Source: a filamentous cyanobacterium CCT1 (lineage in GTDB: Bacteria > Cyanobacteriota > Cyanobacteriia > Phormidesmidales > Phormidesmidaceae). Taken from it: DNA of 47,999 nucleotides. The notes beneath the pieces were generated by a model. The model was not told the DNA's origin. It did not search any database and saw only the letters and a list, made by a program, of their open reading frames with translations. Of this stretch, positions 1-47,999 are shown piece after piece; within the stretch, counting starts at the first letter, position 1; each line of letters opens with the position of its first letter. The stretch lies in the NCBI GenBank assembly GCA_003017855.1, contig PYER01000016.1, forward strand, positions 1 through 47,999, written 5' to 3'. A program made the translations under genes and the position numbers.

Positions 1-93
1 GTAGGTGGGTAGGTGGGTAGGCGAGTAGGTGGGTAAGTAGGTGAGGAGATGGGGAAGGTGAGGAGATGAGGGGGTGAGGGGAATTTGCTGATC
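1..93. repeat. Degenerate G-rich short tandem repeat
   Basis: The window opens in imperfect tandem copies of an 8-mer close to GTAGGTGG, which decay into GGTGAGGAGATGGGG-like units. No gene is seen here. Low-complexity short tandem repeats of this kind are common between genes in cyanobacteria. Similar sequence, in opposite orientation, lies just after prmC (about 1207-1245), and a related tract lies inside carB (about 32805-32870). The element may extend left of the window. Confidence 0.75.
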
Positions 94-280
94 ACTGGTC
101 CGTTTGCAGAACATAGGTTTAAACCGATGATCGATTACTCCTTTCCGTTGGGTCCAGGGTGGCGGAACAGCCCTGGTCGACGGGGTCTGGGGGCGATCGA
201 AAAGCCCCCAGCAGCAAATCTGGCTTGCAACTTCAATCCCTGCACATCACAGTCCACGCCTCAATCAGGCAATTAGATCT

Positions 281-1192
281 ATGACAGACGATCACTCCGT
301 CACCGGCCATGACCTCTGGGCCTGGCGCGAAAGCGCCCGCCAAGCCGCCCAAGCCGCAGGAGTTGAGGCGCGAGAAGTAGACTGGCTGCTGCTGGCGGTA
401 GCCGATATCGACGGGCTAGCGCTGAGGCTCGGCACAGTACAGTCGCGATCGCATATTCACCTGCGCTACCCTCTCGCCGAGCTAGAGCGACGCTGGCAGC
501 AGCGGCTCACCCAGCGAGTACCTGTGCAGTACTTAGTCGGTGAAACCCCCTGGCGCGACCTCACCCTGTCCGTCTCCCCAGCGGTACTGATCCCCAGACC
601 CGAAACAGAATTGATGATCGACTTGGCGGCGGCGGCGATCGCCAACAGCCCGATTGGGGATCAGCTAGCGGCGGGCGTTTGGGCAGATATGGGCACGGGC
701 AGCGGCGCGATCGCCCTGGGGCTGGCCCAGACCTTTTCTGCCGCCAGCATTCTAGCCGTCGATTTGAGCGCTGAAGCGCTGGCGATCGCCGCCGAAAACG
801 CCACTAAAGTGGGCCTGCGCGATCGCATTGCCTTCTACCACGGCTCCTGGTTTGAGCCGCTGGCGACCTACCGAAACCAGCTCAGCGCCGTGGTCTCCAA
901 CCCGCCCTACATTCCCTCGGCGCTGCTGCCCACTCTGCAGCCAGAGGTGAATCACGAACCCACCGCCGCCCTGGACGGGGGCGACGACGGCCTCACGGCC
1001 CTGCGCATTCTCGTTACCCAGGCCCCCGATTACCTGGTTGCAGAAGGGCTGTGGCTGGTCGAAACAATGGCGGGCCAGGGCGAGGCGGTCAAGGCGATGC
1101 TGGAGGCGCAGGGCGGCTACCGCGACATTCAAATCTGGCTCGATCTGGCTGGGCGCGATCGCTTTGTGCAGTCCATCTACGCCCCCAAGTAG
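281..1192 (+). CDS. prmC: Peptide chain release factor N5-glutamine methyltransferase (PrmC/HemK)
   Basis: This SAM-dependent methyltransferase modifies the Gln of the GGQ motif in release factors RF1 and RF2, which is needed for efficient translation termination. The 303-aa protein has the family's full length: a helical N-terminal substrate-binding domain (about 1-95), RPETE at 106-110, the SAM-binding glycine loop DMGTGSG at 136-142, and the diagnostic catalytic NPPY at 207-210. The ATG at 281 gives the expected N-terminus. Degenerate tandem repeats lie on both sides. The next gene, acyP, is 99 bp downstream on the same strand. Confidence 0.95.
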   Translation: MTDDHSVTGHDLWAWRESARQAAQAAGVEAREVDWLLLAVADIDGLALRLGTVQSRSHIHLRYPLAELERRWQQRLTQRVPVQYLVGETPWRDLTLSVSPAVLIPRPETELMIDLAAAAIANSPIGDQLAAGVWADMGTGSGAIALGLAQTFSAASILAVDLSAEALAIAAENATKVGLRDRIAFYHGSWFEPLATYRNQLSAVVSNPPYIPSALLPTLQPEVNHEPTAALDGGDDGLTALRILVTQAPDYLVAEGLWLVETMAGQGEAVKAMLEAQGGYRDIQIWLDLAGRDRFVQSIYAPK

Positions 1193-1206
1193 AATGCACC
1201 ATGTGT

Positions 1207-1245
1207 TGCTCCCCACCTCCCCCATCTCCCCTACCCATCCACTCA
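1207..1245. repeat. C-rich low-complexity tract, inverted relative of the 1-93 repeat
   Basis: The tract reads as runs of CCCCACCT / CCCCCATCT / CCCCTACCCATCC. On the minus strand it resembles the G-rich repeat at the start of the window. It fills most of the prmC-acyP intergenic gap. No coding or terminator function is apparent. Confidence 0.5.
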
Positions 1246-1291
1246 ATTACACCTGTCGATATCGCCCTGACAGAGGACTAGAGGTCAATCA

Positions 1292-1564
1292 ATGGAACAG
1301 ATCCGAGCGGTAGTGCATGGCGTCGTACAGGGGGTTGGATTTCGCTACCACACCCGCCAGACAGCCCAGCAGCTGGACGTTAAGGGGTCCGTGCGCAACC
1401 AGCCCGATGGCACCGTTGAAATTGTAGCCGTGGGTACCCGCGACCAGGTAAACGCTCTGCTCGATTGGGCTAACCATGGACCCTCAGGTGCCCGAGTCAC
1501 CCAGGTAGAGACCGAACCTTATAACGGCTCAGCGCACTTTGATGACTTCACTATTGAGCGTTAG
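1292..1564 (+). CDS. acyP: Acylphosphatase
   Basis: This small cytosolic enzyme hydrolyses the carboxyl-phosphate bond of acylphosphates. The 90-aa product has the standard length of the family. The signature VQGVGFRYHT includes the phosphate-binding loop and the catalytic Arg18. KGSVRNQPDG supplies the catalytic Asn36. The ATG at 1292 follows an AGAGG stretch (GACAGAGGACTAGAGG). It lies downstream of prmC on the same strand and converges on the minus-strand gene ending at 1778. Confidence 0.95.
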   Translation: MEQIRAVVHGVVQGVGFRYHTRQTAQQLDVKGSVRNQPDGTVEIVAVGTRDQVNALLDWANHGPSGARVTQVETEPYNGSAHFDDFTIER

Positions 1565-1636
1565 GACATTACACAGCTCATTCCAAACGTCCATGCTGCT
1601 AGCGCGGTACCTCTAACGATAAAAAACCTAGCCGCT

Positions 1637-1656
1637 CCCTGAGCGAAGTCGAAGGG
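1637..1656. repeat. Dispersed 20-bp imperfect palindrome (CCCTGAGCGAAGTCGAAGGG type)
   Basis: The intergenic sequence between acyP and the convergent minus-strand gene contains CCCTGAGCGAAGTCGAAGGG, whose ends are inverted repeats (CCCT/AGGG). This motif is widespread in bacterial, including cyanobacterial, intergenic DNA. The copy sits between two convergent genes, where it could act as a hairpin, but no T-tract follows directly on either strand. Confidence 0.5.
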
Positions 1657-1777
1657 GTGGCGATTTTTAGGGCGAATCCTACTTGAACCACCCGATCGTA
1701 GCGACATAACATTATGTCGCCTGAGGAGGAAAAACTTTACAGCGTGCGACACATCACAATGCCCCTAGGATTAGGTG

Positions 1778-3151
1778 TTAACCGTCATTGCCGCCGCGCT
1801 GGAACCACCAGAAGCGCTGCCACCAGTCGGGGGGCTCATCCTTGGGGCCATCGTGCTCGGTGGGTCGTTGGCCTCTGGCCGGTCCTTGACCATCGCTGGG
1901 GCCATCTACCACCAGGCTGCCCACGTAGTCGGCATCGGCGTAGACGCGATCGATCTGCTGGCGAATTTCGGCCATATCGGCTTCTGAGACCACGCCGTTG
2001 CTGGTGGCTTTGTAAAACTGCACCGTGACCCGAATGGGGTAGTCGGGATCGCGCTCAATGGCGAGATTGTCGATTTCGGTAAACGGCCCCTCCACTGCGC
2101 CGCGGCCAATCACGGCTGCTTCTACATCGCTGGGAGCGCGACTGCTCTCCATCGCAGGGGCCGCCGCCAGGGGTGCAATACCGCTGTCAAAAGACTGCCG
2201 CACGGGGGTCTGCTGCTTGAGCGGCACCTGAATCAGTAGCACCATATTTAGGCCCTCATCGGCTTCGACCACCTCACCGCCGGGGCGCGAGCTGTCGGCA
2301 TCCCCCGGCTGGGTTTGAAAATCGCTTAGCCGCTGGCCCGTAAAGCTGGCCCGTTCGCCATTTTTGTTAAAAAACAGCCGCTGGCCCCAGGTTTGCCCCG
2401 CCTCAAACCCGTCGCGCTGATTGTCGATCACGGTCACGCTGGTGCCCTCGCGGGTGGCGAGAATGGTCAGCACCGCCGGGTCGCCAGGGCGCGACTGGTA
2501 GTTAAACAGCACGGGGTTAAAGGTGGCCAGGCCCGACTGCGGAATGGGCAAAAAGCAGGCCTGGGCGCTAACCAAAACGTGGCTATCGCGAGGGGCCAGC
2601 AGAGACTGCCGCCGCCCAGCCCAGGACTCGGACTCGTGCAGGTAGCGGCGCAGGTCGCCCAGCACTTCGTTGAGGGGCACCCGCCGCAGGTCTTCGCCTC
2701 GCTCGTTACCCACCAGCACTAAAAAATTCTCAAGGGGAATGTCGGCGCTGAGGTCTTCAAAATTGGGGTGGCGAATGACGGGCATCAGGTGGAGCTGGTA
2801 GCGCCCGGTGTCGGGGTCTCGCTGCTGCACCTGAATGGTCATGTCGCTGATGTTTGGCCCCACCGCCGATCCGTAGAAGCGCCCAGTATCCTCCCAGGTG
2901 ACGTTGAGCACGTTTAGGTCAAATGACTCGGCTAGCTGGCGAGCGATCGGGTCGTACACCATGGCCTGGGTGCGCTCAATCACCTGGCGATCGCGGCTGT
3001 ACTGCTGGCGCTGCACAATCGGCGGCACCGAAGACAATTCGGGAACAGCTAGCTCCGCCGCCTGCAGGCTGGTGGAGGTGAGGGCAATGGGCAAGGCTCC
3101 GCTCAAGACGAATGCGCCTAATGGCAACCAGCATTTGAATGGGCGTCTCAT
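1778..3151 (-). CDS. Exported protein of unknown function
   Basis: The family is not recognised. The 457-aa product starts with a clear Sec-type signal peptide: RR near the N-terminus, a hydrophobic stretch at about 9-28, and a likely cut after TSLQAAEL, near residue 32. The mature part looks soluble and mixed alpha/beta with no obvious membrane segment. It ends in an acidic/proline-rich, Trp-rich tail (DEPPDWWQRFWWFQRG). The start ATG at 3151 is preceded on its strand by GGAAGGAG at good spacing. It is convergent with acyP. A cell-envelope or periplasmic location is inferred from the signal peptide only. Confidence 0.8.
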   Translation of the reverse strand: MRRPFKCWLPLGAFVLSGALPIALTSTSLQAAELAVPELSSVPPIVQRQQYSRDRQVIERTQAMVYDPIARQLAESFDLNVLNVTWEDTGRFYGSAVGPNISDMTIQVQQRDPDTGRYQLHLMPVIRHPNFEDLSADIPLENFLVLVGNERGEDLRRVPLNEVLGDLRRYLHESESWAGRRQSLLAPRDSHVLVSAQACFLPIPQSGLATFNPVLFNYQSRPGDPAVLTILATREGTSVTVIDNQRDGFEAGQTWGQRLFFNKNGERASFTGQRLSDFQTQPGDADSSRPGGEVVEADEGLNMVLLIQVPLKQQTPVRQSFDSGIAPLAAAPAMESSRAPSDVEAAVIGRGAVEGPFTEIDNLAIERDPDYPIRVTVQFYKATSNGVVSEADMAEIRQQIDRVYADADYVGSLVVDGPSDGQGPARGQRPTEHDGPKDEPPDWWQRFWWFQRGGNDG

Positions 3152-3279
3152 CCTCGTACTCCTTCCAGACCTATGCCCTTAACCTACGAGAAGGTGCAGG
3201 TGAAGTCAGGATGGTTACAAAAACTGAAACTGCATCTCTTGTGTAGCGGTGGCCACGCTTAGGGCGTCGGGAACTCTCT

Positions 3280-3531
3280 TTACTGCTTGATCGGAGTCGA
3301 TGGCCCTGCCCCGTCTCCTAACTGATGCAGCGCCGCCAAGACATCCTCCAGAGATACCGCTTCGCCGCCTGCCATGTTTTCATCGGCAGCCACCTGAAGC
3401 TCGCGGGCATCGTATTCCCAGCGGCGCAGGATTTCAACCTTCTGCTCCAGGGTTAGCTCTGAGCTGTTGCACACCTCGGCTGGGGTGGCAAACACGCTCC
3501 CTGGGCTGACCATTGCTCTGTCAATATCCAC
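3280..3531 (-). CDS. Small conserved protein of unknown function
   Basis: The 83-aa product reads SP..VF..PAEV followed by LTLEQKVEILRRWEYDARELQVAADENM. This pattern recurs in uncharacterised short bacterial proteins, but no function is known to me. The N-terminus should be extended and the rest helical; there is no signal peptide or membrane segment. The GTG start at 3531 is favoured because AGGAG lies about 6 nt upstream (CCAGGAGATAGGCGTG). An internal ATG at 3513 is the alternative. Confidence 0.7.
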   Translation of the reverse strand: MDIDRAMVSPGSVFATPAEVCNSSELTLEQKVEILRRWEYDARELQVAADENMAGGEAVSLEDVLAALHQLGDGAGPSTPIKQ

Positions 3532-3675
3532 GCCTATCTCCTGGAGGTGTCTGCTGGGACAAGTTGGTTGCTCTCATCCTAACCAGTGCAGCAGCCTCAG
3601 CGACCTCTACAGAACTGCTGATTCCTACGATTGAAACCTGCGTCCATTGGATGGCTTCCATTCGCGAAAGCCGAG

Positions 3676-4017
3676 TTAGTCGGTTGGGGGTACTAGCTCG
3701 CCGTGTACAGCCAGCCAAATGCAGGGCGGCTCGTGGCTGGTGTAGTCGACCCGATGACGCACGTGGGCCGGTATCAGCACGTAGTCGCCAGGTTCCAGGG
3801 TTAGCGCCGTACCATCTGCGTAGGTGAGAGTGGCGCTACCCTGCAGCAAAATCACCCACTCGGCCTGGCCCTGGTCGTACCATTCACCGGGGGGTGTTGT
3901 CTGCCCAGTCGAAATAATGCGCTCAATTCGCAGGTGGGGTGTCTCAACCAGGGCCGTAAACACCTCCACCGCAGGCAGTGGACTGGGCAGCTGAAATAGA
4001 TTGCCAGTGGAGGGCAT
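3676..4017 (-). CDS. Cupin-domain protein
   Basis: The 113-aa single-domain protein has the two cupin motifs. The first is around ISTGQTTPPGEWYDQGQAEW, where the usual metal-binding His residues are not all present. The second is ALTLEPGDYVLIPAHVRHRV, where LEPGDYVLIPAHVRHRV is typical. Small cupins of this form bind metal or small ligands, and the substrate cannot be read from the sequence. It is followed 18 bp upstream on the same strand by the 71-aa gene at 4036-4251, so the two may be cotranscribed. Confidence 0.85.
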   Translation of the reverse strand: MPSTGNLFQLPSPLPAVEVFTALVETPHLRIERIISTGQTTPPGEWYDQGQAEWVILLQGSATLTYADGTALTLEPGDYVLIPAHVRHRVDYTSHEPPCIWLAVHGELVPPTD

Positions 4018-4035
4018 GCGCAGGAATGCCTTGCC

Positions 4036-4251
4036 CTAGTCGATCGAGCAGCCGTCTTGATCGCAGGTGACTTTAGACGCTACCGCACTCTCAGGCACTA
4101 CGGTAAACCCGCCCACGCTAATGCCCGAAATTCCGTACTGGTCGCGCAGCACCTGGTTAAAGCTGGCAATAATGTCTGGCAGCTGCTGCTCCAGCACGGA
4201 GCGCACTTGATCGGCCTCAGGGGGCGGGCTGCCAACGGTTTCTACAGACAT
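4036..4251 (-). CDS. Short protein of unknown function
   Basis: The 71-aa acidic product has a predicted helix (DQVRSVLEQQLPDIIASFNQVL), a Gly/Ser-rich middle, and ends VTCDQDGCSID with two Cys near the C-terminus. No family is recognised. The ATG at 4251 is clear. It lies immediately upstream of the cupin gene on the same strand and divergent-side of an otherwise empty 160-bp gap before the LysR gene. It is judged real from position and composition, not from homology. Confidence 0.55.
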   Translation of the reverse strand: MSVETVGSPPPEADQVRSVLEQQLPDIIASFNQVLRDQYGISGISVGGFTVVPESAVASKVTCDQDGCSID

Positions 4252-4414
4252 AGGGTTAAGCCGGTAATGTATGTTTCATTGTAAGGGGCCAGGAAATGGC
4301 AAACCCGGTTTGCGTTACGGCTCTACATATAGACCCGCGATCTAGAAACGCAAGCCGGTTCTCTAGCGCTTCTCTGCGGGCTGAGGCCGTCAGCTGAGGG
4401 GCGTCTGGGGGAAA

Positions 4415-5332
4415 CTATAGCTCCAGGTCCTGGCTAATAGCTTGAATAGTGGAGCGCAGCCAAAGATTAGCTGGGTCGCGGTCGTTGAGCTTGCTCCAGG
4501 CCATTGCCACGCTCCAGGTGGGCAGCGCCAGGGGCAGCTCAAAACACTGTACGGGGTAGTACCGGGTAAAGTGCTGCTCTAAGCAGGAGGGGATAGCTGC
4601 CAGTAGGTCAGAGGCCGCGATCGCCGTTGGCAGCGCAAACCAGTAGGGCACCGTCAGCGCAATGCGCCGCTGCAATCCCTGCTCAGTCAGTTTTTGATCG
4701 ACAATCCCTACGGCATCTCGCCGCAGCGTAAACAGGGCGTGGGGATAGGCGACAAAATCCTGTAGACTTACCTGGCCTTGGTTAAGGGCTGGATGACCCT
4801 GTCGACAAACGCCTAAAAAGCGCTCGATCAGCAAGTCTTGGAGCAGAATGTGGGCAGGCAAATGGGCAAAGGTGCCTAGGGCTAAATCGATAATATCTGC
4901 CTCTAAAAGCTCGACAAATGACTCTTTTTCAACAGTGATCAGACGCAGATCGATGTGGGACGCCTGCGCTTTTAGCAGCACCAGCAGTTTCGGCAAAATC
5001 AGACTGGCGAAATAGTCGGAAGTTGCGAGCCGAAACACCGTTTTTGACCGGGCGGGATCGAAGACTTGCGGCTCAACCAGCGCCGCACGAACGGCAGCTA
5101 GAGCGGTGGCGACCTGAGGGGCGATCGCATCGGCTTTAGCCGTGGGCTTCATCTCGCGACCTACGCGCACAAACAGATTGTCGGCAAAGAGCGATCGCAG
5201 CCTGCCCAGGGCCGCACTCATAGCGGGCTGCCCCACATGAATGCGCTGGGCCGCTGCCGTCACGCTCTGCTCGGCATACAGAGCCTCAAAGGCCACCAGC
5301 AAATTGAGATCAATGGCGCTTAAATCTATCAT
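4415..5332 (-). CDS. LysR-family transcriptional regulator
   Basis: This 305-aa DNA-binding regulator has the usual LysR length. The N-terminal winged HTH runs over about residues 3-62 (LNLLVAFEALYAEQSVTAAA then VGQPAMSAALGRLRSLFADNLFVR), followed by a substrate-binding domain from about 88. The ATG at 5332 is chosen; an upstream in-frame TTG at 5338 is less likely. The N-terminus resembles the NodD-like branch. It is divergently transcribed from the metabolic operon starting at 5421, the classic arrangement for a LysR that controls its neighbour. The effector is unknown. Confidence 0.92.
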   Translation of the reverse strand: MIDLSAIDLNLLVAFEALYAEQSVTAAAQRIHVGQPAMSAALGRLRSLFADNLFVRVGREMKPTAKADAIAPQVATALAAVRAALVEPQVFDPARSKTVFRLATSDYFASLILPKLLVLLKAQASHIDLRLITVEKESFVELLEADIIDLALGTFAHLPAHILLQDLLIERFLGVCRQGHPALNQGQVSLQDFVAYPHALFTLRRDAVGIVDQKLTEQGLQRRIALTVPYWFALPTAIAASDLLAAIPSCLEQHFTRYYPVQCFELPLALPTWSVAMAWSKLNDRDPANLWLRSTIQAISQDLEL

Positions 5333-5358
5333 TCTCAATGATGGCTTGCATTTTTATT

Positions 5359-5369
5359 ATCAATTTGAT
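5359..5369. promoter_or_regulatory. Candidate LysR operator in divergent promoter region
   Basis: The 88-bp gap between the LysR gene and the divergent operon contains the perfect odd-length palindrome ATCAATTTGAT, within an AT-rich stretch. LysR proteins typically bind interrupted AT-rich dyads (T-N11-A) in such gaps. Its role is inferred from position only. Confidence 0.4.
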
Positions 5370-5420
5370 TTATCTTAGCTCCGCCGCTATCGTTGATTCA
5401 AGCGTTCAGGAAAATAAATT

Positions 5421-5867
5421 GTGGCTGATCTAGAAAATCAGAATTTAGCCGTTGCCCATCGATACATTGAGCAGTTTCTGGGCAAGGGCGATATCAGTAT
5501 TGCAGAGGAAATCTTTGACGAAAAGATACAGGTGATCACGGGGCTAAAACCCACGGGGCCGATCAATGGTATTGAGGAATACAAAGAAGTTTTTTCAGGC
5601 TTCTATGCCGCTTTTCCCGATGTGGAACCCCTGACCATTCAGGATAGTTTTGCTACGGGCGATCGCGTTGTGGTGCGCTTTAAGTCATTTCAGAAACACG
5701 TAAAAGACTATTTTGGGATTCCGAAGAGCGATCGCGTCATCACCTTCCACGAAACCCACGTGATGCGCTTCGCCAACGGCAAGGTGATCGAAAACATCGT
5801 CAGCGCCACCAACCTGGAGTTTGAAATGCTGATGGCCCCTGTCCTGGCTCCTTTAATCCTTACGTAA
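5421..5867 (+). CDS. SnoaL/NTF2-like ester cyclase-type protein
   Basis: The 148-aa protein has the NTF2-like alpha+beta cone pattern of SnoaL-like polyketide cyclases and related proteins: AVAHRYIEQFLGKGDISIAEEIFDEKIQV, then YKEVFSGFYAAFPDVEPLTIQD, GDRVVVRFK, and FHETHVMRFANGKVIEN. Members range from cyclases and isomerases to proteins without known activity, so the substrate is open. The GTG start at 5421 has AGGA about 9 nt upstream. It is the first gene of a co-directional set running to 8815 and divergent from the LysR gene. Confidence 0.85.
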   Translation: MADLENQNLAVAHRYIEQFLGKGDISIAEEIFDEKIQVITGLKPTGPINGIEEYKEVFSGFYAAFPDVEPLTIQDSFATGDRVVVRFKSFQKHVKDYFGIPKSDRVITFHETHVMRFANGKVIENIVSATNLEFEMLMAPVLAPLILT

Positions 5868-5985
5868 CGGCTGAAAAATAATAGCTTTGTCGGCTAGGAT
5901 ACACGCCATTTTTTGACTTGTGGGCCACTATCCTGCCAGGACATTTGCAAGTCCCCAACTGCCCCGTTTACTCTTCGATACCGCC

Positions 5986-6882
5986 ATGACGCTGCCCGAT
6001 CTGTACAGGTCCACGCCCGTAGACCTGGTTCCTGCCCAATCTCTGGCCACCTTTCCCGTCAACACGTTTTTAGAAAATCTGGCGATCGCCCCAGGCGGAG
6101 ACATCTTTGTCACCAGCCACGAAACCGGCGAGATTTTTAAGCTTGACCGCGATCGCACCCTCACCCAGTACGCCAAAATTGACGGCAAAGTGAGCGGCAT
6201 TGCGATCGTCGGGGCAGACCGTTTTTTGATCAACGGCTGGACGGCAGCTGGAATACCCTTTGTAGCGACTCTGTCGGGTGGCGCCGTTCAGGCATTACAA
6301 ACCATTCCCACCGGGGCTTTCCTCAACGGCATTACACCCCTGACGCCGCATCTGTACCTGATGGCTGATTCTTACCGGGGAGCAATTTGGGCCTTTGATC
6401 TCGCCACGATGACCGCTGACATTTGGCTCGAGCATCCGCTGCTGGCCCGCAATGATGCCACCGATCCATTCCCGGCTGCAAATGGTCTCAAGCGGTTTAG
6501 CGATTTTCTCTATGTGTCCAATACTCAGCAAAAGCTACTGCTGAAAATCGCTCTGGATGAAAGCCTAAAGGCAAGCGCTCCAGACGTTTTTGTCGAAGGA
6601 ACTAATATCGACGATTTCGCCTTTGACGTAAACGGCAATCTCTACGGTGCCACCCACGTCTACAACAGCGTGATCAAAATTGATAACAAAGGCAACACGA
6701 CGATTATTGCTCAGGCTGAGCAGGGTGTCACCGGCTGTACGGCGGTGAGCTTCTACGGCACCGACCTCTACGTCGTCAACAACGGCGGCATGTTTTTACC
6801 ACCCCCCGGTGGCGTCGAAGCTGCTCAAATCGTGCGCCTGGAGATTGGGGTGGCGGGCGCACCGCTAGTTAGCGAGGGCTAA
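5986..6882 (+). CDS. SMP-30/gluconolactonase-like beta-propeller protein
   Basis: The protein is about 298 aa and has repeated beta-propeller blades of the SMP-30/strictosidine synthase type: ENLAIAPGGDIFVTSHETGEIFKLD, SGIAIVGADRFLING, ANGLKRFSDFLYVSNTQQKLLLKI, DDFAFDVNGNLYGATHVYNSVIKID. Enzymes of this fold are lactonases or esterases. The metal ligands cannot be assigned with confidence here. The ATG at 5986 is chosen because the propeller begins shortly after it. An in-frame GTG at 5920 would add 22 residues unlike the family. The stop is 3 nt before the next gene, indicating translational coupling. Confidence 0.82.
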   Translation: MTLPDLYRSTPVDLVPAQSLATFPVNTFLENLAIAPGGDIFVTSHETGEIFKLDRDRTLTQYAKIDGKVSGIAIVGADRFLINGWTAAGIPFVATLSGGAVQALQTIPTGAFLNGITPLTPHLYLMADSYRGAIWAFDLATMTADIWLEHPLLARNDATDPFPAANGLKRFSDFLYVSNTQQKLLLKIALDESLKASAPDVFVEGTNIDDFAFDVNGNLYGATHVYNSVIKIDNKGNTTIIAQAEQGVTGCTAVSFYGTDLYVVNNGGMFLPPPGGVEAAQIVRLEIGVAGAPLVSEG

Positions 6883-6885
6883 ACC

Positions 6886-7437
6886 ATGGCAGGTGACCCG
6901 CCCGTAACGGTAGATGTGATGCAGAGCGTTCGGCCCGGCAAAGAGCGCGAGTTTGAGCATTTGCTGGAGCAAATTATCGGCACGGCCAGCACCTTTGAGG
7001 GCTATTTAGGCGCTTCGGTATTTCGGCCCAGCGACCAAAATCAGTCAGAATATCGCGTTATTTTTAAGTTCGATCGCCTCGAATATCTAAAGCGGTGGGA
7101 GAATTCTTCTGCCCGCCAAAACTACCTTGCTCAGGCCAAAGAACTGACGCTCAACGAGGGCACGTTCTCAATTTTGACCGGGCTAGAAACCTGGTTTACG
7201 CTACCCGCCAAGCCGGGGCTAAAACCGCCAGCTCGCTACAAAATGGTGTTGATTACGGGGATAGTTATTTTTGTTATCAATCAATTCTTATCGCTGGTGC
7301 CAGCCGCCTGGTTGGGGGTGTTTCCACCCCTGGTGCAGCTACTCATTTTGATTTTCATCACCGTGATTTTGATGACTTACGTGGTCATGCCCCGACTGAC
7401 TAAGCTGCTGGCCTGGTGGCTCTACCCAAATTTGTAA
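6886..7437 (+). CDS. ABM-domain (antibiotic biosynthesis monooxygenase-like) membrane protein
   Basis: The first ~100 of 183 residues form a dimeric alpha-beta barrel of the ABM type (VDVMQSVRPGKEREFEHLLEQII, then FEGYLGASVFRP, YRVIFKFDRLEYLKRWENS). They are followed by two hydrophobic helices (about 120-140 and 145-170, MVLITGIVIFVINQFLSLV and LVQLLILIFITVILMTYVVM). Such ABM-2TM proteins are common but uncharacterised. The cytosolic barrel may act on a lipophilic substrate. It starts 3 nt after the stop of the upstream gene. Confidence 0.88.
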   Translation: MAGDPPVTVDVMQSVRPGKEREFEHLLEQIIGTASTFEGYLGASVFRPSDQNQSEYRVIFKFDRLEYLKRWENSSARQNYLAQAKELTLNEGTFSILTGLETWFTLPAKPGLKPPARYKMVLITGIVIFVINQFLSLVPAAWLGVFPPLVQLLILIFITVILMTYVVMPRLTKLLAWWLYPNL

Positions 7438-7464
7438 ATTCTCTTACAGCAAAAGGAAAATGTT

Positions 7465-8115
7465 ATGCCAGAACTCTGTGTAATTGTGGGCATGGGCGAA
7501 GGAAACGGCATGGCGATCGCTCGCAAATTTGCCAGTGAAGGCTTTGCGATCGCGATGGTCGCCCGCAACGAAGAAAAGCTCAAAGGCTATCAATCGACCC
7601 TGCAGTCAGAAGGCATTACCTCCCACTACTTTCTGGCCGATGCTGGCGACGAAGCGGCCCTAAAAGCGGCGATGGAAGCTATTCAAACCCAGCTGGGGAC
7701 GCCAGAGGTGCTGGTCTACAATGCCGCCGTGCCCCGTATGGAGAGCGTGCTGCAAACCGAGGTGGAAACCCTGGCAAGCGACTTTCGCGCCAACGTCGCC
7801 GGGGCGATCGCCTGCGTTCAGGCCGTTCTCCCCGCCATGCAGGCCCAGCAAAAAGGCACGCTGCTGTTCACGGGCGGCGGCTTTGCCCTCTACCCTGACC
7901 CCAACTTCGTCTCCCTTTCCCTCGGCAAAGCAGGGATTCGGGTGCTGGCCAATACTCTCCACACGGCACTAAAGGATTCGCCCATCAAGGTGGGCACCGT
8001 CACCATCTGCGGCACGGTGAATGGCGAGGACCCCAAATACAGCAGCGATCGCATTGCCGAAGAATACTGGCAACTCCACACCGCCGACAATAGCGAGTAC
8101 GAGACTATCTACTAG
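7465..8115 (+). CDS. SDR-family oxidoreductase
   Basis: The 216-aa Rossmann-fold short-chain dehydrogenase-like protein has VIVGMGEGNGMAIARKFASEGF as a variant of the TGxxxGxG NAD(P)-binding loop. It also has the NAA-like VYNAAVP and a weak active-site region (FTGGGFALYPDPNFVSLSLGKAGIR), where the usual Tyr of YxxxK is replaced (SLSLGKAG). The Lys is kept, so catalysis by the canonical Ser-Tyr-Lys triad is doubtful. AAAAGGA precedes the ATG at 7465. The next SDR gene follows after 7 nt. Confidence 0.88.
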   Translation: MPELCVIVGMGEGNGMAIARKFASEGFAIAMVARNEEKLKGYQSTLQSEGITSHYFLADAGDEAALKAAMEAIQTQLGTPEVLVYNAAVPRMESVLQTEVETLASDFRANVAGAIACVQAVLPAMQAQQKGTLLFTGGGFALYPDPNFVSLSLGKAGIRVLANTLHTALKDSPIKVGTVTICGTVNGEDPKYSSDRIAEEYWQLHTADNSEYETIY

Positions 8116-8122
8116 AGGAACC

Positions 8123-8815
8123 ATGAGCCAAAATCCCAAAACGGTTATCGTTGTCGGCGCTAGCCGGGGCATTGGGGCGGCGGTGGTCCAGCATTTTGAC
8201 CGGCAGGGGCATGTGGTGTGGTCGGTCTCCAGAAGCCCAGCGGCGGCTGGGCGGTGGGTGCAGGCCGACATTTCTAAGCCGGAGGGGATTGGGGCGATCG
8301 CCGCTGCCCTGGGCGACATCCCTATTGATGCGCTGCTGTTCATGGGCGGCGTCTGGGAAGCAGACGCATTTACCGACGCCTACGATTTTTTGGCCAGCTC
8401 TGACGCTGAGACGCGCTGGGTGATCAGCGTCAACACCATTGCCCCGATCGAGATCACCCGCATCCTGACGAAGAATTTGGTCCAGGCGACCAATCCCCGC
8501 GCCGTCTACATCGGCGCGCTTTCTGGACTGGACAACTGCGCTTCTGTGGAGGTCGCCAACACCGCCTCTAAGTTTGGCCTGCGCGGTGCAGTGCAGTCTT
8601 TGCGGCTGGCGCTAGGCGGTCAGAACATCGGCTTTACCGTCATCAACCCCGGCAATATAGCCACTGAGGAAGTCTTGCTCGATATCGAGGAAGGCCGATT
8701 CGGCCCGCAGACACCCATTCCCATCGCGGTCATCACCTCCGCCATCGACTGGCTGCTGAGCCTGCCGCCCACTGTCAATGTGCCGGAGTTGAATCTGTGG
8801 CAGCGGCTGAAGTGA
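8123..8815 (+). CDS. SDR-family oxidoreductase
   Basis: The 230-aa short-chain dehydrogenase/reductase has VVGASRGIGAAVVQHF as a canonical NADP-binding loop and INTIAPIEI and YIGALSGLDNCASVEVANTASKFGLRG as the active-site region. The Lys of xxxK is present (ASKFG), while the upstream position is Asn-Thr-Ala instead of a clean Tyr. The ATG at 8123 is chosen, since it follows the previous stop by 7 nt and gives the normal N-terminus. A longer open frame from 8021 overlaps the preceding gene and is rejected. It is last in the five-gene operon. Confidence 0.88.
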   Translation: MSQNPKTVIVVGASRGIGAAVVQHFDRQGHVVWSVSRSPAAAGRWVQADISKPEGIGAIAAALGDIPIDALLFMGGVWEADAFTDAYDFLASSDAETRWVISVNTIAPIEITRILTKNLVQATNPRAVYIGALSGLDNCASVEVANTASKFGLRGAVQSLRLALGGQNIGFTVINPGNIATEEVLLDIEEGRFGPQTPIPIAVITSAIDWLLSLPPTVNVPELNLWQRLK

Positions 8816-8991
8816 ATTCCGATGAATAACCAACCAAACCTGATGTATCTGGGAGCGCAAAAATAAATGGGATTCTCTGTATGTTGTAGTTGAGGAACGA
8901 AACTCAATTGCATCTAAGCTACCTGGGTCTCAGGTAGCAGTTTGCTATAGTGATGGCGTCATTTGGCCGATGTTTTGGAATTGCCAGGGCC

Positions 8992-9822
8992 ATGCAATTT
9001 CACATGTTGCGATCGCAGTGGGACGGCATTACCGTTGAGTATGGCCACATGGCAGAAACAGGCGAGTTTGATGCAGAAATGCCGCGCCAGGGAATTGCGG
9101 TAGCCTTTACTCCCCACGATCGCGTCGTCTGGTCGGTAGATGGAGGCAGTCGCCAGACTAACGCTCTGCCTCCCGGCAGCGTGTTTTTTTACGCGTCTCG
9201 GCAGCTGGTTTGGCACCATCGAGAGCAGGCGAGCGATTGGGTACATATTACGTTCGACCCAGCCTACCTAGGTCGGATCGCTGCAGACCATGATCTGGCA
9301 GAAGACTTACACATTGAGCACCAGGTTTTCTTTATTGACCCCACTATTCTTCACATCGCCCAGCTGCTGAAAACCGAGGTCATCAGCGCTGGGCTGGGTG
9401 GTACCTTACTGGTCGAGTCGTTGCGCAACGTATTGTCGGTGCATCTTTTGCGCCACTATGGGCAGGCGCCCAAGCCGGTTGCTGCAGGCCATAAGCGGCT
9501 CAGCCCTCAACACATTCAGCAGCTAAAAGACCACATTGAAGAGCATTTAGCAGACGATTTATCCCTGGCCGAGTTGGCGGCGATCGTGCCGATGAGTGAG
9601 TTTCATTTTGTCCGCTTGTTTAAGGCCACTGTGGGCGAGACGCCCTACCGCTATGTCACCCAGCGCCGCATCGATCGCGCTAAGGTGCTGCTGTCAATCA
9701 CGCAGCTCTCTGTGGCTGAGGTGGCCTATCGAGTTGGGTTTGCCAACCAGAGCCACTTTACCGCCCAGTTTCGCAAGCTGGTGGGAGCAACACCTAAACA
9801 ATACCGCACCAGCGCCTCTTAA
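8992..9822 (+). CDS. AraC-family transcriptional regulator
   Basis: The 276-aa protein has an N-terminal cupin-like sensor region (about 1-140) and a C-terminal double HTH of the AraC/XylS type (about 180-275). The HTH segments are LADDLSLAELAAIVPMSEFHFVRLFKATVGETPYRYVTQRRIDRAK and LSVAEVAYRVGFANQSHFTAQFRKLVGATPKQYR; the last segment is the family signature. The ATG at 8992 is preferred; earlier in-frame starts (GTG 8950, ATG 8953) are possible. It probably regulates nearby genes such as the hydrolase downstream, by position only. Confidence 0.9.
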   Translation: MQFHMLRSQWDGITVEYGHMAETGEFDAEMPRQGIAVAFTPHDRVVWSVDGGSRQTNALPPGSVFFYASRQLVWHHREQASDWVHITFDPAYLGRIAADHDLAEDLHIEHQVFFIDPTILHIAQLLKTEVISAGLGGTLLVESLRNVLSVHLLRHYGQAPKPVAAGHKRLSPQHIQQLKDHIEEHLADDLSLAELAAIVPMSEFHFVRLFKATVGETPYRYVTQRRIDRAKVLLSITQLSVAEVAYRVGFANQSHFTAQFRKLVGATPKQYRTSAS

Positions 9823-9931
9823 CCAGGTGAGCAAGATTACGATAAAACCGCGCAAGAACCGGTCGTGACCTCCTCCGGCGTTCTCCCTAAAGTAAGGACA
9901 TCCACTCGATGCCTCAGTAAAGGAGATGGTT

Positions 9932-10975
9932 ATGAACATTCTCTCTGCCCTGGTTGCTCTCTCGACTCTGCCTCTGGTACTCTCGCCCGGCTTAGGACTT
10001 CCCACTATGGCTGCTACTGAATCTCCCACTTCTCTGGCGGCAAATATTGAAGCGATCGCCTCCACCCTACAGCCGGGGTCCAACCGTGTTACCTTCCAAA
10101 GCGAAGGCGAAACCCTGGTCGGCACCCTCTACCTGCCTGCTACTTATCAAGCGGGGGATGCTCTGCCAGCAGTGGTTGTGGCTGGGGCTTGGATTACCGT
10201 GAAAGAACAAATGGCGAGCCTTTACGCCCAAAAGCTCTCGGAGCAGGGGTTTGCAGCTTTAGCTTTCGACTTTCGCTACTACGGCGAAAGTGGTGGCACC
10301 CCCCGGCAGCTAGAGTCGCCTGCTGCCAAAGTGCAGGATATTAAAAACGCCATCACTTACCTGGAATCGCTGCCTATGGTGGATAGCGATCGCATTAGCG
10401 GTCTGGGCATCTGCTTTGGCGCTGGCTACATGGCACAAGTCGCAGCAGAGGACCCTCGCCTGAATGCTTTTGCCACCGTAGCCGCTTGGATGCACGATGC
10501 CGAATCTCTCGATCAACTATTTGGCTCTGAGGTAATTGACCAGCGGATGCAGGCTGGCCTGGCTGCCCAAAGACGCTACGCTGAGACGGGCATTGTGGAT
10601 AGGGTGCCTGCTTTCACGACCGCAGCCGACCCCATCGCGGCAATGACCGGAGAGCCCATCTACTACGGCAATCCCACTCGCGGCTCAATTCCAGCCTGGC
10701 GCAATGATTACGCCGTTATGTCTTGGGTAGAGTGGATTCAGTTCGATGCCCTCGCAGTAGCTCCCCAGGTGCATACTCCAGCACTCTTCGTCCACTCTGA
10801 CGGTTCGGCTCTGCCCGAGAATGTCAGACGCTTTTACAACGCTATGCCAGGGCCAAAACAGCTCATTTGGACAGAGGGCAACCATTTCGACTTTTACGAC
10901 CAAGAGCCTGCGGTAAACACAGCGGTGGCTGCGATCGCCGACTACTTCCAGACTGTGCCAAGCTCATCTCGCTAG
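9932..10975 (+). CDS. Exported alpha/beta hydrolase with Cys nucleophile
   Basis: The 347-aa product has an N-terminal signal peptide (about 1-28, MNILSALVALSTLPLVLSPG, cut near AA) and an alpha/beta-hydrolase domain. The nucleophile elbow reads GLGICFGAG with Cys161 where most esterases have Ser. That resembles dienelactone hydrolases and a branch of acetyl-xylan-esterase-like hydrolases. A late Asp (FVHSDGSAL) and His (EGNHFDFYD) complete a plausible triad. The ATG at 9932 is preferred because AAGGAG ends 6 nt before it; the ATG at 9926 touches the ribosome-binding site. It is convergent with ffh. Confidence 0.88.
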   Translation: MNILSALVALSTLPLVLSPGLGLPTMAATESPTSLAANIEAIASTLQPGSNRVTFQSEGETLVGTLYLPATYQAGDALPAVVVAGAWITVKEQMASLYAQKLSEQGFAALAFDFRYYGESGGTPRQLESPAAKVQDIKNAITYLESLPMVDSDRISGLGICFGAGYMAQVAAEDPRLNAFATVAAWMHDAESLDQLFGSEVIDQRMQAGLAAQRRYAETGIVDRVPAFTTAADPIAAMTGEPIYYGNPTRGSIPAWRNDYAVMSWVEWIQFDALAVAPQVHTPALFVHSDGSALPENVRRFYNAMPGPKQLIWTEGNHFDFYDQEPAVNTAVAAIADYFQTVPSSSR

Positions 10976-10991
10976 CCACCTGGGCATAATC

Positions 10992-11030
10992 AAACTGCCT
11001 GTAGCATTCAGTCAATGCTACAGGCAGCTT
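10992..11030. terminator. Hairpin between convergent hydrolase and ffh genes
   Basis: A perfect 14-bp stem, CTGCCTGTAGCATT (10995-11008) with AATGCTACAGGCAG (11014-11027), has a 5-nt loop. It is flanked by AAA on the left and TT on the right. It lies 17 nt after the hydrolase stop and 40 nt past the ffh stop, so it probably terminates both convergent genes. The T-tracts are short. Confidence 0.75.
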
Positions 11031-11070
11031 TCGTAAGCAGATATTGGAACTGGTCTCGAACCTCAGATTC

Positions 11071-12546
11071 CTAAAGCTGGCCAAAGCCCTTCTTTTTCTT
11101 CTGACTTTTCTGCTTTTTGTTGCTGGGGGCGCGAAAGCCGGGCTGTGCCCCGCCGCCCATACCAGGGAGCCCAGGCATACCGCCCCCCATGCCTGGGAAG
11201 CCACCGCCCATGCCGGGGAACCCACCACCCATGCCGGGCAGGCCGCCGCCGCGACCCATCTGCTGCATCATCGTGCGCATTTTGGTGAAGTCGCTGACCA
11301 GCTTGCCCACGTCTTTTTCCTGGTGGCCTGAGCCAGCGGCAATCCGGCGGCGGCGGCTGGGGGAGCTAGAGAGCAGGTTGGGGTGCTTGCGCTCTTCGGT
11401 AGTCATGGAGTTGATCATGGCTTCACAGCGTTTGAGCTGTGCTTCGCCCTGCTCCAGCATGTCGCCCGTGATCTGCTTGCCCATACCGGGGATCAGCTTC
11501 ATGATGCCGCCCAGTGAGCCCATAGTCTTCATCAGGCGCATTTGCTTGAGAAAGTCGTCGAAGTCAAACTCGGCTTCGAGAATTTTTTGAGTCAGCTTTT
11601 CGGCGTCGGCAATGTCGACCGCTTCCTGGGCTTTTTCGACCAGGGTGAGCACGTCACCCATGCCCAAAATGCGGGAGGCCATGCGATCGGGGTAGAAGGG
11701 CTGCAGCGCCTCGACCTTTTCGCCCACGCCGATGAACTTGATCGGCTGGCCCGAGATCTGCCGCACTGACAGCGCTGCACCGCCGCGCGAGTCGCCGTCC
11801 ATCTTGGTCAGAATGGCACCCGTAATTCCGATCTCGTCGTGGAAGGTGCGAGTCAGGTTCGCGGCCTCCTGGCCGGTCATGGCATCGACCACCAGCAGCA
11901 CCTCATCGGGCGCGATCGCAGTCTTGATGTTGGCCAGCTCGGCCATCATCTTGGGGTCAATTTGCAGGCGACCCGCCGTGTCGACGATGACCGTGTCGAC
12001 GCCGTCGGCCTTGGCCTTTTCGACCCCCTGACGGGCGATGTCGACCGGGTTGGCTTCGGTACCCAGCTCAAAGACGGGCACGTCGATCTGTTTGCCGAGG
12101 GTGACCAGCTGATCGACCGCGGCGGGGCGGTAGACGTCGGTAGCAACCAGCAGGGTGCTGCGGTTTTCTTTGCGCAGGTGCAGAGCGAGCTTGGCAGTGG
12201 CAGTGGTTTTACCGGTACCCTGAAGGCCCGCCATCAGCACCACGGTGGGCTTGGTGGGTGAGTTGGCCAGGGGAGCGTTGGTGTCGCCCATCAGCCGCAC
12301 CAGCTCGTCGTTCACCACTTTGATGAACTGCTGGTCGGGGCTAACCCCCTTCACCACCTCGATACCCAGGGCGTTTTCTTTCACCTGGGCAATAAAGTCT
12401 TTGACTACCTGGAGGTTGACATCGGCCTCTAGCAGGGCGCGGCGCACCTCGCGCAGGGCGCTATCGATGTTGGTCTCGCTGATTTTATCCTGGCCACGCA
12501 GGCTTTTCCAGGCAGATTCAAGGCGATCGGACAGGGCTTCAAACAT
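11071..12546 (-). CDS. ffh: Signal recognition particle protein Ffh (SRP54)
   Basis: The GTPase subunit of the SRP binds 4.5S RNA and signal sequences and delivers nascent membrane proteins to FtsY. The 491-aa protein has an N-domain (1-90), a G-domain with GLQGTGKTT at 107-115, VDTAGR and TKMDGDSRGGAALS, and an M-domain containing MTTEERKHPNLL. The C-terminus is extended by tandem Gly-Met repeats (GMGGGFP units) and a Lys-rich tail. Methionine-rich M-domains bind signal peptides, but the repeat length is a local peculiarity. It is convergent with the hydrolase gene. Confidence 0.97.
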   Translation of the reverse strand: MFEALSDRLESAWKSLRGQDKISETNIDSALREVRRALLEADVNLQVVKDFIAQVKENALGIEVVKGVSPDQQFIKVVNDELVRLMGDTNAPLANSPTKPTVVLMAGLQGTGKTTATAKLALHLRKENRSTLLVATDVYRPAAVDQLVTLGKQIDVPVFELGTEANPVDIARQGVEKAKADGVDTVIVDTAGRLQIDPKMMAELANIKTAIAPDEVLLVVDAMTGQEAANLTRTFHDEIGITGAILTKMDGDSRGGAALSVRQISGQPIKFIGVGEKVEALQPFYPDRMASRILGMGDVLTLVEKAQEAVDIADAEKLTQKILEAEFDFDDFLKQMRLMKTMGSLGGIMKLIPGMGKQITGDMLEQGEAQLKRCEAMINSMTTEERKHPNLLSSSPSRRRRIAAGSGHQEKDVGKLVSDFTKMRTMMQQMGRGGGLPGMGGGFPGMGGGFPGMGGGMPGLPGMGGGAQPGFRAPSNKKQKSQKKKKGFGQL

Positions 12547-12872
12547 GGCTCAGCGGGGAGAACAATCCTTGGGCAGGACTTCTATTCTAAAGGGTGAAGG
12601 CCCCAGCCGGAGCGGCGCTGGTTTAGGCAAGGTTTGGCTACCGCAATTGGGTACCATGGACGCTAAGGGTAAATCTGGCCGCCAGCCCAAAACGCGATCG
12701 GCCTGGAACGCAACTGCTCCAGGACGCAATATCACACCCAAAAGTGCATCAAGACGATGAGGTTTTACCCCATCGTTTTAAATTCCCTGGATTCCGCAAA
12801 GATTTAAGGCGCGATTCGGAATTCCGTTGAACTGCTTTGTAAGACTTGGTGAAGGGTGGACCACACGCAACT
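12547..12872. other. Intergenic region between divergent ffh and GAF-like gene
   Basis: About 325 bp with no convincing gene. Short open frames on both strands (for example one beginning with ATG at 12657) lack codon bias and a ribosome-binding site. The right half is AT-richer and should hold the promoters of the two divergent genes. No clear operator palindrome or RNA gene is seen. Confidence 0.5.
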
Positions 12873-15167
12873 ATGGCTAACGAAGCATCTCGCTGCATTG
12901 ATACAGACCCAGTCTCAAGGGCTATTCCTATCGTTGACCTTAGCTATACCTTGGGCGATCGCGCCAATAACTGCCAGGAGGGTGAGACCCCTGATCACGA
13001 AAATCAGGTTGAACCTCGCCCGGTGCTGCCCTGGCTAGACCTCATTCAGCACTACAGCCATCTGGTCATGGCGGTAGTCGATGTGGCAACCGAGGTAGGA
13101 GCCCCACCCCGGCCCCATCCAGTGCTGTTTGCCAACCGCTACTTTTGCCGCCTGACCGGCATTCGCACCGAGGGAGGCCACCTCGACCTGAGCTTTTTTG
13201 ACCGCCTTGCGCTGGCCGATCAAAAGGCGCTGCGGGAGCGGTTTCGGCGGCACTTTTTGAGCGCCCTGCTGCAGCACGCCTACGGACAGAGCGGTTTGGT
13301 CTCCCAGCGGCTGCTCCACGAGCCACTGGTGGTGGCCCTGCCCGACTCCGAAACGGGCCAGATGCGGCAGGTTGAGCTGCGTCTGCGCACCGCTGAGCAA
13401 GGCCTGTGCATTACCGCCATCAGCCCAGAGCTAGAAGCCAGCCTGACCGCCTGCTGGGCCGAGCCCCCCAGCCGCGAGCAGATTGCTACCCAGCTGCTGA
13501 GCAAAGAGCCTGCCTTTAAGCAGCTGCTGGCGGCCCTCAAACCGGGGAACTACACCGTTAGCGGACAGATTTTGATTGAGGGTATCGACGTTACCGAACG
13601 CGAGACCTCTAAGGCCCTGATTCAGCTGCTGGTGGGCCATGAGTCGGTGTTGGGCACGCGCCGGTTTGACCAGGCCAACGCGCTGATGAAGCAGCTGTTT
13701 AGCGCCACCGACAGCTTTTTGCTCAGCGCCGAGAACAATCAGGCGCAGTTGTTCACCGAGCTGGACCAACCTGAGTGGCAGATTGCTACCTACGCCGTAG
13801 CAGACCTGCAGGGATCGGCGTTTTTGCGGGCTACCGAGCGCCGGGAGGTGGTCAACGTGCCCGACCTCAGCCTCGACTGCCCCACGCCCTGCGAGGTGGA
13901 TATGCTCAATCAGGGGGTCAGGTCGCTGCTGCTGATTCCCCTGGTTATGCGCACGGCCCAGCTGGGCGACAGCACCGCTCAAATGGTGGGCCTGGTAGGC
14001 ATTACCAGCCCCAAGCCCTACGCCTTTGACCAGGCCGACTGCAGCCGCGCGATGACGCTGATTCCGGCCCTGACAGCGGCTATGCGCCACAGCGTGCAAG
14101 ACCGTTTTACCAACATTCACCCCTCGGTGCGCTGGCGATTTGAGGAAGAAGCCGAGCGTCTTAGCCTGGGCCTGCCCCCATCTCCCATTCTCTTTGAGGG
14201 CGTCTATCCGCTGTACGGCATCTCCGACATTCGCGGCTCGTCCGACGAGCGCAACCGAGCCATTCAAAAAGACTTGCTGACCCAGCTGCGTCTCGCTTTG
14301 GCGATTGTCGAAGCGGCCGATCGCACCGTTAACAACGCCCTGCTAGGGCAGCTGGCTCTGGATCTTGTGGACTATATCGCCACGCTAGAGGCAGGGGTCA
14401 CCGTCGACTCGGAGATCACGCTGCTGCGCTACCTCCAGGATGACGTAGAGGTGCACTTTGCCTACTTTGCCCAGCACAGCGCCGAGGCCGAAGCCGCGAT
14501 CGCACGTTACAAAGCGGCCATCGATGCCGACCACGGCTGCGTGTACGCCGCCCGCGCCGTGTATGACGAAACCATCGGCCACATCAACGGGCTGCTGCGC
14601 GACACCTGGAACCAGTGGCAGCAGTCGATGCAGGCGATTACCGCTCACTACTGCGACCTGGAGGCCACCGACGGCATTGACCACATGATCTACGCGGGGC
14701 AAGCCATTGACCCGACCTTCACCGAGTTTCAGCTCAAGTCACTGCGCTACGAGCAGCTGCGGGCAGTGTGCGACTGCGCCCGCAAGGGGTTTGCCCTCAA
14801 AGCCGCCTACGACACCGATATGACGATCACTCACCTGGTGCTGGTGCAGGGCTACACGGTGGATATTGTTCACGACGAAACGACCGAGCGCCTGTTTGAC
14901 GTGCGGGGCACCCGCGACACCCGTTACGAAATTGTCAAGAAGCGCATCGACAAAGCCTGCGATGCTGAAAAGGGCGATCGCATTACCCAGCCCGGCATGC
15001 TGACGGTGGTCTACTCCACCAGCGAAGAGTGGCACGAGTACGAGCGCTACCTGCGCTACCTGCACCGCGAAGGCATTGTCGACGGTCATGTAGAACAGGG
15101 CACGGTAGAGCCTTTGCAGGGGGTTAGCGGGCTCAAGTTTGCCCGCGTGCGCGTGAATCCTGAGTAG
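12873..15167 (+). CDS. Large PAS/GAF-like protein with uncharacterised C-terminal half
   Basis: The protein is about 764 aa. The N-terminal part contains a PAS-like segment (VVDVATEV..PVLFANRYFCRLTGI, about 65-110). The middle has a GAF-like region (about 285-420, with ATERREVVNVPDLSLDCP and RSLLLIPLV..MVGLVGITSPKPYAFDQADC). The last ~330 residues are mostly helical and end in an alpha/beta segment (MTITHLVLVQGYTVDIVHDE to the C-terminus). No kinase, cyclase or HTH output is visible. GAF and PAS domains usually sense small ligands, light or redox state. The chromophore-binding Cys of phytochrome-type GAFs is not identifiable. The ATG at 12873 is chosen; TTG 12846 and GTG 12849 are alternatives. 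Confidence 0.8.
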   Translation: MANEASRCIDTDPVSRAIPIVDLSYTLGDRANNCQEGETPDHENQVEPRPVLPWLDLIQHYSHLVMAVVDVATEVGAPPRPHPVLFANRYFCRLTGIRTEGGHLDLSFFDRLALADQKALRERFRRHFLSALLQHAYGQSGLVSQRLLHEPLVVALPDSETGQMRQVELRLRTAEQGLCITAISPELEASLTACWAEPPSREQIATQLLSKEPAFKQLLAALKPGNYTVSGQILIEGIDVTERETSKALIQLLVGHESVLGTRRFDQANALMKQLFSATDSFLLSAENNQAQLFTELDQPEWQIATYAVADLQGSAFLRATERREVVNVPDLSLDCPTPCEVDMLNQGVRSLLLIPLVMRTAQLGDSTAQMVGLVGITSPKPYAFDQADCSRAMTLIPALTAAMRHSVQDRFTNIHPSVRWRFEEEAERLSLGLPPSPILFEGVYPLYGISDIRGSSDERNRAIQKDLLTQLRLALAIVEAADRTVNNALLGQLALDLVDYIATLEAGVTVDSEITLLRYLQDDVEVHFAYFAQHSAEAEAAIARYKAAIDADHGCVYAARAVYDETIGHINGLLRDTWNQWQQSMQAITAHYCDLEATDGIDHMIYAGQAIDPTFTEFQLKSLRYEQLRAVCDCARKGFALKAAYDTDMTITHLVLVQGYTVDIVHDETTERLFDVRGTRDTRYEIVKKRIDKACDAEKGDRITQPGMLTVVYSTSEEWHEYERYLRYLHREGIVDGHVEQGTVEPLQGVSGLKFARVRVNPE

Positions 15168-15182
15168 AGCTTTTAGGCAAAA

Positions 15183-15386
15183 GGGACCGGGTCTCTGGCG
15201 GAACGCCACCGCACTGGTGGACTAGCCCGGATTATTCACGAAACCGGCCATCAGCGGCTGTCATTCCCGTGGCAACGGGAATCCATGAGAGGCAACTTAC
15301 TCCAGAGTGGATTCCCGCCTTTGCGGGAATGACGAACCTTTCAGTCGGCTCATGAATAATGCAGGCTAGCCAAGAAACCCGGTCCC
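15183..15386. repeat. 204-bp nested inverted-repeat element
   Basis: The outer arms GGGACCGGGT (15183-15192) and ACCCGGTCCC (15377-15386) are perfect. A second pair, CTAGCC...ATTATTCA (15222-15238) with TGAATAAT...GGCTAG (15353-15369), matches at 15 of 17 positions. The core 15260-15333 begins GTCATTCCCG and ends CGGGAATGAC, and holds two ATTCCCG-N6-CGGGAAT hairpins. The ATTCCC...GGGAAT unit is a repeat type found dispersed in many bacterial genomes. The whole lies between convergent genes, 15 nt after one stop and 21 nt before the other. It could be a bidirectional terminator with a mobile miniature repeat inserted in its loop. Confidence 0.8.
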
Positions 15387-15407
15387 TGAATCTGGAGCTT
15401 GGGCAAG

Positions 15408-15788
15408 TTACCGATTTAACCCGGCAGGTAGGCCCCGGCCACTGTCGATTCGGCGCTGCAGACCGGGGGGCAGGCCCCGCCCATTCTCGACTCGACGCTG
15501 TAGGCCAGGGGGCAAATTTTGAGGATGGTCTGCGGATGCCTGAGTGACAGAGCCATGCAGGGGAAGACTGCCCTGGTTGACGATGTCGGCGGTTTCTGCG
15601 GTGGCCTCGATCGCGTCTCCGGTCAGCGTTAACTCCGCCTCGGGGACGGCCTCCTGCACCACGGGCTGACTGGGCTGAGGTTGCTGCCCCTGCCCTTGAC
15701 CAGGGCGCGCTTCGGCAGCGGTGACGGCGAGGGCGGCTGTGGCAAGCACGCTCAGGGTGGCCAGGGTAAATTGCGATCGTAGTGACAT
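15408..15788 (-). CDS. Small exported protein with PPGLQRR repeats
   Basis: The 126-aa product has a Sec signal peptide (about 1-28, cut near AAEA). A Gln/Pro-rich linker (GQGQGQQPQPSQP) and an acidic middle follow. The C-terminus contains three near-copies of the unit LPPGLQRRVENGRG / LPPGLQRRIDSGRG / LPAGLNR. The start ATG at 15788 is preceded by AGAGGAG. No enzymatic family is recognised. The conserved basic repeat suggests binding to an anionic partner such as polysaccharide, but that is a guess. Confidence 0.75.
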   Translation of the reverse strand: MSLRSQFTLATLSVLATAALAVTAAEARPGQGQGQQPQPSQPVVQEAVPEAELTLTGDAIEATAETADIVNQGSLPLHGSVTQASADHPQNLPPGLQRRVENGRGLPPGLQRRIDSGRGLPAGLNR

Positions 15789-16185
15789 AGCAGGACTCCT
15801 CTTGGTGAGCGAAAGGCGCGGCAGCAGGCCAATGTGGGGTGGAACTGCCGATTTTTTCTAAAGTACTCACCCCCAGGGCGTCCCTACATCTGTGGATACA
15901 CGCGATCGCATCGCCCTTTTCTCAATGATTTCTCAGAATGCGCTCACGGTGACCTCAGCCCCAGCGAGTTTAGTGATGATGTCGCTGTAGGCCGTCGGGT
16001 TAGGGCGTCTGTCCAACAGGCGTTTGAACGTTTGAACGTTTTCAGGCTCTTAATTGATGTCCTAACCCAGATGACTCTGGCTATACCGTTTGGTGCTGGT
16101 ATCGTTTGCGTGGCCGCGTTTCTGCGGCTGTGGCAGGGGCTAGCCCGACCTCCGACAGTAACGCTGCTGTTCTCCCAAGGATGCT
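15789..16185. other. Divergent promoter region, no gene seen
   Basis: About 400 bp between the divergent small secreted-protein gene and the first YHS gene. No open frame with plausible codon use or ribosome-binding site is seen. A direct duplication GTTTGAACGTTTGAACGTTTT occurs near 16021-16041. A C-rich pyrimidine block precedes the AAGGA ribosome-binding site of the YHS gene. Confidence 0.45.
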
Positions 16186-16845
16186 ATGAAGATTCAATAT
16201 CTGGCGGCCCTGCTGGCCTCGTCTGCTTTGACCGTTGGCGCTGTGGCCCTGCCCAATGCCGTGAGTTCTGTGTTTGCGGCCCCCTGTGCCGGAGCCGCTG
16301 AGGCCGTCAATCCCTGCGCCAGTGCTAATCCCTGCGCCAGTGCTAATCCCTGCGCCAGTGCGAATCCCTGTGCGAGTGCGAATCCCTGCGCTGGGGCTGA
16401 TGTCGTTCGGGCTACGGAGCCACCCCACCCTGAGGTTTACGTGGAGTCGGCCAGCAATCTGGCTATTCGCGGAGCTGACCCCGTGGCCTACTTTACAGAG
16501 GGAGAGGCGGTACCTGGCAATGCCGCCTACCAGTACACCTGGAATGGGGCCACCTGGCAGTTCAGCAGCGCCGAAAACCGAGCGTTGTTTGCCGCTGACC
16601 CCGCAGCCTATGCGCCTCAGTACGGCGGCTACTGCGCCAAGGCCATGAGCGAGGGCAATCTGGCATCGGTTGACCCCCGCGTCTGGACGATTGTCGATGG
16701 CAAGCTCTACCTGAACTACAGCCCCGACGTGCAGCAGCAGTGGGTGCAGGATATTCCTGGCAACATTGTAAAAGGCGATGCCAACTGGCCCGAGGTCTTA
16801 ACCGTAAAGACCTTTTACGAGAACACGGTGTCCTGGGCACAGTAG
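16186..16845 (+). CDS. Exported YHS-domain protein with NPCASA repeats
   Basis: The 219-aa product has a signal peptide (about 1-32, MKIQYLAALLASSALTVGAVAL, cut near VFA-A). A low-complexity linker of five NPCA(S/G)A units follows, then a YHS domain (about 90-205: IRGADPVAYFTEGEAVPGNAAY, FSSAENRALFAADPAAYAPQYGGYC). YHS domains are thought to bind metals, and the secreted PVAYF...GYC form is common in bacteria. The repeated Cys could bind copper or another soft metal, which is inferred. AAGGA supports the start. A paralogue lies at 21326-21931. Confidence 0.88.
   Translation: MKIQYLAALLASSALTVGAVALPNAVSSVFAAPCAGAAEAVNPCASANPCASANPCASANPCASANPCAGADVVRATEPPHPEVYVESASNLAIRGADPVAYFTEGEAVPGNAAYQYTWNGATWQFSSAENRALFAADPAAYAPQYGGYCAKAMSEGNLASVDPRVWTIVDGKLYLNYSPDVQQQWVQDIPGNIVKGDANWPEVLTVKTFYENTVSWAQ
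16309..16398 (+). repeat. Five tandem 18-bp coding repeats (NPCASA units)
   Basis: Five consecutive in-frame 18-nt units beginning AATCCCTG encode Asn-Pro-Cys-Ala-Ser/Gly-Ala. The first two are identical in DNA and the last are diverged. The near-identity of neighbouring copies suggests recent expansion by slippage or unequal crossover. The same peptide motif occurs in three copies in the second YHS protein. Confidence 0.9.
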
Positions 16846-16868
16846 TACCTGACGCTGGTTACTGATCG

Positions 16869-16929
16869 ATTGACAACCCTCTCCTCCCCGGCAGCAGACC
16901 CTCGGTCTGGGCCGGGGTTTCTTGTCAAT
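16869..16929. terminator. Bidirectional hairpin terminator
   Basis: The stem CCCCGGC (16886-16892) / GCCGGGG (16911-16917) has an inner CAGACC/GGTCTG pairing and is followed by TTTCTT on the plus strand. Outer arms ATTGACAA (16869-16876) and TTGTCAAT (16922-16929) extend the symmetry. It sits between the convergent YHS and DCC genes. Confidence 0.8.
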
Positions 16930-16947
16930 GGGGAAGATGGACGGCGG

Positions 16948-17373
16948 TTATGAGGGGTTCTCAACCACAGGCCCACAGCGCTGATCGGTGCAGAGGGGGT
17001 AGCCTGAGTCGTAGCGGCTGGAGCGCTTGCCGAACAGGTCATAGCGGTTATCGCGCACAAAGGCGTAGACCTGATCACCCGCCTGCTTAACCCCCGGCAG
17101 CGCGCGGTAGGCCTGCACAAAAACGTCCCCCAGGGGCAGCAGACGACCAATTTCTTCAGCGGCAGCGCTGCCCTGCCAGCGGCGGTCAGGAGCCTGCAGG
17201 TCGAGCAAGATCATGCCGGCCTCGCAGTCGGCGGCGGTAATGTTGTAGCGGGCTAACGTGGGCTCATCTTGCATGGGCACGTACTGAAACTGATTGCCCC
17301 GGTCGAGCGATTCCAGAAGCCGCACTAGACTGACGCAAAGGTTACAGTTACCGTCATAAATTACACAGTACAT
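16948..17373 (-). CDS. DCC-family (DUF393) thiol-disulfide oxidoreductase-like protein
   Basis: The 141-aa protein begins MYCVIYDGNCNLC, the DxxCxxC signature that names the DCC family (Cys10 and Cys13 here). It is followed by the typical VRLLESLDRGNQFQYVPMQDEP and ending LFGKRSSRYDSGYPLCT. The fold is thioredoxin-like and a redox role is predicted, but the substrates are unknown. Two further Cys (PLCTDQRC) lie at the C-terminus. It is convergent with the YHS gene across a shared terminator. Confidence 0.92.
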   Translation of the reverse strand: MYCVIYDGNCNLCVSLVRLLESLDRGNQFQYVPMQDEPTLARYNITAADCEAGMILLDLQAPDRRWQGSAAAEEIGRLLPLGDVFVQAYRALPGVKQAGDQVYAFVRDNRYDLFGKRSSRYDSGYPLCTDQRCGPVVENPS

Positions 17374-17647
17374 AGTAGTATTGCTGCTGATGGGTCGTCA
17401 TCCTTATCTTAACGGTCTGGTCTTTGGGTTTCATCCCAACGGCCTGTGTGTTCACTGCTCCTGAGTTCCTGACATCAACGCTACAACTGCAGGGAGCCAC
17501 AGCGGCTATTTTGCGGCCTCAATCTGGGGTTTGTATTCGCTGTGGGGAAGGCCCTGAGTAAACGGCTAACAGCAGCAGATTAACGTCTACCTTGGGTTGT
17601 GGGTTGTTTTTATCACCCTGACCGGTGCATTTACCTCGGCAAATCTA

Positions 17648-19639
17648 ATGGTTGTGAAAAGACTAATCGATGGACGATTTCAGTTCATTCGAGTTGTCAG
17701 CACTAAGGCTTACACCAAGACCTACCTGATGACCGATCATGGCAGCTTGGCTAAGAGCAAGTGCATTGTCAAGCATTTGCAGCTGCCTGCTCACAACACT
17801 ATTACGCTTAAATTTCTCAACGATTTGCTGGCTAAGCGGGTCAGTTTGCTCAAGCGCATGGGCGAACATGATGCGATCGCTAAAAATCTTTCTACCGTTC
17901 AGGAAGGGCAGGATTTTTATTGGGTGCGCGACTACGTGCCCGGTCACTCGTTGCTGACAGAACTGGGGGAGCAAAAGCCTAAGACCGAGGCCGAAGTCCA
18001 GAGCTTTTTGAGAGAGAGCCTGGGCATTTTAGACATTATTCAGCGCCACGGTATTGCCCACCAAAACCTGCACCCCAACAACCTGATTCGCCACCGCGAT
18101 CGCGGCCATTTGGTCCTGGTTGATTTTGGCCTTATTCAAGACACAGGTACCCCTGAGCCTGCCCCTCCCACCAACGGCACCTCCGGTGTTCCCAGTGCCG
18201 AGTCGGCCTACGTGCCCCAGGCTAAGCATCGGCAGTACACGCGCTTTGCCGCCGACCACTTTGCCCTCGGCATGATTGCGGTGCAGATGGCCACAGGGCT
18301 CTCCAATGAAGCGATTCCGCGCCTGAGCCAGGATGATTTTTTGGCCCAGGTCAAGCTCCAGCTCGACGAATGTTCGCTGTTGAGCAGCGCCCTCAAAGAG
18401 ATTTTGCTGCGCATGGTGTCGCCCCAGCCCGAGGTGCAGTTTCACCAGGCAAAGGACATTCTGGTTGCGCTCCCAGCCCCAGAGGCTGTTTTAGCCCCCG
18501 TGGCGCCGGCTCCTGCCGCCCGCCCCCTACCCCAGGAGAACGGTGCCATGGAACCCGAGCAGCCGCGATTCGCGAAGCGATCCGTCCCGGAATCGCCCGT
18601 TGACACCCCACCCGCTGCCCAGCGTCGCTGGCTGCGCAACCTGCCCCCCAAACCGGCGCTGTGGCTGGGGGCTGGGGCTGCCCTGGCGCTGCTGGCTGTC
18701 GGGGGCGTGGTATGGCTGCGCATTCCTCAAACCATGACCGTGAATGCTCTGTTGCAGCAGGCCGAAACTGCCAAGCAAATGGGCCAGAGCAATGACTCGC
18801 TCAACTACCTCAACCAGGTGCTTGAGCTGAGGCCCAACAACAGCGATGCCCTGGCCCAGCGCTCTACCCTGCTGTGGGAAAATGGCCAGTCAGAACAGGC
18901 TCTGCAGGATTTGACCGACGCCATTGAGGCCAACCCCGATCGGGCTGTGGCCTATTACCAGCGGGGCAACCTGCGCTTTCAGCTGGGCGATTTGCAGGGG
19001 GCGATCGCTGACTACGGCGAAGCCCTGCAGCGCCAGGAGGACTACACCGACGCCTACGTCAACCGGGGCACAGCCCGGGCCGAACTGGGGGACGAAGCCG
19101 GGGCCGTGCAAGACTACACCGCCGCCATCAACCTGGCCAGCGACGCCGAGAATAAGGCCGTGGCCTACCTCAACCGCTGCCTGTCGCTCTCTAACCTGGA
19201 CGACAACGCCGCCGCTCTTAAAGACTGCACCGAGGCCGTCAACCTGCGCCCCAACAACAGCCTGGCCTACGAAAATAGAGGGCTAGTCAGGCGTCGTCTG
19301 AACGACTACCAGGGAGCAATTCAAGATTTTACGATCGCAATTCAAATTAATTCGAGCAACCCGGAGCCTTACTACAATCGCGGGCTGACGCGTCAAGACC
19401 TGGGCGATTTTGCTGGAGCGATGGCCGACTTTAACCAAACTATCGAGCTCAATCCCAACCATCCCTTTGCCTACTACGACCGGGGGTTGCTCCATGCGGA
19501 GCTGGGGGATATTGAAAGCGCGATCGCTGATTTAGAAACCGTGGCCACTGCCTGCCTTGACGTCAGCCGCCTGGGCTGCTTTGACGACGCCCAATACCAG
19601 CTCGAAAAGCTCCGGGCTGCCCAAAGCAGCGAACCCTAG
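17648..19639 (+). CDS. Kinase-like (probable pseudokinase) TM-TPR protein
   Basis: The protein is about 663 aa. Residues 5-275 have the eukaryotic-type Ser/Thr kinase fold: the VAIK-type Lys is at about 42 and DFG is at 159-161. The catalytic loop, however, reads HQNLHPNNLI, so the HRD Asp is Asn140. The Gly-rich loop is also degraded. A Pro/Ala linker (275-330), one membrane helix (about 337-357) and a long C-terminal TPR array (about 366-655, seven or more units) follow. The TPRs face outward if the kinase is cytosolic. A scaffolding or sensing role is inferred. The ATG at 17648 gives the standard kinase N-terminus; a GTG at 17597 is possible. Confidence 0.88.
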   Translation: MVVKRLIDGRFQFIRVVSTKAYTKTYLMTDHGSLAKSKCIVKHLQLPAHNTITLKFLNDLLAKRVSLLKRMGEHDAIAKNLSTVQEGQDFYWVRDYVPGHSLLTELGEQKPKTEAEVQSFLRESLGILDIIQRHGIAHQNLHPNNLIRHRDRGHLVLVDFGLIQDTGTPEPAPPTNGTSGVPSAESAYVPQAKHRQYTRFAADHFALGMIAVQMATGLSNEAIPRLSQDDFLAQVKLQLDECSLLSSALKEILLRMVSPQPEVQFHQAKDILVALPAPEAVLAPVAPAPAARPLPQENGAMEPEQPRFAKRSVPESPVDTPPAAQRRWLRNLPPKPALWLGAGAALALLAVGGVVWLRIPQTMTVNALLQQAETAKQMGQSNDSLNYLNQVLELRPNNSDALAQRSTLLWENGQSEQALQDLTDAIEANPDRAVAYYQRGNLRFQLGDLQGAIADYGEALQRQEDYTDAYVNRGTARAELGDEAGAVQDYTAAINLASDAENKAVAYLNRCLSLSNLDDNAAALKDCTEAVNLRPNNSLAYENRGLVRRRLNDYQGAIQDFTIAIQINSSNPEPYYNRGLTRQDLGDFAGAMADFNQTIELNPNHPFAYYDRGLLHAELGDIESAIADLETVATACLDVSRLGCFDDAQYQLEKLRAAQSSEP

Positions 19640-19839
19640 CTAGGCCTGCCCCGGCGACCCGTGCCCCGACGGTTGCGTTGCACATAGGTATTGGCAACGG
19701 TGTCTTCGCTAATTTCAGGAACTTCAGCCTCTGGGGTAAACCGGGTCAACCCAGCCTGACTGGGCTGGTCAAACCCACCGACGCCATAGACGCCACCCAC
19801 AGCCACAACAGCGAGCACTACAGAGAAACGATGCCACAT
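19636..19839 (-). CDS. Small exported protein of unknown function
   Basis: The 67-aa product has a hydrophobic N-terminus (MWHRFSVVLAVVAVGGVYGVGG) that reads as a signal peptide or anchor. The middle is short and acidic (EAEVPEISEDT), and the C-terminus is very basic (RNRRGTGRRGRPS). Its stop overlaps the stop of the convergent TPR gene by 4 nt. GGAAG precedes the ATG. No homology is recognised, and it is judged coding from the signal peptide and start context. Confidence 0.6.
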   Translation of the reverse strand: MWHRFSVVLAVVAVGGVYGVGGFDQPSQAGLTRFTPEAEVPEISEDTVANTYVQRNRRGTGRRGRPS

Positions 19840-20160
19840 GATGGTCTTCCAAATCCGGACAGTTACCTTTTCTCTGCTCGCCCAAAAAATCCAGCCATTT
19901 CCAGGCTTTAGAATTAATGACTTGGTAAACGATTTGGCAGACGTTTGAAGATTGAGTGGAAATATTGCTCAACCAGCTTCAAAAGTTGACATCTCTAGAC
20001 AAAGCGGCTAACCCATCCCAACGGCTGTGCACTGTATACAGCTTTTTCTCTATAGTGAAAACATGACAGCAAAACTGGCGATCAGCCCCTGGGCTAGCTC
20101 AGAATGACTGAGCGGCCCTTGGCGACGTGCCCCACCCATTCCAGCAGTTAGGAGCGACCC
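19840..20160. other. Intergenic region, promoters only
   Basis: About 320 bp between two divergent genes. It is AT-rich near 19900-20060. A stretch around TGTATACAGCTTTTTCTCTATAGTG (20034-20058) offers -10-like hexamers (TATACA, CTATAG) for the FAD-oxidoreductase gene. No RNA gene or coding frame is supported. Confidence 0.4.
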
Positions 20161-21324
20161 ATGTACAACCTGAAGGTGGTGATTATCGGAGCCGGAATTG
20201 GCGGCCTGACCGCAGGTATTGCCATGCGGCGAGCCGGTTACCAGGTCGAGGTCTACGATCGCGCCCAGGAGTTGCGCCCGGCTGGGGCCGGTATTTCGCT
20301 GTGGTCGAACGGGGTTAAGGTGCTTAACTACCTTGGCCTGGGCGAACAGCTGGCGGCCATCGGCGGCGAAATGAACGCCATGGAGTACCGCAGCCACACC
20401 GATGAGTCGCTCAGCTATGTTGACCTGCGCCCCCTGTTTGAGCGGGTGGGGCAGCGTCCCTACCCGGTGTCGCGCACCGATCTGCAGTCTATGCTGCTCG
20501 ACGCCTGTGGTTCTGAGTGCGTCCACCTGGGCATGAACTGCGTTGGCGTAGAGCAGGACGAGCACAGCGCCACCGCGATCTTTGAAAACGGCGATCGCGT
20601 CAGCGGCGACCTGGTGATTGGGGCTGATGGCATTCACTCCGCCGTGCGGGCCGATGTGGTGGGGCACGGCGTTGATCGCCGCTACGCCCGCTACGTCAAC
20701 TGGAATGGGCTAGTCAAAGCTGACCCCGAGCTGTGTGAAAAAGACCTGTGGGTGCTCTACGTGGGCGACAACAAGCGCGCCTCAATGATGCCCGTGGGGG
20801 GCGATCGCTTTTACTTTTTCTTTGGCGCGCCGATGCCGGAAGGCACTCAGGTTGATCCGACCCACCGCCAGGATGAACTGGCGAAAATCTTTCAGGGCTG
20901 GCCCGATAAAGTGCAAAAGCTGATTCAGGCGATTGACCCAGAGCAGACCAACCGCCTGGAAATTGGCGACATCGACCCTCTCGAACGGCTAGTCAAGGGG
21001 AGAGTTGCTCTGCTGGGCGACTCGGCCCACGCCACCACTCCCACGCTGGGCCAGGGGGGCTGCCAGGCGATCGAAGACGCCGAAGTGCTGACCCGCTACC
21101 TGACCACCACCAACATCAGCGTGGCCGATGCCCTCAAACGCTACGAAGCCGCCCGCAAGGAGCGCACCGCCGACCTGGCGCTCAAGGCCCGCAAGCGCAC
21201 CAGCACCATTTACGGCCACGTACCCGAGGCCACTCAGCAGTGGTACTGCGACCTCAAGCAGGAGCCCCCTGAGGCGGTCATCAACGCCCTGGCCAAGGTA
21301 ATTTTGACTGGCCCAATGGGTTAG
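20161..21324 (+). CDS. hpxO: FAD-dependent urate hydroxylase, HpxO-like
   Basis: This flavoprotein monooxygenase of the UbiH/PHBH type is predicted to convert urate to 5-hydroxyisourate. The 387-aa protein has the FAD fingerprint GAGIGGL at 10-16, the middle DLVIGADGIHSAVR, and the second FAD motif GRVALLGDSAHATTPTLGQGGC. From memory it matches Klebsiella HpxO closely along its length: YVNWNGLV, PVGGDRFYFFF, VQKLIQAIDP.QTNRLEI.DI.PL.RLV, LKARKR, and the C-terminal ILTGPMG. No other purine-catabolism gene is in the window. Its stop is 1 nt from the convergent YHS gene. Another PHBH-type specificity cannot be excluded. Confidence 0.82.
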   Translation: MYNLKVVIIGAGIGGLTAGIAMRRAGYQVEVYDRAQELRPAGAGISLWSNGVKVLNYLGLGEQLAAIGGEMNAMEYRSHTDESLSYVDLRPLFERVGQRPYPVSRTDLQSMLLDACGSECVHLGMNCVGVEQDEHSATAIFENGDRVSGDLVIGADGIHSAVRADVVGHGVDRRYARYVNWNGLVKADPELCEKDLWVLYVGDNKRASMMPVGGDRFYFFFGAPMPEGTQVDPTHRQDELAKIFQGWPDKVQKLIQAIDPEQTNRLEIGDIDPLERLVKGRVALLGDSAHATTPTLGQGGCQAIEDAEVLTRYLTTTNISVADALKRYEAARKERTADLALKARKRTSTIYGHVPEATQQWYCDLKQEPPEAVINALAKVILTGPMG

Positions 21325-21325
21325 G

Positions 21326-21931
21326 CTACCAGCTCTTGCCGCTCTCGCTAACCTCGTCGCTGCTGAGGGCGGCGGGCCAGTTTTGGTCGCCCAGGGCAAT
21401 GTTGCCCGCAATATCGCCCTGCCACTGCCGCTGCACCCCAGCGCTGTAGTTGAGGTAGAGCTTGCCGTCCACAATCTTCCAGGCCTCTGGGTCGACCGAA
21501 GCCAGATAGCCACTCTTGACCGCCCAGGCGCAGTAGCCACCGTACTGGGGCGCGTAGGCCTCGGGGTCGGCCTCGAAAGCGGCCATATTCTCGGCGCTGC
21601 TAAAGCGCCAGGTAGCACCGCCCCAGGTGGTTTCGTAGTCGGCGGAGCCCTTAACGGCTTTGCCCTCGGTGAAATAAGCCACCGGGTCGGCCCCGCGAAT
21701 CGCTACGCCCTCAAAGGCATAGACCGCAGGCTGTGTCCCGGCTTTAGCCCCCGCACAGGGATTGGCCCCCGCGCAAGGATTCGCAGCGGCGCAAGGATTC
21801 GCAGCAGCACTGGGGTCAACGGCTTCCGGGCTGACGGCATCGGTGTTGGTGGTCGTCGTGGTGCCACAGGCTACAGCACCCAGGGTCAGGAGAGAGGCGA
21901 TCGCGATCGCCCCCAAATATTGAATGCGCAT
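21326..21931 (-). CDS. YHS-domain lipoprotein
   Basis: The 201-aa product begins MRIQYLGAIAIASLLTLGAVAC, a lipoprotein signal with the lipid-attachment Cys at about 22 (AVAC). A Thr-rich and NPCA-repeat linker (three NPCA units) follows, then a YHS domain (IRGADPVAYFTEGKAVKG, FSSAENMAAFEADPEAYAPQYGGYC). It is paralogous to the protein at 16186-16845, with the same layout but membrane-anchored. The ATG at 21931 is chosen because AGAGAGGG precedes it; a longer frame to 21973 lacks this. It is convergent with hpxO. Confidence 0.88.
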   Translation of the reverse strand: MRIQYLGAIAIASLLTLGAVACGTTTTTNTDAVSPEAVDPSAAANPCAAANPCAGANPCAGAKAGTQPAVYAFEGVAIRGADPVAYFTEGKAVKGSADYETTWGGATWRFSSAENMAAFEADPEAYAPQYGGYCAWAVKSGYLASVDPEAWKIVDGKLYLNYSAGVQRQWQGDIAGNIALGDQNWPAALSSDEVSESGKSW

Positions 21932-22133
21932 GGTAACCCTCTCTGGAAGACAACATGAATTGGCCGTCGCCACACCAGGCGTGGCCTTTGACGGGCCTGG
22001 TGCGCTACGCCATCAAGCTGCCACAGCAGCCTGAGAGCATCCTGAAAAAAGCGGGATGACCAGCTGAGAGACAGAATTGCCTTACTCTACAGCTTCAGCT
22101 AAGCCGATCTACGAAAGCTGCTGCTAACAGCAA

Positions 22134-22925
22134 TTAGAGACTGAGCAAGGTTCTGCGTAACCCCGCCAACAGCATTGGTAAAGGCATTGCATCGGCTTGA
22201 ATGGCAGCCTTAAAACTAGGACGTGCCTTCAGACGATTGATGTATGCGTTTAGCCGAGGGCGAGTGTCGGCCCATAGGGAATCAAACTTGAGTTCTTCTA
22301 GCCGATTCAGAACGGCTGTCCACACGACATCTGCTAGAGAGTACGTTGTCCCACACAGCCACTCGGTCTGGACGAGCTGAGTTTCCAGTTGAGTGAGCAT
22401 TGGCTCGATCTTTTCATTGATGCGGGCGATCGCCTGACGGTCTTGAACGGTAGCATTCCACTGCTTCACATCTGCCAGCTTGGCTGCGTACTGCGTTCGC
22501 AGGTCAGGATGAGTCTGAATGAGTTGAGGCAGCAGTTTCTGCTTAATTCGAACCGATCGCCTCAGAACCCATCCGTCGAGTCCTCGATAGTTGCCATACA
22601 TGACCTCTCGCATCGGAAATTGATTTTGCAGATCAATCCACCTCTGCATTTTTGCTTGCGACTCTAACGCAGTGGGCGTCAATGGAAAATGCGGGAATTG
22701 TTCATCTAGGTATTGAATAATCACGGCTGAATCTGTAATCACTTGCCCAGCATGCCCCAGGGTCGGCACAACGCCTTTTGGGTTTAGCTTCATGTAGGCT
22801 GGCTGCAAATTCTCAAAGGTCAGCAGGTTGAGCAAATGCCCTGTCCAATCCAGGTTTTTCTCCGCTAAGACCAGCTTCACTTTTTGTGAGCAGAGTGAGC
22901 CCGAAGCGTAGTAAAGTTCTAGCAT
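22134..22925 (-). CDS. Glutathione S-transferase family protein
   Basis: The 263-aa protein has a thioredoxin-fold GST N-domain (LYYASGSLCSQKVKLVLAEKNL; NPKGVVPTLGHAGQVITDSAVIIQYLDEQFP, including the cis-Pro and the glutathione-binding DSAVI). A helical C-domain (about 95-250) follows. The catalytic residue is probably Ser10 or Cys12 near the N-terminus (SGSLCS). The substrate is unknown. It lies 12 nt downstream of the small transporter gene on the same strand, so they are likely cotranscribed under the divergent TetR regulator, a plausible xenobiotic detoxification set. Confidence 0.92.
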   Translation of the reverse strand: MLELYYASGSLCSQKVKLVLAEKNLDWTGHLLNLLTFENLQPAYMKLNPKGVVPTLGHAGQVITDSAVIIQYLDEQFPHFPLTPTALESQAKMQRWIDLQNQFPMREVMYGNYRGLDGWVLRRSVRIKQKLLPQLIQTHPDLRTQYAAKLADVKQWNATVQDRQAIARINEKIEPMLTQLETQLVQTEWLCGTTYSLADVVWTAVLNRLEELKFDSLWADTRPRLNAYINRLKARPSFKAAIQADAMPLPMLLAGLRRTLLSL

Positions 22926-22937
22926 TTTTGATTTTCC

Positions 22938-23297
22938 TCACTGAGCGCGGGACATAATCACGATTCCAGCGGTGATCAAGCTGGCTGCAAAAAGTTGATA
23001 GCCAGTCAGGTGTTCACCGAAGCAGACATAGGCCAAAATTGCGGTCGCTGCGATCCGAATTCCTGAAACAACCGGAACAGCTGTTGATACGGGCAATTGC
23101 TGTAGAGCCTGGGCAAAGAAAACCAGATCGAAGATGTAGCAAGCTATCGCGCTCAAAAACCAGGGAGAAGTCGCGATCGCAACCATCCCAGGCTTAGCTA
23201 AAGCGAGATTGGCCTGTTTGAGCAAAAGATTTCCGGCACAAGTACCCGTAGCCGACAGGCCCAGTAATACCCAGCCGTACCCAACTGAATGCGCCAT
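22938..23297 (-). CDS. Small multidrug-resistance/EamA-type membrane transporter
   Basis: The 119-aa product has four hydrophobic segments (about 8-25, 40-62, 70-93, 98-117), the size and layout of SMR or half-size DMT transporters, probably acting as a dimer. The acidic residue that couples protons in TM1 of EmrE is absent (GLSATGTCAGNLLLKQ). It is therefore better called SMR/EamA-like than a proven drug exporter. The ATG at 23297 is chosen; the longer frame runs into the operator. Operon partner: GST gene. Confidence 0.8.
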   Translation of the reverse strand: MAHSVGYGWVLLGLSATGTCAGNLLLKQANLALAKPGMVAIATSPWFLSAIACYIFDLVFFAQALQQLPVSTAVPVVSGIRIAATAILAYVCFGEHLTGYQLFAASLITAGIVIMSRAQ

Positions 23298-23326
23298 AGC
23301 TATTTGATGTCGAAGAAGGACTATCG

Positions 23327-23383
23327 ATTCGCACATAACAACTGTTGTCATGTGCGAATGCAAAGAGCATAACAACTGTTATG
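23327..23383. promoter_or_regulatory. Paired palindromic operators in divergent tetR/transporter gap
   Basis: A 33-bp palindrome at 23327-23359 has perfect 10-bp arms ATTCGCACAT / ATGTGCGAAT and a nearly symmetric centre. A second dyad, CATAACA-AC-TGTTATG, lies at 23368-23383. Both contain the direct repeat CATAACAACTGTT, spaced 34 bp (23334 and 23368), about three helical turns. The position between the TetR gene and the transporter gene makes them the probable TetR binding sites and places both promoters under autoregulated control. Confidence 0.8.
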
Positions 23384-23428
23384 ATTAGGTGTCAACTCTA
23401 GCGGCTAAGCTGCAAGCGTGGGAACGCC

Positions 23429-24013
23429 ATGAGCTACGACGAGCGACGCACGGAAGTGGCGGAAGCGGCCTGGCGGGTAATTATTCGCGAAGGGTTGGAT
23501 CGCGCCAGTATGCGAGCGATCGCCCAGGAACTCGGCTCCTCGACAGGGGTAGTCACCCACTACTTCCGCAATAAGGATGAACTCACGCTCTTTGCCCTGG
23601 AGCGGGTGTTTCAAGAGGTCTTTGCCGATATGAAAACCTGTACTCAAGATCGCCAGGGACTGGAGCGGCTGGAGCAGATGCTGCTATCGGCTCTCCCGCT
23701 CGAAGCGGGTGGCGTAGCCGGCTGGCAGGTTTGGATCGCATTTTTGGGCTATGCGATCGGACGTGAGCGCCTGATGCAGGAACATCGCAAACGCTACGAT
23801 TCTGTGCGGCAGACAATCAGTCAAGAATTGACTGATTTGCAGGCGGCAAGGCTAATTCGTAGCGATCTGGATGTGACCCTTGAAGCCAACGCCCTGATTG
23901 CCCTGGTGGATGGCATCGGCACTGGGGTTGTTATTCACCCGGAGCAGTTTTCTGCAGAGCAGCAGCGTTACCTGGTGCATCGACACCTCACGACGTTGCT
24001 AGCGAAAGCTTAG
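23429..24013 (+). CDS. TetR/AcrR-family transcriptional regulator
   Basis: The 194-aa repressor-type protein has an N-terminal HTH at about 10-55 (AAWRVIIREGLDRASMRAIA, QELGSSTGVVTHYFRNKDEL, the latter being the TetR signature). A helical ligand-binding domain follows. The ATG at 23429 follows the operator region. It is divergent from the SMR-GST pair and so probably represses it until a toxic ligand binds. It is convergent with mutS, with a 19-nt gap. Confidence 0.93.
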   Translation: MSYDERRTEVAEAAWRVIIREGLDRASMRAIAQELGSSTGVVTHYFRNKDELTLFALERVFQEVFADMKTCTQDRQGLERLEQMLLSALPLEAGGVAGWQVWIAFLGYAIGRERLMQEHRKRYDSVRQTISQELTDLQAARLIRSDLDVTLEANALIALVDGIGTGVVIHPEQFSAEQQRYLVHRHLTTLLAKA

Positions 24014-24032
24014 ATCAGGCATACAGCGTCAG

Positions 24033-26717
24033 CTAACCTTGGCCAAACAGGTCGAGCTGTTCTGAGGGATCGTAGCTGGCGGTGGCTTCCCTGATGCGGC
24101 GGCGGGACTTGCTCGGTTTAGGCACATCCCCCCGCAGCCCCACGGCGATCGTGCTGTTGCGCTCGATCTCGCGCATGACGTCGCGAGCCCGCTGAATTAC
24201 CGAGGGGGGTAGCCCCGCCAGCCGCCCCGCCTCAATGCCGTAGGACTTATCGGCCCCGCCGGGCTGTACCTGGTGGAGAAAGATGATTTGGTCAGGCATT
24301 TCTTTCACCGTCACCTGGTAGTTGGCGACGTTGGGGATCAGCGCCGCCAGCTCGTTGAGTTCGTGGTAGTGGGTGGCGAAGATCGTGCGAGCACCAATGT
24401 CGATCGCCAGGTGTTCGGCCACCGCCCAGGCGATGGAGAGTCCGTCGAAGGTGGCGGTGCCGCGGCCAATTTCATCCAGCAGCACCAGCGACCGGGGCGT
24501 GGCGTGGTTGAGAATATTCGCCGTTTCGTTCATCTCGACCATGAAGGTCGACTGGCCGGTGGCCAGGTCATCCACCGCGCCGACGCGGGTGAAGATACGA
24601 TCGCACAGTCCCAGCCGCGCCGCTTTTACGGGCACAAAGCTGCCCATCTGCGCCATCAGCTGAATCAGCCCCACCTGGCGCAGGTAGCAGCTCTTGCCGC
24701 TGGCATTGGGACCGGTGAGAATGATCAGGTCTTGGGGGTGATTGGCCTCGCGATCGATCGGGATTGTGCCCATGTAGTTGGAGTTGGGCACAAAGAACCC
24801 AGCGGGGAGGAGCTGCTCGACGACGGGGTGGCGGCCATCGGTAACGGCGATCGCCCGCGAGTCATCGATCTCAGGGCAGCAGTAGCCCTGAAAGATGGCG
24901 ACCTCCGCTAAGCCACATAGCACATCGGCGGCGGCGACGGCGGCGGCGACTTTGCGAATCAGCTCGACCTGTTCGCCTACCTGCTCCCGTAGCTGGTTAA
25001 AGATCTCGTACTCCAAGGCGTTGATTTCAGACTCAATGTTGAACACCCGCGCCTCGCGCTCCTTGAGTTCGGGGGTGATGTAGCGCTCTTCGTTGGTGAG
25101 CGTCTGCTTGCGAATGTAGTCGTCGGGAGCCTGGTCGGCGCGGGCGCGGGAGACGCTGATGTAGTAACCAAAGGCCTTGTTAAAGCCGACTTTGAGTGTA
25201 GAGATGCCGGTGCGGGTGCGCTCGGCGGGCTCCAGCTCAGCAATCCACTTCTGGTCGTCTACGGCCTGCTGGCGCAGGTCGTCGAGCTGGGCATTGACCC
25301 CGTCACGAATCAGGTGGCCCTCGGTGAGGTAGAGGGGCGGCGTTTCCACCAGGTGCGATCGCAGCGTTTGCCCCAGCTGCTCTAGCTCCGGCGGCACGTA
25401 CTGCAGGGCCTGCAGGTAGGGAGATTTTGCCTGCTCCGCTAGGGCCGCCAGATCCGGCAGGCGTAAAAAGGAATCAGCCATAGCCACCAGATCCCGCGCA
25501 TTGGCGGTGCCAGAGCCCGCCCGCCCTGCCAGTCGCTCCAGGTCGTAGATCTGCTTCAGCTTGTGCTGAAACATCTGGCGCAGGTTGCCGTCCTGCAAGA
25601 GTTCGGTGATGGTGGCCTGGCGCGACTGAATGCCGTTGACATCCAGCAGCGGCTGCAGCAGCCAGCGGCGCAGGGTACGCCCGCCCATGGCTGTCACGGT
25701 GCGATCGAGCGCCCACAGCAGCGAGCCATTGTAGGTGCCGTCGCGAGCGGTTTGCGTAATCTCTAAATTGCGGCGGGTCTGGTGATCGATCACCAGGTAG
25801 GCGGCCAGGGTGTAGGTGCAGAGGGGCTGCAGCGGTGCCTGCACGGTCTTCTGGGTCTCTTCGACGTAGTGCAGCAGGCCGCCCGCCGCCCGCACCGCTA
25901 GAGGCAAATGGTCGCAGCCCAGGCCTTCTAAGGAGCGCAGCCGAAACCGCTGCAGCAAGCGCTGGCGGGCCTCGCTCTGGCTGTAGGCTCCCTGGGGCCG
26001 GAGCGTGTAGCAAAACTGGCGCGGCAGGCAGCCGGGCAGCTGATCGGACGTATCTCCCGGCCTCAGCATTGCCCCCAGGTTAGGCGCATCCACCGGAAAC
26101 AGCACCTCGGCGGGCTGCAGCCGCAGCAGCTCCTGAGCGAGCTGATCGAGGTCTTCGCCCTGGGTGGTGAGAAATTCTCCGGTAGAGACGTCAGCATGGG
26201 CCAGCCCCCAGTGGTGCCCGGCGATCACCACCGAGGCCAGAAAGTTGTTCTGGCTGGCGCTCAGCATGCCCTCTTCAATCACGGTGCCGGGGGTGATCAC
26301 GCGGGTGACTTCGCGCTTTACCAGGCCCTGGGCTATCGCAGGGTCTTCGACCTGGTCGCAGATGGCGATCGCGTAGCCCTTTTCCACTAGCAGCGTGCAG
26401 TAGCGATCGAGGGCATGGTGAGGAATGCCTGCCAGGGGCACCCGACCGATCGTCTTGCCAGCGTCTTTGCTGGTCAGCACCAGCTCTAGCTCGCGGGCGA
26501 TCGCGATCGCATCTTGAAAAAACGTTTCAAAAAAATCGCCCACCCGATACAGCACCAGGGCGTGGGGGTACTGCTCCTTCATCTCCACATAGTGGCGCAT
26601 CATGGGCGTCAGCTCGTCCCAGTTGACCGAGTGGTGGTCGGCATAGCGCACGGTGTGCTTGGCCAACCGCTCTGGAATCGGGGGCAGATTGTCGGCGGAG
26701 GGAGATGAACCAGACAT
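24033..26717 (-). CDS. mutS: DNA mismatch repair protein MutS
   Basis: MutS recognises base mismatches and starts repair. The ~894-aa protein shows the mismatch-binding domain ([31 protein letters not shown], with the Phe-x-Glu wedge as FFE) and the core and clamp domains. The ATPase domain has Walker A GPNASGKS, Walker [17 protein letters not shown], and the ATHYHEL motif. The C-terminus ends [10 protein letters not shown]. The ATG at 26717 is used; a GTG at 26753 would add 12 residues. The preceding sequence has no strong ribosome-binding site for either. Confidence 0.96.
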
Positions 26718-26943
26718 GAAAGATTTCAGAAGAGATGACTGGGCAACGATCACCCATCACTATCGTCGGGCAAAAAGTCGGGGTCAAGCACCAATTCTAC
26801 TGCCCAACACCCCCAGCACCCTGCCTAGTTTTGTGTCAGATGTTACGCACCGTTAAGCTTCTTTGCATAGTCCGAAAGGAGTACAGGGCCTGTGTTAACT
26901 TCAATATCGTTGCGTAGTGTTTAATACTAACGAGGTTTGACCC

Positions 26944-27147
26944 GTGGCCCTGTCAGAAAAGATTGCTCCAGCCCTGACCGAAACCCGCGAAGACTTCTCC
27001 GAGTATGTCGCCCATCTGCAACTGCATATGGCGCTCCAGGCCCGCAACCTGGTGCCTTCCCTCAGCAATACTGGAGACAGCCGCAATAACCTGCTGCACC
27101 AGACCCAGGCCGACATCGAGAAATTCGTCTCCCGCCAAGGGTTCTAG
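26944..27147 (+). CDS. Small helical protein of unknown function
   Basis: The 67-aa product reads MALSEKIAPALTETREDFSE then YVAHLQLHMALQARNL, probably two amphipathic helices without signal or membrane segment. The GTG start at 26944 has GAGG 8 nt upstream. A TAATACT -10-like box lies at 26922-26928 and a strong terminator follows. Its stand-alone transcription unit with promoter, ribosome-binding site and terminator argues for a real gene. No family is recognised. Confidence 0.7.
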   Translation: MALSEKIAPALTETREDFSEYVAHLQLHMALQARNLVPSLSNTGDSRNNLLHQTQADIEKFVSRQGF

Positions 27148-27197
27148 CTCTGTGCATCAGGTCTAAACAAGCATTGTCGGCAAACCTGCTGATTCAC

Positions 27198-27236
27198 AGC
27201 CCTGCTCAGGCTTTTTCCTGGGCAGGGCTAGCTTTT
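27198..27236 (+). terminator. Rho-independent terminator
   Basis: The stem AGCCCTGC (27198-27205) / GCAGGGCT (27222-27229) has an inner CAGG/CCTG pairing and is followed by AGCTTTTT. It lies 51 nt after the 67-aa gene's stop. The symmetrical position may also serve the convergent SH3-domain gene. Confidence 0.85.
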
Positions 27237-27247
27237 TAAGCCTAGGC

Positions 27248-27862
27248 CTAACAGTCACCCAAAAAGCGGGCGGCTACATAACCGTCGATGGGTTCAGAAA
27301 TAGGCAGCCAGTCGTTGACTTCAGCACCGGATGTGGTGACATTGGTGCCCGTGGGTAATGCCCCTAACCGAGTGGAGTAAACCGTGGGCTCAGCCCTCAC
27401 ATTCAGGCCGCTTCTGACGATCACCTGGCGGCACACCCCAGAGGCATCCGCTACGGGGGCATCTGCAACCGGAGCATCGGCTACGGGGGCATCGGTGACT
27501 GTGCCCGCCACGGCCGGGTTGCAGTAAACCAGGTAGCCCGCAGACACGTAGCCATTGAAGGGTTCGGTGATTGGCACCCAGCCGTTTTGGCCAGTGTTTT
27601 CTATTGCGATCGCGTTGCCGCCTGGCACCACCCCAACCACACTGGCGCTCAGGGTCGGCGCCTGCCGCACGTTCAGGCCTCTAATGTTAGGAGTGACCTG
27701 TCGGCAGGTGTTGGCCTGGGCCAGCAGAGGGCCGGCCTGGGGCGAGGCCGTAGCCGTCTCACTGGCGGGGGCGATCGCTGTGGCCACGGGTGCCGCCGCA
27801 CCCAGACCAAGAGTGACAAGCGTAGTATTGAGCAGGGCAAATTTAGAGTGATGTTTAAGCAT
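27248..27862 (-). CDS. Exported tandem SH3-domain protein
   Basis: The 204-aa product has a signal peptide (about 1-30) and two bacterial SH3 domains: about 50-110 (CRQVTPNIRGLNVRQAPTLS, GWVPITEPFNGYVSAGYLVYC) and about 143-204 (CRQVIVRSGLNVRAEPTVYS, DWLPISEPIDGYVAARFLGDC). A linker of repeated APVAD units joins them. Bacterial SH3 domains commonly bind cell-wall peptides. Each domain carries a pair of Cys that could form a disulphide. The ATG at 27862 is used. Confidence 0.9.
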   Translation of the reverse strand: MLKHHSKFALLNTTLVTLGLGAAAPVATAIAPASETATASPQAGPLLAQANTCRQVTPNIRGLNVRQAPTLSASVVGVVPGGNAIAIENTGQNGWVPITEPFNGYVSAGYLVYCNPAVAGTVTDAPVADAPVADAPVADASGVCRQVIVRSGLNVRAEPTVYSTRLGALPTGTNVTTSGAEVNDWLPISEPIDGYVAARFLGDC

Positions 27863-28275
27863 TGTGAATGTGGCTCCTTGTCTTCAGTAGGGGGTTAGCG
27901 AGATGTCAGCCGTGAGCCGCTCTTGCGGATCGGCGTTTAAAGACAGTCGTGGCGCAATGGCAACCAGAACGTTTGTGGGCAAGGCCCAAAACCAGTCGTA
28001 AGCAGTGTCAGAACAACCCGTTGAGGTCATGCTCACGAACGAAAGCACTTGTAGAAATAGGACCAAATTAGCTGGCCAACGACTACCCCCGTAGGGCAGA
28101 AATTGCTCAATAGAAAGGTTTTATGGCCAAATTTGGGCTGCGATGGGCTATGCGGCTTGAGTAGAGCGATCGCTGAGCGCAGAGATGTAGCGTAATACTC
28201 TGCGGCTCAGCAATACCTATTCTGCGATCGCTCCTGATCAGGGCCGCAACTCTCACCGTTAGACTGGGCCTAACC
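27863..28275. other. Intergenic region with a strong hairpin, no gene seen
   Basis: About 410 bp between two minus-strand genes. No frame with a supported start is found. An open minus-strand frame at 27884-28066 has no ribosome-binding site and atypical composition. A long nested inverted repeat at 28164-28233 is described separately. Confidence 0.45.
28164..28233. repeat. Nested inverted repeat containing two GCGATCGC sites
   Basis: The outer arms GAGCGATCGC (28164-28173) and GCGATCGCTC (28224-28233) each include the cyanobacterial octamer. The inner arms CTGAGCGCAGA (28173-28183) and TCTGCGGCTCAG (28199-28210) pair with one bulge, leaving a 15-nt loop. The transcript would form a stable hairpin. 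It could be a terminator-like or RNA element or a miniature repeat. Confidence 0.65.
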
Positions 28276-28995
28276 CTACAGTGGAAACCTAGGGACAAAC
28301 TGGCATTCGCTTTCCCCTATCGATTGGATGCAGAGCTCGCTGCCAGGCGATCGCACGTAAACCCACTGTCCCTGCACCCTGAGCCCTACCTGGTTGGTTT
28401 CAGCACTGAACGCCAAATCTGCCTCACTCGCAGAAATAATGTCGGTAGAGCCGCGATAGACCTGATGACACAGCCAGCGGCAGCGCAACAGCATGAGGTC
28501 GCCGTAGTTGTCATCTAGAGGAAAGGCCACATAGACGGTTCGATAGGTCGTACGCCAGAGCGAGACAACTTGACTAGCTTGGGGCGCATAGCCCAAAAAA
28601 AGAGTTGGCAGCAGGGCCACGGGTAGAAGCACCCCGGCCAGCAGCACCAGTAGCAGTTTTTTGATGCCTCGGTGCGCGCTGCGGCGCCAGTCTGGTCTGA
28701 GGCCCATAAGCAGCAGTACGCACAGGGCTATGATCCCCAGGGCGATCGCCACTATCCCCACGAGCAGCAGCAGCAGGGCGACTACTAAGAGCTGGCTGTA
28801 AGCCCAGGCCAGCTCGTGAAACCCAAGCCCACGGCCCGAGGCAAAGGGCAAATGCCACAGCCAGCCTAAAGCGGTTAGCAGACCCCAAATGGCAAAGACC
28901 CAACGGCGGCGATCGCGGCGGGTAAAAAACTGCCTCACGGCGCTAGCGGCGCGGGCGAAGGGAGAGCCAGAATGACGACTTTTGGAGCTGTGCAT
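28276..28995 (-). CDS. Membrane protein of unknown function
   Basis: The protein is about 239 aa, with a basic N-terminal cytosolic stretch and about four hydrophobic helices (near 33-50, 63-85, 86-100 and 112-135). A soluble C-terminal domain of ~100 residues contains three Cys (MLLRCRWLCHQVY and SELCIQSIGESECQF). No family is recognised. The ATG at 28995 is chosen instead of a TTG two codons upstream. The C-terminal domain is probably extracytoplasmic, from the even number of helices, but this is uncertain. Confidence 0.7.
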   Translation of the reverse strand: MHSSKSRHSGSPFARAASAVRQFFTRRDRRRWVFAIWGLLTALGWLWHLPFASGRGLGFHELAWAYSQLLVVALLLLLVGIVAIALGIIALCVLLLMGLRPDWRRSAHRGIKKLLLVLLAGVLLPVALLPTLFLGYAPQASQVVSLWRTTYRTVYVAFPLDDNYGDLMLLRCRWLCHQVYRGSTDIISASEADLAFSAETNQVGLRVQGQWVYVRSPGSELCIQSIGESECQFVPRFPL

Positions 28996-29070
28996 TGTCA
29001 ATAGGACGTGAGCTAACCCAAGGGTGGCTCAGCCTATGCCCTGTTGTCATCCGCACTGGCGAAGCAAGTT

Positions 29071-29121
29071 GCACAGGCTAGCCTGTGCGGCAAAAGGTCA
29101 GTACGGTTGAACTTTTGCCGC
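29071..29121. repeat. Perfect palindrome overlapping a 10-bp inverted repeat
   Basis: An 18-bp perfect palindrome GCACAGGCTAGCCTGTGC (29071-29088) overlaps the left arm of GCGGCAAAAG (29087-29096) / CTTTTGCCGC (29112-29121), loop 15 nt. The two structures share bases and so are mutually exclusive or stacked. It lies in the 326-bp gene-free gap upstream of the 79-aa gene. Confidence 0.75.
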
Positions 29122-29243
29122 AGGTTTAGTAGGTTAATGCTGCGGGGAATGATTCTAGGCGGGTAAGAGCGGAGCTGCGAACTCCTCTCCTACCCTAATC
29201 ATCCCAACTTAGTCGAGGTAAGTGAGATGACTGGAATCATTCT

Positions 29244-29313
29244 AGATCCGGTCTCTTGTATTGCCGAAACGAGGGATCTGGATAGTTCCCCGTTTTCTTT
29301 ACCGAAAACGGAG
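29244..29313 (+). promoter_or_regulatory. Structured leader with hairpin touching the ribosome-binding site
   Basis: Upstream of the ATG at 29322, AGATCC (29244-29249) can pair with GGATCT (29274-29279). A perfect 8-bp hairpin, CCGTTTTC (29290-29297) / GAAAACGG (29304-29311), follows. Its 3' arm contains the first GG of the GGAG ribosome-binding site (29310-29313). Folding would hide the site, suggesting translational control such as temperature or ligand response. No known riboswitch class is recognised. Confidence 0.5.
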
Positions 29314-29321
29314 TTACCCGT

Positions 29322-29561
29322 ATGTTTCAACCATCTGACGCAGAGGGCATGACCCCTGCACCGTTTACCCTACCCACCTACCGCCAAGAAACCCTGCGCC
29401 ACATCTTGCTCGGCGACTACGCCGCATTAATGGAGGCCATTAACCAAATGGCGGCACTACGCTACTGCGACAAAATCGCCTGGTCAGATCCCATACCCAC
29501 GGGCCGTAGCGGCGAATACTTGAGCGTAATGACCCGCAGACGAGGGGTGATGACCAGCTAA
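29322..29561 (+). CDS. Small conserved-looking protein of unknown function
   Basis: The 79-aa product contains LPTYRQETLRHILLGDYAALMEAINQMAALRYCDKIAWSDPIPTGRSGEYLSVMTR. It appears to be one helical segment followed by a short Gly-containing strand region. There is no signal peptide. The ATG at 29322 has GGAG 8 nt upstream, partly inside a hairpin, and a terminator follows the stop. The layout suggests its expression is tightly controlled. Similar short proteins occur in cyanobacteria as far as I can judge, but no function is known. Confidence 0.7.
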   Translation: MFQPSDAEGMTPAPFTLPTYRQETLRHILLGDYAALMEAINQMAALRYCDKIAWSDPIPTGRSGEYLSVMTRRRGVMTS

Positions 29562-29570
29562 ATAATCAGA

Positions 29571-29610
29571 AGGCCCCAGAGGTCTAGCAAAACTTTGGGG
29601 CCTAATCTGT
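29571..29610 (+). terminator. Terminator hairpin after the 79-aa gene
   Basis: The stem AGGCCCCA (29571-29578) / TGGGGCCT (29596-29603) has a 17-nt loop. It is followed by AATCTGTTATT, a weak T-tract. It lies 10 nt after the stop codon. Confidence 0.65.
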
Positions 29611-29649
29611 TATTCGTGGTGTCATTAGTTAAGTCTCATCCGGTAAATG

Positions 29650-30069
29650 CTAGATCGTCGCAGATGATATCAATACCAAGAAATCTGCTGCTTTTACAAT
29701 TGCAACATCCTGGTAGTTCGTTAATGACAGAAGATGCTTGTCTCCTGTAACGATATGGGTAGCTCCGCTGGATAAGGCGCACTCCACAACCATGTCGTCA
29801 TCTGGGTCATTGGGAACTGCTCTAAGGGTCTTTGAAATTTTGACTATACGAGAAAAGCTCCGTACTTCATTCGCAGCAGCTTGACCCATTGCTTCGGAAA
29901 ACTTGAATTTGCTTACCAGCTTTTCTGAAAACTCATCCAAAATATCCTGACAGGTGACAGACCCAACCTGTCCTGTTTTTGCCAAGGCCAAGCACCGAAA
30001 AGGAGTACCGGTACTGGTTAGCAACGCAGAAATCAAAATATTGGTGTCAAAGACGACGACGTACTGCAT
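29650..30069 (-). CDS. PIN-domain toxin of a type II toxin-antitoxin pair
   Basis: The 139-aa putative ribonuclease belongs to the COG1569-type PIN family. It begins VVFDTNILISALL, with the first catalytic Asp in FDTN, continues with CQDILDEFSEKL, and has VPNDPDDDMVVECALSSGATHIVTGDKHLLSL with the later acidic residues of the PIN active site. The start overlaps the antitoxin stop by one base (TAATG), typical of coupled toxin-antitoxin genes. The RNA target is unknown. Confidence 0.92.
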   Translation of the reverse strand: MQYVVVFDTNILISALLTSTGTPFRCLALAKTGQVGSVTCQDILDEFSEKLVSKFKFSEAMGQAAANEVRSFSRIVKISKTLRAVPNDPDDDMVVECALSSGATHIVTGDKHLLSLTNYQDVAIVKAADFLVLISSATI

Positions 30070-30308
30070 TACTCTTCGTGCAATACGTCATCGATAAAGG
30101 TTTCGCGCTCTTCTTCGGTCATAGCATCCCAGTTAAGTCCATGCTCTTGAGCTACTATTCTGGCTCTCTCGGCTCCGTAGCTAGAGAGCGAGTTCCACAC
30201 ACTCCATTGCTGAAGTATTAGGTATTTAAATACTTCTACCTGCTGCTGTGGGGGAAGTTGCTTAACAAGTTCAATAACTTGCTCGTTGCTTAAGGTTAGG
30301 GTTGCCAT
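30069..30308 (-). CDS. Antitoxin partner of the PIN toxin
   Basis: The 79-aa protein begins MATLTLSNEQVIELVKQLPPQQQVEVFKYLILQQW, a pattern common in small cyanobacterial antitoxins paired with PIN toxins. It ends TEEERETFIDDVLHEE, an acidic tail suited to binding the toxin. A GAAAGGAGG-type ribosome-binding site precedes the ATG at 30308. It probably represses its own operon, as most such antitoxins do. Its stop overlaps the toxin start. Confidence 0.85.
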   Translation of the reverse strand: MATLTLSNEQVIELVKQLPPQQQVEVFKYLILQQWSVWNSLSSYGAERARIVAQEHGLNWDAMTEEERETFIDDVLHEE

Positions 30309-30433
30309 TGTGCTTGCCTCCTTTCCTTAGATCTTGTGGCAGAGTATATGCCATTCGTGGCACGAGGTTAATGTAATCTTGGCCTGTCGACGCTGAAGGG
30401 TGCTGAGATGGTCAATATTGAGAAGATATCCTT

Positions 30434-30646
30434 TCACTCTTCCTCTGAGCTCAGAAGAGATTTATCTTCCGCACGAATAGCCCTTCCATAGGCGAGGATT
30501 TCGTTAAAGACAGGATCGTCTTTGAAGGAACCCGAAATTTGCTGAAGCCAGTTAGTTGGCTGAGGCGCTGCAATTTGCTTCCGCAACTCACCAATTGCTT
30601 CCTCTACAGCTGCCATGCATTTTTCTAAAGGTATATTGGTTTCCAT
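30434..30646 (-). CDS. Orphan antitoxin-like small protein
   Basis: The 70-aa product has an N-terminal helix (CMAAVEEAIGELRKQIAA), then NWLQQISGSFKDDPVFNEILAYGRAIRAEDK. The GSFKDDPVFNEILAYGR(A/E)IR segment resembles the C-terminus of VapB-like antitoxins that normally precede a PIN toxin. Here no toxin gene follows; 125 bp later comes the next antitoxin. It may be a solitary or decayed antitoxin, or could regulate the neighbouring pair. Confidence 0.65.
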   Translation of the reverse strand: METNIPLEKCMAAVEEAIGELRKQIAAPQPTNWLQQISGSFKDDPVFNEILAYGRAIRAEDKSLLSSEEE

Positions 30647-30702
30647 TGGTCTTTATCTTTCACTAAGAGAGTACGACAAAGGTTTGAGGCTAAATATTAT
30701 TT

Positions 30703-31422
30703 TTAGTCACCTAAAGGCAATATTTTTCCTTTAAGCTTACCCAGTCTTTCTATAGCCTCTTCTTGCCTATACTTATCAACATAGAGTCGCTCGACAACAT
30801 AATTAATAAGATCCAACAAATTTTCTGCATCTTGAGATTTTATTTTCCTGGAGAATGTGAAATGAGCTGAATGCGCTCCCTCGTTTCCAAGTTCTCTAAT
30901 TCCTTGAACGACAGCTACTAAGTCGTCCGACATTTTTTCTTTTTTGAATAACTGAGAAAGTCTGTCTTGAAGATTGATGAAATGCTCTCTACCTTTGCTA
31001 CTCACAGCCTTTTCTGGGATTTTGAAGTCGTTGCATATTTCTTCGAGCGCTGCTCTACATAAAATGAAGCTTGCACGTGGAGATTTAGATAAAACAGCCT
31101 GAGCTTGATTGACCACATCTGCAATAGCCTGTGGAATTGCTCGATGAAGTTGTTTAAAGGGGGCATGCAGAACCGAACGCTGATAGTGACGATAAAGCTG
31201 CCACTCTGGAGTGTTCTGATGGGCTTCATCTAGGTTTTCATCGCCAGGAGATGAGTAGTAAATTAACGTCACTTCATCACATGCTGGGCATTTGTATAAG
31301 TTGAAAATTTCAATACAATATGTGTCTGAGTCATCATAATCTACGCGATGACTAAAATTAGTCTCGCACTTCATGAGACTTCCACAATTGCAAAGTTCTC
31401 TTCCAATCTCGTGTTCAAACAT
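30703..31422 (-). CDS. DUF4145-domain protein with N-terminal zinc ribbon
   Basis: The 239-aa protein has four Cys near the N-terminus (CNCGSLMKC and KCPACDEV) forming a probable zinc ribbon. A DUF4145 helical domain follows (about 95-200: LSKSPRASFILCRAALEEICNDF, GIRELGNEGAHSAHF, DLINYVVERLY). DUF4145 occurs alone and fused to restriction-modification and other nucleic-acid proteins, and its activity is unclear. The gene is AT-richer than the neighbouring housekeeping genes, which suggests transfer. Neighbours are toxin-antitoxin genes. Confidence 0.85.
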   Translation of the reverse strand: MFEHEIGRELCNCGSLMKCETNFSHRVDYDDSDTYCIEIFNLYKCPACDEVTLIYYSSPGDENLDEAHQNTPEWQLYRHYQRSVLHAPFKQLHRAIPQAIADVVNQAQAVLSKSPRASFILCRAALEEICNDFKIPEKAVSSKGREHFINLQDRLSQLFKKEKMSDDLVAVVQGIRELGNEGAHSAHFTFSRKIKSQDAENLLDLINYVVERLYVDKYRQEEAIERLGKLKGKILPLGD

Positions 31423-31559
31423 ACAACGCTAAGGCCCATTCCTGAATATGAGCAGATAGCTATATCTTAGCCTGGCTACTTATATGTGCTGGGCTAAGCG
31501 ATTGAGCCTCATGCCGAGAATTAGTAAAGTAAACCCCTCACAGTGGAGGGGTAGGAGCA

Positions 31560-34500
31560 TTACATCCCCACATATTCTTGAAGGGACTTGACCTGGAGGG
31601 GGTGCTGTTGCAGGGAACCGATCGCAGCGGTAGTCGCCTTTGCCCCAGCGATCGTGGTGATGATCGGTACCTTGTAGGCCAGGGCCGTGCGGCGAATAGA
31701 GCGATCGTCCTCCTGAGCGGTGCTGCCTGCTGGGGTGTTGATGATTAGCTGAATGTCGTTGTTTTTGATCGCGTCTTCGACGTTGGGGCGGCCTTCGTGG
31801 ACTTTGAGAATGAGATCGACGGTGAGCCCTTCGTCCATCAGGGCGGCGCGGGTGCCGGAGGTGGCGATTACCTTAAAGCCCATGTTGGCAAAATCTTTGG
31901 CAACGGGGATGACGGCGGCCTTGTCGCGATCGTTCATGGAGATGAACACGGTACCCGAGAGCGGCAGCTTTTGGTTGGCTCCCAGTACCGCTTTGGCGAA
32001 GGCTTTGCCAAAGTCGGCGTCGATGCCCATGACTTCTCCGGTGGAGCGCATTTCGGGGCCGAGCAGGGCGTCGGTACCGGCAAACTTATCGAAGGGCAGC
32101 ACCGCTTCTTTAACCGCAATGTGGTTGGGAATGACTTCTTCGGTAAAGCCCAGCTCGGCCAGGGTTTTGCCCGACATCACCCGCACCGCCAGCTTGGCCA
32201 GCGGATGGCCGATCGCCTTCGACACAAAAGGCACCGTGCGCGAGGCGCGGGGGTTGGCCTCGATGATGTAAACCTGGTCGCCCTTGACGGCAAATTGAAT
32301 ATTCATCAGGCCGATAACGTTGAGGCGCTTGGCCAGCTTCATCGTCCAGTCGCGAATGGTGGCGAGGGCAGCAGGGGGGAGGGTGATGGTAGGTAGCGAG
32401 CAGGCCGAGTCGCCGGAGTGAATGCCCGCCTGCTCGATGTGCTCCATAATGCCGCCGATCACGACCTGTCCGGTGTGGTCGGCGATCGCATCCACATCCA
32501 CCTCGTAGGCGTCTTCCAGGAATTTATCGATCAGGATGGGGTGGTCCGGCTCCACCTGATCGGCGTAGGTCATGTAACGTTCCAGGTCGGTGTCGGAGTA
32601 GACGATTTCCATCGCCCGTCCGCCTAGCACATAGCTGGGGCGCACCACCACCGGATAGCTGATTTTCTGAGCCACCTTCAGGGCTTCGTCGTAGCTACGG
32701 GCCAGGCCGTTGGGGGGCTGTTTGATGCCGAGGTCGTCGAGAATCGCCTCGAACCGCTCCCGGTCTTCGGCGGTGTCGATGGAGTCGGGTGAGGTACCCC
32801 AGATTTGGGTGGGTGGGTGGACGGGGGGATGGGTGGATGGGTCGGCGGTGGCGAGGGGGGGGGGGTATTGCTGGAGGGGGACGGCGAGTTTGAGAGGGGT
32901 TTGACCGCCGAACTGAATAATGATGCCGATGGGGTTTTCGGCTTCGATGATGTTGAGCACGTCCTCTTTGGTCAGGGGCTCAAAGTAGAGGCGATCGCTG
33001 GTGTCATAATCCGTAGACACCGTCTCGGGGTTGGAGTTGACCATAATCGTCTCGTAGCCGTCGTCGCGCAGGGCAAAGGAGGCGTGGCAGCAGCAGTAGT
33101 CAAACTCAATGCCCTGGCCAATGCGATTGGGGCCGCCGCCTAGGATCATTACCTTGGGGCGATCGCTGGGCAGCACCTCGGTCTCGTCTTCGTAGGTGGA
33201 GTAGTAGTAGGGGGTAAAGGCCTCAAACTCGGCGGCGCAGGTGTCCACGGTTTTGTAGACGGGGATGACGCCCAGGCCCTTGCGGTAGTCGCGCACGGCG
33301 TCTTCGTGGGTCTGGGTGGCGTAGGCAATCTGGCGATCGCTAAAGCCCTGCCGCTTGACTGCCCGCATCTGCTCGTAGGTGAGATCGCTCAGCTTGGTAC
33401 GTTTGAGAAACTTTTCGGTGCGCAGCAGGCCGCAGAGCTGGTTGAGAAACCAGGGGTCAATGCCGGTGAGCTGATAAATGTCGTCGACCGTCAGGCCCAG
33501 CTGCATGGCGTGGCGCAGCTCAAAGATGCGCTCGGGGTTGGGGGTGCGCAGCTTGGGGCGAATTTCGTTCAGGCTGGGCAGCTTTTCGGGGCGATCGCAG
33601 CCCCAGCCCGCCCGGCCCGTCTCCAGCGATCGCAGCGCCTTCTGAAACGACTCCTGAAACGTGCGCCCAATCGCCATCGCCTCACCCACCGACTTCATCT
33701 GGGTGGTCAGGGTGGGGGAGGTGCCGGGGAATTTTTCAAAGGCAAAGCGAGGAATTTTGGTCACCACATAGTCAATGGTGGGCTCAAAGCTGGCCGGAGT
33801 TTTTTTGGTGATGTCGTTGGAAATTTCGTTGAGGGTGTAGCCCACCGCCAGCTTGGCGGCAAACTTGGCGATTGGGAAGCCCGTCGCCTTCGAGGCCAGG
33901 GCCGAGCTGCGCGACACGCGGGGGTTCATCTCAATCACAATGAACTCGCCGTTGTCGGGGTTGACCGCAAACTGAATGTTGGAGCCGCCCGTCTCCACGC
34001 CAATCTCGCGGATGATCTTGATTGAGGCGTCGCGCAGGCGCTGGTACTCTTTGTCGGTGAGGGTTTGGGCCGGGGCTACGGTGATCGAGTCGCCTGTGTG
34101 AACGCCCATCGGGTCGAGGTTTTCGATCGAGCAGATAATCACTACGTTGTCGGCCAGGTCGCGCATCACCTCTAGCTCGTACTCCTTCCAGCCCAGCAGC
34201 GACTGCTCGACCAGAATCTGCGATACCGGGCTGGCGTCGAGCCCCGATCGCGAGATGGTTTCAAACTCCTCCTGGTTATAGGCGATGCCGCCGCCGGTAC
34301 CGCCCATGGTGTAGGCAGGCCGAATAATCAAGGGGAATGTGCCAATCTGCTGCGCGATCTGCCGCGCTTCATCCATGGTTTCGGCCAGGCCCGAGGGGCA
34401 CACGGGCACCCCGATTCGGGCCATCGCCTCTTTAAATAGCTTGCGATCTTCCGCCATCTCGATCGCTTCTAGCTTGGCCCCAATCAGCTCAACACCGTGG

Positions 34501-34829
34501 CGTTCCAGCGCCCCATTCTTAGAGAGGGCCACCGCTAGGTTCAGCGCCGTCTGGCCGCCCATAGTGGGCAGCATCACATCGGGGCGCTCCCGCTCGATCA
34601 CCCGCTCCACAATCTCGGGGGTCAGCGGCTCGATGTAGGTGCGGTTGGCGGTCTCCGGGTCGGTCATTATGGTGGCCGGGTTGGAGTTGATCAGCACCAC
34701 CTCGTAGCCCTCTTCCCGCAGCGCTTTGCAGGCCTGGGTGCCAGAGTAGTCGAACTCGCAGGCCTGACCAATCACAATCGGGCCAGAGCCGATCAGCAAG
34801 ATCTTTTGAATGTCATCACGGCGAGGCAT
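31560..34829 (-). CDS. carB: Carbamoyl-phosphate synthase large subunit
   Basis: CarB makes carbamoyl phosphate from bicarbonate, ATP and ammonia supplied by CarA, feeding arginine and pyrimidine synthesis. The 1089-aa protein has both ATP-grasp halves (start [30 protein letters not shown]; second half [22 protein letters not shown]) and the C-terminal allosteric MGS-like domain. About 17 extra residues ([20 protein letters not shown] region) separate TPLKLA from GTSPDSID in the second half, where the E. coli protein has a short turn. The insert is encoded by G-rich tandem repeat DNA with an 11-base homopolymer. Confidence 0.97.
32802..32870. repeat. Short tandem repeat and G11 run inside carB
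   Basis: The plus strand reads repeated GGGTGGGTGGAC / GGATGGGTGGAT-like units, then GGCGGTGGCGA and an uninterrupted run of 11 G (32855-32865). It is like the intergenic repeats near prmC. It is translated in frame (as Pro/His/Thr) within carB. The homopolymer is a likely slippage site. Confidence 0.85.
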
Positions 34830-35086
34830 AGGCTGCAGGGGTGCTTATGAAAAATCCAAATCATTTTAAGGGGTATTCGCAAGATCCGTTTGCTTAGCTT
34901 GCAGCAATCCGACCGGATTCGCCTGGGCTGGAAGCCAATGTCAGCGTTTAGTGAACTTAAGCAAAACTCCCAAACTATTTTTGGCGGATTTGAGGGGGCA
35001 AAAAGTACCCGCGCGGGTACTGCGATCGCCCGTTTGCCGTTGCCATGATGGGCCTATTCACCCGTTTGAACTTCACGAGGTATGCC

Positions 35087-36541
35087 ATGACACGGCACGG
35101 TCAACTGTATCTCAGAGACACTGCGCCCCCTCGCTTTCGCATTCCAGCCCGGGGCCGCTTCGGCAGAATGTTTCGCTTTACTCGCCCCTTCGCTCAGGAT
35201 ACGCCTGCGGTGCGTGCGGCCCTGAGCCAATTAGGGGCAGTCGGGGGCATTATGGACCCTGGCGTGGCTAACAATCCTTCTAACCCTGCTATTCCCGCTG
35301 GGTTTACCTTTCTAGGCCAGTTCATCGACCACGACCTTACCTTCGACCCAACCTCCAGCCTGGAGCGCCAGTCTGACCCCAATGCGATCGAAAACTTTCG
35401 CACCCCAGCCTTTGAGCTGGACAGCATGTACGGCGCTGGGCCAGGGGCCAATCCACTTCTCTATGACAAAAACGATCCCGCCAAGCTGCTAATCGATAGC
35501 GATCGCCCCCACGATTTGCCCCGCAACAGCCAAGAGCGAGCCTTGCTGGGCGACCCCCGCAATGACGAGAACCTGATCGTGTCGCAGCTGCACCTGGCCT
35601 TTATCAAGTTCCACAATGCCGTAGTCGACGAGCTTAGAAAGCAGGGTGTCAGCGCCAGCAAAGTCTTTGATGAAGCTCAAAAGCTGGTGCGCTGGCACTA
35701 CCAGTGGATTGTGCTGCACGAGTTCTTGCCCCTTTTGGTTGGCCAAAGCGTAGTGGATACGATATTGAAACGGGGTCGCCGCTTCTACAGCACTTTCTGG
35801 CGGCGCGAGCCCTACATCCCCGTGGAATTTTCGGTGGCGGCCTACCGCTTTGGCCATAGCCAGGTGCGCGGCGGCTACGCCATCAATGATGGTCCTCCTG
35901 GGGGACGTCCTTTCGGTGCGGCAATTTTTGTCGCTCCTGGGCAAACTGGCGAGGATCTTTCGAGCGGCAGGTTTTTAGAAGCCCGTAAGGTAATTGACTG
36001 GCGGAAGTTCTTCAATATCGACGCTGGAGTAGAGCCTCAACTCAGCCAGCGGATTGACACAACTCTGTCTGGGCCACTGTTTCAGCTGCCGATTCCCGTA
36101 GCGTCGAATCCGGCTTCGCTGGCTGAGCGCAACCTGCTGCGGCACCTGACCTTTGGGCTACCCTCGGGTCAGACTGTCGCTCGCCGCATGGGCATTGCCC
36201 CCCTGGCGGCTGCCGACCTGGCGGATGTGGCTGCGATCGATGCCGGTCTGGCCAGGAGCACGCCTCTGTGGTTCTACATTCTGCGGGAAGCCGATAAGCG
36301 CGCGGATGGCCAATCCCTCGGTCCGGTGGGCGGCCGCATTGTAGCGGAGGTGTTTATTGGCCTGCTGCAGTCTGACGAGCTGTCGTACCTCTGCCAGGAA
36401 CCCAGCTGGACCCCCACCCTGGGTGAGGGCGGCGGCTTTAAGATGGCCGACCTGCTGAAGTTCGCTGGCGTAGCGCAGCCCCCTGTGCTGCCCCCAGCGG
36501 CTGAGGCACCGGCTCCACCGGTTGAGGTGGCCGTTGGCTAA
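35087..36541 (+). CDS. Animal-type haem peroxidase family protein
   Basis: The 484-aa bacterial member of the animal haem peroxidase superfamily has GQFIDHDLTFD at 77-87 with the distal His82 and the calcium-site Asp. MYGAGPGANPLLY, RNDENLIVSQLHLAFIKFHN, and a proximal-His candidate (QLHLAFIKFHNAVVD / WIVLHEFLPLLVG) follow. There is no signal peptide, and it ends in a Pro/Ala-rich tail. Natural substrates of these bacterial peroxidases are mostly unknown. The ATG at 35087 has GAGG 6 nt upstream; ATG 35045 is the alternative. Confidence 0.92.
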   Translation: MTRHGQLYLRDTAPPRFRIPARGRFGRMFRFTRPFAQDTPAVRAALSQLGAVGGIMDPGVANNPSNPAIPAGFTFLGQFIDHDLTFDPTSSLERQSDPNAIENFRTPAFELDSMYGAGPGANPLLYDKNDPAKLLIDSDRPHDLPRNSQERALLGDPRNDENLIVSQLHLAFIKFHNAVVDELRKQGVSASKVFDEAQKLVRWHYQWIVLHEFLPLLVGQSVVDTILKRGRRFYSTFWRREPYIPVEFSVAAYRFGHSQVRGGYAINDGPPGGRPFGAAIFVAPGQTGEDLSSGRFLEARKVIDWRKFFNIDAGVEPQLSQRIDTTLSGPLFQLPIPVASNPASLAERNLLRHLTFGLPSGQTVARRMGIAPLAAADLADVAAIDAGLARSTPLWFYILREADKRADGQSLGPVGGRIVAEVFIGLLQSDELSYLCQEPSWTPTLGEGGGFKMADLLKFAGVAQPPVLPPAAEAPAPPVEVAVG

Positions 36542-36590
36542 GACTCAATTCTAAATTGGCTACCTAACTGGGGCACAGCATGCTGTGCCC

Positions 36591-36935
36591 CTACTTGCGG
36601 TTGGGGGCGCAGGGGCTGGCGGGCCACTGAGGGCTAAGCTGGCGCAGGGTGCTGAGGTAGTCTTCGAGTTCGCCAAACTCCGCTGAGTTGAGGCTGTAGT
36701 AGATCCAGCGGCCATCCTGCCGAGCGGAGATCAGCCCGGCCTCGCGCAGGGTTTTGAGATGAAAGGAGAGCTTTGACTGTGCGATCGCCATTCGATCGCA
36801 CAGATCGCACACACACATTTCCTGCGATCGCAGCAGTTCAATCACCTCCAGCCGCAGCGGGTCGGAGAGGGCCTTAAAGCGGGCCACCAACATGCCCGAA
36901 TCTGTATCAGAACGTTTGTCTAAAGCCGTGGCCAT
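36591..36935 (-). CDS. ArsR/SmtB-family regulator, arsenite-type
   Basis: The 114-aa winged-HTH repressor has ALSDPLRLEVIELLRSQEMCVCDLCDRM, then AIAQSKLSFHLKTLREAGLI and GRWIYYSLN. CVCDLC (Cys41, 43, 46) is the arsenite/antimonite-binding motif of ArsR proteins of the E. coli type, so it probably senses As(III). No arsenate reductase or efflux gene is visible next to it. The neighbours are a peroxidase gene and tgt. The ATG at 36935 is clear. Confidence 0.9.
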   Translation of the reverse strand: MATALDKRSDTDSGMLVARFKALSDPLRLEVIELLRSQEMCVCDLCDRMAIAQSKLSFHLKTLREAGLISARQDGRWIYYSLNSAEFGELEDYLSTLRQLSPQWPASPCAPNRK

Positions 36936-37024
36936 GGGCTGAGTGCTTGCTTATAAAAGGAAATCGCTAGACCCAGGGTAGCAAAGCTGTGCAGTACCTG
37001 CCGTGCCACCAAATGCTACGATAA

Positions 37025-38209
37025 ATGCCGCTCTGCTCTTCGTTCTGCTTCCCGGAGCGCCGGATCTTGACCCAGGCTTTTTCCTTTCACTGCGACGCTC
37101 GCTGTAGCCACACCCAGGCGCGGGCGGGCACCTTCAACACCCCCCACGGTCCTGTGCACACGCCCCGGTTTATGCCCGTGGGCACCCTGGCCAACGTCAA
37201 AACCGTCACCCCGGCTCAGCTTGCCACCACCGGGGCGCAGATGGTGCTCTCCAACACCTACCACCTGCACCTGCAGCCGGGCGAAGACATTGTGGCTGAG
37301 GCGGGCGGTCTGCACCGCTTCATGGGCTGGGATGGCCCTATGCTGACCGATTCGGGTGGCTTTCAGGTGTTTAGCCTCAGCCAAATGCGCACCATCACCG
37401 AAGACGGCGTTACCTTCAAGTCGCCCAAAGATGGCCGCATCATCAATATTCGCCCCGAAACCTCGATTCAAATTCAAAACGACCTAGGGGCCGATGTGAT
37501 CATGGCCTTCGACGAGTGCCCACCCTACCCCTGCAGCCGCGAGACGATCAAAGCCTCTACCGATCGCACCTGGCGCTGGCTGCAGCGCTGCGTTGAGGCC
37601 CACAAACGCCCCGACCAGGCGCTGTTTGGCATTGTGCAGGGGGGCGTCTACCCCGACCTGCGCACCGAGGCGGCCCAGCAGCTAGCTACGTTGGACCTGC
37701 CCGGCTATGCGATCGGCGGCGTCAGCGTGGGCGAGCCGCCAGAGCTGATCGAAACCATCGTCAAGGCCACCGCCCCCTGCCTGCCCGAGCACAAACCCCG
37801 CTACCTGATGGGGGTAGGCACGTATAAGGAGATGGCCCAGGCGATCGCAGCGGGGGTAGACCTGTTTGACTGCGTCATCCCCACTCGGCTGGCCCGCCAT
37901 GGGGCCGCCCTGGTCGATGGGGAACGCTGGAACCTGAAAAACCAGCGCTTTCGCCGCGACTACACTCCCCTCGACGCCACCTGCCCCTGTTACACCTGCC
38001 AGCACTTCACCCGCGCCTACCTCTGCCACCTGATCCACGCTAAGGAAATGCTGGCCTTTACCCTGATCTCAATTCACAACATCACCGAGCTGGTGCGCTT
38101 TACCCAGCGGATCCGGGAGGCTATTGTGGGCGATCGCTTTGCCCAAGAATTTGCCCCCTGGCTGGAGCCAAACTCGGGGGTAACCGCGATCGATGCCCCC
38201 CACCCGTGA
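37025..38209 (+). CDS. tgt: Queuine tRNA-ribosyltransferase (tRNA-guanine transglycosylase)
   Basis: Tgt exchanges guanine-34 for preQ1 in tRNAs of the GUN anticodon family. The 394-aa protein has [27 protein letters not shown] with a catalytic Asp, [42 protein letters not shown] with the nucleophile Asp, and the zinc site [19 protein letters not shown]. The first ~14 residues (to about 37067) are unlike the family, and a TTG at 37067 could be the true start. It is followed by psbK on the same strand, a conserved order in cyanobacteria. Confidence 0.96.
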
Positions 38210-38327
38210 TAAAATGCGAAGAAAATTTACCAATTCTCAGATTCCAGCTAGGGCGCTCAAGGGCTTAGCTTTACTGGCATCTGAAGAATTTTCTGTCCCG
38301 GCTGTGTAACGAGAGGATAATTATTCA

Positions 38328-38465
38328 ATGGAAGTCGCAATGCTGCTGGCCAAGCTGCCCGAGGCCTACTCCCTGTTCGACCCCCTGGTAGATGTGCTGC
38401 CCATCATTCCGGTGTTTTTCCTGCTGCTGGCCTTCGTATGGCAAGCTTCCGTCGGCTTTAAATAA
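38328..38465 (+). CDS. psbK: Photosystem II reaction centre protein K
   Basis: PsbK is a one-helix thylakoid subunit of photosystem II. The 45-aa precursor starts [14 protein letters not shown], the cleaved leader, and the mature part begins at about Lys9. The hydrophobic helix [18 protein letters not shown] follows, close to known PsbK. GAGAGG lies upstream of the ATG. It lies 118 bp after tgt, and a rho-independent terminator follows 25 nt after the stop. The gene is easily missed because of its length. Confidence 0.97.
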
Positions 38466-38490
38466 ACGTTTCAGCCTCCATTCAATTTCT

Positions 38491-38527
38491 GCAAAGCCCT
38501 GGAGCCAAAACTCTGGGGCTTTGTTTT
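38491..38527 (+). terminator. Rho-independent terminator of psbK
   Basis: CAAAGCCC (38492-38499) pairs with GGGGCTTTG (38515-38523). An inner GAG/CTC pair is present, and TTTTG follows. It lies just after the psbK stop. Confidence 0.88.
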
Positions 38528-38651
38528 GAGGGTGGCTGTTATGCCAAATCCCAATCGCATTACCCCGATTTCAAACAGATAGCCTACTTAGAGGCATAAG
38601 CGCAGCCAGGCTGAAGGCTTTGCGGCGTTTGTTCAGCCCACCTCTCAAAGA

Positions 38652-39572
38652 TTATGCAGACTGGTTGGGCAAGTTCCCAGACTGCTCTTCCCACTCTTTG
38701 AGGATTTGATGCTCAATTTTGAGCGCTTTCCAGCGGGGCAAATTTAGATTGTGATGCAGCCGCCGCAAATGGCTGATGGCCCGTCTGTCGAGGGTCAGCA
38801 CCGGGGCGTGATCATTAGCCTGAGAGGCCGACGCTAGGGCGCTGGCCTGGTGGTCAACCAGGTGTCTGACCGCCGTTGTGTAGCGGTGATAGGGCTGCTG
38901 AGCCGCGGCTTGAATACTTTTCGTCGATTCGCGAGTCAGCCGCAGATGCTGTCGTAGAGCTTCCAGGTAAATATGACCGATCGCATCGATTTGGCCATCA
39001 TTGCTCTCCAAACAGTAGCGCACCTCATGGCGGTACTGGTTTTGCCGCAGCAGCTCATCGTCTGAAGGGCTGGCCAAGGTTTTAGGTAACTCCAGAGCGC
39101 TACCCTCGATTAGGCGATCTAGCTCTCGCACCAACCGCTGTTTGTCCTCATGAAAGGCTTTGGAGCTAATGCACAGTCCATTGCGATGAGGCAGCTCTTT
39201 TAGGCCATCGGGCAGCATATCTTCCCTGGGCATCACCACGCCATCTATCAGCAGCGGCACAACGCGAACATTAATACAGGCTAGCGCCTCCTCCAGCTCA
39301 ATTCTCACCCAGTCGACAGGCTTGTTCCAGTCGCCGCCACTTAAGCCAGAGTTCGTAATACTGTTCAACCATTCCGCCGCAATCACCGGCAGTACAACGG
39401 CGCATTGACCAAGGCTGTCTCGAATGTATTGGCGAATGTCTTCCCCTTTGGGGATACTTTTTTCGTCTAGAAAAACAGCGTCTTGGCCGTAGGTTTCTTC
39501 CAGGTGTTCATGAATTTTTCGGGTAATGGTCTGGCTATCGCGGCGACGGTAGGAAAGAAAAATGATTGGCAT
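38652..39572 (-). CDS. TIR-domain protein with helical C-terminal domain
   Basis: The 306-aa protein begins with a TIR domain (about 1-155: IIFLSYRRRDSQTITRKIHEHL, AVFLDEKSIPKGEDIRQYI, VVLPVIAAEWL, DWVRIELEEAL). The Glu in DWVRIE (about residue 92) lies where bacterial TIR NADases have their catalytic Glu. The remaining ~150 residues are helical, with YRHEVRYCLESNDGQIDAIGHIYLEALRQHLRLTRESTKSIQAAA, similar in style to TerB-like modules. NAD+ hydrolysis as a toxic or signalling output is inferred from the family. It is divergent, across 123 bp, from the three-gene GUN4-containing operon. Confidence 0.88.
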   Translation of the reverse strand: MPIIFLSYRRRDSQTITRKIHEHLEETYGQDAVFLDEKSIPKGEDIRQYIRDSLGQCAVVLPVIAAEWLNSITNSGLSGGDWNKPVDWVRIELEEALACINVRVVPLLIDGVVMPREDMLPDGLKELPHRNGLCISSKAFHEDKQRLVRELDRLIEGSALELPKTLASPSDDELLRQNQYRHEVRYCLESNDGQIDAIGHIYLEALRQHLRLTRESTKSIQAAAQQPYHRYTTAVRHLVDHQASALASASQANDHAPVLTLDRRAISHLRRLHHNLNLPRWKALKIEHQILKEWEEQSGNLPNQSA

Positions 39573-39695
39573 GCTTCACCCTTAACGCTCTCCAGGCTGC
39601 CCCTATTAAAGACCAGGTTTACAACTGTGGAGCCCCAATTCAAATAGCACTGATATACTGAGCCAACGGTTGTCAGCACCATTGCCTTAGCAAAA
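39573..39695. promoter_or_regulatory. Shared divergent promoter region of the TIR/GUN4 cluster
   Basis: The 123-bp gap between the minus-strand TIR gene and the plus-strand operon must hold both promoters. A TATACT box at 39654-39659 is a plausible -10 for the plus-strand operon, with no clear -35. No palindromic operator was found. Confidence 0.5.
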
Positions 39696-40808
39696 ATGGT
39701 CCACGATTTTGACTCAGCTAATCGTTTCCGGCTTTCGATTACATCCCTAGAGAGTGAGCCAAACCCAAGGGGTATCCATGCTGACGTTCAGGCTCTGGCC
39801 AGCGACATTACCCGGCTCAGCAATTTAGAGCACACAACCTTTGAATTTATCCCCCGCTCCCGGCCCCGTACTCCTGGTTCAGGCACAGCTCTTGCCAATG
39901 GTGCTGAGCCTCAGCTGTGTGTAGGACTACGGTTTGAGGCACCCCTAGATAAATTGAGAGTGGTGCTCAGGTGCATAGGAAACTGGCTCGATCGCACCGC
40001 TGAGCGATATAGCTTTGAAGTTACAATTCCATCTGCTCAGGCGATCGCGCGACAGATTAACCCAGCAGTTGCTAAAACTCCATCGGCCTACACCATTACC
40101 CTCGCCACCAACCAGGCTAAAACTCTGGCTCAGGTGCTGCCCTTGGGCGAAGCGCTGCTGCCGCCCCAGGATCTCTACCTCACTAAAGCTGAAGACTATG
40201 TCAATACCTTTGGTGAGCTCACCCCAGCTGCTAAGGCCAACCTACTGCTGCTGCGCTATCGCATGGGGCTTTCCGGTGAAGAGACGAGCGACCTCAACGC
40301 CAGGGCAATGGGGCCGTTTAAGTCTCTGGGCGAAAAGTACCAGCACTTTCGCCGCGAGCTGCTGGTGTGCAAGCAGGAGAGCGACCTCGATAGTGAACTG
40401 TGGCAGGTGATGCAGGCTAAGGCCAAGACCATGAGCCTGCCCGAGGCCGACGCCCAGTTTCTCAAGGCCGAGCGCCTCAGCGCCCTGCGCCGGGAGGCCG
40501 AGCAAGAGCGGCAGCAGCGGGAGGCCGAGGCCGAAGCCGAGCGCCAGCGACACCGGGAGCAACAGCAGCGCACAGAGCGTTACCGCCAAGCCTTTGAGTC
40601 CTTAGTAGTGGATACTCTGGTACCGCTAAATGTGGCACCCGATGCAGACCAATTTCGTCAGGCTATGATGGCTCAGCTCTCGGGGCCAGAGTTTAACCGG
40701 GGCCGCCTGATTCAGGCCCGAGACTTTTACCATCTCACCCCGCTAGAGGCCGATGCCCTGGAGAAGCGCGTTTTAGATGAGCTGTATTTGCTATCTCGCT
40801 TACTATAA
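39696..40808 (+). CDS. Multi-domain protein of unknown function, TIR-cluster gene 1
   Basis: The 370-aa protein is a paralogue of the next gene. It has an N-terminal beta-rich segment (about 10-115) that resembles small effector-associated ferredoxin-like domains. A helical TerB-like segment follows (about 165-220: YVNTFGELTPAAKANLLLLRYRMGLSGEETSDLNARAMGPF). Then come a Glu/Arg-rich coiled coil (about 260-295) and a C-terminal helical module ending RGRLIQARDFYHLTPLEADALEKRVLDELY. No enzymatic motif is visible. Adaptor or sensor function is inferred from its position beside TIR and GUN4 genes. Confidence 0.8.
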   Translation: MVHDFDSANRFRLSITSLESEPNPRGIHADVQALASDITRLSNLEHTTFEFIPRSRPRTPGSGTALANGAEPQLCVGLRFEAPLDKLRVVLRCIGNWLDRTAERYSFEVTIPSAQAIARQINPAVAKTPSAYTITLATNQAKTLAQVLPLGEALLPPQDLYLTKAEDYVNTFGELTPAAKANLLLLRYRMGLSGEETSDLNARAMGPFKSLGEKYQHFRRELLVCKQESDLDSELWQVMQAKAKTMSLPEADAQFLKAERLSALRREAEQERQQREAEAEAERQRHREQQQRTERYRQAFESLVVDTLVPLNVAPDADQFRQAMMAQLSGPEFNRGRLIQARDFYHLTPLEADALEKRVLDELYLLSRLL

Positions 40809-40860
40809 AGTTGCGAAAGAATGCTTTGGCTAAAACCCCTTCTTGGGGTGCGTCTGTGAG

Positions 40861-42414
40861 GTGCTTGGCTTGGCGCAGGATATTGAATTTTCAATCAAGT
40901 TTACAGATCCTCAGCTCAAGAGCGACGATGTGGCGACTGAGGTTCACTACTTGATCGAAGATCTGCGCGATCTCGACGGCATGAGCCAAACCCGCTTTGA
41001 ACCCATTTCAGAAATCAGAGATGTGGCTGAGGTTCGAGTCGGGGTTACGTTTGCGGCCCACTCAGACCTACTGGGGCCGATTTTGCGGCGGCTGCGCGAT
41101 CGCCTCTACTACAACCCGATCGAGACCTGCTTTCGATTTCGGATCTCAGACCTGGTGCTGCAAATTCAAACCCATCAAGCCGACGACCTCATGGGTTTTA
41201 TGGCAGCAGTCCAAAGCGGGCTGCTGTTTGCCCCCGAGCGCGATTACCTGGCCGAGGCCGAAACCTACAGCCGCACCCAGGGCGAACTGTCGCCCACCGA
41301 ACTCGACAACCTCAATCTGCTGCGCCAGCGCCTGGACATTACGGCAGAGGAGGCCGAAGTGCTCAATGCCAGAGCGGCCAGCCCTTACCCAACCAAAGCC
41401 GACAAGCACCGCCACTTTGAAGACATGACCGCCGCCGAGTTTAGCCGCCTGCGTGCCATGAACGAAGGGCCACCCTTTGCATCCAGAGATATTTGGCCTG
41501 TGCTGCAAGAGCTAGCCGAGAATTTGGGTATGCCTGTCCTCGAAGCAGAGGCTATCTATCAAACGCACCGGCAGCGCTACGACGACGACATCAGGCTCAA
41601 AACTGAGCAAAACACGGCCAAAACTGCTGAAGACGCTCGTTTGACGGCGGCAGCCAAGGCCGAAGCTGAACGCCAAAAGCAGGCTCAACAGCTCCAAGAA
41701 CGCCTCAACCAATACCGAGACCTGTGCCGCCAGACTATGGCCAACAGCCTCTACCCCTCTGAGTTCGACCAGGGCCGCCTCGACCAGGCCCGGCGGCTGT
41801 GGGATGTCTCTGTCGAGCAGGCAGTGCAGCTAGAGGCAGAGGTGCGCGATGAGCTGTACGGCGGCGTAGCGTCTGCCGCCGGGGTTGACTACAGCCGCCT
41901 GCGCGACCTGCTACACCAGCAGGCCTGGCACGAGGCCGATATGGAAACTGAAGTCGTGATTCTTAAAGCTCTCAACCTCGACATGCAGCCTGTCACCGCC
42001 ACTACCGTGGAGCATCTGCCAGCCGTTGACCTAGCCACCATTGACGCCCTCTGGACCCGCTACAGCAAGGGGCGCTTCGGGTTTAAGGCCCAGCAGCAGG
42101 TTTACCGAGCCCAGCAGCAAATTCAAGCGGACGATCGCCAGCGGTGGGTAGCCTTTGAGCAGGCGCTGGGCTGGCGCGAGGCTCCGTCGCTGTTTTCCCG
42201 AGGCTACAAGCCCTATCATGTCCTTAACTTCAGCCTTGAAGCAACGCCGGGCCACCTGCCCACCTGGCGCTGGTGCTGCCCCAGTTTGAGCGATCGCTAC
42301 AAAATCAACCTTGAGGTCATGGCCGCTGTCATGCAGCACCTCAATGACGGTATGCCCCTGGAGGCCGTGGCTGTTCCGGCCCTCGATACAGCGTTACCTA
42401 CCCAACTTGCCTAA
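40861..42414 (+). CDS. Multi-domain protein with GUN4-like domain, TIR-cluster gene 2
   Basis: The protein is about 517 aa. The N-terminus (about 5-105) is beta-rich and comparable to gene 1. A helical segment YSRTQGELSPTELDNLNLLRQRLDITAEEAEVLNARA matches its TerB-like module. A charged Glu/Gln/Lys coiled coil (about 245-285) and YRDLCRQTMANSLYP...DELYGG follow. The C-terminus (about 340-480) is a GUN4-like domain (LRDLLHQQAWHEADMETEVV, LWTRYSKGRFGFKAQQQVY, ALGWR, PGHLPTW). GUN4 proper binds Mg-porphyrins; ligand binding here is untested. The start is uncertain: GTG 40861 or TTG 40843. Confidence 0.85.
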   Translation: MLGLAQDIEFSIKFTDPQLKSDDVATEVHYLIEDLRDLDGMSQTRFEPISEIRDVAEVRVGVTFAAHSDLLGPILRRLRDRLYYNPIETCFRFRISDLVLQIQTHQADDLMGFMAAVQSGLLFAPERDYLAEAETYSRTQGELSPTELDNLNLLRQRLDITAEEAEVLNARAASPYPTKADKHRHFEDMTAAEFSRLRAMNEGPPFASRDIWPVLQELAENLGMPVLEAEAIYQTHRQRYDDDIRLKTEQNTAKTAEDARLTAAAKAEAERQKQAQQLQERLNQYRDLCRQTMANSLYPSEFDQGRLDQARRLWDVSVEQAVQLEAEVRDELYGGVASAAGVDYSRLRDLLHQQAWHEADMETEVVILKALNLDMQPVTATTVEHLPAVDLATIDALWTRYSKGRFGFKAQQQVYRAQQQIQADDRQRWVAFEQALGWREAPSLFSRGYKPYHVLNFSLEATPGHLPTWRWCCPSLSDRYKINLEVMAAVMQHLNDGMPLEAVAVPALDTALPTQLA

Positions 42415-42429
42415 CCGGAGGGCCTGCCT

Positions 42430-43041
42430 GTGCTCGCTAGCGCTACCCACAGCGGCTTAGAAGAAAGCCTTAACGAACTCAGCCTGCTGCTCAATGAAGA
42501 AGACTGGGAAGAGGCCGATCGCCTGACAGCCGATCTCCTGCTGAATGCAGTAGCCAATCACCAAAATGCTGTACGCCTGCAGGGATCTAGCTCCCGCCAG
42601 CGCCCTTACCTGACCACTGAGGCCGTAGCAGCCCTGCCCTGCCAACTGCTCCAGGCCATTGACGATCGCTGGCAGAGGGCCAGCGGCGGGCACTTTGGCT
42701 TTTCGGCCCAGCTCCAGATCTATGCCGACCTGCTAGAAACCGTAGATTTTGACCCAAATTTAAACAACTGGTCTACCCCCCACCCGTTTTTTGAAGACGT
42801 GGGCTGGCTGATGCTGGTTGCGCTGCGGCCTATAGGATTTCTGCGGTTTTACAACTGGCTAGAGTTTGACCTCGATGCCCCAAAAGGCCATCTGCCCGCG
42901 CTCTGGTACTGGAAAATACCGCGTCTTGAATCTCTCCAGATGGGCGGCTTCTTGACCGGTCAGGGAGGCTGCTTTGGCGACTTAGCCCGGCTCGATGCCA
43001 TGATGCTGCGGCTCTCGCGCTGCCGCCAGATCGGCGGGTAG
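42430..43041 (+). CDS. GUN4-like domain protein, TIR-cluster gene 3
   Basis: The 203-aa protein is essentially a free-standing GUN4-like domain: LNELSLLLNEEDWEEADRLT, LLQAIDDRWQRASGGHFGFSAQLQIYADLLE, DVGWL, FDLDAPKGHLPALWYW. It lies 15 nt after the previous gene and has GGAGG at 42417, about 8 nt before the GTG start, so the three genes form an operon. The chlorophyll-pathway role of true GUN4 is not implied, because cyanobacteria carry several GUN4-domain paralogues attached to signalling proteins. Confidence 0.85.
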   Translation: MLASATHSGLEESLNELSLLLNEEDWEEADRLTADLLLNAVANHQNAVRLQGSSSRQRPYLTTEAVAALPCQLLQAIDDRWQRASGGHFGFSAQLQIYADLLETVDFDPNLNNWSTPHPFFEDVGWLMLVALRPIGFLRFYNWLEFDLDAPKGHLPALWYWKIPRLESLQMGGFLTGQGGCFGDLARLDAMMLRLSRCRQIGG

Positions 43042-43173
43042 TACCGCTGCGCGGAATTCAAAGTGCAAAGTGAAAAAGTCACTGTGGGGTGGGCATTGCC
43101 CGCCATTTAAAGAGAAAGTTTTTCAGAAGTTGCCCAAAGTCAGAAGAACCGTAGACAGATTCAAGGGATGTCG

Positions 43174-44262
43174 TTAGTCCAAGGTGGTGGGCTGCCGGGG
43201 CTGAAGCTGAATGGTGACCTGGGCCAGGTAGGGCAACTGCTGGTGCAGGTGAGCTTTGAGCTGATTGGCGATCGCAGCCCCCGCCGCTACCGAGAGACTG
43301 GCTTCTACCCCCAAAATCACCTCCCCGTGCAGTCGGTGCCCAAGCCACCGCCCCTTCACTTGCTCAACGCTGGCTACCCCTGCAACGCCGTGCTCTACTT
43401 CGTGGCGCAGGCGATCGAGCACCTCGGGCTCCACCCCGTCCAGCAGCCGGGTAAACACCGTTTGGGTCGATTGCCAGACCACCCGCAGCAGCACCAGAGT
43501 AATCACCAGTCCCATCACGGGGTCAGCCCAGGCATAGCCCAGCCCTACTCCCAGGGCGCTGACCAGCACCGCCAGGCTGACCAGTCCATCGGCGCGAGCG
43601 TGCAGCCCATCGGCCACCAGGGCCGCGCTGTTGATCTCGCGCCCCACCCGTAAACGAAACAGGGCCACCACCTCGTTGCCAACAAAGCCAATTACCGCCG
43701 CCGCCGCCAGGGCTCCCAAATGCTCCAGGGGCTGAGGATGGCGCAGCCGCTCGATCGATTCGTACCCGGTAATCAGCGCGCTCAAAAAAATCACCCCTAC
43801 GATCGCTACCCCGGCCAAATCTTCGGCTCGGCCATAGCCGTAAGCAAAGCGGGGAGAAGACCGGGCGCGGGCCAGCACAAACGCCACCCCCAGGGGCACC
43901 GAGGTCATGGCATCGCCCACGTTGTGAATCAGGTCGGCCATCAGCGCAACGCTGCCCGAGAGAGCAAATACCACAGCCTGCGCGATCGCCGTGATCACCA
44001 GCCCCACAAACGACCACTTCACCGCCCACAATCCTCGATCCGAGGCGGCAATCTCAGGATCTACTGCCCCGTGGGTGTGGCCGTGCCCATGATGAGAGTG
44101 TCCATGATGGTGATGCCCATTGTGGTGATGATGCCCGTGGCTGTGGGCCTGATCCGCCAGAGCATCTGACAGAGTGACTGACGCGATCGCGTCCTCGATC
44201 GCGTCCTCCAGGGCGCTATCCAATGCGTCAGAGCCAGACAGTTGAGAAGCCGGGTTAGCCAT
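43174..44262 (-). CDS. Cation diffusion facilitator (zinc/metal exporter)
   Basis: The 362-aa CDF-type antiporter of the inner membrane probably exports Zn2+, Co2+ or similar ions using the proton gradient. A His-rich N-terminal stretch (about 40-65, HGHHHHNGHHHHGHSHHGHG) precedes six hydrophobic helices (about 80-290). Helix 2 has LMADLIHNVGDA and helix 5 has LVADGLHARADGL, the DxxxD/H metal sites. A cytosolic C-terminal domain (about 275-355, VEPEVLDRLRHEVEHGVAGV..VKGRWLGHRLHGEV) follows. The ATG at 44262 is chosen; the longer TTG frame is unlikely. Confidence 0.92.
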   Translation of the reverse strand: MANPASQLSGSDALDSALEDAIEDAIASVTLSDALADQAHSHGHHHHNGHHHHGHSHHGHGHTHGAVDPEIAASDRGLWAVKWSFVGLVITAIAQAVVFALSGSVALMADLIHNVGDAMTSVPLGVAFVLARARSSPRFAYGYGRAEDLAGVAIVGVIFLSALITGYESIERLRHPQPLEHLGALAAAAVIGFVGNEVVALFRLRVGREINSAALVADGLHARADGLVSLAVLVSALGVGLGYAWADPVMGLVITLVLLRVVWQSTQTVFTRLLDGVEPEVLDRLRHEVEHGVAGVASVEQVKGRWLGHRLHGEVILGVEASLSVAAGAAIANQLKAHLHQQLPYLAQVTIQLQPRQPTTLD

Positions 44263-44369
44263 AGTGCGCGCAAGAGCTACTGAAGCGTTATGGTAGCGGC
44301 TCAAAACCGAGTCTGGCCACAGAGATTACAAAGACGGGGTGCAGCCCGCTGGCTGGCTTAACCCACAAG

Positions 44370-44413
44370 CTCAAAAAACAGGGCCGAGGAGACTAAGTTA
44401 GTCTCCCCGGCCC
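44370..44413 (-). terminator. Rho-independent terminator of dps
   Basis: On the minus strand the stem GGGCCGGGGAGACT / AGTCTCCTCGGCCC (44413-44400 with 44394-44381) has one mismatch, a 5-nt loop, and TGTTTTTTGAG after it. It lies 25 nt past the dps stop. Confidence 0.9.
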
Positions 44414-44437
44414 CGGTCTAGCTTAAATCACAGGCTA

Positions 44438-44968
44438 CTAACCCCGATCAGACTTAGTTACTAGGTGTGCCTCTAAGAACCACAGACGCATGTCAATGGT
44501 GCGAGAGATCTCGGTATAGAGGTCGGCGGTGTCGGCATCGCCCAGGTCATCGGTGGTGTCGATGGCTTCGCGCACGTGCTTGCCGTAGGCGGCAAAGCGC
44601 TCCGCCAGAGCGGTTACATGCTCAGGGCCTTCCACCGCGTCGATGGGGTACTCAGGCAAAATCGACTCGGCGGCGGCAATGCGGGCCGTGCCCATGGCGG
44701 TACCACCCAGGGCCGTCACGCGCTCAGCCACCAGATCGACGTATCCTTCCAGCTCGCCTGCCAGCTCGTCAAACAGCTCGTGCAGCTGAAAGAAGTTCAT
44801 GCCCTTCACGTTCCAGTGGGCCTGCTTGGTCTGAGTTTTGAGATCGAGGGTGGCGGCCAGTGTTTGGTTTAGTACGTCACACACCTGCGATCGCACCTCA
44901 GCCGACATGTCGATGCGAGTGGGGTAAAACCCGCGCTTGGTCTTGTTTTTTTCAACGGTTGCAACCAT
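44438..44968 (-). CDS. dps: Dps-family DNA-binding ferritin-like protein
   Basis: Dps forms a dodecamer that oxidises and stores iron with peroxide and protects DNA under starvation or oxidative stress. The 176-aa protein has the family's inter-subunit ferroxidase residues at His51, His63, Asp67, Asp78 and Glu82 (QAHWNVKG, LHELFDELAGELEGYVDLVAERV). The positions match the usual numbering when the start is ATG 44968. AGAGAGG precedes that ATG. A basic N-terminus (KNKTKRG) may contribute to DNA binding. A strong terminator follows. Confidence 0.95.
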   Translation of the reverse strand: MVATVEKNKTKRGFYPTRIDMSAEVRSQVCDVLNQTLAATLDLKTQTKQAHWNVKGMNFFQLHELFDELAGELEGYVDLVAERVTALGGTAMGTARIAAAESILPEYPIDAVEGPEHVTALAERFAAYGKHVREAIDTTDDLGDADTADLYTEISRTIDMRLWFLEAHLVTKSDRG

Positions 44969-45296
44969 ATGGCCTCTCTTTGTTCTGTCAATCGAATGGG
45001 TAACCAACAAATCTGTGATGCGGCCTGCGGGCCTAATCCTGAAATCCTACCACTATGGCCCCGGCTTCTCCTAAATCATACTCGTTATGAGTACGACTTG
45101 CAACCTGTTCTCTATGTTGAGGCCATTTTTGCAGGTGCACAGAGATCCACCGCCCCAGACGTTGCTCCAAGAACGGTCGAAGCGCTGCCTCGTCGGTGAG
45201 GCGGCGGTTCGTTCTTCACACTGGCTATATAGGTTGGCTTTATTGGTTAAGCCACGATCGCCAAAACAAGTGGTAGATCTGCTGGTTTTGCCGACG

Positions 45297-45467
45297 CTAC
45301 TGACCAAATTCCAGTCGCACCCGCTCTACCAGGTCAGCCGTCACCGCCTCGGCCTCGACCTCGCGAGCCACATCTTCGATGCGCTTGCGGGCCTGAGCCC
45401 TAACAAAAAAGGGAATATTTTTGAGCTTAGCCTGGGCATCGGCCGTCCAGGGAAGTCCATCAGCCAT
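45297..45467 (-). CDS. PCP_red mini-protein (protochlorophyllide reductase-type domain)
   Basis: The 56-aa product begins [20 protein letters not shown] and continues [31 protein letters not shown]. It is essentially the PCP_red domain found at the C-terminus of the light-independent protochlorophyllide reductase BchB/ChlB. The domain is about 45 residues, so this is a free-standing copy with no catalytic part. Small stand-alone members occur in cyanobacteria, and their role is unknown. It lies on the minus strand upstream of dps and divergent from sigC. Confidence 0.8.
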
Positions 45468-45829
45468 TAGCGAAATCTGCTCCCAATTGCAACGAATGCC
45501 CTAATCCTATACATCGCTTCGCCGTCAATGTGAGGTTTTTGCCAAGGTGTAACGTTCCATCGGGAATTACGGGCAATGGCAGCGTAGATTATGGTGTCGA
45601 TTCGCGTATGCTTACCCCAGCCCCGATCGCCTAGAACACCACCCCAAAGAACCACCAGCAGGCTGACCTTGGAAACCCACAGGCACTGGCACCAAGAGCT
45701 GATTCAGGTTAGCTCACCCAGGCCCAGGAACTCAAGCCTTTGTTCTAAAGTCCTGACGGGTGGGAACACTAGGCCCAGGTTGGCAAATGGCCTATCGGCA
45801 CACGTTTAGACACGTAACTAGAGAGCGTC
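45468..45829. other. Divergent promoter region before sigC, no gene seen
   Basis: About 360 bp. Short open frames here lack ribosome-binding sites and typical codon use. The region must contain the promoters of the divergent PCP_red mini-gene and of sigC. No clear -35/-10 pair or palindrome could be assigned. Confidence 0.45.
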
Positions 45830-47092
45830 ATGGTAGCAACACCCCACTACAAGAAAGATGAAGCCGCCGCCCTGCCCGATCAGGAGCTTGGTCTCCCTAC
45901 CCTGGGAGAGGAGGACGAAGGGGCGGACCTGCGGCTCCATGATTTTTCTGCTGCCGACGCTGACGACAGCGACTTCGAAACCGATGCTGCCGCCGTGCTG
46001 AAGGGCAAGCGCACCACCGACCTGGTGCGTCTCTACCTGCAGGAAATTGGCCGGGTGCGCCTGCTAGAGCGCCACGAAGAGGTCTCTGAGGCCCAGTGCG
46101 TGCAGGGCTACATGCAGCTGCTAGACGATTTGACCCAGGCTGCGGACGAGAATGGCGGTGTCCTCGCCGTCTACAGCAACCTGCTCAAAACCCGCGATCG
46201 CCTCTCGTCGCAGCTGGGCTACCGTCCCTCTTTGGAGCGCTGGGCCGCCGAGGCCGAGGTGCCCATCGCCGATCTCAAGCCCACCCTGGCCGCCGGTAAG
46301 CGGGCCTGGGCCGAGCTCAGCAACCTTACCGTGCCCGAGCTAGAAAAGGCCATTGCCGAGGGCATTCGCGCCAAAGAGCACATGATCAAGGCCAACCTGC
46401 GCCTGGTGGTATCGGTGGCCAAAAAGTACCAAAATCGGGGCCTGGAGCTGCTCGACCTGATTCAAGAGGGCACCCTGGGCCTGGAGCGGGCGGTCGAAAA
46501 GTTTGACCCCACCAAGGGCTACCGCTTTAGCACCTACGCCTACTGGTGGATTCGCCAGGGCATTACGCGGGCGATCGCCACCCAGAGCCGCACTATTCGC
46601 CTGCCCGTCCATATCACCGAAAAGCTCAACAAAATCAAAAAGGCCCAGCGCAAGCTCTCCCAGGAGAAAGGCCGCACCCCCTCGATCGAAGACATCGCCC
46701 GCGAGCTGGATATGACCGCCGTGCAGGTGCGCGAGGTGCTGCTGCGCGTCCCCCGCGCTGTTTCCCTCGAAACCAAGGTGGGTAAAGACCGCGACACCGA
46801 GCTAGGCGACCTGCTCGAAACAGACTGCATGTCCCCCGAAGACATGCTGATTCGTGAGTCGCTGCGCCGCGACCTGCAACAGCTGATGGCCGACCTCACC
46901 AGCCGTGAGCAAGACGTGATCAACATGCGCTTTGGCCTTGGCGACGGCACCCCCTACTCGCTAGCCGAGATTGGCCGCGCCCTGGAGCTATCGCGCGAGC
47001 GGGTGCGCCAGATTGAGTCGAAGGCGCTGCAAAAGCTGCGCCAGCCCAAGCGCCGCAACCGCGTTCGTGACTACCTCGAAGCGCTGAACTAG
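45830..47092 (+). CDS. sigC: RpoD-type group 2 sigma factor, SigC-like
   Basis: This RNA polymerase sigma-70 factor is 420 aa. Region 1.2 (DLVRLYLQEIGRVRLLERHEEV) and region 2 (KANLRLVVSVAKKYQNRGLE LLDLIQEGTLGLERAVEKFDPTKGYRFSTYAYWWIRQGITRAI) are present. So are region 3 and region 4 with its HTH (LAEIGRALELSRERVRQIESKALQKLR). The acidic N-terminus and ~60-residue insert between 1.2 and 2 (LTQAADENGG... to AELSNL) fit SigC-type group 2 sigmas, although the exact group letter needs a phylogeny. The principal SigA is expected elsewhere. A terminator follows. Confidence 0.9.
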   Translation: MVATPHYKKDEAAALPDQELGLPTLGEEDEGADLRLHDFSAADADDSDFETDAAAVLKGKRTTDLVRLYLQEIGRVRLLERHEEVSEAQCVQGYMQLLDDLTQAADENGGVLAVYSNLLKTRDRLSSQLGYRPSLERWAAEAEVPIADLKPTLAAGKRAWAELSNLTVPELEKAIAEGIRAKEHMIKANLRLVVSVAKKYQNRGLELLDLIQEGTLGLERAVEKFDPTKGYRFSTYAYWWIRQGITRAIATQSRTIRLPVHITEKLNKIKKAQRKLSQEKGRTPSIEDIARELDMTAVQVREVLLRVPRAVSLETKVGKDRDTELGDLLETDCMSPEDMLIRESLRRDLQQLMADLTSREQDVINMRFGLGDGTPYSLAEIGRALELSRERVRQIESKALQKLRQPKRRNRVRDYLEALN

Positions 47093-47107
47093 ACAACCAC
47101 CTCCTTC

Positions 47108-47175
47108 AGGGACCGGGTGCCTACGGGTTAACGCTCAGATCTTGAGTAATGACCTCAGGGAACTCGGTCCCTTTT
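47108..47175 (+). terminator. Terminator of sigC, sharing an 11-mer with the 15-kb repeat element
   Basis: AGGGACCG (47108-47115) pairs with CGGTCCCT (47165-47172) and is followed by TTTT. An inner hairpin CTCAGATCTTGAG lies at 47134-47146. The left arm reads AGGGACCGGGT, exactly as at 15182-15192. Confidence 0.7.
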
Positions 47176-47192
47176 AGCAACAAGCTTTAAGC

Positions 47193-47408
47193 CTAGCTGT
47201 GGGTCTGGAGATGTTGCTCAAACTCTCGCAGAGCGACACTCGACCCCGCTGCCCAAGCTCGCTCAACATACTGCGGCAGCAGAGCTTTCACGTCTACAGT
47301 TGGAAATGCTAGGCTGGTGGGGCGATCGTCGTAGACTGATCCATTCAAGATATAAAGCGTTAACTGGCCTTGGCGATAGATCCATACCTCTGGCCAGGGC
47401 AAACGCAT
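47193..47408 (-). pseudogene. C-terminal remnant of a Uma2-family endonuclease-like gene
   Basis: The 71-aa frame reads PEVWIYRQGQLTLYILNGSVYDDRPTSLAFPTVDVKALLPQYVERAWAAGSSVALREFEQHL. This is the C-terminal part of Uma2-family (DUF820) restriction-endonuclease-fold proteins, normally about 190 aa. The N-terminal two thirds with the catalytic PD-(D/E)xK residues are missing: the upstream side runs directly into the insertion sequence at about 47410. It is most simply a gene cut by that element. A stand-alone short gene starting at the ATG 47408 cannot be excluded. Confidence 0.75.
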
Positions 47409-47429
47409 ACTCGGCGAGTAGGGATACTA

Positions 47430-47459
47430 ATGGATAGGTTTGTTATCAAGGCTATCCAT
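47430..47459 (+). promoter_or_regulatory. Hairpin covering the transposase start codon
   Basis: ATGGATAG (47430-47437) and CTATCCAT (47452-47459) are perfect inverted repeats with a 14-nt loop. The 3' arm includes the first two bases of the ATG at 47458. In mRNA it would hide the start, a known way for insertion sequences to limit expression from outside promoters. Confidence 0.55.
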
Positions 47460-47999
47460 GTCTTCTTCAGTGCCACCGACCGATTCACTGTTAAGCCACT
47501 TTGAGGGTCTAGAGGATCCACGTACCGGCTATCTGATTGAGCACCGCATGGTGGATATGGTGGCCTTGACGATCTGTGCGGTGGTCTGTGGCGCAGAGAC
47601 TTGGGTCGATATCGAGGCCTATGGCCAGAGCAAAGTGGACTGGTTAAGAACCTTTCTGGCGTTGCCTAACGGCATTCCATCCCATGACACGATTAGCCGG
47701 CTGTTTGCCCAACTCGACCCCGAACAGTTCCAAGACTGCTTTTTGAATTGGATTCAAACCGTGGCACAACTCAGTGCTGGGACGGTCGTCGCTGTAGATG
47801 GCAAAACCCTGCGGCGCTCCTATGACCGAGGCCGGAGCAAAGGCGCCATTCACATGGTGAGCGCCTGGGCGGCCGAGAATCGCTTGGTGCTGGGGCAAGT
47901 TAAGGTGGACGAAAAATCGAACGAAATTACGGCGATTCCTGAACTGCTCAAGGTGCTGGCGTTGAACGGCTGCATCGTCACCCTCGACGCCATGGGAAC
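47458..47999 (+). CDS. ISAs1-family transposase (5' part, runs off window)
   Basis: The frame starts at ATG 47458 and is open for at least 180 codons to the window edge. It reads LLSHFEGLEDPRTGYLIEHRMVDMVALTICAVVCGAETWVDIEAYGQ, then LALPNGIPSHDTISRLFAQL, VVAVDGKTLRRSY and VSAWAAENRLVLGQVKVDEKSNEITAIPELL. GIPSHDT, VDGKT and EKSNEITAIP are hallmarks of ISAs1 (DDE) transposases. The visible part contains the first Asp (AVDGKT) and TLDAMG (second acidic region) at the edge. The C-terminus and the right end of the element lie outside. Confidence 0.93.
   Translation, partial: MSSSVPPTDSLLSHFEGLEDPRTGYLIEHRMVDMVALTICAVVCGAETWVDIEAYGQSKVDWLRTFLALPNGIPSHDTISRLFAQLDPEQFQDCFLNWIQTVAQLSAGTVVAVDGKTLRRSYDRGRSKGAIHMVSAWAAENRLVLGQVKVDEKSNEITAIPELLKVLALNGCIVTLDAMG

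What the first reader, a model, noticed from the sequence alone, without database searches (positions are those of the whole stretch)
28996..29321. Highly structured 326-bp leader ahead of a small unknown gene
An 18-bp perfect palindrome overlapping a 10-bp inverted repeat, a 6-bp pairing, and an 8-bp hairpin whose 3' arm carries part of the ribosome-binding site all precede the ATG at 29322. The mutually exclusive pairings at 29071-29121 are what a switch would look like. This could be a new cis-acting RNA or a small RNA gene.
Basis: partly seen in the sequence, partly recalled or inferred. Interest (0 to 1): 0.55.

Follow-up and report, generated by a model that had tools for sequence, protein, structure and literature searches.

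The report
Small gene with address-coded RNA leader
A small cyanobacterial gene of unknown function starts with a folded RNA around its ribosome-binding site; related genes, dozens per genome, carry the same kind of fold with rapidly changing loops, which suggests each is switched by its own matching antisense RNA.

Summary
The 18-bp palindrome and 11-bp repeat (29071-29122) lie upstream of, or across, a conserved promoter-like pair and are broken in the ortholog. The conserved RNA is about 29142-29321, before a 79-aa gene. It belongs to a dispersed family (in this genome 12 leaders by one RNA model, 26 by another) without Rfam match; the window protein has no Pfam, NCBIfam or PHROG match. Helices show compensatory changes. 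The 5' strand has two exclusive partners around the ribosome-binding site, and the logic recurs in differently sequenced subfamilies. The P3 and P4 apical loops are hypervariable: in nine ortholog pairs 43% and 51% of sites differ, against 20% at third codon positions. The P3 loop is often inverted, and copies in one genome avoid sharing it (0 observed, 8.5 expected). A minus-strand -10 box lies 8-12 nt past P4 in most copies, so an antisense RNA would cover P4 and P3. Best reading: a cis-encoded antisense RNA kisses these loops and sets translation, each copy with its own address, as in plasmid copy control. No transcript was seen; the antisense RNA and the direction of control are inferred.

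The parts
29107..29135 (+). Promoter-like pair TTGAAC (29107-29112), 17 nt, TAGGTT (29130-29135); near the 5' edge of family homology
   Evidence: Alignment of 62 copies keeps GTTG and TA...T at about this spacing. Only 7 of 12 consensus bases by my count, and the consensus scan does not list it. A start near 29141-29142 is inferred.
29142..29321 (+). Structured leader RNA (about 180 nt) of the 79-aa gene
   Evidence: 61-row alignment A1, covariation, z -5.42, RNA model R1 finds 12 copies in this genome
29143..29158 (+). 5' strand with two exclusive partners: P1 (with 29278-29292) or P2 plus P1' (with 29234-29242 and 29317-29321, ribosome-binding site closed)
   Evidence: P1a 99.4% of cells paired but nearly invariant; P2 4 of 9 pairs with double changes; forced P1 -67.4 against MFE -74.4 kcal/mol, P1 pair probability 0.00 in the model
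29161..29195 (+). Hairpin P3
   Evidence: 8 of 12 pairs with changes on both sides, e.g. AU:30 / GC:29
29175..29181 (+). Hypervariable apical loop L3, often inverted between relatives
29199..29230 (+). Hairpin P4
   Evidence: 3 of 11 pairs with changes on both sides
29212..29218 (+). Hypervariable apical loop L4 (7 nt, last two mostly GG)
29239..29244 (-). Predicted -10 box (TAGAAT) of an antisense promoter, 8 nt past P4
   Evidence: TCGGCA-17-TAGAAT, 9 of 12; at least 5/6 in 78 of 85 type-1 copies at a fixed place; no -35 enrichment
29143..29232 (-). Predicted antisense RNA covering P4 and P3; start about 29232, 3' end unknown (the end given is only the stretch folded)
   Evidence: Inferred from the -10 box; the stretch folds into two hairpins with the complementary loops, z -4.51. 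No terminator found.
29246..29283 (+). Hairpin P5 (state B)
   Evidence: 6 of 14 pairs with double changes, e.g. UA:39 / CG:20; 74.2% of cells paired
29290..29311 (+). Ribosome-binding-site hairpin CCGUUUUC / GAAAACGG; GGAG is 29310-29313
   Evidence: 100% of cells paired, almost invariant in type 1; type-3 counterpart 2 of 7 double-changed pairs, type-2 counterpart 3 of 11
29322..29561 (+). 79-aa family protein, function unknown
   Evidence: no family at the thresholds used in Pfam, NCBIfam, PHROGs, PADLOC
29571..29603 (+). GC-rich hairpin after the stop codon, possible terminator without a U run
   Evidence: Read from the alignment (stem kept with changed bases in L010, L012, L013, L014, L032); not found by the terminator scan; not counted formally

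Best explanation
The segment is a gene with a translational switch leader. Transcription starts near 29142. The leader folds so that the ribosome-binding site sits in its own hairpin (state B, the MFE). The 5' strand can instead pair with 29278-29292 (state A), which takes the lower part of that hairpin away and should favour an open site. The input is most likely an antisense RNA of about 70-90 nt, transcribed from the opposite strand from about 29232, whose two hairpins carry loops complementary to L3 and L4. Loop-loop kissing and then duplex formation would capture the 5' strand and keep the site closed. Because a genome holds dozens of copies, loops diverge so that each antisense RNA addresses its own mRNA. 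SHOWN by sequence: family, conserved fold, exclusive pairings, hypervariable loops, L3 inversion, avoidance of shared L3 loops within a genome, positioned -10 box. INFERRED: both transcripts, kissing, that state A opens the site, direction of control, role of the protein.
For: Leader family and covariation. Two further subfamilies with different sequences keep both a closing helix and an RBS hairpin; in type 2 the 5' ACAGAAC and the 3' ACAGAAC compete for one GUUCUGU, and forcing the closing helix raises the unpaired probability of the RBS from 0.20 to 0.42, in 8 of 8. RNA model R2, built from 10 type-3 leaders, finds 5 of 5 type-2 loci given and 12 of 12 copies in a genome of another family (one partial), and 26 leaders in this genome; 9 of 9 followed-up hits precede a family ORF, six of them of a fourth subfamily, of which the three in this genome are not among the 42 places of the protein search. 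Loops: 9 ortholog pairs with both flanks shared, L3 25/58, L4 23/45, rest of leader 82/1571, codon 3 127/648 mismatched. L3 exact inversion in 11 of 91 close pairs, shuffled mean 0.12, maximum 2. L3 shared in 0 of 192 same-genome pairs, stratified expectation 8.5, P 0.0002; type 3: 10 of 232 observed, 20.4 expected, P 0.009. Minus-strand -10 box at least 5/6 in 78/85 type 1, 8/10 type 3, 11/11 of the G056 leaders scored, 79/83 of a larger type-3 set; shuffles 1-7%. Kissing-loop control with loop-set specificity is established in plasmids (PMC10724649, passages).
Against: No transcript data. In type 1 the model gives state A little power: forcing P1a changes the unpaired probability of GGAG only from 0.38 to 0.42 (higher in 49 of 61) at a mean cost of 2.3 kcal/mol (7.0 for the window), and in the window's forced state A the GG still pairs in a 4-bp hairpin with 29318-29319. 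No -35 enrichment for the antisense promoter. Type 2 has only TACCAT (4/6) in 8 of 8; the plus strand of the same stretch also reaches 5/6 in 7 of 85 and 3 of 10. No antisense terminator seen. L4 shows no same-genome avoidance (4 observed, 3.7 expected; 3 against 4.5) and no inversion. Copies and pairs are not independent, so the P values are optimistic. Not every covariation measure exceeds shuffles: further pair types 35 against 35.9 (state A) and 61 against 68.4 (state B). At column 195 the P5 partner (61/61 paired) fits better than the P1b partner (50/61). Loop change could be a mutation hot spot rather than selection.
Confidence: 0.55

Rival explanations
1. A ligand-sensing riboswitch: the closed multi-arm domain binds a metabolite and opens the ribosome-binding site; loops vary because they are not part of the pocket.
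For: Closing helix against RBS-hairpin design in three subfamilies; conserved junction segments such as UAACCCC...GGAGGCU in types 2 and 3.
Against: Does not predict loops faster than third codon positions, same-genome avoidance of L3 or the positioned minus-strand -10 box.
Confidence: 0.18
2. Autoregulation: the small protein binds its own leader.
For: Leader and gene together in 9 of 9 hits followed up.
Against: Copies with nearly identical proteins (L063 and L039) have quite different L4 loops.
Confidence: 0.12
3. The loops are only mutational hot spots: hairpin DNA makes template-switch inversions and errors; the leader is otherwise a plain structured 5' UTR or an RNA thermometer.
For: Loop inversions at hairpins are a known product of template switching (PMC8794818, passages); an inversion also fits the plasmid hairpin L261 against L262.
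Against: That paper calls complete loop inversions very rare (rRNA data); avoidance of shared L3 in one genome and the minus-strand -10 box are left unexplained.
Confidence: 0.12
4. A guide-like RNA of a small mobile element, loops matching insertion sites as in IS110 bridge RNAs (comparison recalled).
For: Dispersed copies: 22 of 48 close pairs without a detected shared flank, some because the flank was too short to test; hypervariable loop pair.
Against: Loops match neither flank in either orientation clearly above shuffles; no transposase in the unit; other copies share flanks and look vertically inherited.
Confidence: 0.03

Closest known systems
Antisense RNAI / stem-loop I control of rep in I-complex plasmids (IncK, IncB/O)
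   Same: Leader hairpin recognised loop-to-loop by a cis-encoded antisense RNA; loop bases decide compatibility, stem mutations had no significant effect (PMC10724649, passages)
   Different: Here the controlled gene is not rep, sits in dozens of genomic copies, has two variable hairpins, and the antisense RNA is only predicted
ssr7036 / asRNA1 of plasmid pSYSA (Synechocystis 6803)
   Same: Cyanobacterial small gene with an abundant cis-antisense RNA that the authors compare with ColE1 RNAI/RNAII (PMC9978351, passages)
   Different: That antisense RNA covers the coding sequence, not the leader; Ssr7036 is not a detectable homolog (score -1.4)
Multi-copy type I toxin-antitoxin loci (Ibs/Sib, Zor/Orz; recalled, apart from the listing)
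   Same: Small ORF, antisense RNA, several paralogs needing separate specificity
   Different: The proteins are not hydrophobic (mean GRAVY -0.17 in 30 members); toxicity unknown
Glutamine riboswitch / Downstream-peptide RNAs of cyanobacteria (recalled)
   Same: Structured leader before small cyanobacterial proteins
   Different: No Rfam match at gathering score; a larger fold, variable loops

Membership tests
Antisense-RNA (kissing-loop) controlled leader | Antisense transcript complementary to leader hairpins | not testable with these tools
   Only a positioned -10 box; no RNA data
Antisense-RNA (kissing-loop) controlled leader | Stable hairpins with small apical loops that carry the specificity | tested here: inconclusive
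   Hairpins P3 and P4 covary and their small loops are hypervariable; that the loops carry specificity is not tested
Antisense-RNA (kissing-loop) controlled leader | Members in one cell do not share loops | tested here: inconclusive
   Supported for L3, not for L4
Antisense-RNA (kissing-loop) controlled leader | RBS accessibility depends on alternative folds | tested here: inconclusive
   Exclusive pairings by sequence; computed effect on the RBS clear in type 2 (0.20 to 0.42, 8 of 8), small in type 1 (0.38 to 0.42, 49 of 61)
Type I toxin-antitoxin system | Small hydrophobic toxin | tested here: not met
   GRAVY mean -0.17 (range -0.39 to 0.06) in 30 members of A2, -0.28 in 14 of A3
Any Rfam family | Covariance-model score at or above the gathering threshold | tested here: not met
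   Whole window 0 matches; 15 loci 0 matches; 29090-29620 up to E 5 only a match after the ORF at 0.23
Ligand riboswitch | Specific metabolite binding | not testable with these tools
   -
pSYSA Ssr7036 family | Homologous small protein | tested here: not met
   hmmsearch score -1.4

The most novel reading that the evidence does not exclude
Cyanobacterial genomes carry arrays of up to about 40 mutually insulated antisense-controlled small genes, in which flipping, fast-evolving hairpin loops act as an address code; loop inversion and diversification keep new copies from cross-talking, so plasmid-style incompatibility logic runs inside a chromosome.
Probability: 0.4. Interest if true: 0.85.

Novelty: new variant of a known kind. 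Interest (0 to 1): 0.7.

Why it matters
It would be a large, uncatalogued RNA-controlled gene family of filamentous cyanobacteria with an unknown protein, and a natural set of dozens of orthogonal antisense switches in one cell. It makes testable how RNA specificity diverges after gene duplication, and whether hairpin loop inversion is a source of new specificities.

Tried and rejected
Palindrome 29071-29088 as part of the RNA: rejected. L3 or L4 pairing elsewhere in the same stretch: no excess over reassigned loops. Loops matching the flanks: no clear excess; the largest deviation was L3 5-mers at the 3' side, 38 against 29.7, sd 3.9, not seen at 6 or 7. Palindromic (self-kissing) loops: no excess. 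Solved-structure and fold searches: best PDB sequence match E 0.76, Foldseek none at E 0.001 or better, VIA-align best Z 4.0 over 64 residues, rmsd 3.5: uninformative. Phages: no match to one distant member, L223; the window protein itself was not searched there. RNAalifold on types 2 and 3 together was poor, because sub-subfamilies misalign; the helix counts suffer from this too, and its inner-PA rows (both types) and PB rows caught a wrong partner or register and are not used. Rows dropped: searches use 85 distinct full copies, partial copies left out; one search parsed 84 of 90 leaders and scored 83 for the box; two G064 leaders had no anchor and the partial G056 leader L306 was not given; A1 leaves out one of 62 copies (L042). 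Papers: PMC10724649, PMC9978351, PMC8794818 and PMC5126843 seen as passages only, the others as search listings. Searches list no paper whose title or shown abstract describes this family; that is all I can say about print.

Full report
What was claimed and what is there. The window is cyanobacterial: close copies come from Nodosilinea, Leptolyngbya and relatives. The segment has 15 DNA matches in its own genome, itself included, and matches in 23 of 57 genomes searched, its own included. Of 75 loci aligned to it, 44 alignments begin at 29096-29103 (14 earlier, 17 later) and 61 end at 29535-29564 (12 later, 2 earlier) (recount), so the conserved unit runs from a promoter-like pair to about the end of the 79-aa ORF. 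The palindrome and the 11-bp repeat lie before or across its 5' edge and are broken in L078, the only one of the loci held that shares the window's upstream flank. Six other genomes of the genus keep a relative of the upstream gene (69-71% identity), but nothing of the unit was found beside it within the 1.5 kb or less held.

The gene is real. Of 62 full copies 57 keep an ORF of at least 76 aa from the aligned ATG. In 34 pairs that are 90-97% identical outside the loops, codon positions 1, 2 and 3 differ at 5.5, 2.4 and 19%. No Pfam, NCBIfam, PHROG or PADLOC family matches the window protein; a scan of 30 members gave only weak Pfam matches (best E 0.006). AlphaFold gives a beta-alpha-beta core (mean pLDDT 77.9) without a convincing relative.

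The leader is a structured RNA. The 183-nt leader folds at -74.4 kcal/mol, z -5.42. On 61 aligned leaders, state A pairs 92.9% of cells (shuffled 88.9) with 13 double-changed pairs (shuffled 9.6); state B pairs 86.7% (shuffled 82.1) with 21 (shuffled 17.7); the count of further pair types does not exceed shuffles in either. P3, P5, P2 and P4 carry the double changes, P1b two. The RBS hairpin and P1a hardly vary in type 1, so they say little there.

Two folds compete. In state B the 5' end pairs with the bases just before the AUG (P1'), 29147-29155 pairs with 29234-29242 (P2), and the RBS hairpin is 8 bp. In state A the same 5' strand pairs with 29278-29292 and shortens the RBS hairpin. State A costs 7.0 kcal/mol more in the window, 2.3 on average over 61 copies. 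UUCC (29286-29289), unpaired in state B, is almost invariant, which state A explains. The computed gain in RBS accessibility is small in type 1 (0.38 to 0.42, higher in 49 of 61) and clear in type 2 (0.20 to 0.42, 8 of 8); in the window's forced state A the GG of the site still pairs weakly with 29318-29319. That state A is the open state is thus an inference.

The same logic in other sequences. The protein profile finds 42 places in this genome at E up to 1, the weakest probably chance. Two further subfamilies (types 2 and 3) have leaders of quite different sequence. In type 2 the 5' ACAGAAC and the 3' ACAGAAC compete for GUUCUGU; in type 3 the GGG of the closing helix is shared with the RBS hairpin. 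RNA model R2, from 10 type-3 leaders, matches 21 of 51 sources given (20 places): 5 of 5 type-2 loci, 12 of 12 copies in genome G056 of another family (one partial), two G064 loci and L278. It does not match the type-1 leader in the window, the eight G524 loci, L223, L243 or most single loci from other families. R2 finds leaders in 20 of 37 genomes, 26 in this one; R1 found 12 here and leaders in 20 of 57 genomes. Nine R2 hits that I followed up are all followed within 8 nt by a family ORF, six of them of a fourth subfamily. Protein relatives: 85 of 388 genomes of the class with profile A2, 23 of 292 of a phylum sample with A3, 13 plasmid records with L223, 10 with the window protein.

The loops. 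In closely related copies the two apical loops differ. For 9 pairs from different genomes with both flanks shared, mismatches are L3 25/58, L4 23/45, rest of leader 82/1571, codon 3 127/648. In 11 of 91 close pairs L3 is the exact reverse complement of its counterpart (17 are the same; shuffled mean 0.12), including window against L078. Type-3 loops contain two inverse pairs among 28 distinct loops (null 0.05), and the 17-18 nt loop of a different hairpin on two Scytonema plasmids is closer inverted (edit 3) than direct (edit 9). Within a genome no two type-1 copies share L3 (0 of 192 pairs; 89 of 3378 between genomes; stratified expectation 8.5). Type 3 repeats this more weakly (10 of 232 against 20.4). 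L4 does not show it.

The antisense promoter. A consensus scan of 29000-29700 lists two promoter-like sites, both on the minus strand (0.7 expected, sd 1.0). One is TCGGCA-17-TAGAAT with its box at 29239-29244. In 78 of 85 type-1, 8 of 10 type-3 and 11 of 11 G056 leaders scored, a box with at least 5 of 6 matches lies 8-12 nt past P4 (shuffles 1-7%; the plus strand of the same stretch 7 of 85, 3 of 10, 0 of 11), and in 79 of 83 of the larger type-3 set. In type 1 the variants are TAGAAT, TACAAT, TAAAAT: only the third base varies. Type 2 has TACCAT in 8 of 8. There is no -35 signal. Transcription from here would start at the base of P4 and cover P4 and P3; that stretch of the minus strand folds into the two complementary hairpins (z -4.51).

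Interpretation. Hypervariable small loops on conserved stems, loop inversion, avoidance of a shared loop and an opposing promoter that frames just these hairpins are together what a cis-antisense kissing system predicts. In IncK plasmids, loop bases of the antisense RNAI decide compatibility while stem mutations had no significant effect (PMC10724649, passages). In cyanobacteria, pSYSA has a small gene with an antisense RNA that its authors compare with ColE1 (PMC9978351, passages); its protein is not related. Loop inversion has been traced to template switching (PMC8794818, passages), so the mutation mechanism may be ordinary even if its retention is selected. Transcripts, direction of control and protein function are not shown here.

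Noticed in passing
window 29650-30069 and 30069-30308, minus strand: PIN_3 domain protein (Pfam E 2.4e-20) with a short partner ORF just upstream of it: probable type II toxin-antitoxin pair next to the finding; this stretch has no match in the ortholog L078.
   Followed up: no
L308-L315 (genome G524): Family members in a genome that looks like Cylindrospermopsis curvispora (one contig has the length of its plasmid) have a different leader: one hairpin of about 11 bp with a hypervariable loop of 23-24 nt in otherwise conserved DNA, after a TTGCAT-17-TATAAT pair in several copies; two loop orientations seem to exist.
   Followed up: partly
L260, L265, L266, L267: On four Nostocales plasmids a family member lies within about 2 kb of an integrase gene; on T. 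variabilis plasmid D (L259) it lies between parG and a replication gene.
   Followed up: no
L041 (own genome C493), 1077-1302: Internally deleted family copy: leader start followed directly by the middle of the ORF.
   Followed up: no
G012:C8:197914-197985, G003:C275:13060-13170: R1 matches only over model positions 32-104 or 32-140, i.e. P3 and P4 without the rest: decayed copies or solo hairpin pairs.
   Followed up: no
L298-L307, L316, L317 (genome G056): Family copies up to 97% identical over about 700 bp at scattered chromosomal sites, so copying is recent in some lineages; how they move is unknown.
   Followed up: partly
window 29152-29157, minus strand: A second minus-strand TAGAAT at the 5' strand of P2; 25 such sites of at least 5/6 in the 85 type-1 copies; may be a by-product of its pairing with the first box.
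   Followed up: no
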